Of a DNA stretch of 49,483 bases, positions 1 to 49,483 are shown piece after piece. Numbering within the stretch: position 1 is the first letter of the stretch; each line of letters begins with the position of its first letter. The position numbers and the translations under genes are program-made. The notes below the pieces were generated by a model. It was not told the DNA's origin. It saw nothing but the letters and a program-made list of their open reading frames with translations, and did no database searches. Origin of the DNA: an uncultured Spirochaetia bacterium (lineage in GTDB: Bacteria > Spirochaetota > Spirochaetia > Sphaerochaetales > Sphaerochaetaceae); NCBI GenBank assembly GCA_905236385.1, contig CAJOOY010000042.1:1-49483 (forward strand), given 5' to 3'.

Positions 1-387
1 ATGCTTCAAAAGTATCTGAGTGAAGAGTGGAACCAGGGTAACTGCTATGAGAGACTAAGAAGAATAACGGCAGATATTATAGTGACAGCAGACACCTACC
101 ACGTTGAGATAGTGCGTTTTGTTCGCTCGCTCAGTGCCGTAGATGCAAATATTGAAAACATAGTTCACCACAGAACAGCCAAGCTCAGACTTTTTATCAG
201 CCGTCTAGTCAGAGGCGGAATCAAGGACGGGAGCATAAGAAGCTGTAAAAGCGTAGAAACCACAGAGAAGATCATGGCTCTTATGCTTTCATACGGTTTC
301 ATGCTTGCATACTTTCCTGAAAGTGCAGAGTTCTCAAGGTCTTTAGTGACCGACTTTGTGGACTACATATCCTCTTCAAGGTCCTGA
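1..387 (+). CDS. C-terminal part of a probable TetR-family regulator (5' end outside window)
   Basis: The reading frame is open from the first base, so the first ATG is probably an internal methionine and the true start lies upstream of the window. The 128 visible residues are mostly helical with no DNA-binding motif. The pattern of amphipathic helices, and a hydrophobic helix near residues 90-105 (MALMLSYGFMLAYF), resembles the ligand-binding and dimerisation half of TetR/AcrR regulators. The helix-turn-helix that would prove this would be in the missing N-terminus. The stop overlaps the end of the convergent rmuC gene by 25 bp. Family assignment is inference from overall character only. Confidence 0.45.
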   Translation: MLQKYLSEEWNQGNCYERLRRITADIIVTADTYHVEIVRFVRSLSAVDANIENIVHHRTAKLRLFISRLVRGGIKDGSIRSCKSVETTEKIMALMLSYGFMLAYFPESAEFSRSLVTDFVDYISSSRS

Positions 388-1433
388 TTCAGGCTCTCAG
401 GATCTTCAAAACTCTCAACATCTTTAAGACTCTTTCCAAGGGCGCGCCCACGTACAAAGGCTCTTTCAACTTCCGAGCTTGCACTGTTAAGCTTCTCCTG
501 AACTTTTTTAAGAACCTCTTCAAATTTGAAGAACTGAGTTTTAACCTGCCCAAGCACCTGCCAAACTTCCGCACTCTTTTTCTCTATGGCCAGGGTCCTA
601 AAGCCCATCTGAAGACTGTTCAGAAGGCTGGCCAGAGTAGAGGGACCGGCCAGCAGTATATGGTTCTCCCTCTGGATCTGCTCCTGCAGTCCCGCTACCG
701 TCAGAACCTCAGCATAAAGAGACTCAACCGGAAGAAAGAGAATAGCAAAGTCAGTAGTACGTGGCACGTCTATATACTTACTCTGTATGCTTTTTGCTTC
801 AGCGCGAATCCTGGCTTCCAAAGCCTTCCTGCAGGTCTTAACAGCCGTAGCATCTGAGAAGGAAAGAGCGTCACACAGCCTTTCATAGTCCTCCATGGGA
901 AACTTTGAATCAATTGGAAGCAGAACGTCTTCAGGAAGCTTGACGGCAAACTCAACAACCTCTGCGCTGGAATTTTTTATGCGGACATTTTTCAAATACT
1001 GCTCCGGAAGAAGAATATCCTGCAGAATCTTCTCGGCCTGAAGTTCTCCCCACACGCCTCTGGATTTTACGTTTGTCAGAACCCTTTCAAGACTGTCCAT
1101 GCCCTTTGCAAGATTCTGCATCTCCCCAAGTTGCCGGTGCACGTTCTCAAGCTGCGCACTTACGGCCCTGAAGCTGGTACTGAGCCTGCTTTCCAAGCTC
1201 TGCTGCAGCTTTTCGTTCACGGTCTCCCGCATCTCCTTTAGGTTCTTGTCAATCATTGTGTACAGAAATTGGCTCTGCTTTGTGTTCTGATCGGTCTTCT
1301 CACCGATCAATGCCACATCTCTGGCCAATTCACCCATTTCCGGGTTTTCTTTCTTCTGCCGGGACAGAAGGACAATCAGAAGAACGAGAATAACAACTAA
1401 TAATGACAAACAGATGTAAAGTAAAATGTCCAT
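363..1433 (-). CDS. rmuC: DNA recombination protein RmuC
   Basis: RmuC-family protein of 356 residues, linked in E. coli to limiting recombination at inverted repeats; its nuclease activity is predicted. A membrane helix at about residues 2-22 (leucine/valine rich) is followed by a charged coiled-coil stretch to about residue 120. The RmuC core comes next, with [15 protein letters not shown] and the [15 protein letters not shown] block, which carries the acidic and lysine residues of the PD-(D/E)XK-like site. The ATG at 1433 puts the membrane helix at the N-terminus. A longer version from a TTG at 1502 would add 23 polar residues and has no good ribosome-binding site. The gene diverges from clpB and converges on the regulator fragment. 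Confidence 0.88.
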
Positions 1434-1455
1434 ACCTTGATTATAACGAGCTTTC

Positions 1456-1484
1456 TTGTCTTTTGCTATTTTTGTTTGTATTTT
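1456..1484 (+). promoter_or_regulatory. Candidate promoter of clpB
   Basis: A -35-like TTGTCT (1456-1461) and a -10-like TATTTT (1479-1484) are separated by 17 bases. Transcription would start near 1491, so the message would begin just before the stem-loop at 1495-1511. The boxes are imperfect, so this is a moderate-to-weak call. Confidence 0.4.
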
Positions 1485-1494
1485 TGCGTAGGTA

Positions 1495-1511
1495 TGAACC
1501 AAAAAGGTTCA
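1495..1511 (+). promoter_or_regulatory. Stem-loop directly before the clpB ribosome-binding site
   Basis: TGAACC and GGTTCA form a perfect 6-bp inverted repeat around an AAAAA loop. The right arm touches the Shine-Dalgarno-like AGAGGTG of clpB. It could be a 5' stem-loop stabilising the mRNA or a protein-binding site. It does not match the CIRCE heat-shock operator. Confidence 0.45.
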
Positions 1512-1522
1512 GAGGTGACTAT

Positions 1523-3655
1523 ATGGAAATGGTAGATAAGAATGACAAAGGGAAAGCCCTTGAAAAATATTGTAAGGACCTGACAGCCCTAGCTGCCCAG
1601 GGCAAGCTCGACCCGGTGATTGGAAGGGATGAAGAGATAAGGCGTGTCATGCAGGTTCTCTCCAGAAAGACAAAGAACAACCCTGTCCTGATTGGAGAAC
1701 CAGGAGTAGGAAAAACAGCCATAGTTGAAGGCCTGGCTCAGAGAATAGTCCGTAGAGATGTTCCTGATTCTTTGGAAGACAAGAAGCTTCTTTCTCTGGA
1801 CGTAGGCTCCCTTGTGGCAGGCGCCATGTACAGAGGTGAGTTTGAAGAGCGTCTTAAAACTGTAATCAGTGCTGTTGCAGAGAGTGAAGGTAAGATAATC
1901 CTCTTTATTGATGAGCTACATACCATAGTTGGTGCAGGAGCTGCGGAGGGCTCAACAGATGCATCAAATCTGATCAAGCCAGCTCTGGCTCGAGGAGAGC
2001 TTCATGCAATCGGTGCAACAACTCTTGATGAGTACAGAAAGTATATAGAGAAGGATAAGGCTCTTGAACGAAGATTCCAGCCTGTGTACGCTACTGAGCC
2101 AACCGTTGAAGACACCATAGCTATTCTCAGAGGCCTCAAGGAGCGCTATGAAGTGCACCACGGAGTAAGAATCACGGACGATGCCATAGTTGCAGCAGCA
2201 ACGCTTAGTAACAGATACATTACAAACAGATTCCTTCCGGATAAGGCCATAGACCTCATAGATGAGGCAGCTTCCCAGCTAAAGATGGAGATAGAGAGCC
2301 AGCCTGTTGAACTGGATAAGATAGAAAGAAAGATTCTTCAGCTCAAGATTGAGCAGAAGGCTCTAAAGAAGGAGACTGATAAGTCTTCAATTGAGAGACT
2401 TGAAAAACTTAACGAGGAACTGTCTTCTCTTGAGAACAAGAGCTCCGAGATGCATAAAAGGTGGGAGCGTGAGAGACAGGGAATTGAAGGCATGAGGGAG
2501 AAGAAGAGCCGCTTGGAACAGCTTAAAAATGAAGAAGAGCTGGCCGAGAGAGAAGGAAACCTGGAAAAGGCTGCCAAGATCAAGCACGGCCTGATTCCAC
2601 AGCTTCAGAAAGAGCTTGAAGAAGCCTCTGCCGCTGCTGCTTCTGTGCAGGATGAAGAGAGGCTCCTTAGAGAAGAGGTAGATGAGCAGGATATAGCCGC
2701 TATTGTTTCTTCCTGGACAGGTATTCCTATCTCCAAGATGCAGAGTTCAGAGATTGAGAAGTATCTGAACCTTGAGAAGATTCTCTCTCAGAAGGTTGTT
2801 GGACAGGATGAGGCAATCAAGGCAGTTGCAAACGCCATCAGGAGAAACAAGACCGGAATTGGAGATGAAAGAAGACCACTTGGGTCCTTCCTGTTTGCCG
2901 GCCCAACCGGTGTTGGCAAGACAGAGCTGGCCAAAGTTCTGGCTTCCTTCCTCTTTGATGATGAAAAGGCTCTTACAAGGATAGACATGTCTGAGTACAT
3001 GGAAAAGTTCTCAGTCTCACGTCTTATTGGAGCTCCTCCGGGATACGTTGGCTATGATGAGGGCGGTCAGCTTACTGAAGTAGTCCGCAGGCGCCCTTAC
3101 TCAGTAATTCTCTTTGATGAGATTGAGAAAGCTCATCCGGATGTGTTTGATCTCTTCTTGCAGATTCTTGATGATGGCCACCTCACCGACAGTCAGGGAA
3201 GAGTTGTGGATTTCAGAAATACTGTCATTATCATGACCAGCAACCTTGGAAGCAGGGACCTTCTTGAAGCAGAAGATGCGGAAGAAGGAAGAAAGCAGGT
3301 CCTTGAAGTAGTCAGAAGCGCCTTCAAGCCTGAGTTCATAAACAGAATAGATGAGATAATTGTCTTCAACCGTCTTGGAGAAGAGCAGATAAAGAGGATA
3401 GCTACTCTTCAGCTTGAGATGCTGAGAAAACGCCTTGAAAACAAGGGCATAGGACTGTCATGGACAGAAGATGCTCTCTCTCTTATTGCCCACGCTGGTT
3501 ACAACCCGGACTTCGGTGCCCGTCCTGTGCGTAGAGCTGTTCAGAACTTGGTTGAAAACACCCTGGCTCAAGCCATGCTCAGTGGAAAGGTGCATGAAGG
3601 AAGTGGAGTGAAGCTGACTGTGGCAGGAAACTCTATAGGATTTGAGACAACCTAA
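1523..3655 (+). CDS. clpB: ClpB-type disaggregase lacking the N-terminal domain
   Basis: AAA+ chaperone that threads aggregated proteins through a hexameric pore together with DnaK. The protein has 710 residues, against about 860 for full-length ClpB. It starts almost directly in the first ATPase domain: Walker A GEPGVGKT at 58-65, Walker B LFIDE near 127-131, RR fingers at 183-184. A long ClpB-type coiled-coil middle domain spans about 265-385. The second ATPase domain has Walker A GPTGVGKT at 460-467, the pore loop GYVG at 507-510 and Walker B ILFDE. The mobile N-domain (about 150 residues) is missing, and the divergent rmuC leaves no room for it. The ATG at 1523 follows AGAGGTG at a suitable distance. 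The middle domain argues for ClpB rather than ClpA or ClpC. Confidence 0.9.
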
Positions 3656-4256
3656 GGTCTTCTTCAGTATCTAAATCTACTACCCAGGAGCGGTCTGTGA
3701 AGTGTTTTTCATAGACCGTTTCTGTTTTTAACAGCTCTCTTATAGAGAGGTTGTCGGAACTAGTGAGTATCTTTTCTTTGAACAGAGGAGCATGAAGCAC
3801 CGGGTGGCCGGGTGTGTTCTCAAAAAAAGGTCTAATGGCCATACAGGATGGTGGTAACTCTCCTAAAAGAGAGTAGTTCTCTTCTTTGACAAAAGGCATG
3901 TCAGCAAGGCTTATGAAAAATGAAACACCGTCTCTGAGTTCCATGGCTCCTTTCTTGGTTGAGGAGAATTGGCCGGCTCTGTAGTTCTCATTTCTTACTA
4001 TTGTCATGCTTACTTTCTTGTCTGTTTTCTCAATGAAGGACCTGCAGGGCTTGAGGGAGGAAAGGAGCTCTCTGTGTCTGTAGCCGGTTACAACTATCAG
4101 GTGTCCGCCATCTTCCAGGGAAGAGAGGTACTTTAGAGCTTCCATACAACTGTAGGAAGCCAGGGTCAGGCCCTTGAAGGGGAGGAGCATTTTGTTTGTT
4201 TTGCCCATGCGGGAAGAAGTTCCTGCACAAAGCATGATTATATCTGCCGTCTGCAT
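3633..4256 (-). CDS. MobA/MocA-like nucleotidyltransferase
   Basis: Predicted NTP transferase of 207 residues with a Rossmann-like fold. The N-terminal nucleotide-binding motif [19 protein letters not shown] matches the MobA/MocA/CoxI group, which attaches nucleotides to molybdopterin-type cofactors. The metal-binding LADMPF motif sits mid-protein, and a GHPVL motif follows as in MocA-like enzymes. The exact substrate cannot be read from sequence and no molybdoenzyme gene is nearby. The ATG at 4256 is preferred over an upstream GTG (4274) because it begins just before the first beta strand, though neither has a clear Shine-Dalgarno. Its end overlaps the clpB end by 23 bp; its start is 38 bp from the divergent DUF554 gene. 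Confidence 0.75.
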
Positions 4257-4294
4257 TTTGACTAATAATAGCACAATTAATTAGAATTTATTCC

Positions 4295-4993
4295 ATGATT
4301 GGCGTTTTTATTAATTGTGCCTCCGTTATAGTCGGGACAATCATAGGGATTTTTGCAGGCAAGAAGCTCAATGATGACTTTAAGAAAGTAGTTTTCTCAT
4401 GCAGCGGTCTAGTTACCGTAGTCATGGGAATTCAGATGGCTCTTGAAGCTGAGAACATGCTCATTCTTCTTATCTCTCTTCTCTTCGGTGGCTTTACTGG
4501 CTACCTGTTAAAGATAGAAGAGGGCGTACTGCACCTAGGCTCTTTACTTGAAAAACGCTTTTCAGGAAACGGTTCAACAGAGTCTCTGTTTGCCGGAGGT
4601 TTTATGACAGCCTCTGTTCTCTTCTGCTCAGGCTCCATGAGTGTTGTCGGCTCAATTCAGGCAGGAACTACAGGAGAGCTGCAGACTATCTTAATTAAGA
4701 GCGTTATGGACGGCTGTATGGCCATAGTCTTCTCTTCAATCTACGGAATCGGAGTTGCTTTCTCTTCTTTGACTATTCTGGTCTATCAGGGCTTTTTCAC
4801 CCTCGCCGGATCTGTTCTGGAACCGGCTCTCGGAAGTAGTGGAATTACAGCGCTCTCTGCAGCAGGCGGCATACTTCTTATCATGATAGGGCTTGGGCTG
4901 CTGAAGATTAAAGAGTTTAAGAACGCAAACTACCTACCGTCTCTTATCTTTGCGCCACTACTGACTATTCTTATTTCTTCTCTTGGGCTTTGA
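4295..4993 (+). CDS. DUF554-family membrane protein (YqgA/YdfK-like)
   Basis: Integral membrane protein of 232 residues with about six to seven hydrophobic segments. The opening MIGVFINCASVIVGTIIG and the following GLVTVVMGIQMAL are typical of DUF554 proteins, whose function is unknown. A cytoplasmic loop with LEKRFSGNG lies near residue 90. A central block, FMTASVLFCSGSMSVVGSIQ, is also characteristic. There is no strong Shine-Dalgarno before the ATG. The gene diverges from the nucleotidyltransferase and overlaps the end of the GNAT gene by 23 bp. Confidence 0.82.
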   Translation: MIGVFINCASVIVGTIIGIFAGKKLNDDFKKVVFSCSGLVTVVMGIQMALEAENMLILLISLLFGGFTGYLLKIEEGVLHLGSLLEKRFSGNGSTESLFAGGFMTASVLFCSGSMSVVGSIQAGTTGELQTILIKSVMDGCMAIVFSSIYGIGVAFSSLTILVYQGFFTLAGSVLEPALGSSGITALSAAGGILLIMIGLGLLKIKEFKNANYLPSLIFAPLLTILISSLGL

Positions 4994-5591
4994 AAATCAA
5001 GGTCTCTGGATGAGAGAAAACAAGTTCTATTTTTTTCTCCGGATTCAGAAGCAGGTTCAAAATACCGCTTTCTTTTGTCCCCATCCTTGTATCAAAGACC
5101 AGTTTTCTGTAGGGCACAAAGCCACACTTTTCCTGGACTCTCTTACTCTGGGAGTTCTTGTCGTAGTAGCCACAGATAAGAAAGTCATAGTCCAGGGTAT
5201 TGAATAGGTAGTCAATCACTGCTTTTACCGCCTCTGGCATAAGGCCCTGTCCCCAGTAGTCTCTACTTAAAACGTAGCCTATCTCTCTACCCTTAAGGTT
5301 TTCAAACTCTGTAAGCTTGTCTTCAAGGCTGTACAGTTCTACTCCAAGAGAGCCAATTACCTTCTTAGTCTCTTTGAGCTCTAGAGCAAAGGTTTTCTTC
5401 TCTTCAATGAAGTGATTAAGAATCTCTTTGGATTTATCCATATTTTCATGGTGGTGCCAGCCGGCTCTCTCACCCACATCCGGGACAGAGGCGTATTCAA
5501 AGAAGTCTTTCAGGTCTTCTACTGTCCACGGCCTTAGGATGAGGCGCTCAGTTTCTATAGTTATATTTGTTATGTCAAAAAATGCATTCAT
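4971..5591 (-). CDS. GNAT acetyltransferase (RimJ/RimL type)
   Basis: Predicted N-acetyltransferase of 206 residues that would use acetyl-CoA. The start TERLILRPWTVEDLKDFFEY is the standard opening of the RimJ/RimL-like branch. IGSLGVELYS and EIGYVLSRDYWGQGLMPEA form the cofactor-binding strand and the pyrophosphate loop (the QGLMPEA region replaces Q/RxxGxG/A). The later YDKNSQSKRVQEKCGF motif is also typical. The acceptor could be a ribosomal protein N-terminus, an antibiotic or a small amine; sequence does not decide. It lies downstream of glgP on the same strand but a likely terminator separates them. Confidence 0.8.
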   Translation of the reverse strand: MNAFFDITNITIETERLILRPWTVEDLKDFFEYASVPDVGERAGWHHHENMDKSKEILNHFIEEKKTFALELKETKKVIGSLGVELYSLEDKLTEFENLKGREIGYVLSRDYWGQGLMPEAVKAVIDYLFNTLDYDFLICGYYDKNSQSKRVQEKCGFVPYRKLVFDTRMGTKESGILNLLLNPEKKIELVFSHPETLIFKAQEKK

Positions 5592-5604
5592 GGGTATAAA
5601 GAAT

Positions 5605-5635
5605 AAGGCCGCTACAGGTTTTCTGCAACGGCCTT
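5605..5635 (-). terminator. Probable terminator of glgP
   Basis: AAGGCCG (5605-5611) and CGGCCTT (5629-5635) form a 7-bp inverted repeat, with an inner CAG/CTG pairing. On the minus strand it follows the glgP stop and is followed by ATTCTTTAT, a weak U-rich tract. It separates glgP from the GNAT gene. Confidence 0.5.
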
Positions 5636-5652
5636 TGATAAAACAGAAATAA

Positions 5653-8199
5653 TTAGTGTCTTGCTGCGTCAGCTAGGGCACTGTGGGCTGAAGTGTTCAG
5701 AGCCACATGGCAGGGCTTGGCGTTCCAGATCTGCTCAGCGTACTCTTTGATTGTTCTGTCTGAGCTGAACTTTCCTGCACTGGCTACGTTAAGAATAGCC
5801 TTCTTGTTGAACTCCTTGAAGTTGTTGTTGTACAGATCAAGGATTTCCTGGTGCCTGTCAGCGTACATTCTCAAATCTGCAAAGATGAAGAACCTGTCTC
5901 CGCAGTCAAAAATCTCATGGAGCAGGGCGTCAAATGCACTTGGCTCGTTGATGTTGAAGAAATCATTCCTGAGAAGGTTGACGGCAGAACGGATCTCATC
6001 ATCCTTATTAATGTAATCCCACGGGTTGTAGTGGCCCTTGAGTGAGGCTATCTGGTCTTCCGTGTGCCCGAATATGTAGCAGTTCTCAGGCCCGACCTCT
6101 TCCTGAATCTCAACGTTTGCCCCGTCAAGGGTTCCCAGGGTGAGGGCGCCGTTGAGCATGAACTTCATGTTGCCCGTTCCTGAAGCCTCAAGGCCCGCTG
6201 TTGATATCTGCTCTGAGATATTTGTGGCCGGGATAATGCTCTCTGCCATGGTAACTCTGTAGTTGGGCATGAAGTGCACCTGCAGCAGCTTGTTTACGGC
6301 AGGGTCATTGTTAATGACCCCTGCAATGCTGTTGATCAGCTTGATGGAAAGCTTTGCGTTCACGTACCCCGGGGCACTCTTTCCACCGAAGAGGAAGGTA
6401 ATAGGCCGGAAGGAAGAGGCAAAGGATGCATCATTTTTCAGCTTCTGGTACAGAAGGACAATATTGAAAGCGTTCAACAGCTGTCTCTTGTACTCATGAA
6501 TTCTCTTGACCTGAACATCAAAGATTGAATCTGGGCTTACGATAATGGTGCAGTCCTTCTGCAGGAAGTGAGCTGCGCTCTTCTTGTTCTCATACTTTAC
6601 CTGAGCAAACTTCTCAGCAAAGGCAGGGTCGGTTGCAAACTTCTTCAGTTTTGAAAGCTCAGAGGCATCTGTAATCCACTTGTCTCCAATGGCTTCAGTA
6701 ATCAGGGAGCTAAGAAGTGGGTTTGCACTGAGAAGCCAGCGGCGCGGTGTAATTCCGTTTGTCTTGTTCTGGAACTTCTCCGGGTAGATGGTTCTGAACT
6801 CAGGGAACATGTAGTTCTTAAGCAGTTCAGTGTGAAGAGCTGCAACACCGTTGATGGCGTGGCTTCCGACAATAGCAAGGTTGGCCATGCGTATGTTCTT
6901 AGGAGAGCTTTCCTCAATAATACTGATTTTTCTGATTGCGTTCAGATTCTCTGCATCTGCTGTAGGGAAGAAAGAGACTGCAAACTTGAGGAAGCGGTTG
7001 TTGATTTCATAGATAATCTGCAGGTGTCTTGGCAGAAGTTCTTCAAACATAGGAACAGGCCACTTCTCAAGAGCTTCCGGCATGAGTGTGTGGTTGGTGT
7101 AGCCAAGGGTTGCTTTTGTAATCCCCCAAGCTTCTTCCCACTCAAGGCCTTCTTCATCTATGAGAATTCTCATAAGCTCTGCAACCGCAATGGATGGGTG
7201 AGTGTCGTTAAGCTGGATGGCAGCCTGGTTCGGGAACTCCTTCCAGTCTGTGAACTTTCTCTTGAAGCGGGTGACTATGTCCGCAAGCGAGCAGGCAACA
7301 AAGAAGTACTGCTGCTTTAGGCGCAGGACCTTTCCAAGATACTGGGTGTCATTTGGATAGAGAACCTGAGAAATATTCTCAGCGGAAACCTTATCTCTGA
7401 CAGCCTGTGTGTAGTCTCCCTGGTTGAAGTCCTGGAAGCTGAAGTCTTCAACAGCCTTTGCGCTCCAAAGCCTGAGGGTGTTGACTGTGTTTCCACCGTA
7501 GCCAATAATCGGCATATCGTAGGCCATACCTATGATTTTGTCGGTATCTACCCACTTGTACATATCCTTTCCGTTATCTCTGAAGTGCTGGACTTTTCCG
7601 CCGAAGTGGACAGTATAAGCCACATCGGACCGGGGAATTTCCCATGGGTTTCCGTATCTGAGCCAGTTATCCGGCTGTTCAAACTGGTAGCCGTTGGAGA
7701 TGAGCTGTTTGAAGATACCGTAGTTGTATCTGATTCCATAGCCGTAGGAAGGTATTTCAAGGGTGGCCATTGAATCCAAGAAGCAAGCGGCTAAACGGCC
7801 AAGACCTCCGTTTCCAAGGCCTGCATCCGGTTCCACGTCTGAAAGTTCTTCGTATGTGTAACCAAGAGATTTGAGAGCCTTGGTTACCTGGTCCATAATA
7901 CCCAGGTTGTTGATATTGTTCGTCATGGCTCTGCCCATGAGGAACTCAAGAGAGAGGTAGTAGACGTGCTTGGCGTTATGTTCCCTCTGTGTTTTTCTGC
8001 TCTTGTTCCACTGGTGAACAATTCTGTCTCTTATAGTGTTTGCCAGAGCCTCATAACGACCTTCCTGCGTGGTGTGGAAAATATCCGCATCTGCATCATA
8101 CTTCAGGTGCTCTGCAAAGTCCTGGGCTATAGCCTCGGCGGTGCGTGAAGCTCTTACTGAGTTTGTTAGTGTGTTTTCTGTTGTCTTTTTGTCAGGCAT
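5653..8199 (-). CDS. glgP: Glycogen/alpha-glucan phosphorylase
   Basis: Cytoplasmic PLP enzyme releasing glucose-1-phosphate from glycogen or maltodextrin. At 848 residues it is full length for the GT35 family. The N-terminal block holds YYLSLEFLMGR and GLGNGGLGRLAACFLDS. The C-terminal half has the catalytic and phosphate-binding residues and EASGTGNMKFMLNG, in which the lysine at about residue 679 is the PLP Schiff-base lysine. GTLDGANVEI follows, as usual. The ATG at 8199 is preceded by a GGAGAA ribosome-binding site. No other glycogen genes are adjacent. It diverges from the tRNA-Thr/ribosomal cluster. Confidence 0.96.
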   Translation of the reverse strand: MPDKKTTENTLTNSVRASRTAEAIAQDFAEHLKYDADADIFHTTQEGRYEALANTIRDRIVHQWNKSRKTQREHNAKHVYYLSLEFLMGRAMTNNINNLGIMDQVTKALKSLGYTYEELSDVEPDAGLGNGGLGRLAACFLDSMATLEIPSYGYGIRYNYGIFKQLISNGYQFEQPDNWLRYGNPWEIPRSDVAYTVHFGGKVQHFRDNGKDMYKWVDTDKIIGMAYDMPIIGYGGNTVNTLRLWSAKAVEDFSFQDFNQGDYTQAVRDKVSAENISQVLYPNDTQYLGKVLRLKQQYFFVACSLADIVTRFKRKFTDWKEFPNQAAIQLNDTHPSIAVAELMRILIDEEGLEWEEAWGITKATLGYTNHTLMPEALEKWPVPMFEELLPRHLQIIYEINNRFLKFAVSFFPTADAENLNAIRKISIIEESSPKNIRMANLAIVGSHAINGVAALHTELLKNYMFPEFRTIYPEKFQNKTNGITPRRWLLSANPLLSSLITEAIGDKWITDASELSKLKKFATDPAFAEKFAQVKYENKKSAAHFLQKDCTIIVSPDSIFDVQVKRIHEYKRQLLNAFNIVLLYQKLKNDASFASSFRPITFLFGGKSAPGYVNAKLSIKLINSIAGVINNDPAVNKLLQVHFMPNYRVTMAESIIPATNISEQISTAGLEASGTGNMKFMLNGALTLGTLDGANVEIQEEVGPENCYIFGHTEDQIASLKGHYNPWDYINKDDEIRSAVNLLRNDFFNINEPSAFDALLHEIFDCGDRFFIFADLRMYADRHQEILDLYNNNFKEFNKKAILNVASAGKFSSDRTIKEYAEQIWNAKPCHVALNTSAHSALADAARH

Positions 8200-8215
8200 T
8201 TGTTCTCCGTTTCAT

Positions 8216-8258
8216 GCCGCAGTAAAATGATTATATAAATATAGATATGCGGCCAGAA
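8216..8258 (-). promoter_or_regulatory. Candidate glgP promoter flanked by an inverted repeat
   Basis: On the minus strand a perfect -10 box TATAAT lies at 8230-8235, with a poor -35 (TTCTGG, 8253-8258) 17 bases away. GCCGCA (8216-8221) and TGCGGC (8248-8253) flank the -10 box as an inverted repeat and could be an operator. The repeat is visible; its role is inferred. Confidence 0.35.
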
Positions 8259-8310
8259 AATAATTGAATATGTCTTTTTATCATTTTTTGCCTTTTTAGT
8301 GTAGGGGGCG

Positions 8311-8339
8311 TTGACAGATATTCACCTTTTTGTTATGTT
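8311..8339 (+). promoter_or_regulatory. Promoter of the tRNA-Thr/rpmG/secE/nusG cluster
   Basis: A perfect -35 box TTGACA (8311-8316), a 17-base spacer and a -10 box TATGTT (8334-8339) lie about 30 bases before tRNA-Thr. The same layout (TTGACA, 17 bases, TATGGT) occurs at 22705-22733, which supports both. It is the only strong promoter seen before the nusG-rpoBC cluster. Confidence 0.75.
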
Positions 8340-8369
8340 CAAATTTGCGCATTTCTGCGCTACCACTAT

Positions 8370-8442
8370 GCCCTTGTAGCTCAGTTGGTAGAGCGCAGCC
8401 ATGGTAAGGCTGAGGTCGGCGGTTCAAATCCGCCCGGGGGCT
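8370..8442 (+). tRNA. tRNA-Thr (anticodon GGT)
   Basis: A complete 73-base cloverleaf is present. The acceptor arms GCCCTTG and CGGGGGC pair with G-U pairs allowed, and the D-arm has AGCTCAGTTGGTAGAGC. The anticodon stem CAGCC/GGCTG encloses loop ATGGTAA with GGT in the centre. The T-arm is GGCGG/CCGCC with loop TTCAAAT. CCA is not encoded. It reads ACC/ACU codons. Confidence 0.95.
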
Positions 8443-8465
8443 TTAAGCGCGTAGGAGATAGTAAG

Positions 8466-8642
8466 ATGGCAGATAAGAAAAAGAGTCCTGTTGAAAAGAT
8501 TGCTCTTCAGTGTGAAGAGTGCAAGAGAAAGAACTACACAACAGAAAAGAACCGCCGTAACAATCCTAATAAGCTTGAGCTTATGAAGTATTGTCCGTTT
8601 GATAGAAAGCATACTCTGCATAAGGAGACAAAGGTCAAATAA
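8466..8642 (+). CDS. rpmG: 50S ribosomal protein L33
   Basis: Small basic protein of the large ribosomal subunit near the exit site, 58 residues. It contains a CxxC pair (CEEC) and, after [19 protein letters not shown], a CPFD segment in place of the second CxxC, as seen in several zinc-type L33 proteins. The end KHTLHKETK is diagnostic. The ATG at 8466 follows AGGAG at 8453-8457. It lies between two tRNA genes and is presumably co-transcribed with them, as is common just upstream of secE. Confidence 0.93.
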
Positions 8643-8673
8643 GACCTTATTTCCGCAGAATATAGATAAATTC

Positions 8674-8747
8674 AGGCCAGTAGCTCCAACGGTTAGAGCA
8701 CTGGTCTCCAAAACCGGGTGTTGGGGGTTCGAATCCCTCCTGGCCTG
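8674..8747 (+). tRNA. tRNA-Trp (anticodon CCA)
   Basis: A 74-base cloverleaf: acceptor arms AGGCCAG and CTGGCCT pair perfectly and the discriminator is G. The anticodon stem CTGGT/ACCGG encloses CTCCAAA, giving anticodon CCA. The T-arm is GGGGG/CCTCC-like with loop TTCGAAT. CCA is not encoded. tRNA-Trp before secE is a recurrent bacterial arrangement. Confidence 0.95.
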
Positions 8748-8773
8748 AACTGGATCTATGCAGGAGTTTATAT

Positions 8774-8953
8774 ATGAAGAAGCTTATTAAATACCTTAAA
8801 GAGTGTGTTCTTGAGATGAAGAAGGTTGCTTGGCCAAACAAGCTTACCATTGTTTCATACACAAAGATTGTTCTTGTAACAACTATAGTCTTTGCCGTTA
8901 TCCTCGGTCTGGTAGACTATGTCCTCCTTAAGGGCGTCTATCTTGTTTTCTAA
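8774..8953 (+). CDS. secE: Preprotein translocase subunit SecE
   Basis: Small clamp subunit of the SecYEG channel, 59 residues, single-span form. An amphipathic N-terminal stretch contains the conserved EMKKVAWPNK motif. One membrane helix follows at about residues 29-55 (IVLVTTIVFAVILGLVDYVLL). A CAGGAG ribosome-binding site (8761-8766) precedes the ATG. It lies 14 bp before nusG. Its partner secY is in the spc cluster at 33223. Confidence 0.94.
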   Translation: MKKLIKYLKECVLEMKKVAWPNKLTIVSYTKIVLVTTIVFAVILGLVDYVLLKGVYLVF

Positions 8954-8967
8954 GCAGGCAGGTTGTC

Positions 8968-9528
8968 ATGGCAAAAGGCTGGTACGCAGTACACACTTAT
9001 TCCGGTTACGAGCAGAAGATCGAGAGGCTTGTGCGCAGAATCATTGATACTGATTCTGACTTTGCTTCTGTATGTCTTGATGTAAAGGTTCCGTTTGAAA
9101 CCGTTATTGAGACTAAGGACGGAGTAAGAAAGGAATCCAAGCACAAGGTTCTTCCGGGTTATATTCTCGTTGAGCTGGATCTTCCTGAGGGAGATCAGTG
9201 GAAGAAGTACTGTGACCAGATTAAGGCTATTCAGGGAGTGACAGGTTTCTTAACTCCGACAAGGTCCTCCCGTCCTATCCCTCTTTCAAAAGAGGAAATG
9301 GACAATATTCTTCAGAAGACCGGAGAAATCAAGGCAGAGAAGGTCTTCAGACCTAAGCAGAACTTTGAACTTGGAGAAGTGGTCAGGATTACTGACGGTC
9401 CGTTCTCAGGTTTTACCGGTTCTATTGAAGAGATAAATACAGAGAGAGGAAGAATCAGAGTATCTGTTGAGATTTTCGGCAGACCAACTCCGGTTGAAAT
9501 TGAATTTTCTCAGGTTGAGAAGCTCTGA
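8968..9528 (+). CDS. nusG: Transcription termination/antitermination factor NusG
   Basis: Binds the RNA polymerase clamp to increase processivity and couples to Rho or to ribosomal S10; 186 residues. The N-terminal NGN domain opens with KGWYAVHTYSGYEQKIE and contains KVLPGYILVEL and a GVTGFLTP segment. The C-terminal KOW domain begins near residue 130 with FELGEVVRITDGPFSGFTGSIEEI. It is the usual partner of secE. The message continues through a leader of 191 bases into rplK. Confidence 0.97.
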   Translation: MAKGWYAVHTYSGYEQKIERLVRRIIDTDSDFASVCLDVKVPFETVIETKDGVRKESKHKVLPGYILVELDLPEGDQWKKYCDQIKAIQGVTGFLTPTRSSRPIPLSKEEMDNILQKTGEIKAEKVFRPKQNFELGEVVRITDGPFSGFTGSIEEINTERGRIRVSVEIFGRPTPVEIEFSQVEKL

Positions 9529-9536
9529 CAAAGAGC

Positions 9537-9573
9537 ACTTCTGCGTGAGTGAGCATTCAGCGCAGAAGTTTTA
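9537..9573 (+). terminator. Hairpin with short T-tract after nusG (possible attenuator)
   Basis: ACTTCTGCG (9537-9545) and CGCAGAAGT (9561-9569) form a perfect 9-bp stem with a 15-base loop, followed by a short TTTT run. It lies between nusG and the L1-stalk-like leader. The T-run is short, so partial termination or an RNA-processing site are both possible. Confidence 0.45.
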
Positions 9574-9604
9574 CATATGCTCATTGACATGTAACTACTC
9601 CTCT

Positions 9605-9685
9605 CCGTTGGTTTCAGCGGAAAGGTGGGAGCCTGATCGTATGACAGGCGTTATTACCAGCGTGCAGGTCTGAAATTTACCGCCA
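9605..9685 (+). promoter_or_regulatory. Probable L1-binding autoregulatory leader (23S L1-stalk mimic)
   Basis: Upstream of rplK-rplA the leader reads GGTGGGAGCC (9624-9633), a GCCTG/CAGGC stem (9631-9635 with 9645-9649), then GCAGGTCTGAAATTTACC (9664-9681 region). This resembles the bacterial 23S rRNA segment bound by L1, which from memory has GGUGGGAG followed about 45 bases later by ACCUUGAAAUACC. A small hairpin CCGTTG/CAGCGG (9605-9620) precedes it. L1 is known to repress its own operon at a site before rplK in E. coli. The resemblance is seen by eye and no alignment was run. Confidence 0.65.
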
Positions 9686-9719
9686 ACCCAGGCAAGGCTT
9701 GACACGTAAGGAGAAAAAA

Positions 9720-10151
9720 ATGGCAAAGAAAAAGGTGGCTGCAATTATCAAGTTGCAGTGTCCGGCACAGAAAGCTACGCCGGCACCTCCTATTGGCCCG
9801 GCTCTCGGACCTCATGGTGTAAGTGCCCCACAGTTTGTTCAGCAGTTCAATGACCGCACAAAGTCATATGAGGCTGGACTTGTAATCCCGGTTGTCATCA
9901 CAGTTTATGCTGACAAGACATTCTCATTTATTTTAAAGACTCCTCCTGCAGCAGTTCTCATCAAGAAGGCTCTTCATCTTGAGAAAGCAAGTGGTGTCCC
10001 AAATAAGGAGAAGGTTGGAACTCTCTCACAGGCTCAGCTTGAAGAGATTGCAAAGACCAAGATGCAGGATCTGAATGCTAACGATCTTGACGCTGCAAAG
10101 CGCATTATTGCTGGTACAGCCAGATCAATGGGCGTGGAGGTGGAAAAATGA
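9720..10151 (+). CDS. rplK: 50S ribosomal protein L11
   Basis: GTPase-centre protein of the large subunit, 143 residues, full length. The N-terminal domain has the proline-rich hinge [16 protein letters not shown], which contacts the thiostrepton site. The C-terminal RNA-binding domain ends in [11 protein letters not shown]. The ATG at 9720 has TAAGGAG just upstream; a start at 9699 would run through that site and is rejected. The stop overlaps the rplA start by 4 bp (ATGA), suggesting translational coupling. Confidence 0.97.
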
Positions 10152-10828
10152 AGCACGGAAAGAAGTATCTTGAAGCAGCAGCAAAAGTTGACAAATCAAA
10201 GCTCTACAGCCTCGAAGATGCAGCTTCATTGGTAAAGGAAGTTGCCTTTGCTAAGTTCGATGAGACAGTCGAGCTCCACATTCATCTTACACTTAAGAAG
10301 AGCCAGAGCGTCAGAGACACAGTAGTTCTGCCTAACCAGTTCAGTGCAGAGAAGAGAATTCTCGTATTTGCAAAGGGTGACAAGGCTCAGGAAGCTTTGG
10401 ATGCCGGCGCAACATACGTTGGAGACAATGATCTCATTGAAAAGGTAAGAGGCGGATGGATGGACTTTGATGTAGCCGTCGCCACACCGGACATGATGAA
10501 GGACGTAGGACGTCTCGGTCCTATTCTCGGTAGAAGAGGCCTCATGCCTAACCCGAAGACACACACTGTTACTATGGATATTAAGGGCGCCCTTGCTGAG
10601 CTTAAGCAGGGAAGAACTGAGTTCCGCAGTGATAAGACTGGTGTTGTACACATGGCTGTCGGTAAGGTTTCTATGGAACCGGCTAAGGTTGCCGAGAACG
10701 CAAGTGTTGCAATCAAGGAAATTGTCAGGAAAAAGCCTGCAGATGCTAAGGGTGATTTTGTTCAGTCAATAGCTCTTTCTTCAACAATGGGTCCTGGTGT
10801 TCTGCTTGATGCAAAAGCAATTGTTTAA
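10148..10828 (+). CDS. rplA: 50S ribosomal protein L1
   Basis: Protein of the mobile L1 stalk that guides deacylated tRNA from the E site, 226 residues. RNA-binding domain I has [11 protein letters not shown] and, at its C-terminal return, GPVV-like and SSTMGPGV segments. Domain II has the [10 protein letters not shown] loop. L1 is also an expected translational repressor of the rplK-rplA message through the leader at 9605-9685. Coupled to rplK by a 4-bp overlap and 14 bp before rplJ. Confidence 0.97.
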
Positions 10829-10842
10829 GTACGAGGTGAAGT

Positions 10843-11352
10843 ATGGATTATCAGACAAGAGTGAACGCAACAAAAGAAGATGCTGTAAAGCAGCTTAAAG
10901 AAGAGTTCGGTCAGTATTCAGGATTTATCTTCACTGACTACAGAGGTCTCACAGTCGCTCAGATTTCAGACCTCAGAAAGCAGCTCAGAACCAAGGAAGC
11001 TGCCTGCCGTGTTGTCAAGAACCGCTATGCAAAGATTGCATTTAAGGAGCTCGGACATGACGGTCTGGATGAACAGCTTGTTGGACCTACAGCTGTTATC
11101 ATGGGAAAGGACGCACACAATGAAGTGGCAAAGATTGTTGCAGATGCTGCAAAGGCTTCTGGAGACAAGCTGCAGATTCGTGGCGGACTTCTGGATGGAA
11201 ATTTCCTCGACAGTGAGGGTGTTATTGCTTTCAGTAAGCTCCCTGGCCGTCTGGATCTTATCAGCATGCTCATGGCAACCATGAAGGCACCGGTTCAGAA
11301 ACTCGCTGCTACATTGCTCGCCTACAAAGAGAAGCTGGAATCACAGAACTGA
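10843..11352 (+). CDS. rplJ: 50S ribosomal protein L10
   Basis: Base of the L7/L12 stalk, 169 residues. The N-terminal globular part contains FIFTDYRGLTVAQISDLRKQLR and VVKNRYAKIAF, both family-typical. The C-terminal helix that binds L7/L12 dimers has LISMLMATMKAPVQKLAATL. Only 14 bp separate it from rplA, so a large L10-type leader is unlikely unless it lies within rplA. Confidence 0.96.
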   Translation: MDYQTRVNATKEDAVKQLKEEFGQYSGFIFTDYRGLTVAQISDLRKQLRTKEAACRVVKNRYAKIAFKELGHDGLDEQLVGPTAVIMGKDAHNEVAKIVADAAKASGDKLQIRGGLLDGNFLDSEGVIAFSKLPGRLDLISMLMATMKAPVQKLAATLLAYKEKLESQN

Positions 11353-11418
11353 CGTTTTTAGTCTTCAAGTAACCTGCTATAAACGTTTTAAAAAAATTAT
11401 TTTTAAGGAGAAGATAAT

Positions 11419-11802
11419 ATGGCTACAGTAACAAAAGACGATATTCTCGAGACTATCGCTAACATGTCTGTAATGGAAGTTGCAGACCTCATCAAGGCTA
11501 TGGAAGAAAAGTTCGGCGTTACAGCTGCTGCTGCAGTTGTTGCCGGTCCTGCCGCCGGTGCTGCTCCTGCTGAAGAAGTAGAAGAGAAGACAGAGTTTGA
11601 TGTTATCCTCAAGAGCTTTGATCCTGCAAAGAAGATTGCTGCCATTAAGGCTGTCAGGGCATGTGTTCCTGAGCTCGGTCTTAAGGAAGCTAAGGAACTT
11701 GTTGAAGCTGGCGGAAAGGTCAAGGAAGGTGTTTCCAAGGCTGATGCTGCTGATATCAAGTCCAAGCTTGAAGCAGAAGGCTGCGTAGTCGAAGTTAAAT
11801 AA
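11419..11802 (+). CDS. rplL: 50S ribosomal protein L7/L12
   Basis: Multicopy stalk protein that recruits translation GTPases, 127 residues. The N-terminal dimerisation helices come first, followed by an alanine-rich hinge ([18 protein letters not shown]) near residues 35-52. The C-terminal factor-binding domain has [32 protein letters not shown] precedes the ATG. The 66-bp gap after rplJ includes a weak ACGTTT/AAACGT inverted repeat (11352-11357, 11381-11386). Confidence 0.97.
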
Positions 11803-11817
11803 TCGTGTAAACTGATC

Positions 11818-11852
11818 AATCCTCCTGGCCTGTTTCTGGGCTCAGGGGGATT
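11818..11852 (+). terminator. Partial attenuator hairpin between rplL and rpoB
   Basis: AATCCTCCTGG pairs with the CTCAGGGGGATT side over about 11 bp, including G-U pairs, with a loop near TGTTTCT. The following TTTGTCG is not a full T-tract, so strong termination is unlikely. Many bacteria have a leaky attenuator or processing site here that sets the ratio of L7/L12 to RNA polymerase. Confidence 0.5.
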
Positions 11853-11887
11853 TGTCGCTATTTTACCTTAATCTGATGGGGGCAAAC

Positions 11888-14800
11888 ATGGTTGCTGAAA
11901 GCAAACCTATAAACAGGATTTATCTGGGAACTGACTTTGAAGAAGTATGTGAGTTGCCAGACCTGATCGGAATCCAGAAGAACTCATACGAATCATTCCT
12001 TCAGAGTGAAAAACTCCTCAAGGGTGAGCCGCTTGATCCTAACCAAGGTCTTGAAGAAGTCTTCAGGACTATTTTCCCAATTGAGGGACCTAACGGTGAA
12101 ATGACTCTCTCTTACGAGTCATACTCTTTGGATTTTGACAACATAAAATACAATGAAGTCGATTGCAAAAAGAAAGGACGCACATACAGTGTCCCTCTCA
12201 AGGCCGTCATAAGCCTCGCCCTGTCAGCAAATGACGAACTGAGAGAAAAAGAAATCTTCCTCGGAGATATTCCTCTTATGACAGAACGCGGTACCTTCAT
12301 CATCAACGGTGCCGAAAGAGTTGTTGTCAGCCAGATTCATAGATCTCCAGGTGTTATTTTCTCATACGAGAAGAGTACCGGTTCAAGCGAGAAGGATAAG
12401 TCTGTATATTCATCAAGAATCATTCCGTACAGAGGATCCTGGCTTGAGTTTGAAATTGATGAAAAAAAGCATGTTATAGCTGCCAAGATTGACAGAAAGA
12501 AGAGGATTCTCGGAACTCTCTTCCTCAGAGCTATCGGCTATAACACACGTGAAAAGATAATTGCCGCATTCTACAAGACAAAAACAGTTGAAGTTAAAGA
12601 CAACAACGAGACAAAAGAGATTCTTGAAGGTCAGTACCCTGCAAAAGATATCTTTGTAGATGTTGAAGAAGGCGGAAAGACCGAAAAGATTAAAGAATTC
12701 CAGGCAGGAAGCAAGCTTCTTCTTGCAGATGTTGAGCGTCTTATTGAGAGAGGCATCAAGGAGATTGAGATAGTGGATATGGATGCTGAGAACTCTCTGC
12801 ACTCAGACATGATTCTCAACTGCTTTGCAATGGAAGAAGCAAAGTACACCCGTCCTGAGATCAGTGACGAGCCAACTAAGGAAGATGTTCTTACAAGCAT
12901 CTACGCTGTCCTTATGCCAGGCGAGATTATTACTGTTGAACGCGGTGAAAGAGAACTGAATGATATGTTCTTCTCACAGCGCAGGTATGATCTTGGTGCC
13001 GTTGGAAGATACAAGCTTCACAAGAAGTTCCAGAGTGGAGATGAGGATGAGACATTTGATGAGAATCAGACCACTCTCACTCCGCAGGATATTGTGAACA
13101 CCATGAATTACCTTATTAAGGTTTACATTCATGAAGAGAACACGGACGATATTGACCATCTTGGAAACCGTCGTGTCAGATGCGTTGGAGAGCTTCTCCA
13201 GCAGCAGCTCAAGGCAGCTTTCTCCCGCATGGAGAGAACAGCCAGAGAGAGAATGAACACAACTCAGGAAGACCAGAAGCTTTCACAGAGACCGCAGGAC
13301 CTTATCTCCAACAAGCCGATTGTTGCAGCTATTAAGGACTTCTTTGCTTCTTCTCAGTTCTCTCAGTTCATGGACCAGATTAACCCTCTGGCAGAGCTGA
13401 CACACAAGAGAAGACTTACAGCTCTCGGTAACGGTGGTCTTAACCGTGACCGTGCAGGCTTTGAGGTCAGAGACGTTCACTACACTCACTACGGAAGAAT
13501 GTGTCCGATTGAGACTCCTGAAGGTCCGAACATCGGTCTTATTGTTTCTCTTGCAAACTATACTCTTATTAACAAGTACGGTTTCCTCGTAAGCCCATAC
13601 AGAAAGGTCAAAGACGGAATTGTAACTAAGGAAGTCAGATACCTGGATGCTAACGATGAAGAGAAGTTCTTTATTGCTCAGGCAAACGCCAAACTGAACA
13701 AGGATGGCACCTTTGCTGAGGATGATATTCCTGTAAGAAACAAGGGAGACTACACAACCCGCCGTGCCGGAGACCCGGAAATCAAATACATGGATGTTTC
13801 TCCGAAACAGGTAGTTTCTGTTGCTGCTTCTCTTATTCCGTTCCTTGAGCATGACGACGCAAACCGCGCCCTCATGGGTTCAAACATGCAGCGCCAGGCC
13901 GTTCCTCTTGTATTCCCGGAGACTCCGAGAGTTGGAACAGGTATGGAGCAGAAGACGGCCTATGACTCAGGTGTTCTTATCAAGTCCAAGAACGCAGGTG
14001 TTGTTGTCTATGTTTCTGCAGTGGATATTGTTGTTGCACCTGAGACTCATACTGTTCTTGAGATAGATGGCTACACTCCGACTGTTGCCTTTGGAGATAG
14101 AGTTGAGAAATCAACTGTTGTTGCAAAGGGTCCTAGCACAATCAAAGCCGGTGTAGACGGTGTGGTTGTCCATGTATCAAATTCTCTTATAGATATAGTT
14201 CCGGATTCAGAGATTGTTACTCAGGAGCTTCCTTCAAAGACAAGTGACTACGAGAGAACAGTCTGTGTAACACCAGGAAAGCTTATTTCTGAGAAGGATC
14301 TGATTGCTACAGACATAAAGGAGAAGGCTGACAGACTCAGAGCTCCGGAGAAGAAGGAGATAAAAGCTCTTGCTACCGGATACATCCTCTCTGTCTCTCC
14401 AAACGCTGTTGTAATTGCTAAGACAGACAGATACAAGGTCCAGAAGTACCAGAGAACAAACAACGACACTTGTTTTACTCAGACACCTATTGTCAAGTAC
14501 GGCCAGAAGGTAGGATCTGGGGACGTGATTGCTGACGGACCGGCAACGGACCGTGGAGAGCTTGCTCTTGGTAGAAACATTCTTGTCGGTTTTGTCCCAT
14601 GGAATGGTTACAACTACGAAGATGCTGTTCTTATCTCCGAGAAGGTTGTCAAGGAAGATATCTACACATCTATCCATATCAAGGAATTCTCAATTGATAT
14701 CCGTGAAACAAAGCTCGGACCTGAGCGCCTTACAAAGGATATTCCGAATATAGGTGAGAACATGACAAAGCACCTTGATGAGGAAGGTATTGTAAATATC

Positions 14801-15811
14801 GGTACCATGGTACACCCGGGACACATCCTTGTCGGCAAGGTGACTCCGAAGAGTGAGAGCGACACAACTCCTGAGTTCAAGCTTCTCAACTCAATCTTCG
14901 GCGAAAAGGCCAAGGAAGTGAGAGATACTTCCCTTAAGGTCCCACACGGAACAGAGGGAATAGTCATTGACGTCCAGAGAATGAAGAAAGCTGATAACGA
15001 CGAGCTTCAGACAGGCGTTGAAGAGACCATTAAGGTCCTGATTGCCACAAAGAGAAAGCTTCGCCAGGGCGATAAGATGGCTGGTCGTCACGGAAACAAG
15101 GGTGTTGTTTCAAGAATTCTTCCTATTGAAGATATGCCGTTCATGGAAGACGGTACACCGCTGGATGTCTGTCTTAACCCACTCGGCGTTCCTTCACGAA
15201 TGAATATTGGTCAGCTTATGGAAACCCAGCTCGGTTGGGCCGCTGTCAAACTTGATGAGTGGTACTCAACTCCGGTCTTCCAGAGTGCTGAAATGGATCA
15301 GATTGAAAAGAAATGTGTTGAAGCAGGTCTTCCGGCAAACGCAAAGGTTACTCTTTACGATGGAAGAACAGGTGTTCCGTTTGTCAATCCTGTTTTCTGC
15401 GGATACATTTACTATCTGAAGCTGCACCATCTTGTTGATGACAAGATGCATGCAAGAAGTACAGGTCCTTACTCACTGGTTACCCAGCAGCCTCTTGGCG
15501 GTAAGGCACAGTTCGGCGGACAGAGACTTGGAGAAATGGAAGTCTGGGCTCTCGAGGCTTACGGTGCTGCAAACACACTGCAGGAACTGTTGACAATCAA
15601 GAGTGATGACATGAACGGAAGAGTCAAGATTTACGAAAGCATTGTCAAGGGTGAGCCATCTATCAATGCTGGTATGCCTGAGGCCTTCAACGTTCTCATG
15701 CAGGAAATCAGAGGACTTGCACTGGATATGAGTATCTATGATTCAAAGGGTAAACAGGTTGCTCTCACAGAGAGAGACGACGAGATTATCAGGAAAAAGG
15801 GTCAGAACTGA
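11888..15811 (+). CDS. rpoB: DNA-directed RNA polymerase subunit beta
   Basis: Large catalytic-core subunit, 1307 residues. The start at 11888 follows a G-rich site and gives the usual opening; an ATG at 11852 lies inside the attenuator hairpin and is rejected. The rifampicin-pocket segment at about residues 487-530 reads [21 protein letters not shown]. The residue matching E. coli Ser531 is Thr511 here (codon ACA, 13418-13420). The C-terminal part contains [13 protein letters not shown] and the [21 protein letters not shown] region that contacts beta-prime. It lies 85 bp after rplL and 16 bp before rpoC. Confidence 0.98.
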
Positions 15812-15827
15812 CAGGAGGAGCTAGGAA

Positions 15828-18800
15828 ATGAAAGAAATTCAGGATTTCGATAGTGTAATGATAAAACTGGCATCTCCGGAGCAGATCAGAGCCTGGTCCT
15901 ACGGTGAAGTCAAAAAGCCGGAAACAATCAACTACAGAACCCTCAGACCGGAAAGAGAAGGTCTGTTCTGTGAGAAGATTTTCGGTACCACAAAAGAGTG
16001 GGAATGCTACTGCGGAAAGTTCAAGAGCATCCGTTACAAGGGTGTTATCTGTGACCGCTGTGGTGTTGAAGTAACCAACGTTAAAGTGCGTAGAGAGAGA
16101 ATGGGTCATATCAACCTTGCTTCTCCGGTATCTCATATCTGGTACTACAGAAGTGTCCCTTCACGCATTGGATACCTTCTCGACCTTGGAAGAAACGCAC
16201 TCCAGAGCGTCCTCTACTACGAGAAGTATATAGTGATCAACCCCGGTGAGGAGAACAGGGGCAAGCTGATTGAGATAGGTCCGGATAAGACTATTGAACT
16301 TAAGCAGATGCAGCTTCTCACAGAGGAAGAGTATATCAGGCTCAGAGAGAAGATTGGAGATACATTCACAGCTGGAATGGGTGCTGAGGCTATCAGAACC
16401 CTTCTTGCAGGACTGGATCTTCAGGCCATCTCCGAAGATCTCAGAAGAAAGATGAGAGAGAAGGGAGATAAGGCTGATAAGAAGCTTCTCAAGAGAATTG
16501 AAGTTGTTGACAACTTCCTTGCAAGTGAGAACCGCCCTGAGTGGATGATTCTTACAGTTATTCCTGTTATTCCACCGGATCTCAGACCTATGGTTCAGCT
16601 TGACGGCGGCAGGTTTGCAACCAGTGACCTCAACGACCTCTACAGAAGAGTTATTAACAGAAACAACCGTCTGCAGCGCCTGATTAACCTCCACGCTCCT
16701 GATATTATTGTCAGAAACGAGAAGAGAATGCTTCAGGAAGCAGTAGACGCACTCTTTGACAACAGCAAGCGCAAGCGCGGTGCAGTCAAGGGCGCAAACA
16801 GCAGACCTCTCAAGTCTCTTTCAGACATGCTCAAGGGTAAGCAGGGAAGATTCAGACAGAACCTTCTTGGTAAGCGTGTTGACTACTCCGGCCGTTCAGT
16901 TATTGTTGTAGGCCCAGAGCTCAGGATCCACCAGTGCGGTCTTCCGTCAAAGATGGCTCTCGAGCTTTACAAGCCGTTCCTTATGAAGAAGCTTGTCCAT
17001 AACGGAGTTGCTTCAAACGTTAAAAAGGCCAAGACAATTGTTGAGCAGGAAAGCCCGGAAGTCTGGGCAGTACTTGATGAGGTTGTAAAAGAGCATCCGG
17101 TCATGCTCAACAGAGCTCCTACTCTTCACAGACTCGGTATTCAGGCCTTTGAGCCGGTCCTCGTAGACGGAAAAGCTATTAAGCTCCATCCTCTTGTATG
17201 TAGAGCATTCAATGCTGACTTTGATGGTGACCAGATGGCTGTTCACGTACCATTGACTCAGGCTGCTCAGCTTGAGTGCTGGACCCTCATGCTCTCTGCT
17301 ACAAACCTTCTTGACCCGGCAAACGGTAAGCCGATTGTCTATCCTTCACAGGATATGGTTCTTGGTATTAACTACCTTACAAGAGCCAAGGATAAGGACA
17401 AGGGAGAAGGCAGATACTACGACAATATTGATGAAATCCAGATGGCTATTGAGAACAATGTTCTCTCTTACAATGCAAAGATCGGTTACACCCTTCCAAG
17501 TGGTAAGAGATACACCTTCCCAAGAGACCCGGAGGATTACACAACAGCAGGAAGACTTCTTTTTGCAGATGCACTTCCAAAGGTAAACGGAATCAGCTTT
17601 GAGAAGGACATGAACAAGTGCTTTGGTGATAAGGGCCTGAAGAAGCTCATTGAGCAGGCTCTTAAGAACGATAGCAACTCTGTTGTATGTAAGCTTGCAG
17701 ATGCAATCAAGGACGTTGGTTATAAGTACGCAACAGTTTTCGGAGCGACAATCGGTCTTTCCGACATGATTATTCCGGAGACAAAGAAAGAGATAATTGA
17801 AGCTGCAAACAGAAAGCAGGCTGAAGTTCTGGATCAGTACCATCACGGTCAGATTTCTCAGGAAGAGCGCTATAACACCTTGATCAGTACATGGTCACAG
17901 GCCAACGAAGATCTGGCTGATAGACTCATGGAAGACATGAAGAAGAGCCAGAACGGCTTTAACCCGCTGTTCCTCATGGCAGACTCCGGAGCTAGAGGAT
18001 CCAAGACTCAGATCAGACAGCTCGGTGGTATGCGTGGTCTTATGGCTAAGCCGAACGGAGATATCATTGAATTCCCGATCAAGTCAAACTTCAAGGAAGG
18101 ACTTTCAATCATTGAATTCTTCATCTCCACAAACGGAGCCAGAAAAGGTCTTTCAGATACTGCTCTCAAGACAGCTGAAGCTGGTTATTTGACAAGAAGA
18201 CTTGTAGATATTTCCCAGGATGTTGTTGTAAACGAAGAAGACTGTGGAACAATCAACGGTATTGAGAGAACAGCAATCAAGGACGGAGATGATATAGTTG
18301 CTTCTCTTTCCGAGAGAATTACTGGTCACTATACCCTTGAAAACGTACTTGATCCGAAGACCGGAGAGGTTATTGTTCCAATTGATCATGAGATTACAGA
18401 TGACGAGGCTAAGGCTATTGAGGCTGCAGGAGTTGAGAAGGTTCTGGTAAGATACGTTCTCACATGTGAGGCCAAGCATGGTGTATGCCGCAAGTGTTAC
18501 GGCAGGAACCTTGCAACCAACCGCCCAGTTGCAGTTGGAGAAGCTGTTGGTATTATTGCTGCTCAGTCAATCGGTCAGCCGGGTACCCAGCTTACCATGA
18601 GAACCTTCCACGTCGGTGGTACAGCTTCAACAAGTGCTGAGGCAAACAAGATTATCTTCAAGCACGGTATCAAGGTTGAGTCTGTTGAGGGAAATATTGT
18701 TACCCGTGAAGCAGATGACCAGACTGGTCTTCCAGAGGCCAGGATCTTTACAAGAAAGGGCAACCTCTTCTACAGAAGCTTTATTGATGAAAACGGAGAG

Positions 18801-20093
18801 ACCCTCGGTCCAGTTGAAAAGCTTACAGTCAGAGCCGGTTCCGAACTTCTTGTTGAGCCGGGCACACTTGTTCCTGCAAGCACACCAATAATTGAGTTTG
18901 ATCCGTTCAGTGAGCCGATTATCAGTGAAAGTGACGGTATCATTACCTTCCAGGACCTTGTTCTCGGAACAACCCTTATCAAGGAAGTCAACGAAGAGAC
19001 CGGTACAATTGGTTTCAGAGTTACTGACCATGTCATTGAATCAGCTGAGCCAGCCCTCCAGATCATTGGAGAAGACGGAACTGTATGTAAGGACGACAAG
19101 GGCAAGGAGATAACATACCTGCTCCCAGGTTCATCATACATCCTCGTCCAGGACGGCGAGATGGTTAAGAAAGGCCATGTAATTGCCAAGCTGCTCACAG
19201 CAGGTGCCAAGACTAAGGATATTACCGGTGGTCTTCCACGTGTCGGAGAGCTCTTCGAGGCTCGTAAGCCTAAGAATATGGCTGTTCTTGCTGCTGCTTC
19301 CGGTGAGGTTGAGTTTGGTAAGATTACAAAGGGTAAGAGAGAGATAGATGTCATTGATGACTTCGGCAGAGTCCACAAGCACATGATTCTTCTCGGCAAG
19401 CACATTCTTGTCAGAGACGGAGACCATGTTGAAGCTGGAGAGAGACTCTGCGATGGAAACATCAATCCACATGACATTCTCGCTATCAGCGGTGAAAACA
19501 AACTTCAGGAGTTCCTGCTTAATGAAGTTCAGGAAGTCTACAGACTGCAGGGTGTAGATATAAATGACAAGCACCTTGGAATAGTCGTAAGACAGATGCT
19601 CAGAAAGGTAGAAATTACCAGAGTAGGAGATACCCGCTTCATTCAGGGCCAGAAGGTTGATAAGTTCCGCTTCCACGAAGAGAACAACAGAGTCATGGCA
19701 GAAGGTGGTCAGGCGGCAGTTGCACGTCCGTGTCTGCTCGGTATTACCCATGCTTCTCTTTCAATTGACTCCTTTGTCAGTGCTGCTTCCTTCCAGGAGA
19801 CAACAAGGGTCCTTACAACTGCAGCTATTGCAGGAAGCAAGGACGAGCTTCGTGGCCTGAAAGAAAACGTAATAATCGGTCACCTAATTCCTGCTGGTAC
19901 AGGTATGAAGTGCTACCGCGATGTAAAGCTTGCTGATGAATCTCTGCTCAAGGTAAAGCTTGCTGAAGAGAAGATTTCAGCAAATGCAGCAGCCGAAGAG
20001 TTCAAGGAAGATTTTGAGAAGATAGCTGATATGAGTTATGAGGATGACTCTTTTGATGATTCTTCAGATCTATCTATGGACGAAGACGAGTGA
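15828..20093 (+). CDS. rpoC: DNA-directed RNA polymerase subunit beta-prime
   Basis: Catalytic subunit of 1421 residues, full length. The N-terminal zinc site reads CYCGK and CDRCG. The active-site NADFDGDQM motif binds magnesium with three aspartates. The bridge-helix and trigger-loop region is around [18 protein letters not shown] and RTFHVGG. The second zinc site has [13 protein letters not shown]. An acidic tail of about 25 residues ([17 protein letters not shown]) closes the protein. A strong AGGAGG ribosome-binding site precedes the ATG. Confidence 0.98.
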
Positions 20094-20132
20094 GATTGTT
20101 ATAATCCCACTCGCCTGTAAAATTTAAAAAAG

Positions 20133-20186
20133 CCGGCGTATGCCGGATAATATTGCGTATGCAGCAGATTTACACCTTAGAGTGTA
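20133..20186 (+). promoter_or_regulatory. Two small hairpins in the rpoC-rpsL leader
   Basis: CCGGC/GCCGG (20133-20146, loop GTAT) and TACAC/GTGTA (20171-20186) are perfect 5-bp stems in the 123-bp rpoC-rpsL gap. GCGTATGC recurs between them. They may act as a leaky attenuator or protein site, and neither has a convincing T-tract. Confidence 0.3.
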
Positions 20187-20216
20187 GCGTTGTATACGGT
20201 GAGGAGAGCATTTAAG

Positions 20217-20591
20217 ATGCCTACAATCAATCAGTTGATCCGCAAGGGTCGTTCAACGCCGAAAGACAAGACTAAGTCTCCTGCTCTTGAAGGCTGCCCG
20301 CAGAAGCGTGGTGTTTGTACAAAGGTCATGACAGTGACCCCGAAGAAGCCTAACTCAGCTCTGAGAAAGGTTGCTCGTGTCCGTCTCTCAAACGGAATTG
20401 AAGTTACAGCCTATATCCCTGGTATTGGCCATAACCTTCAGGAACACTCAGTTGTTCTCATCCGTGGCGGAAGAGTTAAGGACCTTCCTGGTGTCCGTTA
20501 CCATATTGTTCGTGGTACAAAAGATACACAGGGTGTTGACGGAAGAAAGAGAAGCCGCTCCAAGTACGGTACAAAGAAGCCGAAGGCTTGA
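20217..20591 (+). CDS. rpsL: 30S ribosomal protein S12
   Basis: Decoding-centre protein of the small subunit, 124 residues. It contains [11 protein letters not shown] at the start, [28 protein letters not shown] and [16 protein letters not shown]. The lysines matching E. coli Lys42/43 and Lys87/88 are present, the streptomycin-sensitive form. The ATG at 20217 matches the family start and follows GAGGAG; an upstream start at 20190 adds an unsupported extension. It lies 15 bp before rpsG. Confidence 0.97.
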
Positions 20592-20606
20592 TGAGGAGGA
20601 TTTCAA

Positions 20607-21077
20607 ATGTCTAGAAGAACAAACGCACCTGTTAGGGAAATCCTTCCTGATTCGGTTTACAACAGTGTTACAGTCGAGAAGTTCATTAACCGCATGATGC
20701 TCGATGGTAAGAAGTCAGTAAGCACACGTATTCTGTACGATGCTATGGAGATTATGGGCAGCAAGTCTGGAGAAGCTCCTCTTGATGTTTTCACAAAGGC
20801 TCTTGATAACGTGAAGCCTGTTGTTGAAGTTAAGTCAAAGAGAGTCGGTGGTGCAACATACCAGGTTCCTACCGAGATCCGTGAACCGAGACGTGAAGCT
20901 CTTGCAATGCGCTGGATTATTGCTGCAGCACGTGGTCGTGCCGGCAAGTCCATGAGTGAGAAGCTTGCAGCCGAGATGCTGGATGCTTATGCAAATACCG
21001 GTACAGCTTTCAAGAAGAAGGAAGACATGCACCGCATGGCAGAAGCAAACAAGGCTTTCAGCCACATTCGCTTCTGA
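20607..21077 (+). CDS. rpsG: 30S ribosomal protein S7
   Basis: Primary 16S-binding protein that nucleates the 30S head, 156 residues, standard length. It opens with [15 protein letters not shown] and contains [13 protein letters not shown] and [24 protein letters not shown]. The end [17 protein letters not shown] is typical. GAGGAGG precedes the ATG. In many bacteria fusA and tuf follow; here a strong terminator follows instead. Confidence 0.97.
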
Positions 21078-21086
21078 TTACCAAAG

Positions 21087-21110
21087 CCTGTCCGAGAGGA
21101 CAGGTTTTTT
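21087..21110 (+). terminator. Strong intrinsic terminator after rpsG
   Basis: CCTGTCC (21087-21093) and GGACAGG (21098-21104) form a perfect 7-bp stem with GAGA loop, followed by six T's (21105-21110). It ends the secE-to-rpsG cluster. Confidence 0.9.
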
Positions 21111-21111
21111 C

Positions 21112-21139
21112 TTGCCTGCTTATCATTAACAGATATAAT
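21112..21139 (+). promoter_or_regulatory. Rubredoxin promoter
   Basis: A -35-like TTGCCT (21112-21117), 16-base spacer and perfect -10 TATAAT (21134-21139) lie directly after the rpsG terminator. The start site would be near 21146, giving a leader of about 25 bases with GAAGGAG. Confidence 0.65.
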
Positions 21140-21171
21140 TAAAGCAGTTCTTATTCGAAGGAGAAAAAACA

Positions 21172-21330
21172 ATGGATAAGTATGTATGTGATGTTTGTGG
21201 ATATGTCTACGATCCTGAAGTAGGCGATCCTGATGGCGGAATTGCTCCTGGAACACCATTTGAGCAGATTCCAGATGATTGGGTATGCCCAGTTTGTGGA
21301 GTTGGAAAGGATTCTTTCTCAAAGCAGTAA
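21172..21330 (+). CDS. Rubredoxin
   Basis: Small iron-sulfur electron carrier of 52 residues, cytoplasmic. Two CxxCG knuckles ([10 protein letters not shown] near residues 6-15, and [11 protein letters not shown] near 39-49) bind one iron through four cysteines. The central [22 protein letters not shown] is the family signature. It commonly feeds rubrerythrin, superoxide reductase or flavodiiron proteins in anaerobes, fitting an anaerobic or microaerophilic host. It has its own promoter, a GAAGGAG ribosome-binding site and a terminator, so it is a single-gene unit inserted in the translation cluster. Confidence 0.95.
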
Positions 21331-21350
21331 TCAGATACTGTTTTTCAAAG

Positions 21351-21395
21351 AGGCTGTAACAAAACCGGTTTCCCGGCAGATGTTGCAGCCTTTTT
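21351..21395 (+). terminator. Terminator of rubredoxin
   Basis: AGGCTGTAAC (21351-21360) pairs with GTTGCAGCCT (21382-21391), 10 bp with one G-U, around an inner CCGG/CCGG stem. A TTTTT run (21391-21395) follows. Confidence 0.85.
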
Positions 21396-21425
21396 CTTAT
21401 ACAATCTTATGAATTCAAGGCATTA

Positions 21426-22646
21426 TTGAATCCAAATGAGCCATTAAAATGGGCAAAAACAATTGTTGCTTATGCAAATGGTATAGGTGGGTATATCTTT
21501 GTTGGAGTATCGGATAATCGGGATGCGTTTGGCCTGTCGATAGAAGAAATAGATAAGACAAAGAATCTTATTTCATTGATAAATGATCGTCATATTTTTC
21601 CTCATGCAAAACTGTCATATGGGATGAGAAGTGTTGATGATAATGCTGAAAGATTTGTTCTTGCCGTCAGAGTCTTTTCTGCTGATTCCATTGTCAGATA
21701 TAGAGAAGGAGACTTTAATGAAACGACAGATATCCTTTACTCAGAAGATAACTGGTCTGATTTTATTGATTTGTGCAAAGAATTCAGAAGCGATAAATCT
21801 GCCCCAACTGTGAAAGAGCTTCAAAATGAAGAAATAATCTCAAAAGACGGTTATGCCAAATCCGGCCTAATGATGTTCAGAGATGATTATTCGGGAGATG
21901 ATTCTCTGATCTGTTGCCGCTTGTGGCGTGGAAATGACAAAACTGGAACTGTTCTTGATAGTGAAAAAATAAAAGGTCCCTTATCAAAAGGTTTAAAACT
22001 TGCACTACTATTTATTGAACGGAATACTAAAACAGGGTGGAAAAAGACACCCGATGGCGGCAGAGAAGAAATCCGCTCTTATCCAAGAGAAGCAATCCGC
22101 GAAGCTATGGTAAACGCAATTGCTCATCGAGACTATTCAATTTACGGAACTCAGATTGATGTTGATATTTATTCTGACAGAATAGATATAGTTTCACCAG
22201 GTTCATGGCTTTTACCAAAAGATTATAATGAGTATCCTCTCGGAGCGATTCCTTCAATACGCAGGAACACAATAATTGCAGCTTGCTTTTATGTTGCGAA
22301 TCTGATGGAGCGGGGAGGAACTGGTTTTCAGACAATGATAGAAAGCTATAAAGATTCATCAGAAGAAAAGCAACCATGTGTCATGATTTATCCAGGCTTC
22401 CTCGATTTAAGGCTTTTTGATAGATTATACCAAACAGAAGAGCCCTTTGCAGAGCTGTCCGATAGTGAAAAAATATATGGGCTTTTAAAAGCAAGTCCAA
22501 GTTCTGTAAAGGAGTTACAAGCTGCAACTTCTTATAAAAGCAGAAGCCGCTTCCTTGAAGAAATAATCAATCCACTTATTAAAGAAGAAAAAATAGTCAG
22601 GGAAGGAAGGCCCAAATCTCCTACGGCTGTGTTCAGATTGAAGTAG
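21426..22646 (+). CDS. AlbA_2/Schlafen-like ATP-binding protein, 5' end probably degraded
   Basis: Putative regulator or nucleic-acid-binding protein of the AlbA_2 group, often called a divergent-AAA4 or ATP-binding transcriptional regulator. The AlbA_2 part has PLKWAKTIVAYANGIGGYIFVGV. The GHKL-like part has SYPREAIREAMVNAIAHRDYS and IYSDRIDIVSPG, and a winged-helix-like C-terminus follows. The only start in frame is a TTG at 21426 with no ribosome-binding site. The frame reads Y-E-F-K-A-L immediately before it, matching the conserved EFK opening of the domain, yet further upstream it runs into the rubredoxin terminator without a start codon. This points to loss of the first 10-20 codons. 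Function in this state is uncertain. Confidence 0.65.
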   Translation: MNPNEPLKWAKTIVAYANGIGGYIFVGVSDNRDAFGLSIEEIDKTKNLISLINDRHIFPHAKLSYGMRSVDDNAERFVLAVRVFSADSIVRYREGDFNETTDILYSEDNWSDFIDLCKEFRSDKSAPTVKELQNEEIISKDGYAKSGLMMFRDDYSGDDSLICCRLWRGNDKTGTVLDSEKIKGPLSKGLKLALLFIERNTKTGWKKTPDGGREEIRSYPREAIREAMVNAIAHRDYSIYGTQIDVDIYSDRIDIVSPGSWLLPKDYNEYPLGAIPSIRRNTIIAACFYVANLMERGGTGFQTMIESYKDSSEEKQPCVMIYPGFLDLRLFDRLYQTEEPFAELSDSEKIYGLLKASPSSVKELQAATSYKSRSRFLEEIINPLIKEEKIVREGRPKSPTAVFRLK

Positions 22647-22705
22647 TGGTACCACTGAACACACATGCTCTTTTTTCAATTTTTCGAGATGAAAAACTCA
22701 TGTGT
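22645..22705 (+). repeat. Palindrome and inverted repeat after the AlbA_2 gene
   Basis: AGTGGTACCACT (22645-22656) is a perfect 12-base palindrome overlapping the TAG stop. ACACATG (22661-22667) and CATGTGT (22699-22705) form a 7-bp inverted repeat around a T/A-rich loop with extra T/A pairing. The right arm touches the next promoter's -35 box. It could be an operator or a weak terminator. Confidence 0.4.
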
Positions 22706-22733
22706 TGACACTAAATCTGCTTTGTGTTATGGT
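22705..22733 (+). promoter_or_regulatory. Promoter upstream of the tuf leader RNA
   Basis: A perfect -35 box TTGACA (22705-22710), 17-base spacer and TATGGT (22728-22733). It matches the TTGACA-17-TATGTT layout of the promoter at 8311. Transcription would start near 22740, almost 290 bases before tuf. Confidence 0.75.
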
Positions 22734-22737
22734 TGCA

Positions 22738-22912
22738 AAGGTTTCCCAAGAACCGTGATATGCCCTAAAAGTATCAGCTTTTTGGGATTCTAGAGCCAAA
22801 CCAATCATTTTAGGGGTGATAAGGTGGTTCCAGAAAACGCAGTTTTTTATAACTTGTGCTATGTTGAGTTCCCGAGACGTTAGGTCCTCAACCTCTGGAT
22901 TCCTTCTTTTTT
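22738..22912 (+). ncRNA. Unidentified structured RNA (leader or small RNA) before tuf
   Basis: A closing stem (AAGG/CCTT plus TCC/GGA around a TT/TT loop: 22738-22746 with 22897-22905) encloses two hairpins. Hairpin A has GAACC/GGTTC (22750-22754, 22826-22830), CCCTAAAA/TTTTAGGG (22763-22770, 22808-22815) and an apical TTTGG/CCAAA. Hairpin B has GTTGAG/CTCAAC (22863-22868, 22887-22892) with a further CC/GG pair. Six T's (22907-22912) follow the closing stem. The 8-bp and 6-bp stems are perfect. I could not match it to tmRNA, RNase P, SRP, 6S RNA or a T-box. It may be a stand-alone RNA ending at the T-tract or a tuf leader with an attenuator. Confidence 0.5.
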
Positions 22913-22955
22913 ATCAATTCTTTAATGGTCATAGTTTGTCTCGATGGTAGTAGGT

Positions 22956-23022
22956 AAAGGCTTTGTGCCTTTAGCGCACAATTTATTATTTTTGGATTTG
23001 TGACAAAAAGGTCACAAGGAGG
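22956..23022 (+). promoter_or_regulatory. tuf-proximal hairpins and ribosome-binding site
   Basis: AAAGGC/GCCTTT (22956-22972) forms a 6-bp stem. TTGTGAC/GTCACAA (22998-23017) forms a perfect 7-bp stem around AAAAAG and directly abuts the GGAGG (23018-23022) of tuf. A -10-like TATTAT lies at 22984-22989 but lacks a good -35. Confidence 0.45.
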
Positions 23023-23027
23023 AAACG

Positions 23028-24218
23028 ATGGCTAAAGAGAAGTTTGAGAGAACCAAGCCACACGTAAACGTTGGTACTATCGGTCACGTAGACCATGGTA
23101 AGACAACTCTGACAGCTGCAATCACTATGTATTGCGCAAAGAAGTTTGGTGACAAACTCCTTAATTATGATGAGATTGATAACGCTCCGGAAGAGAAGGA
23201 GAGAGGTATCACCATCAACACAAGACACGTTGAGTATCAGTCTGATGCAAGACACTACGCTCACGTTGACTGCCCGGGCCACGCAGACTACATCAAGAAC
23301 ATGATTACAGGTGCTGCACAGATGGACGGAGCTGTTCTCGTTGTTGCAGCTTCTGATGGAGTTATGGCACAGACAAGAGAGCACATCCTGCTCGCCAGAC
23401 AGGTTGGAGTACCTACAATCATTGTATTCCTGAACAAGTGTGATCAGGTTGATGATCCTGAGCTTATTGACCTTGTTGAAGAAGAAGTAAGAGAAGTTCT
23501 TACAAGCAATGGATTTGATGGAGAGAACTGCCCAGTTATCAGAGGTTCTGCTTACCTTGCTATGACAGCTGGTGACAACCCAGAGAACACAGCTTGTATT
23601 GAAGAGCTGCTCAAGGCTATGGATGATTACATTCCACTTCCAGCAAGAGCTACAGATCTTCCGTTCCTTATGCCGATTGAGGATATCTTCTCAATCTCCG
23701 GTCGTGGAACTGTTGTTACAGGTAGAGTTGAAAGAGGTGTTGTACACGTTAACGATCCTGTACAGATTGTTGGTATCAAGGAAACAAGAGACACAGTCGT
23801 AACTGGTGTTGAAATGTTCAACAAGCTCCTGGACGAAGGTCAGGCTGGTGATAACATTGGTGCTCTTCTCCGTGGTGTTGACAAGAAGGAAGTTGTCAGA
23901 GGACAGGTTCTTGCAAAGCCAAAATCAATCACACCGCACACAAAGTTTATTGGACAGGTTTACGTTCTTACAAAGGAAGAGGGTGGTCGTCACTCAGCAT
24001 TTGTAGGCGGTTACAGACCTCAGTTCTATTTCAGAACAACAGATATTACAGGAACAGTTTCTCTTCCTGAAGGTGTCTCCATGGTTATGCCTGGTGACCA
24101 CACAAGTATCATTGTTGAGCTGATTCACCCGGTTGCTATGGACAAGGGACTTCGTTTTGCTATCCGTGAAGGTGGTAGAACAGTTGCTTCCGGTCAGGTT
24201 ACTGAGATTACAGAGTAA
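23028..24218 (+). CDS. tuf: Elongation factor Tu
   Basis: GTPase delivering aminoacyl-tRNA to the ribosome, 396 residues, full length. G1 is GHVDHGKT at residues 19-26. The switch region has [17 protein letters not shown]3 is DCPGHADY, and G4 is NKCD. Domain II begins near 210 with [16 protein letters not shown]. The C-terminal domain III ends in [25 protein letters not shown] site precedes the ATG. No fusA is adjacent, unlike the classic str operon. It heads the S10 cluster. Confidence 0.98.
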
Positions 24219-24234
24219 TTTTTAAATCGAATGT

Positions 24235-24271
24235 CCAGTCCGTCTAAGACGGCGGGCTGGGCCTGTTTTTT
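24235..24271 (+). terminator. Attenuator-like hairpin between tuf and rpsJ
   Basis: CCAGT/GCTGG outside and CCGTC/GACGG inside (24235-24260) make a 10-bp stem with a 3-base bulge. Six T's (24266-24271) follow and run directly into the GGAGG of rpsJ. It could terminate part of the tuf transcripts or mask the rpsJ start region. Confidence 0.6.
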
Positions 24272-24280
24272 GGAGGAAAA

Positions 24281-24589
24281 ATGGCTAACGAAAGAATTCG
24301 CGTTAGACTGAGAGGATTTGATGTTGAGCTCGTAGAACAGAGCGCAATGTCTATTGTTGACACAGTAGTTAAGGCCGGTGCAAAGGTTTCCGGACCTGTT
24401 CCTCTCCCAACACGTATCAATAAGGTTACAGTTCTTAAGTCACCGTTCGTAAACAAGAAGTCACGCGAGCAGTTCGAGATGAGAACTCACAAAAGATTAA
24501 TTGATATTCTCAATCCTACAGACAAGGTTATGGAAGCACTTATGAAACTTGAGCTTCCTGCCGGTGTTGATGTAGAGATCAAGCAGTAA
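24281..24589 (+). CDS. rpsJ: 30S ribosomal protein S10
   Basis: Head protein of the small subunit that also serves as NusE in antitermination; 102 residues. [19 protein letters not shown] at the start and [15 protein letters not shown] in the middle are diagnostic. The loop with [16 protein letters not shown] follows, as in all S10. It is the first gene of the S10 cluster, 11 bp before rplC, with GGAGG upstream. Confidence 0.97.
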
Positions 24590-24600
24590 TGAGGTAAGAG

Positions 24601-25218
24601 ATGTTAGGGCTTATCGGAAAGAAAGTTGGCATGACTCAGGTCTTCGACGAAAGCGGAAGACTGACTCCTGTCACTGTCATCAAAGTAGAAGGTAACGTTG
24701 TTGTTGCTCAGAGAACCGAAGAGAAGAACGGTTACAACGCCGCTGTTCTCGGTGCAGGGGATCTGAAGGCAGCAAATGCAACAAAACCATATGCAGGACA
24801 GTTTAAAGACGGCAACCCCAAAAAGACCCTCGTTGAGTTCCGTGATTATGAAAAGGAAGTCAATGTTGGAGATGTAGTTGGAGTTGATCTCTTTAAGGAT
24901 ATTACTTTTGTAGATGTCACAGGCACTTCAAAAGGTAAGGGCTATCAGGGCGGTATGAAGCGCCATGGTTTCGGTGGTGGTAGAGCTACTCACGGTTCAA
25001 AGTTCCACAGAGACCTCGGTGGTACAGCAATGTCATCAACACCGTCAAGAACTTTCAAGGGAAAGAAGATGGCCGGTCACATGGGTAATGAGAGAGTTAC
25101 AGTACAGAACCTCAGAGTTGTCCGTGTTGATGAGAATCTGCAGGTTCTCATGGTAAGAGGAGCTATCCCCGGACCATCACAGAGCACTGTAGTTGTTAAA
25201 AAGGCAGTTAAGAAATAA
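24601..25218 (+). CDS. rplC: 50S ribosomal protein L3
   Basis: Early-assembly protein near the peptidyl-transferase centre, 205 residues. It begins LGLIGKKVGMTQVFDESG and carries the long extension with GGMKRHGFGGGRATHGS and FKGKKMAGHMGNERVTVQNL, which reaches the catalytic core. Spacing to rplD is 11 bp. The extension region resembles other zinc-free bacterial L3 proteins and nothing unusual was seen. Confidence 0.97.
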   Translation: MLGLIGKKVGMTQVFDESGRLTPVTVIKVEGNVVVAQRTEEKNGYNAAVLGAGDLKAANATKPYAGQFKDGNPKKTLVEFRDYEKEVNVGDVVGVDLFKDITFVDVTGTSKGKGYQGGMKRHGFGGGRATHGSKFHRDLGGTAMSSTPSRTFKGKKMAGHMGNERVTVQNLRVVRVDENLQVLMVRGAIPGPSQSTVVVKKAVKK

Positions 25219-25229
25219 GGACTGATAAT

Positions 25230-25859
25230 ATGGAAGCAAAAGTTTATTCAACAGATGGAAAAGTTTCAAAGAAGACAGTTGAACTGAACGCTGACGTATT
25301 TGATGTTCAGGTTTCAGACGGCTGCATTTACTATGCTGTAAACAACGAGCTGGCAAACCGCCGCGTAGGTACAGCATGCACAAAGACCCGCGCAGAAGTA
25401 AGTTACAGTAACACAAAGCCATTCAAGCAGAAGGGTACTGGTAACGCTAGACGCGGTGATAAGAAGTCTCCGATCTTTGTTGGTGGTGGCACCATTTTCG
25501 GACCAAAGCCAAGAGATTACTCCTTCTCCATGCCTAAGAAGATGAAGAGAGCTGCTATGAAGAGCCTCCTCACCCTCGCATGCCAGGAGAACAGAATGGT
25601 TGTTGTTGAAGATTTCACAATTGAAAGCGGTAAGACCAAGGATATGGCTTCTATTCTGAAGAACTTCGTTGAGGACGCCTCAAGAACTGTTCTCATCATG
25701 AAAGATGATGATAGCATGATCCGCCGCGCTTCAAGGAATATACCGAACCTGCATGTTCTTGCATACGACAAGCTTTCTGCTAAAGAGCTTCTTTACGGAA
25801 AGAAAGTCCTTATGCTTGAAAGTGCTGCAAAGAACCTTAATGAGTTCTACTGCGATTGA
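25230..25859 (+). CDS. rplD: 50S ribosomal protein L4
   Basis: Exit-tunnel protein of 209 residues. The tunnel loop contains KPFKQKGTGNARRGDKKSPIFVGGG and GPKPRDYSFSMPKKMKRAA; wild-type-like lysine and glycine residues at the macrolide-related tip are present. In E. coli L4 represses the S10 operon through its leader. The hairpin before rpsJ here is a possible target, but no specific L4 site was recognised. Its stop overlaps the ribosome-binding site of rplW. Confidence 0.96.
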   Translation: MEAKVYSTDGKVSKKTVELNADVFDVQVSDGCIYYAVNNELANRRVGTACTKTRAEVSYSNTKPFKQKGTGNARRGDKKSPIFVGGGTIFGPKPRDYSFSMPKKMKRAAMKSLLTLACQENRMVVVEDFTIESGKTKDMASILKNFVEDASRTVLIMKDDDSMIRRASRNIPNLHVLAYDKLSAKELLYGKKVLMLESAAKNLNEFYCD

Positions 25860-25870
25860 GGAGTGATGAA

Positions 25871-26173
25871 ATGAGAGCAGATCAGGTAATTATTGAACCT
25901 ATTCTCAGCGAGAAATCAAACATCGCTCGCGAAAATGAGTGCAAGAAGTACACCTTCAAGGTCAACCCAAAAGCAAACAAGTTCGAGATTATGAACGCTG
26001 TTAAGGAGACTTTCAAGGTTAATCCTACTGATTGCAATGTTATGAACGTGGCTGGAAAGCCAAAGTTCTCAAGAGGACGCGGTGGTAACATCAAAGGTTA
26101 CACAGCAAGCTGGAAGAAAGCAATTGTCACACTTTCAAAGGGTGAGGCAATCAATGCTATCGAAGGCGTATGA
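25871..26173 (+). CDS. rplW: 50S ribosomal protein L23
   Basis: Tunnel-exit protein that docks trigger factor and SRP, 100 residues. It has the family opening VIIEPILSEKS and contains YTFKVNPKANKFEIMNAVKETF and the loop GKPKFSRGRGG. The ATG at 25871 follows GAGGAG (25857-25862). An extended start five codons upstream would overlap that site, so the shorter form is chosen. It is 11 bp after rplD. Confidence 0.95.
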   Translation: MRADQVIIEPILSEKSNIARENECKKYTFKVNPKANKFEIMNAVKETFKVNPTDCNVMNVAGKPKFSRGRGGNIKGYTASWKKAIVTLSKGEAINAIEGV

Positions 26174-26188
26174 TAAGGACGGTAGAAA

Positions 26189-27013
26189 ATGGCATTGAAA
26201 GCATATAAACCAAATACACCGGGCCTGAGACAGAGAACTGTTCTTGTCAGAAGTGAGATTACAGCTCAGAAACCTGAGAGATCTCTTACAACAAATCTGC
26301 ACAAGACAGCTGGCCGCGACAGCTTCGGACGCATCAGCGTCAGACGCAGAGGTGGCGGACATAAGCGTGCTTACAGAATCATTGATTTTAAGCGTGACAA
26401 GTTCGGTGTTCCGGGAACAGTTAAGACAATTGAATACGACCCCAACCGCAGCGCAAATATTGCACTCGTGTTCTACGCAGACGGTGAGAAGCGTTATATT
26501 CTTGCTCCTAAGGGACTTACAGTTGGTTCCGTTGTTGTCAGCGGTCCTTCAGCTCCTCTTAAGACAGGTTGTGCACTTCCACTTAAGAACATTCCCCTCG
26601 GTCTGACAGTACACAATGTTGAACTTACGCTCGGACGCGGCGGACAGCTTGTCCGTTCAGCAGGTCTCGGAGCCACAATCATTGCCAAGGAAGGAGACTA
26701 TGTTACTCTTCGCCTTCCTTCAGGTGAAATGAGAATGGTTTTCGGTGAGTGCTATGCATCAATCGGTTCACTGGGAAATGAAGACCACATGAACGTATCT
26801 CTCGGAAAGGCTGGTGCAAGCCGCCACCTTGGAAGAAGACCAAAGGTTCGTGGTGTTGTTATGAACCCGGTAGACCATCCGCATGGTGGTGGTGAAGGCA
26901 AGACAGCAGCAGGACGTCATCCGGTTACTCCATGGGGTAAGCCGACTAAGGGTGCCAAGACCCGCTCAAATAAGAAGCCTTCCAATAACTTCATTGTTAA
27001 GAAGCGCAAGTAG
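26189..27013 (+). CDS. rplB: 50S ribosomal protein L2
   Basis: Highly conserved protein required for subunit joining and peptidyl-transferase activity, 274 residues. [15 protein letters not shown] opens the protein. The RNA-binding core has [17 protein letters not shown], and the catalytically linked [14 protein letters not shown] motif lies near residue 230. The tail is basic ([17 protein letters not shown]). It is 9 bp before rpsS. Confidence 0.98.
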
Positions 27014-27022
27014 GAGTAGAAC

Positions 27023-27295
27023 GTGGCTAGATCAATTAAAAAAGGACCGTACGTTGAAGAGAGACTTCTCAAGAGAGTTGAAGCTTCAAAGAGTGCAGGT
27101 CAGCTGGATATGATAAAGACTTACTCACGCAGTTCCACAATTATCCCTGATATGGTAGGTTTCACAATCTCCGTTTATAACGGAAAGACTTGGATTCCTG
27201 TCTACGTAACAGAGAACCTGGTTGGACATAAACTGGGCGAGTTCGCACCTACAAGAACTTTCCGTGGACATTCCGGTTCTGACAAGAAGGCTTGA
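27023..27295 (+). CDS. rpsS: 30S ribosomal protein S19
   Basis: Head protein that contacts S13 and the A-site tRNA, 90 residues. [18 protein letters not shown] and [37 protein letters not shown] are diagnostic. The initiation codon is GTG at 27023, behind TAGGAG; it is one of the few non-ATG starts in the cluster. The stop is followed directly by the GAGGAGG of rplV. Confidence 0.96.
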
Positions 27296-27306
27296 GGAGG
27301 AAGATG

Positions 27307-27657
27307 ATGGCAAAGACATACAAAGCAGTTGCAAAGTATCTTATGGTCTCTCCTTCTAAGGTTCGTCCTGTAGCAAACCTTGTCAGAGGAAAGAATTATG
27401 AGGAAGCAGTCGGAATTCTGAACGCTATGCCGCAGAAGGGTTCCCGCCTGATTCTCAAGGTTCTTGAGAGTGCCGGTGCTAACGCAATGTACCAGAACAA
27501 CAAGCTGGACGAGAGCCAGCTTGAGGTTTCTGCTATCTACGTTGACGGTGGTCCGACCCTCAAGAGAGTTTGGGCAAGATCTCACGGAAAGAGAGATATC
27601 CTTCTTAAGAGAATGTCTCATATCACTGTAGAAGTCAGTGAAAGCGTGGAGGAGTAA
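27307..27657 (+). CDS. rplV: 50S ribosomal protein L22
   Basis: Exit-tunnel protein of 116 residues whose hairpin lines the constriction with L4. It has KYLMVSPSKVRPVANLVRGK at the N-terminus and VDGGPTLKRVWARSHGKRDILLKRMSHITVEV in the hairpin. Two tandem ATGs (27304 and 27307) follow GAGGAGG; the second has the better 6-base spacing. The next gene, rpsC, starts immediately after its stop. Confidence 0.95.
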   Translation: MAKTYKAVAKYLMVSPSKVRPVANLVRGKNYEEAVGILNAMPQKGSRLILKVLESAGANAMYQNNKLDESQLEVSAIYVDGGPTLKRVWARSHGKRDILLKRMSHITVEVSESVEE

Positions 27658-28362
27658 ATGGGTCAGAAAGTTAATCCTATTGGACTCCGTCTTGGAGTCA
27701 ACAAGACATGGAAATCAAAGTGGTTCGTAGACCCGAAAGAGTACGCAGATACCCTTCACGAGGATCTGCTTCTCCGCAAGAGCCTTCTGAATCTTCCTGA
27801 GGTTCAGGGTGCTGAGATTTCTGATGTTGAAATCATGAGAAAGCCCCAGCGTGTTACACTTTTCATCTGCACAAGCAGACCTGGTGTAATCATCGGAACA
27901 AAGGGTGCTAATATTGAGAACATCCGTGCTGCATTGCAGAAGCTTACTACAAAGCAGGTTCAGGTTAAGGTCAAGAATATTGAACACTCTGAAAAGGATG
28001 CTCAGCTGATTGCTCAGAGCATTGCAAAGCAGCTGGCTGGAAGAGTTGCCTACAAGAGAGCCATGAAGGCTGCCATCTCCAAAGCAACTGCTGCCGGTGC
28101 ACAGGGTATCAAGATCAGACTTTCAGGTCGTCTCGGCGGTGCAGAAATTGCCCGTTCTGAGTGGATGAAGGAAGGCCGCGTACCTCTTCACACTCTCAGA
28201 AGTGATATTGATTATGGTTTTGCTGCTGCAAACACATCTTTTGGTGCCATTGGCGTCAAGGTTTGGGTTTTCAATGGTGAAATCTATGACAGAGTCAAAA
28301 AGGATGATGCAGGTCTTCTCGTAAAGGGAACTGCAAATAAGGCCGCTGACGCTGAAATGTGA
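27658..28362 (+). CDS. rpsC: 30S ribosomal protein S3
   Basis: mRNA-entry helicase-ring protein of 234 residues. It opens [19 protein letters not shown]. The type-II KH domain has [17 protein letters not shown] (GxxG loop) near residue 80. The C-terminal domain contains [23 protein letters not shown]. The start codon directly adjoins the rplV stop (no gap), and GGAGG lies within the end of rplV, implying coupled translation. Confidence 0.97.
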
Positions 28363-28375
28363 GAGGTTATTCTAA

Positions 28376-28798
28376 ATGCTTAGTCCGAAAAGAATAAAGT
28401 ATAGAAAGAAGCAGAGAGGTACAAGAGACGGTGTAGCACACAGAGGCAACAGTGTTGTTTTCGGTGAGTACGGTCTTGTAGCTCTTGAGCCGAGATGGAT
28501 AACTAACCGCCAGATTGAGGCTGCTCGTGTTGCTATGACACGTCACATCAAGCGTGGTGGTAGAGTTTGGATCAGAATCTATCCTGATATGCCTTACACA
28601 GCAAAACCGATCGGTACCAGACAGGGTAACGGTAAGGGTGCTCCCGAAGGTTGGGTGGCAGTAGTCAAGAAAGGTGCTGTTATGTTCGAGATGGGTGATG
28701 TAGATGAAGCAATTGCAAGAGAGGCTCTTACCCTTGCTGCATCAAAGCTCCCGATCAAGACCAAGTTTGTTTCAAGAAGAGAGGTTGTTGAAGAATGA
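28376..28798 (+). CDS. rplP: 50S ribosomal protein L16
   Basis: Protein near the A-site tRNA elbow and central protuberance, 140 residues. [14 protein letters not shown] is the standard start. [32 protein letters not shown] and [29 protein letters not shown] are diagnostic. Its stop overlaps the rpmC start by 4 bp. Confidence 0.97.
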
Positions 28799-28998
28799 AG
28801 AATTCATACAAAGATTTGTCTTATGATGCACTCGTAGCAAAGCGTGATGAACTTCGCAAAAGCTACCTCCAGATGAGAATGGACAAGGTCCTTGGACATG
28901 TTGAGAATCCTCTTCAGGTACGTACTACCAGAAGACAGATTGCCAGACTCAATACAATCATCAATGAGTATGTATTGGGTATCCGCAAGGCTAAGTGA
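28795..28998 (+). CDS. rpmC: 50S ribosomal protein L29
   Basis: Small helical exit-site protein of 67 residues that contacts SRP and trigger factor. It has the two-helix pattern [24 protein letters not shown] and [17 protein letters not shown]. It overlaps rplP by 4 bp (ATGA type), so translation is probably coupled. It is 16 bp before rpsQ. Confidence 0.93.
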
Positions 28999-29014
28999 GT
29001 GAGGCGCGAGATAT

Positions 29015-29266
29015 ATGGAATCTAATAAAAAGAGTTTCACAGGCGTGGTCACAAGTGACAAGATGGATAAAACCATTGTTGTTACTGTCAGCAAGAGAAC
29101 GCTGCACCCGCTTTATAAGAAATATGTAACAACTACAAAGAAGCTCAAGGCTCATGATGAAAAGAATGAAGCCCATGAGGGAGACACAGTCCGTGTAGTT
29201 GAATGTCGTCACTACAGCAAGGATAAGTGCTGGAGACTTTCCCAGGTTATTGAGAGAGCGAAATAA
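29015..29266 (+). CDS. rpsQ: 30S ribosomal protein S17
   Basis: Primary 16S-binding OB-fold protein of 83 residues. It contains KSFTGVVTSDKMDKTIVVTVSKRTLHPLYKKYV, followed by GDTVRVVECRHYSKDKCWRL, which matches the S17 pattern including the conserved SKxKxW region. It is 12 bp before rplN. Confidence 0.95.
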   Translation: MESNKKSFTGVVTSDKMDKTIVVTVSKRTLHPLYKKYVTTTKKLKAHDEKNEAHEGDTVRVVECRHYSKDKCWRLSQVIERAK

Positions 29267-29278
29267 GGAGAGTAAAAC

Positions 29279-29644
29279 ATGGTACAGATGCAAAGCTATC
29301 TTAATGTCGCAGATAACTCAGGAGCCAGAGTCGTACAGTGCATAAAGGTCCTTGGCGGAAGCCACAGATACGTTGCTGGTGTAGGTGACATTATTGTTGT
29401 TGCTGTAAAGACAGCACTTCCTAACGGAGCCATCAAGAAAGGTGAAGTTCTCAAGGCAGTAGTTGTCAGAACAAAGAAGGAATACCGCAGACCTGACGGT
29501 ACATACATCAGGTTCGATGACAACGCTTGCGTTATCATTGATGCCAACAATAACCCGCGCGGAAAGCGCATCTTCGGGCCGGTTGCTCGTGAACTGAGAG
29601 ACGGTTACATGAAGATTGTTTCACTCGCGCCGGAAGTGTTGTAG
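29279..29644 (+). CDS. rplN: 50S ribosomal protein L14
   Basis: Subunit-interface protein of 121 residues that forms bridges to 16S h14. [24 protein letters not shown] is the family opening. The centre has [22 protein letters not shown], and [16 protein letters not shown] lies near the C-terminus. It is 9 bp before rplX. Confidence 0.97.
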
Positions 29645-29653
29645 GAGACGTTT

Positions 29654-29956
29654 ATGAGACTGAAGAAAGATGACACAGTCAAGATCATTGCCGGAAAAGA
29701 CAAGGGTGTTGTCGGCAAGATCGTAAAGGTTGATCCTGAGCATGAAAGAGTTTATGTTCAGGGCGCCAACATGGTCTCAAAGGCCATGAAGAAGAGAACC
29801 CAGCAGGACAAGGGTGGAATTTCACAGATTGAAGCTCCTATCCATGTTTCAAATGTAGCTCTTGTTACAAAGAACAATGAAGCAACAAGAATTGGGTACA
29901 AAGTAGAGAACGGAAAGAAAGTCCGTATTGCAAAGAAGACAGGAGAGGCAATCTGA
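29654..29956 (+). CDS. rplX: 50S ribosomal protein L24
   Basis: Assembly-initiator protein of 100 residues with a KOW fold at the N-terminus: [42 protein letters not shown] follows in the middle and is diagnostic. The tail [12 protein letters not shown] is basic and hydrophilic. Its stop shares one base with the ATG of rplE (TGATG overlap). Confidence 0.95.
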
Positions 29957-30507
29957 TGGAGAAATTTATTCCTACATTCAAGAAAAAGTATCTCGAAGAA
30001 GTAGCTCCTGAGCTTTTCAAAGAGTTCAAGTACACATCCAAGATGCAGATTCCTGCACTCGAGAAGATTGTTGTCAGCGCTGGTGTCGGAGATGCTATTG
30101 CTGATAAGAAGTACCTTGATGCAACAGTCAAGGAACTTGAACAGATTACAGGCCAGCATGTTGTAAAGACAAAGGCCAGAAAGTCAATTGCTAACTTCAA
30201 GCTTCGTGAAGGCATGGAGATTGGTGCTATGGTTACCCTCAGAGGAGACAATATGTGGTTCTTCCTCGAGAGACTCATCTGCATTGCTCTTCCACGTGTT
30301 AAGGACTTCAGAGGCGTTAAGCCAAATGCATTTGACGGTCATGGAAACTATGCTCTCGGAATTACCGAACAGATTATTTTCCCTGAAATCGACTTTGATA
30401 AGATTGTCCGTGTCAGCGGTCTGAACGTTGCTATTGTAACAACAGCCAAGACAGACGAGGAAGGTTTTGCTCTGCTTAAGAAGCTCGGCATGCCGTTCAG
30501 CAAGTAA
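29956..30507 (+). CDS. rplE: 50S ribosomal protein L5
   Basis: 5S-rRNA-binding protein of the central protuberance, 183 residues. It opens with a [17 protein letters not shown]-type segment. The core has [44 protein letters not shown] and the [21 protein letters not shown] signature. One-base overlap with rplX and 11 bp before rpsN. Confidence 0.97.
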
Positions 30508-30518
30508 GGAGTTGGTTT

Positions 30519-30704
30519 ATGGCAAAGAAATCTATGGTAGTCAAGGCTCAGAGAGAGCCTAAGTTCAGTACAAGATCTGTACACAGATGCAGAATCTGCG
30601 GAAGACCCCGTGGATACATGCGCAAGTATGATATGTGCAGACATTGTTTCAGAAAACTGGCAAGCGAAGGCCAGATTCCTGGCGTAACCAAATCTAGTTG
30701 GTAA
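30519..30704 (+). CDS. rpsN: 30S ribosomal protein S14, type Z
   Basis: Short zinc-binding S14 of 61 residues. It has the two CxxC knuckles CRICG and CRHC, with [21 protein letters not shown] between and after them and the standard ending GVTKSSW. This is the Z-type, as opposed to the 101-residue zinc-free form. It lies between rplE and rpsH, the usual place. Confidence 0.96.
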
Positions 30705-30715
30705 GGAGAAGCAAA

Positions 30716-31114
30716 ATGGCAGTAAGTGATCCTGTTGCTGATATGCTGACTAAGATTAGAAATGCTAGTCAGGCAAAGCATGAAAAGGTTGATGTTTCCA
30801 ACTCAAAACTCAAGCTTCAGATTGTCAAGATTCTGAAGAACGAAGGTTTTGTTAAGAATTTCAAGAAAGTTACAAAGGACGGCGCAACATATCTGCGTGT
30901 CTTCCTCAAGTATGACGAAGAACAGAAGCCTGTCATCCACGGTATTGAAAGGATTTCAACTCCGGGCAGACGTGTTTATTCCGGTTACAGGGAGATGCCA
31001 CGTGTTTATAACGGATATGGCGTTGTTATCGTTTCCACCTCTTGCGGTGTTATCACAGGCAAGAAGGCATCTGAGCAGCTGGTCGGCGGTGAGCTGATTT
31101 GCTCTATTTGGTAA
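30716..31114 (+). CDS. rpsH: 30S ribosomal protein S8
   Basis: Primary 16S-binding protein and, in E. coli, translational repressor of the spc operon at rplE; 132 residues. [16 protein letters not shown] is the family opening. The C-terminal part has [40 protein letters not shown] and ends in GGELICSIW. The ATG at 30716 matches the family start; a start six codons upstream is rejected. Confidence 0.96.
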
Positions 31115-31128
31115 TCTGAGGAGGAACT

Positions 31129-31668
31129 ATGTCACGTATAGGTAAATTACCAATTGATCTGCCTAAGACGGTCAAAGCTTCTGTCAAGGACGGCGTCGTT
31201 TACGTTGAAGGACCAAAGGGCAAGCTTTCACAGGCAGTTGTTGCAGGAATTACAGTCGACGTTAAGGAAACAGAGATTGTTGTTACAAGAGCTAATGATG
31301 AGAAGGCAGTTAAGGCTGCACACGGTCTTATGAGACAGCTCGTTCGTAACATGGTAGTCGGTGTTTCTGATGGTTATAAGACTGTTCTGACAATCATCGG
31401 TGTTGGTTACAAGGCTGAGGTCAATGGAAATATTCTTATTCTCTCACTCGGTTACACAAACGACATTGAGTATGTCATTCCGGAAGGAATCAAGATTTCC
31501 TGCGAGACTCCGACCAAGGTTGTTATTGAAGGAATTGACAAGCAGCGTGTCGGACAGACAGCCGCTGAAATCCGCAGTCTCAGAAAGCCTGAACCTTACA
31601 AGGGCAAGGGTGTCAGATATGAGAACGAATATGTACGTTCCAAGAGCGGTAAGGCCGGTAGGGCTTAA
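31129..31668 (+). CDS. rplF: 50S ribosomal protein L6
   Basis: Two-domain protein near the sarcin-ricin loop and factor site, 179 residues. MSRIGKLPIDLPKTVKASVKDG opens the protein. The C-terminal domain has the conserved RSLRKPEPYKGKGVRYENE motif. The internal repeat of two similar alpha-beta domains fits family length. It is 12 bp before rplR. Confidence 0.96.
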   Translation: MSRIGKLPIDLPKTVKASVKDGVVYVEGPKGKLSQAVVAGITVDVKETEIVVTRANDEKAVKAAHGLMRQLVRNMVVGVSDGYKTVLTIIGVGYKAEVNGNILILSLGYTNDIEYVIPEGIKISCETPTKVVIEGIDKQRVGQTAAEIRSLRKPEPYKGKGVRYENEYVRSKSGKAGRA

Positions 31669-31680
31669 GGGGTTTTAGAT

Positions 31681-32040
31681 ATGAACAGAATTGCAGATAA
31701 AAACAGAAAATATGCTAGAAGAAAGGTCCATATCAGAAAGTCCATTTCCGGAACTGCTTCAAGACCTAGAATGTCTGTTTTCAGAAGTAATCTTCACATG
31801 TATGTCCAGGTTATTGATGATACAACAGGTACAACACTTGTAAGTGCAGGAACAACCGAAAAGGAGCTTTCAGCACTTAAGAACAACACAGAAGGTGCAG
31901 CAAAGCTCGGCGAAGTTATCGGACAGAGATGCATCGACAAGGGTGTTCAGACAGTTGTTTTTGATAGAAACGGCTATCTTTATCATGGTGTTGTCAAGGC
32001 TATCGCTGACGGCGCAAGAAAAGCCGGCGTGAAGTTCTAA
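31681..32040 (+). CDS. rplR: 50S ribosomal protein L18
   Basis: 5S-rRNA-binding protein of 119 residues. It has the basic N-terminus ([29 protein letters not shown]), [18 protein letters not shown], and the terminal [26 protein letters not shown]. The length and the last block are standard. It is 11 bp before rpsE. Confidence 0.96.
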
Positions 32041-32051
32041 GGTGGTTGGAT

Positions 32052-32573
32052 ATGGAAAAAAATAGAGATAGAAGAGATAGAGAGCAGAGACGCGAGTCTG
32101 AATTTACTGAGAAGCTCATTAAGCTCAACCGTGTTTCCAAGACTGTTAAGGGCGGACGCCGCATGTCTTTCTCAGCTCTTGTTGTTGTAGGTGACCAGAA
32201 GGGTAAGGTCGGTTACGGAATGGGTAAGGCCAACGACGTAACAGATGCTATCCGCAAGGCTACAGAGGCAGCAAGAAAGGCTATGTTTACTGTAAACCTC
32301 AAGGGAACAACAATTCCTCACGAGATTATAGGAAACTTCAAGAGTGCCAGCGTTGTCCTGAGACCGGCTGTTCCAGGTACTGGAGTTATTGCCGGTGGTG
32401 CTGTCCGTGCCGTATGTGATGCTTGCGGTATTAAGGACATCCAGTCCAAGTCTCTCGGATCAAAGAACACAATCAATACAGTCAAAGCTACATTTGACGG
32501 TCTTGAGAACCTGTTCTCAGCAAAGAAGGTTGCTTCAGATAGAGGCAAGAGTATTAAGGATCTTTGGGGGTAA
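32052..32573 (+). CDS. rpsE: 30S ribosomal protein S5
   Basis: Accuracy protein of the small subunit lining the mRNA entry, 173 residues. The N-terminal dsRNA-binding-like part has VNRVSKTVKGGRRMSFSALVVVGDQKGKVGYGMGKA (read in shorter blocks), and the C-terminal part has LRPAVPGTGVIAGGAVRAVCDACGI. The N-terminus is unusually charged (RDRRDREQRRE). An in-frame TTG at 32046 is ignored in favour of the ATG at 32052, which has AAGGTGG upstream. Confidence 0.96.
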   Translation: MEKNRDRRDREQRRESEFTEKLIKLNRVSKTVKGGRRMSFSALVVVGDQKGKVGYGMGKANDVTDAIRKATEAARKAMFTVNLKGTTIPHEIIGNFKSASVVLRPAVPGTGVIAGGAVRAVCDACGIKDIQSKSLGSKNTINTVKATFDGLENLFSAKKVASDRGKSIKDLWG

Positions 32574-32576
32574 TTT

Positions 32577-32774
32577 ATGGCAAAGAAGAAAGTTGCTAAG
32601 GTTCGTATTGAACTTGTCAAAGGTCTTGCCGGAACCCTCCCGAAGCAGAGGGCAACTGTCAAGGCTCTTGGTCTGGGTAAGATCAACAGCTATGTTGTCA
32701 AGGATGCTACCCCTGTCACAATGGGCATGATCCGTGTTGTTGAGCACATGGTTAAGGTTACAGAGGAGAAATAA
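32577..32774 (+). CDS. rpmD: 50S ribosomal protein L30
   Basis: Small protein of 65 residues near the 5S/23S interface. RIELVKGLAGTLPKQRATVKALGLGKINS is the family signature, split over residues 10-38, and VVKDATPVTMGMIRVVEHMVKV closes it. It starts 3 bp after the rpsE stop, so the GGGGG-type ribosome-binding site lies at the end of rpsE. Confidence 0.95.
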   Translation: MAKKKVAKVRIELVKGLAGTLPKQRATVKALGLGKINSYVVKDATPVTMGMIRVVEHMVKVTEEK

Positions 32775-32775
32775 A

Positions 32776-33207
32776 ATGGCACAGTTGCACGCACCATGCG
32801 GTGCTAACACCAAAAAGACAATAGTAGGTCGCGGAGCATCTTCAAAGGGCAGAACCTGCGGTAGAGGTGCTAACGGACAGAACTCACGTTCAGGTGGCGG
32901 TGTACGTCCCGGATTTGAAGGTGGACAGATGCCTCTTTACAGGCGTGTTGCCAGAAGAGGTTTCTCCAACTACCCATTCAAGAAAGAGTACACTGTAGTT
33001 TCTCTGGATGCTATCAACGAAGCTTTTAAAGACGGTGAGACAGTCAACCTTCAGGCTCTGAAGGATCTCTGCCTTGTCAAGGGCGTTGATACCGATGCAA
33101 AGATTCTGGCTAACGGCGAACTGAAAAAGAAAGTCACAGTCGAAGGATTGAAGGTTTCCGCAGCTGCTGCAGAGAAGATCAAAGCAGCAGGCGGAGAGGT
33201 AAAATAA
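32776..33207 (+). CDS. rplO: 50S ribosomal protein L15
   Basis: Late-assembly protein of 143 residues. The glycine-arginine-rich N-terminal extension contains VGRGASSKGRTCGRGANGQNSRSGG and RPGFEGGQMPLYRRVARRGF. The globular C-terminal domain ends in KVSAAAAEKIKAAGGEV. The ATG at 32776 lies 1 bp after the rpmD stop; an upstream in-frame ATG at 32734 lies within rpmD and is rejected. It precedes secY by 15 bp. Confidence 0.96.
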   Translation: MAQLHAPCGANTKKTIVGRGASSKGRTCGRGANGQNSRSGGGVRPGFEGGQMPLYRRVARRGFSNYPFKKEYTVVSLDAINEAFKDGETVNLQALKDLCLVKGVDTDAKILANGELKKKVTVEGLKVSAAAAEKIKAAGGEVK

Positions 33208-33222
33208 ACAAAGGATTAACCT

Positions 33223-34554
33223 ATGTCAAACACCCTTTCCGATGTGTTCAAAATTGAAGAACTGAAAAAGAAGATTCTTTTCACAGTACTGATTCTTGCA
33301 ATCACAAGAATCGGTACTGTCATACCTGTTCCAGGAATTGATCCGGTGGTTCTGAAGGATTATTTCCTTTCTCAGTCTGCTTCTTCAAATATTGGACTCA
33401 CAGAATATCTCAACTTTTTCTCTGGTGGAGCATTCTCCAACTTCTCACTCTTTACATTGGGTGTAATGCCTTACATCTCAATGCAGATTATCATTCAGCT
33501 TCTTATGCTGGTCATTCCTAAGCTTAAGGAATGGGGCCAGGATGCTGAAGGCAGAAAGAAGATTCAGAAGGTCACCAGATACGGAACAATTGTAGTGTGT
33601 CTGCTGCAGTCATTTGTTGTAACAGTCTACGCCAGAAGCATTCAGAGTTATGGTTATGATATCATTACAATCAATCTGCTTCCTTTCACACTCATTTCAA
33701 TGCTTACAGTAACAACAGGTACCATGGTCCTTGTCTGGCTGGGTGAGAAGATTACTCAGAAAGGTATTGGAAACGGTATCTCCCTGCTTATCTTTGCAGG
33801 TATTGTTGCCAGATTCCCGTCAGCACTTACAACTCTGGTTGAAGGTATTGCCGGCGGCACAATCAGCTGGGTTTCAACAGTAGTAGTTGTTGTAATGTTC
33901 ATAATAGTTGTTGCACTTGTTGTTTGCGAGCAGGAAGGCGAAAGAAAGATTCCGGTTAACTACGCTAAGCGTGTTGTCGGTAGAAAGATGTACGGTGCTC
34001 AGAGCTCCTACATTCCTTTCAAGATCAACCCAAGCGGAGTTATCCCTGTTATCTTTGCTTCTGCTGTCCTATCATTCCCTCTGCAGATTGCAGGTACACT
34101 CGGATCCAACGTAAGATGGCTGCAGAATCTTGCAGACTGGCTTAACCCTCAAGGTGCCCCTTATATCATTATTTACACCATCTTGATTATAGCCTTTGCG
34201 TTCTTCTATACCCAGGTTTCCCTTAATCCGGTTGAAATGGCCAAACAGATCAGGGACAACGGCGGAAGTGTTCCAGGAGTAAGAAGCGAGAAACTTGAAG
34301 AGTACCTTACAAAGGTTCTCAACAGAATAGTTCTCCCAGGTTCTCTCTTCCTGGCTTTCATAGCACTTATTCCGACAATTGTTCAGCTTATCTTCGGCTT
34401 CCCGTCTTCCGTGGCAATGCTTTTCGGCGGAACCTCACTCATCATCCTTGTCGGTTGTGAACTTGATATGATGAAGCAGGTCGAAAGTGTTATGAAGATG
34501 CACCACCATGACGGATTCATGGGCGTCAAGAAGATCAAATCCAAGAATTTGTAA
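33223..34554 (+). CDS. secY: Preprotein translocase subunit SecY
   Basis: Channel-forming subunit of the SecYEG translocon, 443 residues with ten predicted membrane helices. Helix 1 covers the ILFTVLILAITRIGTVIPVPGID region. The plug follows near residues 50-70 (NIGLTEYLNFFSGGAF). GIGNGISLLIFAGI marks helix 5. The cytoplasmic loop EQEGERKIPVNYAKR binds SecA and the ribosome. The last helices end before the basic tail VKKIKSKNL. Its partner secE lies 25 kb upstream in this window. Confidence 0.97.
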   Translation: MSNTLSDVFKIEELKKKILFTVLILAITRIGTVIPVPGIDPVVLKDYFLSQSASSNIGLTEYLNFFSGGAFSNFSLFTLGVMPYISMQIIIQLLMLVIPKLKEWGQDAEGRKKIQKVTRYGTIVVCLLQSFVVTVYARSIQSYGYDIITINLLPFTLISMLTVTTGTMVLVWLGEKITQKGIGNGISLLIFAGIVARFPSALTTLVEGIAGGTISWVSTVVVVVMFIIVVALVVCEQEGERKIPVNYAKRVVGRKMYGAQSSYIPFKINPSGVIPVIFASAVLSFPLQIAGTLGSNVRWLQNLADWLNPQGAPYIIIYTILIIAFAFFYTQVSLNPVEMAKQIRDNGGSVPGVRSEKLEEYLTKVLNRIVLPGSLFLAFIALIPTIVQLIFGFPSSVAMLFGGTSLIILVGCELDMMKQVESVMKMHHHDGFMGVKKIKSKNL

Positions 34555-34567
34555 TTAGGAGCTGATT

Positions 34568-34681
34568 ATGAAAGTAAGAGCAAGTGTTAAACCTATGTGT
34601 GATAAATGCAAGGTTATCAGAAGAGCTGGAGTTGTTCGCATAGTCTGCGACAATCCTAAGCACAAACAGAGACAGAAATAA
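34568..34681 (+). CDS. rpmJ: 50S ribosomal protein L36
   Basis: Smallest large-subunit protein, 37 residues, too short for many gene finders. It reads [19 protein letters not shown] and then [16 protein letters not shown]. Cys11, Cys14, Cys27 and His32 form the zinc site of the C+ form. An AGGAG site lies upstream. It follows secY by 13 bp; no adk, map or infA lies between them. Confidence 0.96.
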
Positions 34682-34696
34682 TTCAGGAGGCCTTTA

Positions 34697-35065
34697 ATGG
34701 CAAGAATTGCAGGTGTAGATTTACCTAACAAAGCTACCAAGATTGCTTTGACATACATCTATGGAATCGGAAGAACTTCAGCTGAGGAAATCTGTAAGAA
34801 GTGTAATGTTGATCCGGATGTCCGCATCAATACACTGGACGCAGATGTTCTTGCAGAACTCCGTAAGGTTATTGAAAATGACTATGTTGTTGAAGGAAGA
34901 CTTCGCACACAGACACAGCTCAATATCAAGAGACTTATGGATATTGGTTGCTATCGTGGCCTCAGACACAGAAAGGGCCTTCCGGTACGTGGTCAGAGAA
35001 CAAAGACCAATGCCCGTACCCGCAAGGGTAAGAAGAAGACCATTGCAGGTAAGAAGAAGGCTTAA
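34697..35065 (+). CDS. rpsM: 30S ribosomal protein S13
   Basis: Head protein contacting the A- and P-site tRNAs, 122 residues. [24 protein letters not shown] is the family start. The helix-two-turn-helix has [27 protein letters not shown], and the tail is strongly basic. It is the first gene of the alpha-type cluster, 15 bp before rpsK. Confidence 0.97.
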
Positions 35066-35080
35066 GGAGATTAGATCAGT

Positions 35081-35464
35081 ATGGCAAACGCAAAACGTAA
35101 AGTTAAAGTCAAGAAGACTGTATTTGAAGGCAATGTCTATATTCAGGCTACTTTCAACAATACAATTGTTACAATTACCGATCTGAACGGCAATGCACTT
35201 TCCTGGTCAAGCGCAGGCGGACTCGGATTCCGCGGTGCTAAGAAGTCAACTCCGTATGCTGCACAGACAACCTGTGAGACAGCTGCGAAGAAGGCTCTCG
35301 ACTTTGGTCTTAGCGAAGTTCATGTCTACGTTAAGGGCCCGGGTCAGGGACGTGAATCTGCTATCCGTGCTCTCGGAACTCTTGGTCTCAAGGTTAAATC
35401 CATCCGTGACGTAACACCGATTCCTCACAATGGATGCAGACCTAGAAAGACCAGAAGAATATGA
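35081..35464 (+). CDS. rpsK: 30S ribosomal protein S11
   Basis: Platform protein that helps form the exit-side mRNA cleft, 127 residues. It has [46 protein letters not shown] (family blocks) and [24 protein letters not shown] at the end. It is 15 bp after rpsM and 17 bp before rpsD. Confidence 0.97.
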
Positions 35465-35481
35465 TTAGGAGAAAGTAGAAG

Positions 35482-36123
35482 ATGGCTAGATATACAGGAC
35501 CAAAATGTAGATATTGCAGAGCAGAGAGAGCAAAACTCTTTCTCAAGGGTGCCAGATGTATGTCTGCAAAATGCCCGATGAACAATCCGGCAGAATGCGG
35601 ACTTCCTGGAAGAAGCCCTAAAGCACGTGCAAAGAAGCCGACAGACTACGCTCTGATGCTTCGTGCAAAGCAGAAACTCAAGAGAATTTACTGCATGCTC
35701 GAGAAGCAGTTCAAACTCACATTTGAAGATGCTTCAAGAATGCCGGGTAAGACAGGTGATAACCTGATTGCTCTTCTTGAGCGCAGACTGGACAATGTCG
35801 TTTTCAGAATGCATTTCGCTTGCAGCCGTTCACAGGCTTCACAGCTTGTTGGACACGGCCACATCTTTGTCAACGGAAAGCGCGTTGATATACCGTCTTA
35901 CAGAGTTAAGCCGGGTGATGAGATTGCAATTGCTGAAGGCAGCAAGAACATGCTCATTATCAAGGAAAACCTTATTGAGGTCGGAAAGAGTGGTGTAATG
36001 CCTTGGCTCACAGTTGATCCGGATAACATGAAGGGTCAGTTTGTAGCTATCCCTAAGAGGGAAGAGGTCAAGGAACTTGAGGGAGTCAACGAGCAGCTGG
36101 TCGTTGAATTGTATTCAAGATAA
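35482..36123 (+). CDS. rpsD: 30S ribosomal protein S4
   Basis: Primary 16S-binding protein and, in E. coli, repressor of the alpha operon; 213 residues. The N-terminus carries four cysteines (CRYC near residues 9-12, then C26 and C31), the zinc-binding C+ form. The central S4 RNA-binding domain has RLDNVVFRMHFACSRSQASQLVGHGHIFVNGKRVDIPSY. The C-terminal tail is a bit longer than in E. coli. It is followed after 43 bp by rpoA. Confidence 0.96.
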   Translation: MARYTGPKCRYCRAERAKLFLKGARCMSAKCPMNNPAECGLPGRSPKARAKKPTDYALMLRAKQKLKRIYCMLEKQFKLTFEDASRMPGKTGDNLIALLERRLDNVVFRMHFACSRSQASQLVGHGHIFVNGKRVDIPSYRVKPGDEIAIAEGSKNMLIIKENLIEVGKSGVMPWLTVDPDNMKGQFVAIPKREEVKELEGVNEQLVVELYSR

Positions 36124-36131
36124 ACGGTAAG

Positions 36132-36147
36132 GCCGGGTAAAACCGGC
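36132..36147 (+). promoter_or_regulatory. Small hairpin in the rpsD-rpoA gap
   Basis: GCCGG (36132-36136) and CCGGC (36143-36147) form a perfect 5-bp stem with a GTAAAA loop. The gap is otherwise short. It lacks a T-tract, so it is not a terminator; role unknown. Confidence 0.3.
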
Positions 36148-36166
36148 AAATTGCCAAGGAGTGAAA

Positions 36167-37228
36167 ATGGCACGAAAAAACCTTATGAAGGGTTTTAAGA
36201 TCCCTAAACCGACTTCAATGGAACATACAAAGATTGAAGAGAACCACGACATGTTCGTAGCTTATCCCTTCGAGCGCGGTTTCGGTACAACAATCGGAAA
36301 CACACTGAGAAGAGTTCTTCTTTCTTCAATTCAGGGCTATGCAATTACAGCTGTATGGTTCCGCTACAAGGATGAATTCGGCGAACACATAATCAACAAT
36401 GAGTTTGAGGCTATTCCTGGCGTCAAGCAGGACATCTGCGAGATTATTGCCAGACTTAAGAAGCTCAGATTCAGACTTCCCGAGGAGCTTGATTCAACAA
36501 CAGTTGAAATTGATGCCAAGGGACCTGGTGTTCTTACCGGTGGTGCATTCGAAAAGGAAAGAGTTGAAGTAGTTAACAAGGATCTTGAGATCTTTGACAT
36601 GATGGAAGATACAGATGTCACTATCACTGTTCAGATTGACTTCAACAGAGGTTACGTACCTTCAGATGTCATTCAGGAAATGATTGACAAGGAAGATGAC
36701 AGAAACCCGGGAATCCTTCCGGTAGATGCTATCTTCTCACCTGTCACAAGAGTCAAGTACGCTATTGAGCCGACAAGAGTCGGTCAGAGAAATGACTATG
36801 ACAAGCTTGTTCTTGAAGTCTGGACAGACGGAACCATCTCTCCTGAAGATGCTCTTGCAGAAGCTGCAAAGATTGCGAAGGATCACTTCTCAATCTTCAT
36901 CAACTTTGATGAGAGCATGGTTTCTTCAACTGATGAGGTTGATGAGGAGCAGAAGCGCATTGATGAGATTCTCAACAAGTCCGTTGAGGAGCTGGAACTC
37001 ACAGTTAGATCAAGCAACTGTCTCAAGAATGCAAATATCCGCACACTCAGAGATCTGACAAAGATGACAGAAGAAGAGATTGCCAAGACAAGAAACTTTG
37101 GTAAGAAATCTCTGTCAGAGATTAAAGACAAGCTCAAGGAATGGAATCTTGGGCTGGGAATGACTGATTACACTGTCCTGAGAACCGCAAGGGTTCCGGA
37201 CAATAAGGAAGAGAACAATGAGGCATAA
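36167..37228 (+). CDS. rpoA: DNA-directed RNA polymerase subunit alpha
   Basis: Assembly platform and promoter-contact subunit, 353 residues. The N-terminal domain has [21 protein letters not shown], needed for dimerisation and beta contact. The C-terminal domain has [20 protein letters not shown], with the arginine matching E. coli Arg265, and the helix-hairpin-helix [11 protein letters not shown]. The ATG at 36167 follows AAGGAG with 5-base spacing. A GTG at 36161 is inside that site. The tail overlaps rplQ by 11 bp. Length is slightly above the E. coli 329. Confidence 0.97.
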
Positions 37229-37622
37229 GTATGGTTTCAATGCTCTTAGCAGAAATTCAGCAGAGCGCAAGGCTCTCAAGAGAAATCTTGTAACAAGCCT
37301 TTTCCGCTTTGAGAAAATCGAGACAACCAAGGCTAAGGCCAAGGAAGTCCAGCGCCTTGCTGAAAAGATGATCACAAGAGCCAAGGTTGACAGCGTCCAC
37401 AACCGCAGACTTACATCTGCAGTTCTTTTTGACGAAGCTGTTGTCAACAAACTGTTCACCGAGATTGCTCCGCTTTACGCAGACGTCCACGGTGGATACA
37501 CACGCATTATCAAGACTGCCAACCGTCTTGGAGATGCAGCAGACATGGCTATTCTCGAGCTGACAAAGAAGGTCGAGAAGAAAGACGCCAAAGCTGCAAA
37601 GAAGGAAGAGAAGAAGAACTGA
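37218..37622 (+). CDS. rplQ: 50S ribosomal protein L17
   Basis: Exit-site protein of the large subunit, 134 residues. [29 protein letters not shown] is the conserved opening (in blocks) and is followed by [47 protein letters not shown] is the closing motif. It starts inside the last 11 bp of rpoA, so translation is coupled. The tail [14 protein letters not shown] is strongly basic. It ends the cluster. Confidence 0.96.
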
Positions 37623-37645
37623 GTCTTCTTCCTGAAAGAGAAGTG

Positions 37646-37671
37646 CCGGAGCCCAGCTCCGGTATTTTTTT
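37646..37671 (+). terminator. Strong terminator after rplQ
   Basis: CCGGAGC (37646-37652) and GCTCCGG (37656-37662) form a perfect 7-bp stem with a CCA loop, followed by seven T's (37665-37671). It ends the tuf-to-rplQ cluster. Confidence 0.92.
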
Positions 37672-37751
37672 GTCCTATGAGTCAATCTTGACTATGGACA
37701 TTCTTTCTTCTTACCAAAAGTTGCCGCATTAATCATGCTCTGCACTTTTCC

Positions 37752-37782
37752 AACACGATTGAACACGGATTTAACACCGATT
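37752..37782. repeat. Three imperfect 11-base direct repeats
   Basis: AACACGATTG, AACACGGATTT and AACACCGATTA follow in tandem, just beyond and touching the stop codon of the DUF4143 gene. They may be a remnant of an insertion or a binding-site array; the function is unknown. Confidence 0.4.
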
Positions 37783-39088
37783 AGGTAGTAAGACAGAATA
37801 CGGCATAAAGCGGAATGGATTTGATATTGTTCTCAAAGCCGAAGTTCTTCTCCGATATCCGGATTGAGTACTCCGGCTTGAACAGGCGCACATATTCATT
37901 AAGGCTGTCTGACTTTGTGTTTGATCCGCTTTTAACTTCAACTGGAATGATCTTTCCCTCCTGCATTAAAAGAAAGTCAACTTCCTTTGTTCCTTTTTCG
38001 TTCCGCCAGAAATGAAGTTTAAAGCCCGAACTGATGAGCTGTGTGCAGATATAATTTTCAGTCATACCACCTTTAAAGTCAGTGAGTTCTTCTTCCATAA
38101 AGAAAATATCATCTGGGAGGATTTTCTTTTGAGAAGCAAGAAGACCCATGTCTGAAAGATAGACTTTAAAGTCATCAATATCACGATAGTTTTCAAGAGG
38201 CTTCATAATTTGCTCGGCACGATAGGCCTTGTGTATGAGGTTTGCAGACACAAGCCATTCAATTGCGTTTTCATATTCGGCAGCCCTTGCTCCTTTCTTG
38301 AGCAGTTTGTACTGAAACCGCGTGTTCTTCTTGGAAAGCTGTACTGAAATAGTTTCATATGTCAGTCTTGTTTTCTTTATCTGATTGGTATTTTCCTGGT
38401 ACTTGCTCATATCATCAAGATAATCCATTGAGATGGTATCCAAAACATGACGCACCTGTACATAATCCTTTGTGTTAACAAAACGATCAACTGCCTCAGG
38501 CATGCCTCCTATAATGAGAAACTGTCGGTATAACAAATTTGCTTCTTCATGCAGTGCATAAGGCATGGGCGAGTTTGTATCAAAACAATTATGTATGCGT
38601 GAAACAAGATCTTCTTTGCCCAAGGCAAGAAGAAATTCTTCCAAATCCATTGGGAACATGGTGTATCTATCTACTTTTCCAACAGGAAAGGCATTTCTTG
38701 TGCGGTTGACTGCTACACCAAGAAGGCTTCCTGCAGAAATAACATGGTATTCCGGAGCCTCTTCGCAAAAGTATTTCAGAGAAGTTAGAGCTCTCTCACA
38801 AAGCTGAATCTCATCAAAGACAATGAGAGTTCTTCCCTTAGTTATGGTCTGTCCACATATGTGTGAGAGGATAGGGATAAGGTATGACGGAGTAATATTC
38901 TCATCAAATGTTGAGCTGAGCGATGAATCAGTCTGGAAGTTGAAATATGCAACGTTGTCATAGTTCTCTTTGCCGAACTGAAGTACTGCATATGTTTTAC
39001 CGACCTGCCTTGCTCCTTGAATGATAAGCGGTTTGCGGTATTTATCTTCTTTCCAGCTCTTTAAATAATCAAAAACTTTACGGTACAT
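37781..39088 (-). CDS. AAA_14/DUF4143-type ATPase
   Basis: Predicted ATPase of 435 residues, a family common in host-associated and anaerobic bacteria with no settled function. Walker A GARQVGKT lies at residues 25-32. Walker B is TLIVFDEIQL. The DUF4143 C-terminal region has GMTENYICTQLI and an EVDFLLMQEGKIIPVEVKSG motif, which resembles the restriction-endonuclease-like PD-(D/E)XK fold. The start at 39088 follows GGGAGG; the longer frame from 39169 adds a hydrophobic extension with no support. The DNA around it is AT-rich compared with the ribosomal cluster, suggesting transfer. It sits alone on the minus strand. Confidence 0.82.
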   Translation of the reverse strand: MYRKVFDYLKSWKEDKYRKPLIIQGARQVGKTYAVLQFGKENYDNVAYFNFQTDSSLSSTFDENITPSYLIPILSHICGQTITKGRTLIVFDEIQLCERALTSLKYFCEEAPEYHVISAGSLLGVAVNRTRNAFPVGKVDRYTMFPMDLEEFLLALGKEDLVSRIHNCFDTNSPMPYALHEEANLLYRQFLIIGGMPEAVDRFVNTKDYVQVRHVLDTISMDYLDDMSKYQENTNQIKKTRLTYETISVQLSKKNTRFQYKLLKKGARAAEYENAIEWLVSANLIHKAYRAEQIMKPLENYRDIDDFKVYLSDMGLLASQKKILPDDIFFMEEELTDFKGGMTENYICTQLISSGFKLHFWRNEKGTKEVDFLLMQEGKIIPVEVKSGSNTKSDSLNEYVRLFKPEYSIRISEKNFGFENNIKSIPLYAVFCLTT

Positions 39089-39226
39089 GGCAAACCTCCC
39101 AAGCTCAAGTATAGCACAAAAAGAAAATAATGCAAAATAAACAGCAAAAATAACATTAAATTCCAACATAAATCAGAAAAAATCGACACAATTTTTTCAT
39201 CATTAAACTACTTTACATACTGAGCC

Positions 39227-39310
39227 TAGTGATATTGGTATTGACAAAGAAACAAGGTGATGAAAATAATAAAAGATAGTGATATTATGTAGTGAAATAG
39301 TCTATCACTA
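39227..39310 (+). promoter_or_regulatory. TAGTGATA repeats and possible promoter before the lipoprotein gene
   Basis: TAGTGATATT occurs at 39227-39236 and again at 39277-39286, exactly 50 bp apart. A related TAGTGAAA lies at 39290-39297 and the inverse TATCACTA at 39303-39310. A TTGACA at 39241-39246 could be a -35 box, but the -10 is poor (TAATAA at 39267-39272, 20 bases away). This looks like an operator array; the regulator is not known. Confidence 0.4.
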
Positions 39311-39343
39311 ATACAAATAGTTTACTTTCAAGGGAGGGAAACC

Positions 39344-39979
39344 ATGAAAACAAATCAGAAAATTTTCTTTTTTGTTGCACTACTTCTGATTGCTCTTACA
39401 TTTGTCAGTTGTGCAACACGATACGATAGGACTGAATCTATCAATTTCGGATATTTCAAGGATACCGATACAAAGTCTAAGAATTCAGTAGACGGAATTG
39501 CTCTTGCTACAATGGGTATTGTAGAAAGAAATCCTAACGGTGGAACATTCACTTATTTTAGCTATAAGTTTCCGCAGTACAAAAAAACAGACGGTATAAG
39601 GGTAAAATATGATACAGCTGGTTCACACTACAGTTTCAAGATTTTATCAGGCTACGTTGCAAAGATGAAATTTGCAGATGAGAGTTTACATCTAAATTTA
39701 GGTCTTGGTATTGATTTGTCATCTAGCTTTTCCTCTTATGGTTCTGGAAGTTTCTATTCTTTTACTACTTCAGAAAGCATTGGTGCTGGAGTAATTGCAG
39801 ACGTACAGTATTATTTTGTTGATGGCTTTTTCCTTAATGCATCTGCTGTAGCAACTGCTGATTTCTTTAGTTTTTACAGCCACAGTAGTAATTATGGTTC
39901 ATCCAGTGGAAGCAGTTCAGACATAGACTTGAATCTGAGTGGAAGCATTGGTCTTGGTATAAAGTTTGAAGGGAAATAA
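39344..39979 (+). CDS. Hypothetical lipoprotein with beta-barrel-like composition
   Basis: I do not recognise a named family. The 211-residue product begins with a lipoprotein signal: MKTNQKIFFF, a hydrophobic core, then lipobox LTFVSC with Cys23. The mature part is rich in alternating aromatic and small residues (FSYKF, YYFVDGFFLNASAVATADFFSFY, LSGSIGLGIKF) and serine-glycine loops. That suggests a membrane-associated or outer-membrane beta structure. The start follows AGGGAGGG. A strong terminator follows, so it is probably transcribed alone, upstream of the BspA-like gene. The low-complexity serine stretch near residue 190 is unremarkable. Confidence 0.6.
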   Translation: MKTNQKIFFFVALLLIALTFVSCATRYDRTESINFGYFKDTDTKSKNSVDGIALATMGIVERNPNGGTFTYFSYKFPQYKKTDGIRVKYDTAGSHYSFKILSGYVAKMKFADESLHLNLGLGIDLSSSFSSYGSGSFYSFTTSESIGAGVIADVQYYFVDGFFLNASAVATADFFSFYSHSSNYGSSSGSSSDIDLNLSGSIGLGIKFEGK

Positions 39980-40000
39980 AACAAACCTGAATACTTTAAG

Positions 40001-40054
40001 AAGGATGTTTAGAGATTCTTAAAGGGATATCTAAGCATCCTTAATTTATTTTTG
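40001..40054 (+). terminator. Terminator after the 39344 lipoprotein gene
   Basis: AAGGATGTTTAGA (40001-40013) pairs with TCTAAGCATCCTT (40030-40042), 13 bp with one G-U, followed by AATTTATTTTTG. AGAGATTCTT occurs twice, at 40011-40020 and 40061-40070, exactly 50 bp apart. Confidence 0.75.
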
Positions 40055-40131
40055 CTAAATAGAGATTCTTGTTAGTGACGAGAAATACAATAAAGAGTCG
40101 CTGCTAACCCATCTGTTTTAATGAGGATTCT

Positions 40132-43100
40132 ATGAAAAAGATTAAAAGTATAGTTTTATTTGTTCTGTTATCAGTTTTTCTGATTTCTATTGTTGCTTGT
40201 AGCGCAGAAGTCTCAAGCTCGCCAGCCTCGCAGCAAAAACCAAGGGCATTCACAATTGGAAATGCCTCTTTTGAAACCCTGCAGGAGGCAGTTGACTCCA
40301 TTGGAGGGACAAAGGATGCCAAGAGCATAAACTACACAATCACCCTTAATTTCAGTGTGACGGACGCAGGAGCTGAGATTCCGGACATTTCCGGCTCACT
40401 GACATTAAACCTGGGCAGTTACACCTATACCTTGTCAGAAGGAAGTAAGGGAATAGTTGTAAGCAACCCAGGAGGAACTGTAATTGAAAACGGTTCAATA
40501 GCAGTGGCTCCAGGAGCTTCTCTGGCAGATGGGACTACGTCCACAATCACGGCAACAGCAAATCTCACTGTTGCAGATGTGAAACTAAATCTTGAAAATT
40601 CAGATGTAAATGGAATAGAGGCCTCTTCAGGAACTGTTGAACTAAAGGGCAGCACAGCGGTGACAACAGACGGAGACAAGAAGACAATAGTTGTAACAGA
40701 GACAGCTGTAGTCAATGTAGCTGAAGGATCTTCAGTTGTCCTTACAGGTGGCTTGAAGATGGAAGGCAGTGCATCAGTTGATCTTGGAAATGCAACAATC
40801 AATCTGACAGCAAAAATTGAGAAAGGAGAAGACGTTACTTTCTCTGTAGATGACACAGATAATATAAAACCAACTGAAAATCTTGATGATGATGAATTGG
40901 CTGATATCAATTCTTCAATCTCAGAAGCATTACATGTTCACAAATGGGTTGAAGATAAGGAAAGAAGTAAAGAGCCGACTTGCACAGAAGAAGGATACTT
41001 GTTCATGGTTTGTTCTGAGGATTCAAACCATACAAAAACAGTTCCAGTGCCAGCTAAAGGACACGATTTTTCAGAAGAATGGACATGCAGCGAAACGCAT
41101 CACTGGCATGCAGCAACTTGTGGCCATACTGAAGAAATGTCAGGGAAGGCTGAGCACTCATGGACCAAGAGAGAGATTACAATAGAGCCGACGGAAACTT
41201 CTGAAGGAGAGGAGATTCTAACATGTGGTGTATGCGGACATCAGAAGACGCAAGTTATATCTAAAATTGAATGGGACAATTCACAGGCAAGTCTTTTTGC
41301 GAAGGGAACTGAGGAGTATTCAGATTACGATATTGTATATATTTCTAAAAATCATCAGGATACGTTGATTGTTCCAGAAGTGTATGACAATGAAATAGTT
41401 AGGTCTGTATTTATAGATGCAAGTATAGATAACCTGAGATTGCCTCATGGTTTAGAGAAAATAGCTGTTGGACTTGGGAACGGAGAGATAGAGAGTATAA
41501 ATGTTCCAGAGACAGTAAGTATTCTGGAAGTTGGACAAAAGCTGAAGTCTGTTACTCTGGAAGGGGAAAGTCATTTTAAAATTATTGACAATTGCGTTTA
41601 TGACTTAAATGGCCTTAGTCTTGTTAAAGTTCTTTCCAATAACTCCGAGCATTTTTCCATTCCGGATTTAGTTGAAACTGTAGGGCCATATGCCTTCGCT
41701 TATTGTTCTGATTTGAAATCTATCAGTATTCCAGCTTCTGTAGCTCTGTTTGGCAAAAGTGTCTTTTCTGGATGTAATATAGAAAAAGTTTATATAGAAA
41801 ACCTTGGAGCATGGTGCAGAATAGTTTTTTCTGACCAAACAGCAAGTCCTTTGGGAACTACGTTCAATGGATCTCTGTATTTGAATAATGAATTGCTTAC
41901 ATCTGTAGTAGTACCTGATTCTATAGCTAGAATTAATGACTATGCCTTCTTCGGGTGTGCTAGCATAACCAGTGTTTCAATCTCTTCATCATTAACAGAA
42001 ATTGGCCTTTGTTCTTTTGCGTATTGTGAGAATCTGGAAACTATTAATCTTCCAAATTCATTGGTTTTTATTGGGGTTGGTTCTTTTAAGGTATGTAAAA
42101 GTCTTACAAGTATAACCATACCAGAAACAGTTATTCAGATTGGAGATGGGGCATTTGCTTTATGTTCCAGCCTTTCTTCATTTGTTTTCTTGGGAACAAG
42201 TGCGCAATGGGCTTCAATTTCAAAAGGTTTTGAGTGGAATCTTAGTGTTCCCACTAGTGTGGTTCACTGTGCAGATGTTGATATGCCAATATATCTGGAT
42301 GCCTATTGGGAAATCAGCTCAAGTGGAGAGATAAACCCAATATACAAAGACTTGGTTTCTGGAAGTATCTCAATTCCACAGGAAGTAAAAGGAATAACAG
42401 TAACAAGCATTGCAAGCTATGCTTTCAGAGGCTGTTCAAGTCTAACAAGCATAACCATCCCTGATTCAGTAACTAGTATTGGAGGCTGTGCCTTCTATGG
42501 CTGCACAGGCCTTGAAAGTGTAACTATAGGTAATTCAGTGACAAGCATTGGAATGTCTGCTTTCGGCTGTACAAGTCTTCAAAATGTTTATGTGTCAGAT
42601 CTTTCATCATGGCTTAAGATAGATTTTGATGGCTCATACGCCAACCCAATGTGCTTTGCAAATAACCTATATGTTGGAGGAGAATTACTCTCTGGAGATA
42701 TTACTATTCCGTCGGATGTTTCAAGCATTGGATCTTATGCCTTCTATAACTGTAAAAGTCTAACAAGCATAACCATCCCAGATTCAGTAACAAGCATTGG
42801 GGAATATGCCTTCTATAACTGTAAAAGTCTAACAAGCATAACCATCCCTGATTCAGTAACAAGCATTGGACACGATGCCTTCGAATACTGTACAAGTCTA
42901 ACAAGCATAACCATTCCTGATTCAGTGACAAGCATTGGATCTGATGCCTTCTATGACTGTACAAGTCTAACAAGCATAACCATCCCTGATTCAGTAACAA
43001 GCATTGGGTATGAAGCCTTCAGAGGCTGTACAAGTCTAACAAGTATAACCATCCCGGATTCAGTTACAAGCATTGAAGACTATGCCTTCTATAAGTGTAA

Positions 43101-43851
43101 AAGTCTAACAAGCATAACCATTGGTAATTCAGTAACAAGCATTGGAGGATGGGCCTTCTATTGCTGTACAAGTCTAACAAGCATAACCATCCCGGATTCA
43201 GTTACAAGCATTGAAGACTATGCCTTCTATTGCTGTACAAGTCTAACAAGCATAACCATCCCTGATTCAGTAACAAGCATTAGGTATAGTGCCTTCTATG
43301 GCTGTACAAGTCTAACAAGCATAACCATACCTGATTCAGTAACAAGCATTGGAAATAGTGCCTTCTATGAATGTACAAGTCTAGTAAGCATAACCATCCC
43401 AGATTCAGTGACAAGCATTGGATCTTCTGCCTTCGAATACTGTACAAGTCTAACAAGCATAACCATACCTGATTCAGTAACAAGCATTGGGTATGGTGCC
43501 TTCTATTGCTGTACAAGTCTAACAAGCATAACCATCCCGGATTCAGTTACAAGCATTGAAGACTATGCCTTCTATGGCTGTTGTAGTCTAACAAGCATAA
43601 CCATCCCTGATTCAGTAACAAGCATTGGGTATGAAGCCTTCTATGACTGTACAAGTCTAACAAGCATAACCATCCCGGATTCAGTAACAAGCATTGGAGG
43701 ATGGGCCTTCTATGGCTGTACTGGTCTTTCCTCAATTAACTATTCTGGCACAAAGGCTCAGTGGGCTGCAGTTTCAAAGGATAGCTACTGGAAATCCGGT
43801 GTTCCTGCTACAGCTGTTGTTCACTGCACGGATGGAGATGTCTCAATCTGA
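40132..43851 (+). CDS. BspA-like leucine-rich-repeat surface lipoprotein
   Basis: Large predicted lipoprotein of 1239 residues. The signal peptide ends in a lipobox at about residues 19-23 (SIVAC, Cys23). A stretch to about residue 265 carries a beta-rich, threonine-rich domain. A cysteine-histidine-rich region follows at about 265-380 ([26 protein letters not shown]). Leucine-rich LRR_5 repeats run from about 430, with intervening AQW and [11 protein letters not shown]-like motifs. An exact tandem block of 14 units of 23 residues spans about 875-1196. It ends in the typical [10 protein letters not shown] and VVHCTDGDV. BspA-type proteins are surface adhesins in Treponema and Bacteroidetes. 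Confidence 0.88.
42754..43719 (+). repeat. Tandem array of 14 x 69 bp (LRR units)
   Basis: Fourteen in-frame 69-base units encode [16 protein letters not shown] plus a variable AF-rich end. Bases in the first part are nearly identical between units, while the last seven codons vary. Units 5, 7 and 12 share the distinctive GATTCAGTTACAAGC and GAAGACTATGCC, which suggests block copying. Unit 6 has GGTAATTC in place of the Pro-Asp codons. The array is recent and likely to be unstable. Confidence 0.95.
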
Positions 43852-43896
43852 TTGATTGTTTGATTGCTTTTGTTGTCTCTTTTTTTTCTTTATATT

Positions 43897-43927
43897 CAGA
43901 GGTTCGGGTTTCCGGGCCTCTGTTTTT
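43897..43927 (+). terminator. Strong terminator after the BspA-like gene
   Basis: CAGAGGTTCGG (43897-43907) pairs with CCGGGCCTCTG (43912-43922), 11 bp with two G-U pairs and GTTT loop, followed by TTTTT (43923-43927). Confidence 0.9.
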
Positions 43928-43969
43928 CTCTGCATTGTTAATTTTGAGTTCTTGTTATATGCTTTGGTT

Positions 43970-44533
43970 ATGATTGAAGATCTGCAGGATGAATTCTCAG
44001 CTTACTCAAAACCAAAGAAACAGGCCTCGCCCAAGACCGTGCTCTTTGCACTTGTGTTTGTGCTGTGGGTCATCTTCTCTGCCATCTATATTCTCGTGTC
44101 CATGCCGAGAATGAGAAGTGCATTGAAAGAGACAGATGCGGTTCGGATAATCAAAAACGCAAAAAGCTACAGAATCTCTGCAGAATCAAGCCCATATACA
44201 CTTTACTTTGTAAACCCATCAAACGGAGCAGTCATGCCCTTTGTGGCAAATGTCCTGTATTCAGGCTCAGACAGGTTTCATGACGCCATGGAAGGCCTTT
44301 TGAAAGGTCCGACAGATGAGGCTCTCTCAGAAGGGTATTTAAGCTACATAGCCTCCGGAACAAGACTGCTGGGAATAACTGTTTCCTCCGGCTATGCCTT
44401 TGTGGATCTGTCAACGGAATTTGCCTCATCCTCAAACATGGAAATGGCAAAGAAACAGATACTGCTCACACTTTCTGCTTTGGATGAGAGCGTGAGGAAT
44501 CTTGTTCTGCTTGTAAACGGAACTGAACTGTAA
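43970..44533 (+). CDS. GerMN-domain membrane-anchored protein
   Basis: Protein of 187 residues with a GerMN domain, first known from spore germination proteins but also found in non-sporing bacteria such as spirochaetes; its biochemical role is unclear. A membrane helix lies at about 23-44 (VLFALVFVLWVIFSAIYILV). The outer part, residues 60-187, has YTLYFVNPSNGAVMPFV, LLKGPTDEALSEGY and FVDLSTEF, which match GerMN. The ATG at 43970 is chosen because it gives a short cytoplasmic tail; no Shine-Dalgarno is visible. An upstream open frame from 43856 runs through the terminator and is rejected. Confidence 0.75.
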   Translation: MIEDLQDEFSAYSKPKKQASPKTVLFALVFVLWVIFSAIYILVSMPRMRSALKETDAVRIIKNAKSYRISAESSPYTLYFVNPSNGAVMPFVANVLYSGSDRFHDAMEGLLKGPTDEALSEGYLSYIASGTRLLGITVSSGYAFVDLSTEFASSSNMEMAKKQILLTLSALDESVRNLVLLVNGTEL

Positions 44534-44543
44534 AAGGAAAAAA

Positions 44544-44960
44544 ATGAAAAAGAAGACATTGGGAATAATCCTCTTCATACTTATTCTGGCCTTTGTATGG
44601 GGCCAGTCACTCATGCCCAAGGGCACATCTGCAAGAGAAAGCTCATGGCTGACACAAAACATAATCAATCCCGTACTTAAGTTCTTTGGACTGAAGAGCA
44701 TCTCTTCTGCCTTGGTCAGAAAAATTGCCCATGTCATGGAGTTTACAGCACTCAGTTTTGTAACGTGCAATCTTGTGGATAGAAAGCCTAAGAATATACC
44801 TAAAGTTGTACTGATTGGTTTTATTATTGCTTTTCTGGATGAAACCATACAGGTATTCTCCTCAAGAGGCCCACAGATACAAGATGTGTGGATAGATCTG
44901 ATAGGGGTGGCTATAGGAACACTGCTGGGTTTTCTGCTATTGAGAAAGAAGAAAAATTGA
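44544..44960 (+). CDS. VanZ-family protein
   Basis: Small membrane protein of 138 residues with four hydrophobic segments. VanZ-like features are the WGQSLMP segment, the conserved KIAHVMEFTALSF helix, and DETIQVFSSRGPQIQDVWIDLIG. VanZ was named for low-level teicoplanin resistance, but most members are uncharacterised; do not infer resistance. It starts 10 bp after the GerMN gene and probably shares its transcript. Its KKKN tail is basic. Confidence 0.82.
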   Translation: MKKKTLGIILFILILAFVWGQSLMPKGTSARESSWLTQNIINPVLKFFGLKSISSALVRKIAHVMEFTALSFVTCNLVDRKPKNIPKVVLIGFIIAFLDETIQVFSSRGPQIQDVWIDLIGVAIGTLLGFLLLRKKKN

Positions 44961-44966
44961 AATAAG

Positions 44967-44998
44967 CATAATTTGTAAAATTTGCAAATAAATTATGA
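44967..44998 (+). repeat. AT-rich inverted repeat in the VanZ-dnaE gap
   Basis: CATAATTT (44967-44974) and AAATTATG (44991-44998) form an 8-bp inverted repeat with an inner TTTGCAAA-like palindrome. The 146-bp gap otherwise shows a weak dnaE promoter. It may be a weak terminator or a protein-binding site. Confidence 0.35.
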
Positions 44999-45072
44999 AA
45001 AAGCATAAATAATCTGCAAGTTTTACAAGTCTTAGTGTTTGGCTGTTGTCTGCAAAAAAGGTCTGAGCCTCT

Positions 45073-45100
45073 TTGTTTTCTTTCTTCTGATGAGTATACT
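45073..45100 (+). promoter_or_regulatory. Candidate dnaE promoter
   Basis: A -10 box TATACT (45095-45100) with a poor -35 TTGTTT (45073-45078) at 16 bases. The expected start, about 7 bases after the -10, is at or next to the ATG at 45107. That would give a leaderless mRNA. Confidence 0.4.
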
Positions 45101-45106
45101 TTGTGT

Positions 45107-48100
45107 ATGACAGAATTTGTACACCTTCATAACCATACAGACTTCTCACTGCTCGATGGAGCCGCACCAATCAACAAGTATCTGGCCAAGGCCAAGGAGT
45201 ACGGCATGAAGGCCCTTGCCATAACCGATCACGGAAACATGTTCGGTGTTATGGACTTCTACAAGGCCTGTAAGGGAGCAGGGATTCAGCCGATTATCGG
45301 CTGTGAGTTCTACATAAGCCCCACAAGCAGAACGGATAAGGACCCGAACAACAAGTACTACCATCTCATACTGCTTGCATGTAACAACAAGGGCTACCAT
45401 AACCTGATGGAGCTTAACAGCATAGGGTGGACGGAAGGACTGTACTACTCAAAGCCCCGTATAGATAAGGAGTCACTGTTTGAGCACCAGGAAGGGTTGA
45501 TCTGCTGCTCAGCATGTCTGGCAGGAGAGGTGCCGCAGAAACTGCTTTCAGCTAATCCCGAGTCTGCATATGAAGTGGCTAGAGAGTACAAAGAAGTCTT
45601 CGGGGACAGGTACTACATAGAAATCCAGAACCACGGAATAGAAGATGAAGTAACAGTGCTTCCTAAGCTTGTAGAACTGGCCAGGACTCTGGATATACCC
45701 TTGGTAGCTACAAATGACATCCACTACATTAATAAGGATGATGCAAAAGCTCATGAGATCCTTCTCTGCATAGGCACCGGAGCCAGACTCTCAGACCCGA
45801 ACCACATGAAGTTTGAAACTGAAGAGTTCTACATGAAGAGCCCGGATGAGATGGCTGAGCTCTTCAAAGACTATCCGGATGCTATTGAAAACACAGTAAG
45901 GATAGCTGAGCGCTGTAAGTTTGAATTGGAGCTTCCAGGGCCTCTTTTACCGGAAGTTGTAGTTCCACCAGAGTACAAAGATACCGAAGATTTCATAACA
46001 CAGCTTGCGTGGACAGGCCTTGAAAGAAGATACCCTGGGTACAAGGATAATGAAGAGCAGAGAGAAGTACTTGAGAAGAGACTGAGCTACGAGCTTGGGG
46101 TCATAATCAAGATGCATTTTGACTCTTACTTCCTCATAGTCCGTGACTACATAAGATGGGCCAAGGATCATGGAATACCGGTAGGAGCAGGAAGAGGAAG
46201 TGGAGCAGGAAGCCTGGTTGCCTACTGTATAGATATTACTAACGTTGACCCCATAAGCCATGATTTGCTGTTTGAAAGATTCTTGAACCCGGACAGAATA
46301 AGTCTTCCGGACTTTGACGTGGATTTCTGCTTCGAAGGCAGGCAGGACGTAATTAATTACGTAACCGAAAAGTACGGAAAAGACAGAGTTGGCCAGATAG
46401 CGACCTTCGGAACTCTTAAGGCCAAGGCTGTAGTAAAGGATGTGGCCAGGGTTCTGGATATACCGTTTGAAGAGTCAAACCAGATAACTAAGCTCATACC
46501 GGATGTAATCCAGATTGGAGAAGACACAAAGAAGGTCTCTCTTCCTTTGGCTCTGGAGCACATACCGGAGCTGAAGGCCTACAGGGACAGAGGAGGGGTG
46601 TATGAGGAGCTTTTTGACGCCTCAATCAGGCTTGAGAACCTCTCACGCCACGTAAGCACTCACGCCTGCGGAGTTGTTATAGGAAGAACACCGCTGAAGG
46701 ACTACGTGCCGCTGTGTATGGACCAGAAGACTGGAGCCATTTCCACACAGTACACCATGACCTATCTTGAAGAGTGTGGTCTGGTTAAGATGGACTTTTT
46801 GGGACTTAAGACACTCACACTTATCAGAAACACACAGAACATGATAAGAAAGAGGGAGCCTGAGTTTGATATAGAGAAGATTCCTGAGAATGATAAAGCC
46901 ACTTTTGAAATGATGAGCCAGGGAAAGAGCACCATGGTCTTCCAGTTTGAAAGTCCGGGTATGCAGAAGAATCTTAAGCTTCTGGCCCCTGAAAGATTTG
47001 AAGAGCTTGACGCCATGACCAGTCTCTACAGACCGGGCCCCATGCAGTTCATCCCCAAGTACATTGACTCCAAGCATGGAGTTCAGCCAATAGTATACCC
47101 GGATCCGTCACTGAAAGAGCTACTAGAGCCAACCTACGGCGTTATTGTCTACCAAGAACAGGTTATGAAGGTGGCCCAGATATACGCAGGTTTCACACTC
47201 GGACAGGCAGATATTCTTAGAAAGATAATGGGTAAGAAAAAGAAGAATCTTCTGCCGGAACAGGAGAAGAAATTCATAGAAGGAGCTGTAAAGAACGGGC
47301 ACACTGAAAAGGAAGCTAAGGATATTTTTGATATGCTTGCCCCGTTTGCCGGTTACGGCTTCAACAAGAGCCACAGCGTCTGTTACACAGTCTTAAGCTA
47401 CAGAACAGCCTACCTCAAGTGCCACTATCCTTCAGAGTTCTACGCAGCCAACCTGACAAATGAAATCTCCAGCGGAGACAAGTTCAAGGAGTATCTGGAC
47501 TATGTTAAGGGAGAAGGTATAAACATTCTCAGCCCGGATGTAAATAAGTCAGAAATGTTCTTTACTGTAGACGGGAAGGATATTGTCTACGGCCTGGCCG
47601 GTATAAAGGGCATGGGAGCCGCTACTGTAGATCTTATCTTGCAGGAGCGTAGTGCAAACGGCCCATATAAGGACTTCCTGGACTTTGTACGCCGTTCAGA
47701 TAACAGAGTTCTGGGCAATTCAACCATGGAAGGCCTGATTCAGAGCGGGGCTTTTGACAGCTTCGGCTACAACAGGCCAACCCTCATGGCTAACTATGCG
47801 GAGGCTATAGCTTCAGTTAAGGAAGACAGAGAGAGCGCCTCTATCGGGCAGAACTTCCTCTTTGGAACAGATGAACAGGCCATGTCCAGCTTCAAGATGA
47901 GAGGCGTTAATGATTATGACTTCTTGCAGAAGCTGGAGCTTGAGAAAAACTACCTGGGTCTCTATCTAAGCGGGCACCCTCTGGATATTTACAAGAGTAA
48001 CTGGAAGGAGTGCGTCAGACTGGACCTCTCTAAGCCTGAGCGTATTAAAGAAAACATAAAGTATGACCTGATTGGTATGATTACAGACTTCAAGAGCCTG

Positions 48101-48577
48101 ACTACTAAGAGTGGTTCACACATGGGGTATGTAAATATAGAGGACTACAACGGACACCTTGAGATAACATTCTTCCCGAAGCAGTGGGCACTCTATGAGG
48201 CTGTTATTGAGAAAGGCAGGGTCTTTGGATTCAGAGGAAGCTTTAGAGAGTACAACGGAAGAAAGAGCTTCTCGTGTGATGCTTTGATTGCTGACCCGTC
48301 TTCTATGAAGCCTTCCAAGCCGGTGGCTACATACATAGGCCTGGATGAGAGTGAGGGCAGTAGAAACGCAGTAATAGATCTGAGAAACATCTGTAAAAAG
48401 CACCCAGGTTCTGCTGCTCTGGAGTTCCACCTCTATAAGGCTCCGGATGAGGAAGGAAACTACACCTCTCGGCCAAGAAAGATAAAGGCAGACGCCAGGT
48501 ACTGTGTAGATGCATCTCAGGCCCTGTTTGAGGAGCTGGAAAGCTGTACGGCTGTTCATTATGTCTACGCTGAATGA
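45107..48577 (+). CDS. dnaE: DNA polymerase III subunit alpha
   Basis: Replicative polymerase catalytic subunit, 1156 residues, typical of DnaE (about 1160) rather than PolC. The N-terminal PHP domain has HLHNHTDFSLLDG, ITDHGNMFGVMDFY and IGCEFYI. The palm has GRGSGAGSLVAYC and the aspartates of LPDFDVDFC. RPGPMQFIPKY and GYGFNKSHSVCY follow. The C-terminal OB-fold region is around DLIGMITDFKSLTTKSG. The ATG at 45107 gives the usual start; no ribosome-binding site is visible upstream. Its end overlaps recG by 17 bp. Confidence 0.97.
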   Translation: MTEFVHLHNHTDFSLLDGAAPINKYLAKAKEYGMKALAITDHGNMFGVMDFYKACKGAGIQPIIGCEFYISPTSRTDKDPNNKYYHLILLACNNKGYHNLMELNSIGWTEGLYYSKPRIDKESLFEHQEGLICCSACLAGEVPQKLLSANPESAYEVAREYKEVFGDRYYIEIQNHGIEDEVTVLPKLVELARTLDIPLVATNDIHYINKDDAKAHEILLCIGTGARLSDPNHMKFETEEFYMKSPDEMAELFKDYPDAIENTVRIAERCKFELELPGPLLPEVVVPPEYKDTEDFITQLAWTGLERRYPGYKDNEEQREVLEKRLSYELGVIIKMHFDSYFLIVRDYIRWAKDHGIPVGAGRGSGAGSLVAYCIDITNVDPISHDLLFERFLNPDRISLPDFDVDFCFEGRQDVINYVTEKYGKDRVGQIATFGTLKAKAVVKDVARVLDIPFEESNQITKLIPDVIQIGEDTKKVSLPLALEHIPELKAYRDRGGVYEELFDASIRLENLSRHVSTHACGVVIGRTPLKDYVPLCMDQKTGAISTQYTMTYLEECGLVKMDFLGLKTLTLIRNTQNMIRKREPEFDIEKIPENDKATFEMMSQGKSTMVFQFESPGMQKNLKLLAPERFEELDAMTSLYRPGPMQFIPKYIDSKHGVQPIVYPDPSLKELLEPTYGVIVYQEQVMKVAQIYAGFTLGQADILRKIMGKKKKNLLPEQEKKFIEGAVKNGHTEKEAKDIFDMLAPFAGYGFNKSHSVCYTVLSYRTAYLKCHYPSEFYAANLTNEISSGDKFKEYLDYVKGEGINILSPDVNKSEMFFTVDGKDIVYGLAGIKGMGAATVDLILQERSANGPYKDFLDFVRRSDNRVLGNSTMEGLIQSGAFDSFGYNRPTLMANYAEAIASVKEDRESASIGQNFLFGTDEQAMSSFKMRGVNDYDFLQKLELEKNYLGLYLSGHPLDIYKSNWKECVRLDLSKPERIKENIKYDLIGMITDFKSLTTKSGSHMGYVNIEDYNGHLEITFFPKQWALYEAVIEKGRVFGFRGSFREYNGRKSFSCDALIADPSSMKPSKPVATYIGLDESEGSRNAVIDLRNICKKHPGSAALEFHLYKAPDEEGNYTSRPRKIKADARYCVDASQALFEELESCTAVHYVYAE

Positions 48578-49483
48578 TCTAAGAAGTATCCCCATCTCCA
48601 AGGTGGCCGGAAACGGCAAGAAGACTCTTCTCTCCTACCTGGCTTTAGGAGTTGAGAGTTTCTATGACCTGATTAATCTTAGGCCCCGTGGGTATGAAGA
48701 CAGAACCAGCAGGGTCTGCATAGGAAGCCAGGTGCCAGAGGGGCCGTGGACAAACACCATAGTGACTGTTCAGTCCAAGAGCTTTTTCGGTAAGGGCCTA
48801 AAAAACGTAAAAGTTATAGTTAAGGACACTCTTAGCGGGGTGAGAGGAGAGCTGCTGGGGTTTAACAGGCCGTACCTGGATAAAACCATAATCACAGGTG
48901 GCTTTTACAAGCTATACGCCTTCCAGCTTCCGGAGTTCTCTCACGCCCCACAGTTTTCAAAATTTGAGTTAACTCCGCTTCCAGATACTTTTTCAATTAG
49001 TGAAAACGCAGAGTCCTCCATCTCTGGAGGCCTAAACCCCATCTATCCACTTAGTGGTATGCTGACGCAGAAGATGATCAGAAAGCACATAAGTCTAGCT
49101 CTTTCAGAGATTCCGGGTATTGAGAATGATCTGCCTCAGAGGCTTTATGAAAAATATAAACTGGTTTCTACGGATAGGGCGTATAGGGCATTGCACTCGC
49201 CAAAGAGTGCCGAGGATATAAGGCAGGCCCTGAGGAGTCTCGGGTTCTCCGAGATTTTCTACATGCAAATGCTTGCTATGAGGCGCTCTGTGGGCCCAGA
49301 TGCGCTGAACCAGAGGCGCCAGGTTGTGCCACAGATTTACAGCAAGGAAAAAGAGCTGATAAAGACCCTGCCGTTTACGCTTACTGAGGACCAGGAAAAG
49401 GTGCTCTCGGAGATAAGAAAAGATATGTCTCAGGAGAAGAGCATGAACCGCCTTCTGCAGGGAGATGTCGGAAGCGGAAAGAC
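48561..49483 (+). CDS. recG: ATP-dependent DNA helicase RecG (3' end outside window)
   Basis: Helicase that remodels stalled replication forks and Holliday junctions. About 307 of the usual ~690 residues are visible. The N-terminal wedge and OB-fold domain has ISKVAGNGKKTLLSYLALG, FYDLINLRPRGYEDR, and NPIYPLSGMLTQKMIRKHI. The Q-motif region follows with LPFTLTEDQEKVLSEI. The window ends inside Walker A (GDVGSGK). The ATG at 48561 overlaps the end of dnaE by 17 bp, in a different frame. No clear ribosome-binding site is seen, so translation may be coupled to dnaE. Confidence 0.93.
   Translation, partial: MSTLNDLRSIPISKVAGNGKKTLLSYLALGVESFYDLINLRPRGYEDRTSRVCIGSQVPEGPWTNTIVTVQSKSFFGKGLKNVKVIVKDTLSGVRGELLGFNRPYLDKTIITGGFYKLYAFQLPEFSHAPQFSKFELTPLPDTFSISENAESSISGGLNPIYPLSGMLTQKMIRKHISLALSEIPGIENDLPQRLYEKYKLVSTDRAYRALHSPKSAEDIRQALRSLGFSEIFYMQMLAMRRSVGPDALNQRRQVVPQIYSKEKELIKTLPFTLTEDQEKVLSEIRKDMSQEKSMNRLLQGDVGSGK

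Follow-up and report, generated by a model that had tools for sequence, protein, structure and literature searches.

In our view it is very probable, taking both parts of the statement together, that the AlbA_2 open reading frame between the rubredoxin gene and tuf in the analysed DNA of an uncultured Spirochaetia bacterium (contig CAJOOY010000042.1; the whole stretch of 49,483 nucleotides is referred to below as the window) is a twice-deleted, promoterless remnant of an acquired gene, and that intact genes of the same kind are autorepressed through an array of short repeats at their promoters. A dead remnant is the simplest reading of the window copy, the product of which is most likely not made.

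The ancestral gene would have encoded a protein of three domains, with Schlafen/AlbA_2 at the N-terminus, a GHKL-type ATPase-like domain (HATPase_c_4) in the middle and a winged helix at the C-terminus. One deletion took 16 codons together with the start codon and everything needed to express the gene, namely its ribosome-binding site and promoter, and cost the protein one motif glutamate; a second, of 93 bp between 8-bp repeats, took core strands and a helix of the AlbA_2 domain. In the intact protein the winged helix would bind the array, with multiple copies lined up along the same DNA face, and the bound array would block the promoter embedded in it, so that an RNase-like protein represses its own gene. 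The AlbA_2 domain may then act as the effector, with the GHKL domain as its switch. The features of the window on which this account draws are listed in Table 1.

Table 1. Features of the rubredoxin–tuf interval (positions are those of the window)
Feature	Positions	Strand	Basis or remark
Rubredoxin gene	21172..21330	+	Upstream neighbour; Pfam PF00301, E 4.9e-26
Intrinsic terminator of rubredoxin, intact	21347..21395	+	Fold −29.3 kcal/mol; shuffles −13.8, s.d. 3.1
5′ truncation junction	21396..21408	+	Homologue similarity only from 21408; blastn/tblastn boundaries and alignment
Truncated AlbA_2, HATPase_c_4 and C-terminal winged-helix coding remnant, 412 codons and stop	21408..22646	+	Similarity and alignment
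TTG, sole conventional start near the N-terminus	21426..21428	+	Codon 23 of intact homologues, not their start
Scar TAATGAAA of in-frame 93-bp deletion between two direct repeats	21716..21723	+	Comparison with L029 and L040
HATPase_c_4 region, motif residues retained	22146..22367	+	HMM match; residues at family-invariant positions
Promoter-like tuf site, 3′ of the remnant	22705..22733	+	TTGACA conserved in most relatives' tuf loci

5′ truncation and the start codon

The reading frame is open from the stop codon TAA at 21357 to the stop at 22644–22646, and the earliest ATG, GTG or TTG within it is the TTG at 21426. Upstream, the frame runs into the stem of the strong rubredoxin terminator (stem-loop z of −4.9 on RNA folding), the end of which is separated from the 5′ junction by 12 bases. 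The preliminary description of this locus had remarked that the conserved YEFK of the AlbA_2 domain is encoded in frame ahead of the TTG and that the upstream frame enters the terminator with no start codon. Both remarks hold: YEFK occupies 21408–21419, the frame enters the stem-loop, and the TTG is the first conventional start.

The 5′ deletion suggested on those grounds is borne out by comparison with intact homologues. All 20 homologues with a readable N-terminus start 16 codons before YEFK (17 with ATG and three with GTG), and in one of them, L029, the intact head reads MKINELYSDILTEDTK-YEFK. The match of the window open reading frame to its homologues begins exactly at the Y of YEFK, with identities of up to 84% to sequences from Treponema MAGs; DNA similarity to the two closest copies, L029 (91%) and L040 (90%), begins at that same base. 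The window copy thus lacks 16 codons and the promoter. It is plausible that the deletion coincided with the joining of the rubredoxin and AlbA_2 genes. The lost head and promoter were not found anywhere else in the 1.4-Mb genome to which the window belongs, and a relocated head was set aside accordingly. We also rejected the idea that the terminator is a mobile repeat inserted here: its look-alikes were few in matching bases and weak, the best having 78% identity over about 52 bases, and we read it as a common type of terminator.

An unusual start, which the preliminary description had offered as the alternative, did not find support. Initiation at the TTG would remove the whole of the first strand and both motif glutamates, no promoter-like site is listed between the terminator and the open reading frame, and the further deletion inside the gene shows a copy in decay. 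The AAGG that lies 6 nt 5′ of the TTG is no evidence of a start, because it is just the F-K codons of YEFK and is identical in intact L029. With the Shine–Dalgarno-like bases so explained and the TTG falling well inside the homologous genes, a start at this codon or at an ATA was rejected as the likely reading.

We accordingly regard it as very unlikely that the copy is a shortened but functional gene, read from the TTG or from the ATA at 21399 into a nuclease-free regulator with GHKL and winged-helix domains. The frame is open, the GHKL motif residues and the C-terminus are retained, and the AAGG precedes the TTG by 6 nt; against this, the AAGG and TTG also occur together inside intact L029, the region between the terminator and the frame offers no listed promoter, and, beyond the head, a further 31 residues of the fold core are missing. 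The substitution rates that also bear on this alternative are given below.

Internal deletion

In L029 and L040 two copies of the 8-bp repeat TAATGAAA lie 93 bp apart, and the window has one. The window copy alone lacks 31 codons of the AlbA_2 core, which are kept in 16 of 16 aligned homologues, and 30 gap columns in the alignment of 17 sequences are confined to its row. Mapped onto a structural model of L029, the missing residues correspond to strands 120–122, 124–126 and 131–133 and helix 136–147; the 5′ truncation removes everything before the first strand (residues 17–20). The model was calculated from a diverse alignment and has a pLDDT of 84.8; an earlier model based on 17 close sequences was poor (pLDDT 56.5) and was replaced by it.

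Domain composition and comparison with known proteins

The Pfam family SLFN_AlbA_2 (PF04326, cut-off 25.3) matches the window protein with 48.1 bits when it is read from 21387 and with 42.3 bits when it is read from the TTG. The domain is incomplete, covering model positions 3–97 and 16–97 of 118, respectively, compared with 1–117 in L029. HATPase_c_4 is also found by Pfam. In L029 the order of domains is AlbA_2, HATPase_c_4 and winged helix, as judged from Pfam and the predicted fold, and the window copy keeps the last two parts; Fic-like_C reaches 23.1 bits in L029, under its cut-off of 27. NCBIfam gave no match, and PADLOC matches to pAgo/SIR2 entries were set aside as partial-domain matches.

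Residues Glu13, Glu18 and Lys20 are present in all of 28 diverse relatives, 17 of which had been preselected by a motif expression bearing on Glu18 and Lys20 and not on Glu13. The window residue at position 13 is a leucine, so one of the two glutamates of the ExxxxE(F/Y)K motif is absent and the copy does not have the glutamate pair of a Schlafen-type site. A profile of the 28 relatives finds PDB entry 3lmm (E 6.1e-32), 2kyy and vertebrate Schlafens and, for the C-terminal part, repressors of the winged-helix type, AdcR among them. In this profile Glu13 and Glu18 align with the motif ESxxxEFK found in SLFN8/13, SLFN11 and SLFN14. The SLFN13 variants E205A and E210A, which have the same spacing of five residues, are reported to be inactive (PMC5862951). 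In our view the window remnant most likely could not be an active nuclease of the Schlafen type.

The best whole-chain match of the L029 model is DIP2311 from Corynebacterium diphtheriae (3lmm; Z 23.7 over 351 aligned residues), which differs from the intact family in sharing only 18% identity and superposing with an r.m.s. difference of 12.9. Residues 1–115 of the model match Schlafens with Z of 9–10, and residues 395–459 match the winged helices of repressors with Z of about 8. The predicted AlbA_2 fold is common to the intact relatives and the N-terminal domains of vertebrate SLFN11/12/13/14, with two glutamates aligned; RNase activity is a prediction for the proteins described here. In the family of the window gene the third acid of the Schlafen triad varies, without strict conservation, and the window copy differs from the vertebrate proteins in lacking the first glutamate.

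An architecture composed of a Schlafen RNase, a minimal histidine kinase and a winged helix is named in a 2026 survey, which reports its linkage to BREX loci for at least 1017 taxa and cites a 2025 preprint on anti-phage activity (PMC12839542). As that survey describes the architecture, the domain order of our intact relatives is identical to it, whereas the window copy has lost its head and an internal segment. The words promoter, operator, direct repeat and autoregulat are absent from the main text of the survey. Among ten genes flanking five of our homologues we recognized no BREX genes; next to L029 there is one short DNA-methylase open reading frame, and the rest are unrelated. The flanks of the window copy are rubredoxin and tuf.

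Origin of the gene and the rpsG–tuf site

On sequence grounds the window gene was most likely acquired horizontally. Its G+C content is 0.379, compared with 0.447 for the window, and at an E value of 1e-60 no homologue was found in any of 40 related genomes, three of them from the same genus. When genome contigs were scanned, 25 distinct homologue loci came to light, mostly in MAGs of Treponema or other spirochaetes and of Lachnospiraceae. Several of these are named from rumen or gut; by title, one MAG of a horse-faeces Alphaproteobacterium and one Oligoflexales MAG are also among them. Plasmids and phages contain only distant relatives, with less than 60% identity (25–35% among the matches listed).

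In 11 relatives with both genes in one locus, the gap between rpsG and tuf is 243–771 nt; here it is 1950 nt and contains rubredoxin and the remnant. The three same-genus genomes provide no empty site for comparison: neither rpsG nor rubredoxin was matched in them at our thresholds, and in the same-genus genome in which tuf was found this gene starts a contig. We note that rubredoxin also seems to be inserted between rpsG and tuf (window 21078–23027). No rubredoxin gene occurs in up to 1.5 kb upstream of tuf in 22 loci from relatives, some of which are shorter than this.

That misassembly placed a piece of a Treponema contig among the ribosomal-protein genes of a different organism seems to us scarcely credible. 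The source is a draft genome of 92 contigs and the gene resembles those of rumen Treponema MAGs, as such an artefact would suggest, but it would require two false joins within one operon, at 21408 and near 22646; moreover, the copy carries an internal deletion of its own, of 93 bp, and its missing head is nowhere else in the assembly.

Downstream of the remnant, the long leader of tuf (window 22733–23027) contains segments that are conserved in relatives: AGAGCCAAACC...GGTGGTTCCAG, AAAGGC-TTTGT-GCCTTT and TTGTGAC...GTCACAAGGAGG. A consensus fold of ten sequences has 31 pairs, four of which are changed on both sides, and in it CCUCU pairs with the ribosome-binding site. Rfam gave no match at gathering thresholds in 19000–25000, which includes the leader, and a literature search returned no paper on it. 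The leader is a candidate translational control RNA of EF-Tu.

Decay and selection

The remaining 412 codons of the window copy contain no stop or frameshift. When about 40 neutral substitutions were simulated in a frame of this length, 18% of the runs acquired no stop; the open frame is therefore only weakly surprising under neutrality and no proof of function. The dN/dS values of the window gene are 0.087 against L029 and 0.096 against L040. These low values are what a shortened functional gene would show; recent inactivation would give similarly low ones, because most of the divergence predates it. The window branch carries 20 nonsynonymous and 22 synonymous changes versus 21 and 50 (Fisher p of 0.069; 0.21 and 0.30 with other outgroups), a nonsynonymous excess that leans towards relaxed selection and is not significant, so that some purifying selection likely acted on the gene until recently.

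Start, promoter and conserved core, the losses by which a pseudogene is recognized, are all missing from the window copy. We take it to be an ordinary decayed gene, to be annotated as a pseudogene and not as a protein started at the TTG. Four of the 25 homologue loci are also broken: L038 is frameshifted, and L039, L041 and L044 carry deletions. The number is small, and it fits a gene that would be costly to keep. In the three deleted loci (L041:2936–3030, L044:1740–1890 and L039:2950–3010) the array and the −10 box are kept and the region past the promoter is lost, the reciprocal of the window copy.

Arrays at the promoters of intact homologues

A tandem array of short units lies over the promoter in all 23 homologues with readable upstream DNA, that is, the 25 loci without L024, in which this region is masked, and L043, which starts at a contig end. 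In the 20 homologues with a readable N-terminus the array is directly upstream of the gene; 19 have units with an AATGT core and one, L037, has seven phased units of AATGAT. The AATGT-cored unit is GGCAATGT in most Treponema and often CGAAATGT in Lachnospiraceae. The array persists even in L039, L041 and L044, from which the head or most of the coding part is gone. The window has none, as GCAATGT does not occur in 21001–23030.

Successive units are separated by 10 bp in 33 cases, 11 bp in 47 and 12 bp in two, with five longer spacings. The mean of those between 10 and 12 bp is 10.62 bp (n = 82), about one turn of the helix. Counting 9 nt from where the last AATGT starts, one reaches a hexamer that agrees with TATAAT at four or more of six positions in 17 of the 19 AATGT-type loci; of the remaining two, L034 has TATTAT at 9 nt by eye and L035 matches at three of six. 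The array spans the −35 region and usually ends 9 nt before the −10 box, and in several Treponema copies a TTGGCA can be seen by eye in the penultimate unit, 18 nt 5′ of the −10 box. This placement suggests that the intact genes are most likely autorepressed. A triple-unit pattern was scanned for in eight genomes, seven with homologues and that of the window. It was found in six of the seven, only at the promoter of the gene itself, and the reversed control gave 0; it was absent from the genome of the window and from that of L020, the units of which deviate from the pattern.

Three Lachnospiraceae loci (L027, L033 and L042) have a second small cluster of units at −150 to −180, 60–100 bp upstream of the main array. 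Inverted AACATT copies lie near it, and the arrangement could allow looping.

Arrays in the wider family

Genes of the wider family (PF13749) were scored for at least three phased 7-mers. Among relatives of the genome of the window, 20 of 83 genes have them, compared with 23 of 1660 shuffles and 2–4 of 83 at control spacings; this set comprised 90 of 102 matches, seven of which could not be scored, and one locus (L163) is interrupted where its contig stops. In a second set of genomes, phased arrays counted by hand occur in 12 of 12 genes inside the subfamily and in six of 35 outside it. Here 50 of 51 matches were used (the L029 row was left out) and three could not be scored; the controls gave 12 of 800 for shuffles, which include five subfamily genes, 2–3 of 40 for control spacings, and one among 59 unrelated regions upstream of tuf, rpsG and rubredoxin. 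Over both sets, three phased units are reached by 26 of 118 scorable wider-family genes, and some of these arrays (for example L145, L194 and L199) resemble coding or chance repeats. The unit varies from gene to gene, being like AAATGTCggtt (five copies) in L169, TTGAAGT in L133 and AGTGCCGaag in L122.

Two paralogues are present in the genome of the window. L133 (C44, near 5540) is distant, with 30% identity, and is intact in frame; its TTGAAGT units recur at 11–12 bp immediately 5′ of the ATG. Upstream of L004 (C22, near 26300–27400) there are direct pairs and inverted copies of TTATCGCCCAA, spaced 12 bp apart. We found no statement on phased arrays at such genes in the open-access literature searched, preprints lying outside the search.

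The arrays of the intact relatives might instead bind a host nucleoid protein, or be neutral hitch-hiking repeats, and not serve as an operator for the encoded protein. We consider this unlikely, while giving it real weight: the operator reading rests on position and conservation, and no more than the 26 of 118 scorable wider-family genes noted above reach three phased units. Counting the other way, the array accompanies the gene in Treponema, in Lachnospiraceae and in further lineages, it is locked to the −10 box and absent elsewhere in the genomes scanned, and its unit changes with the protein lineage, being of the AATGAT type in L037 and of other types in far paralogues.

Implications

Autorepression of the intact genes through their arrays leads to a broader proposal, to which we give as much credence as doubt. 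Genes of the Schlafen-AlbA_2/GHKL/winged-helix type would carry private, helically phased tandem operators across their promoters, each lineage reading its own unit, on which the protein probably assembles cooperatively along one face of the DNA; a dangerous nuclease would so be silenced for as long as this assembly stays undisturbed. The broken copies would then represent two routes of escape: the window copy lost operator and head, and in L039, L041 and L044 the head went and the operator stayed. Such phased arrays, if confirmed, would provide a test of how bacterial Schlafen-type proteins stay silent and are triggered, and would serve as a DNA signature for finding such proteins and pairing them with their operators.
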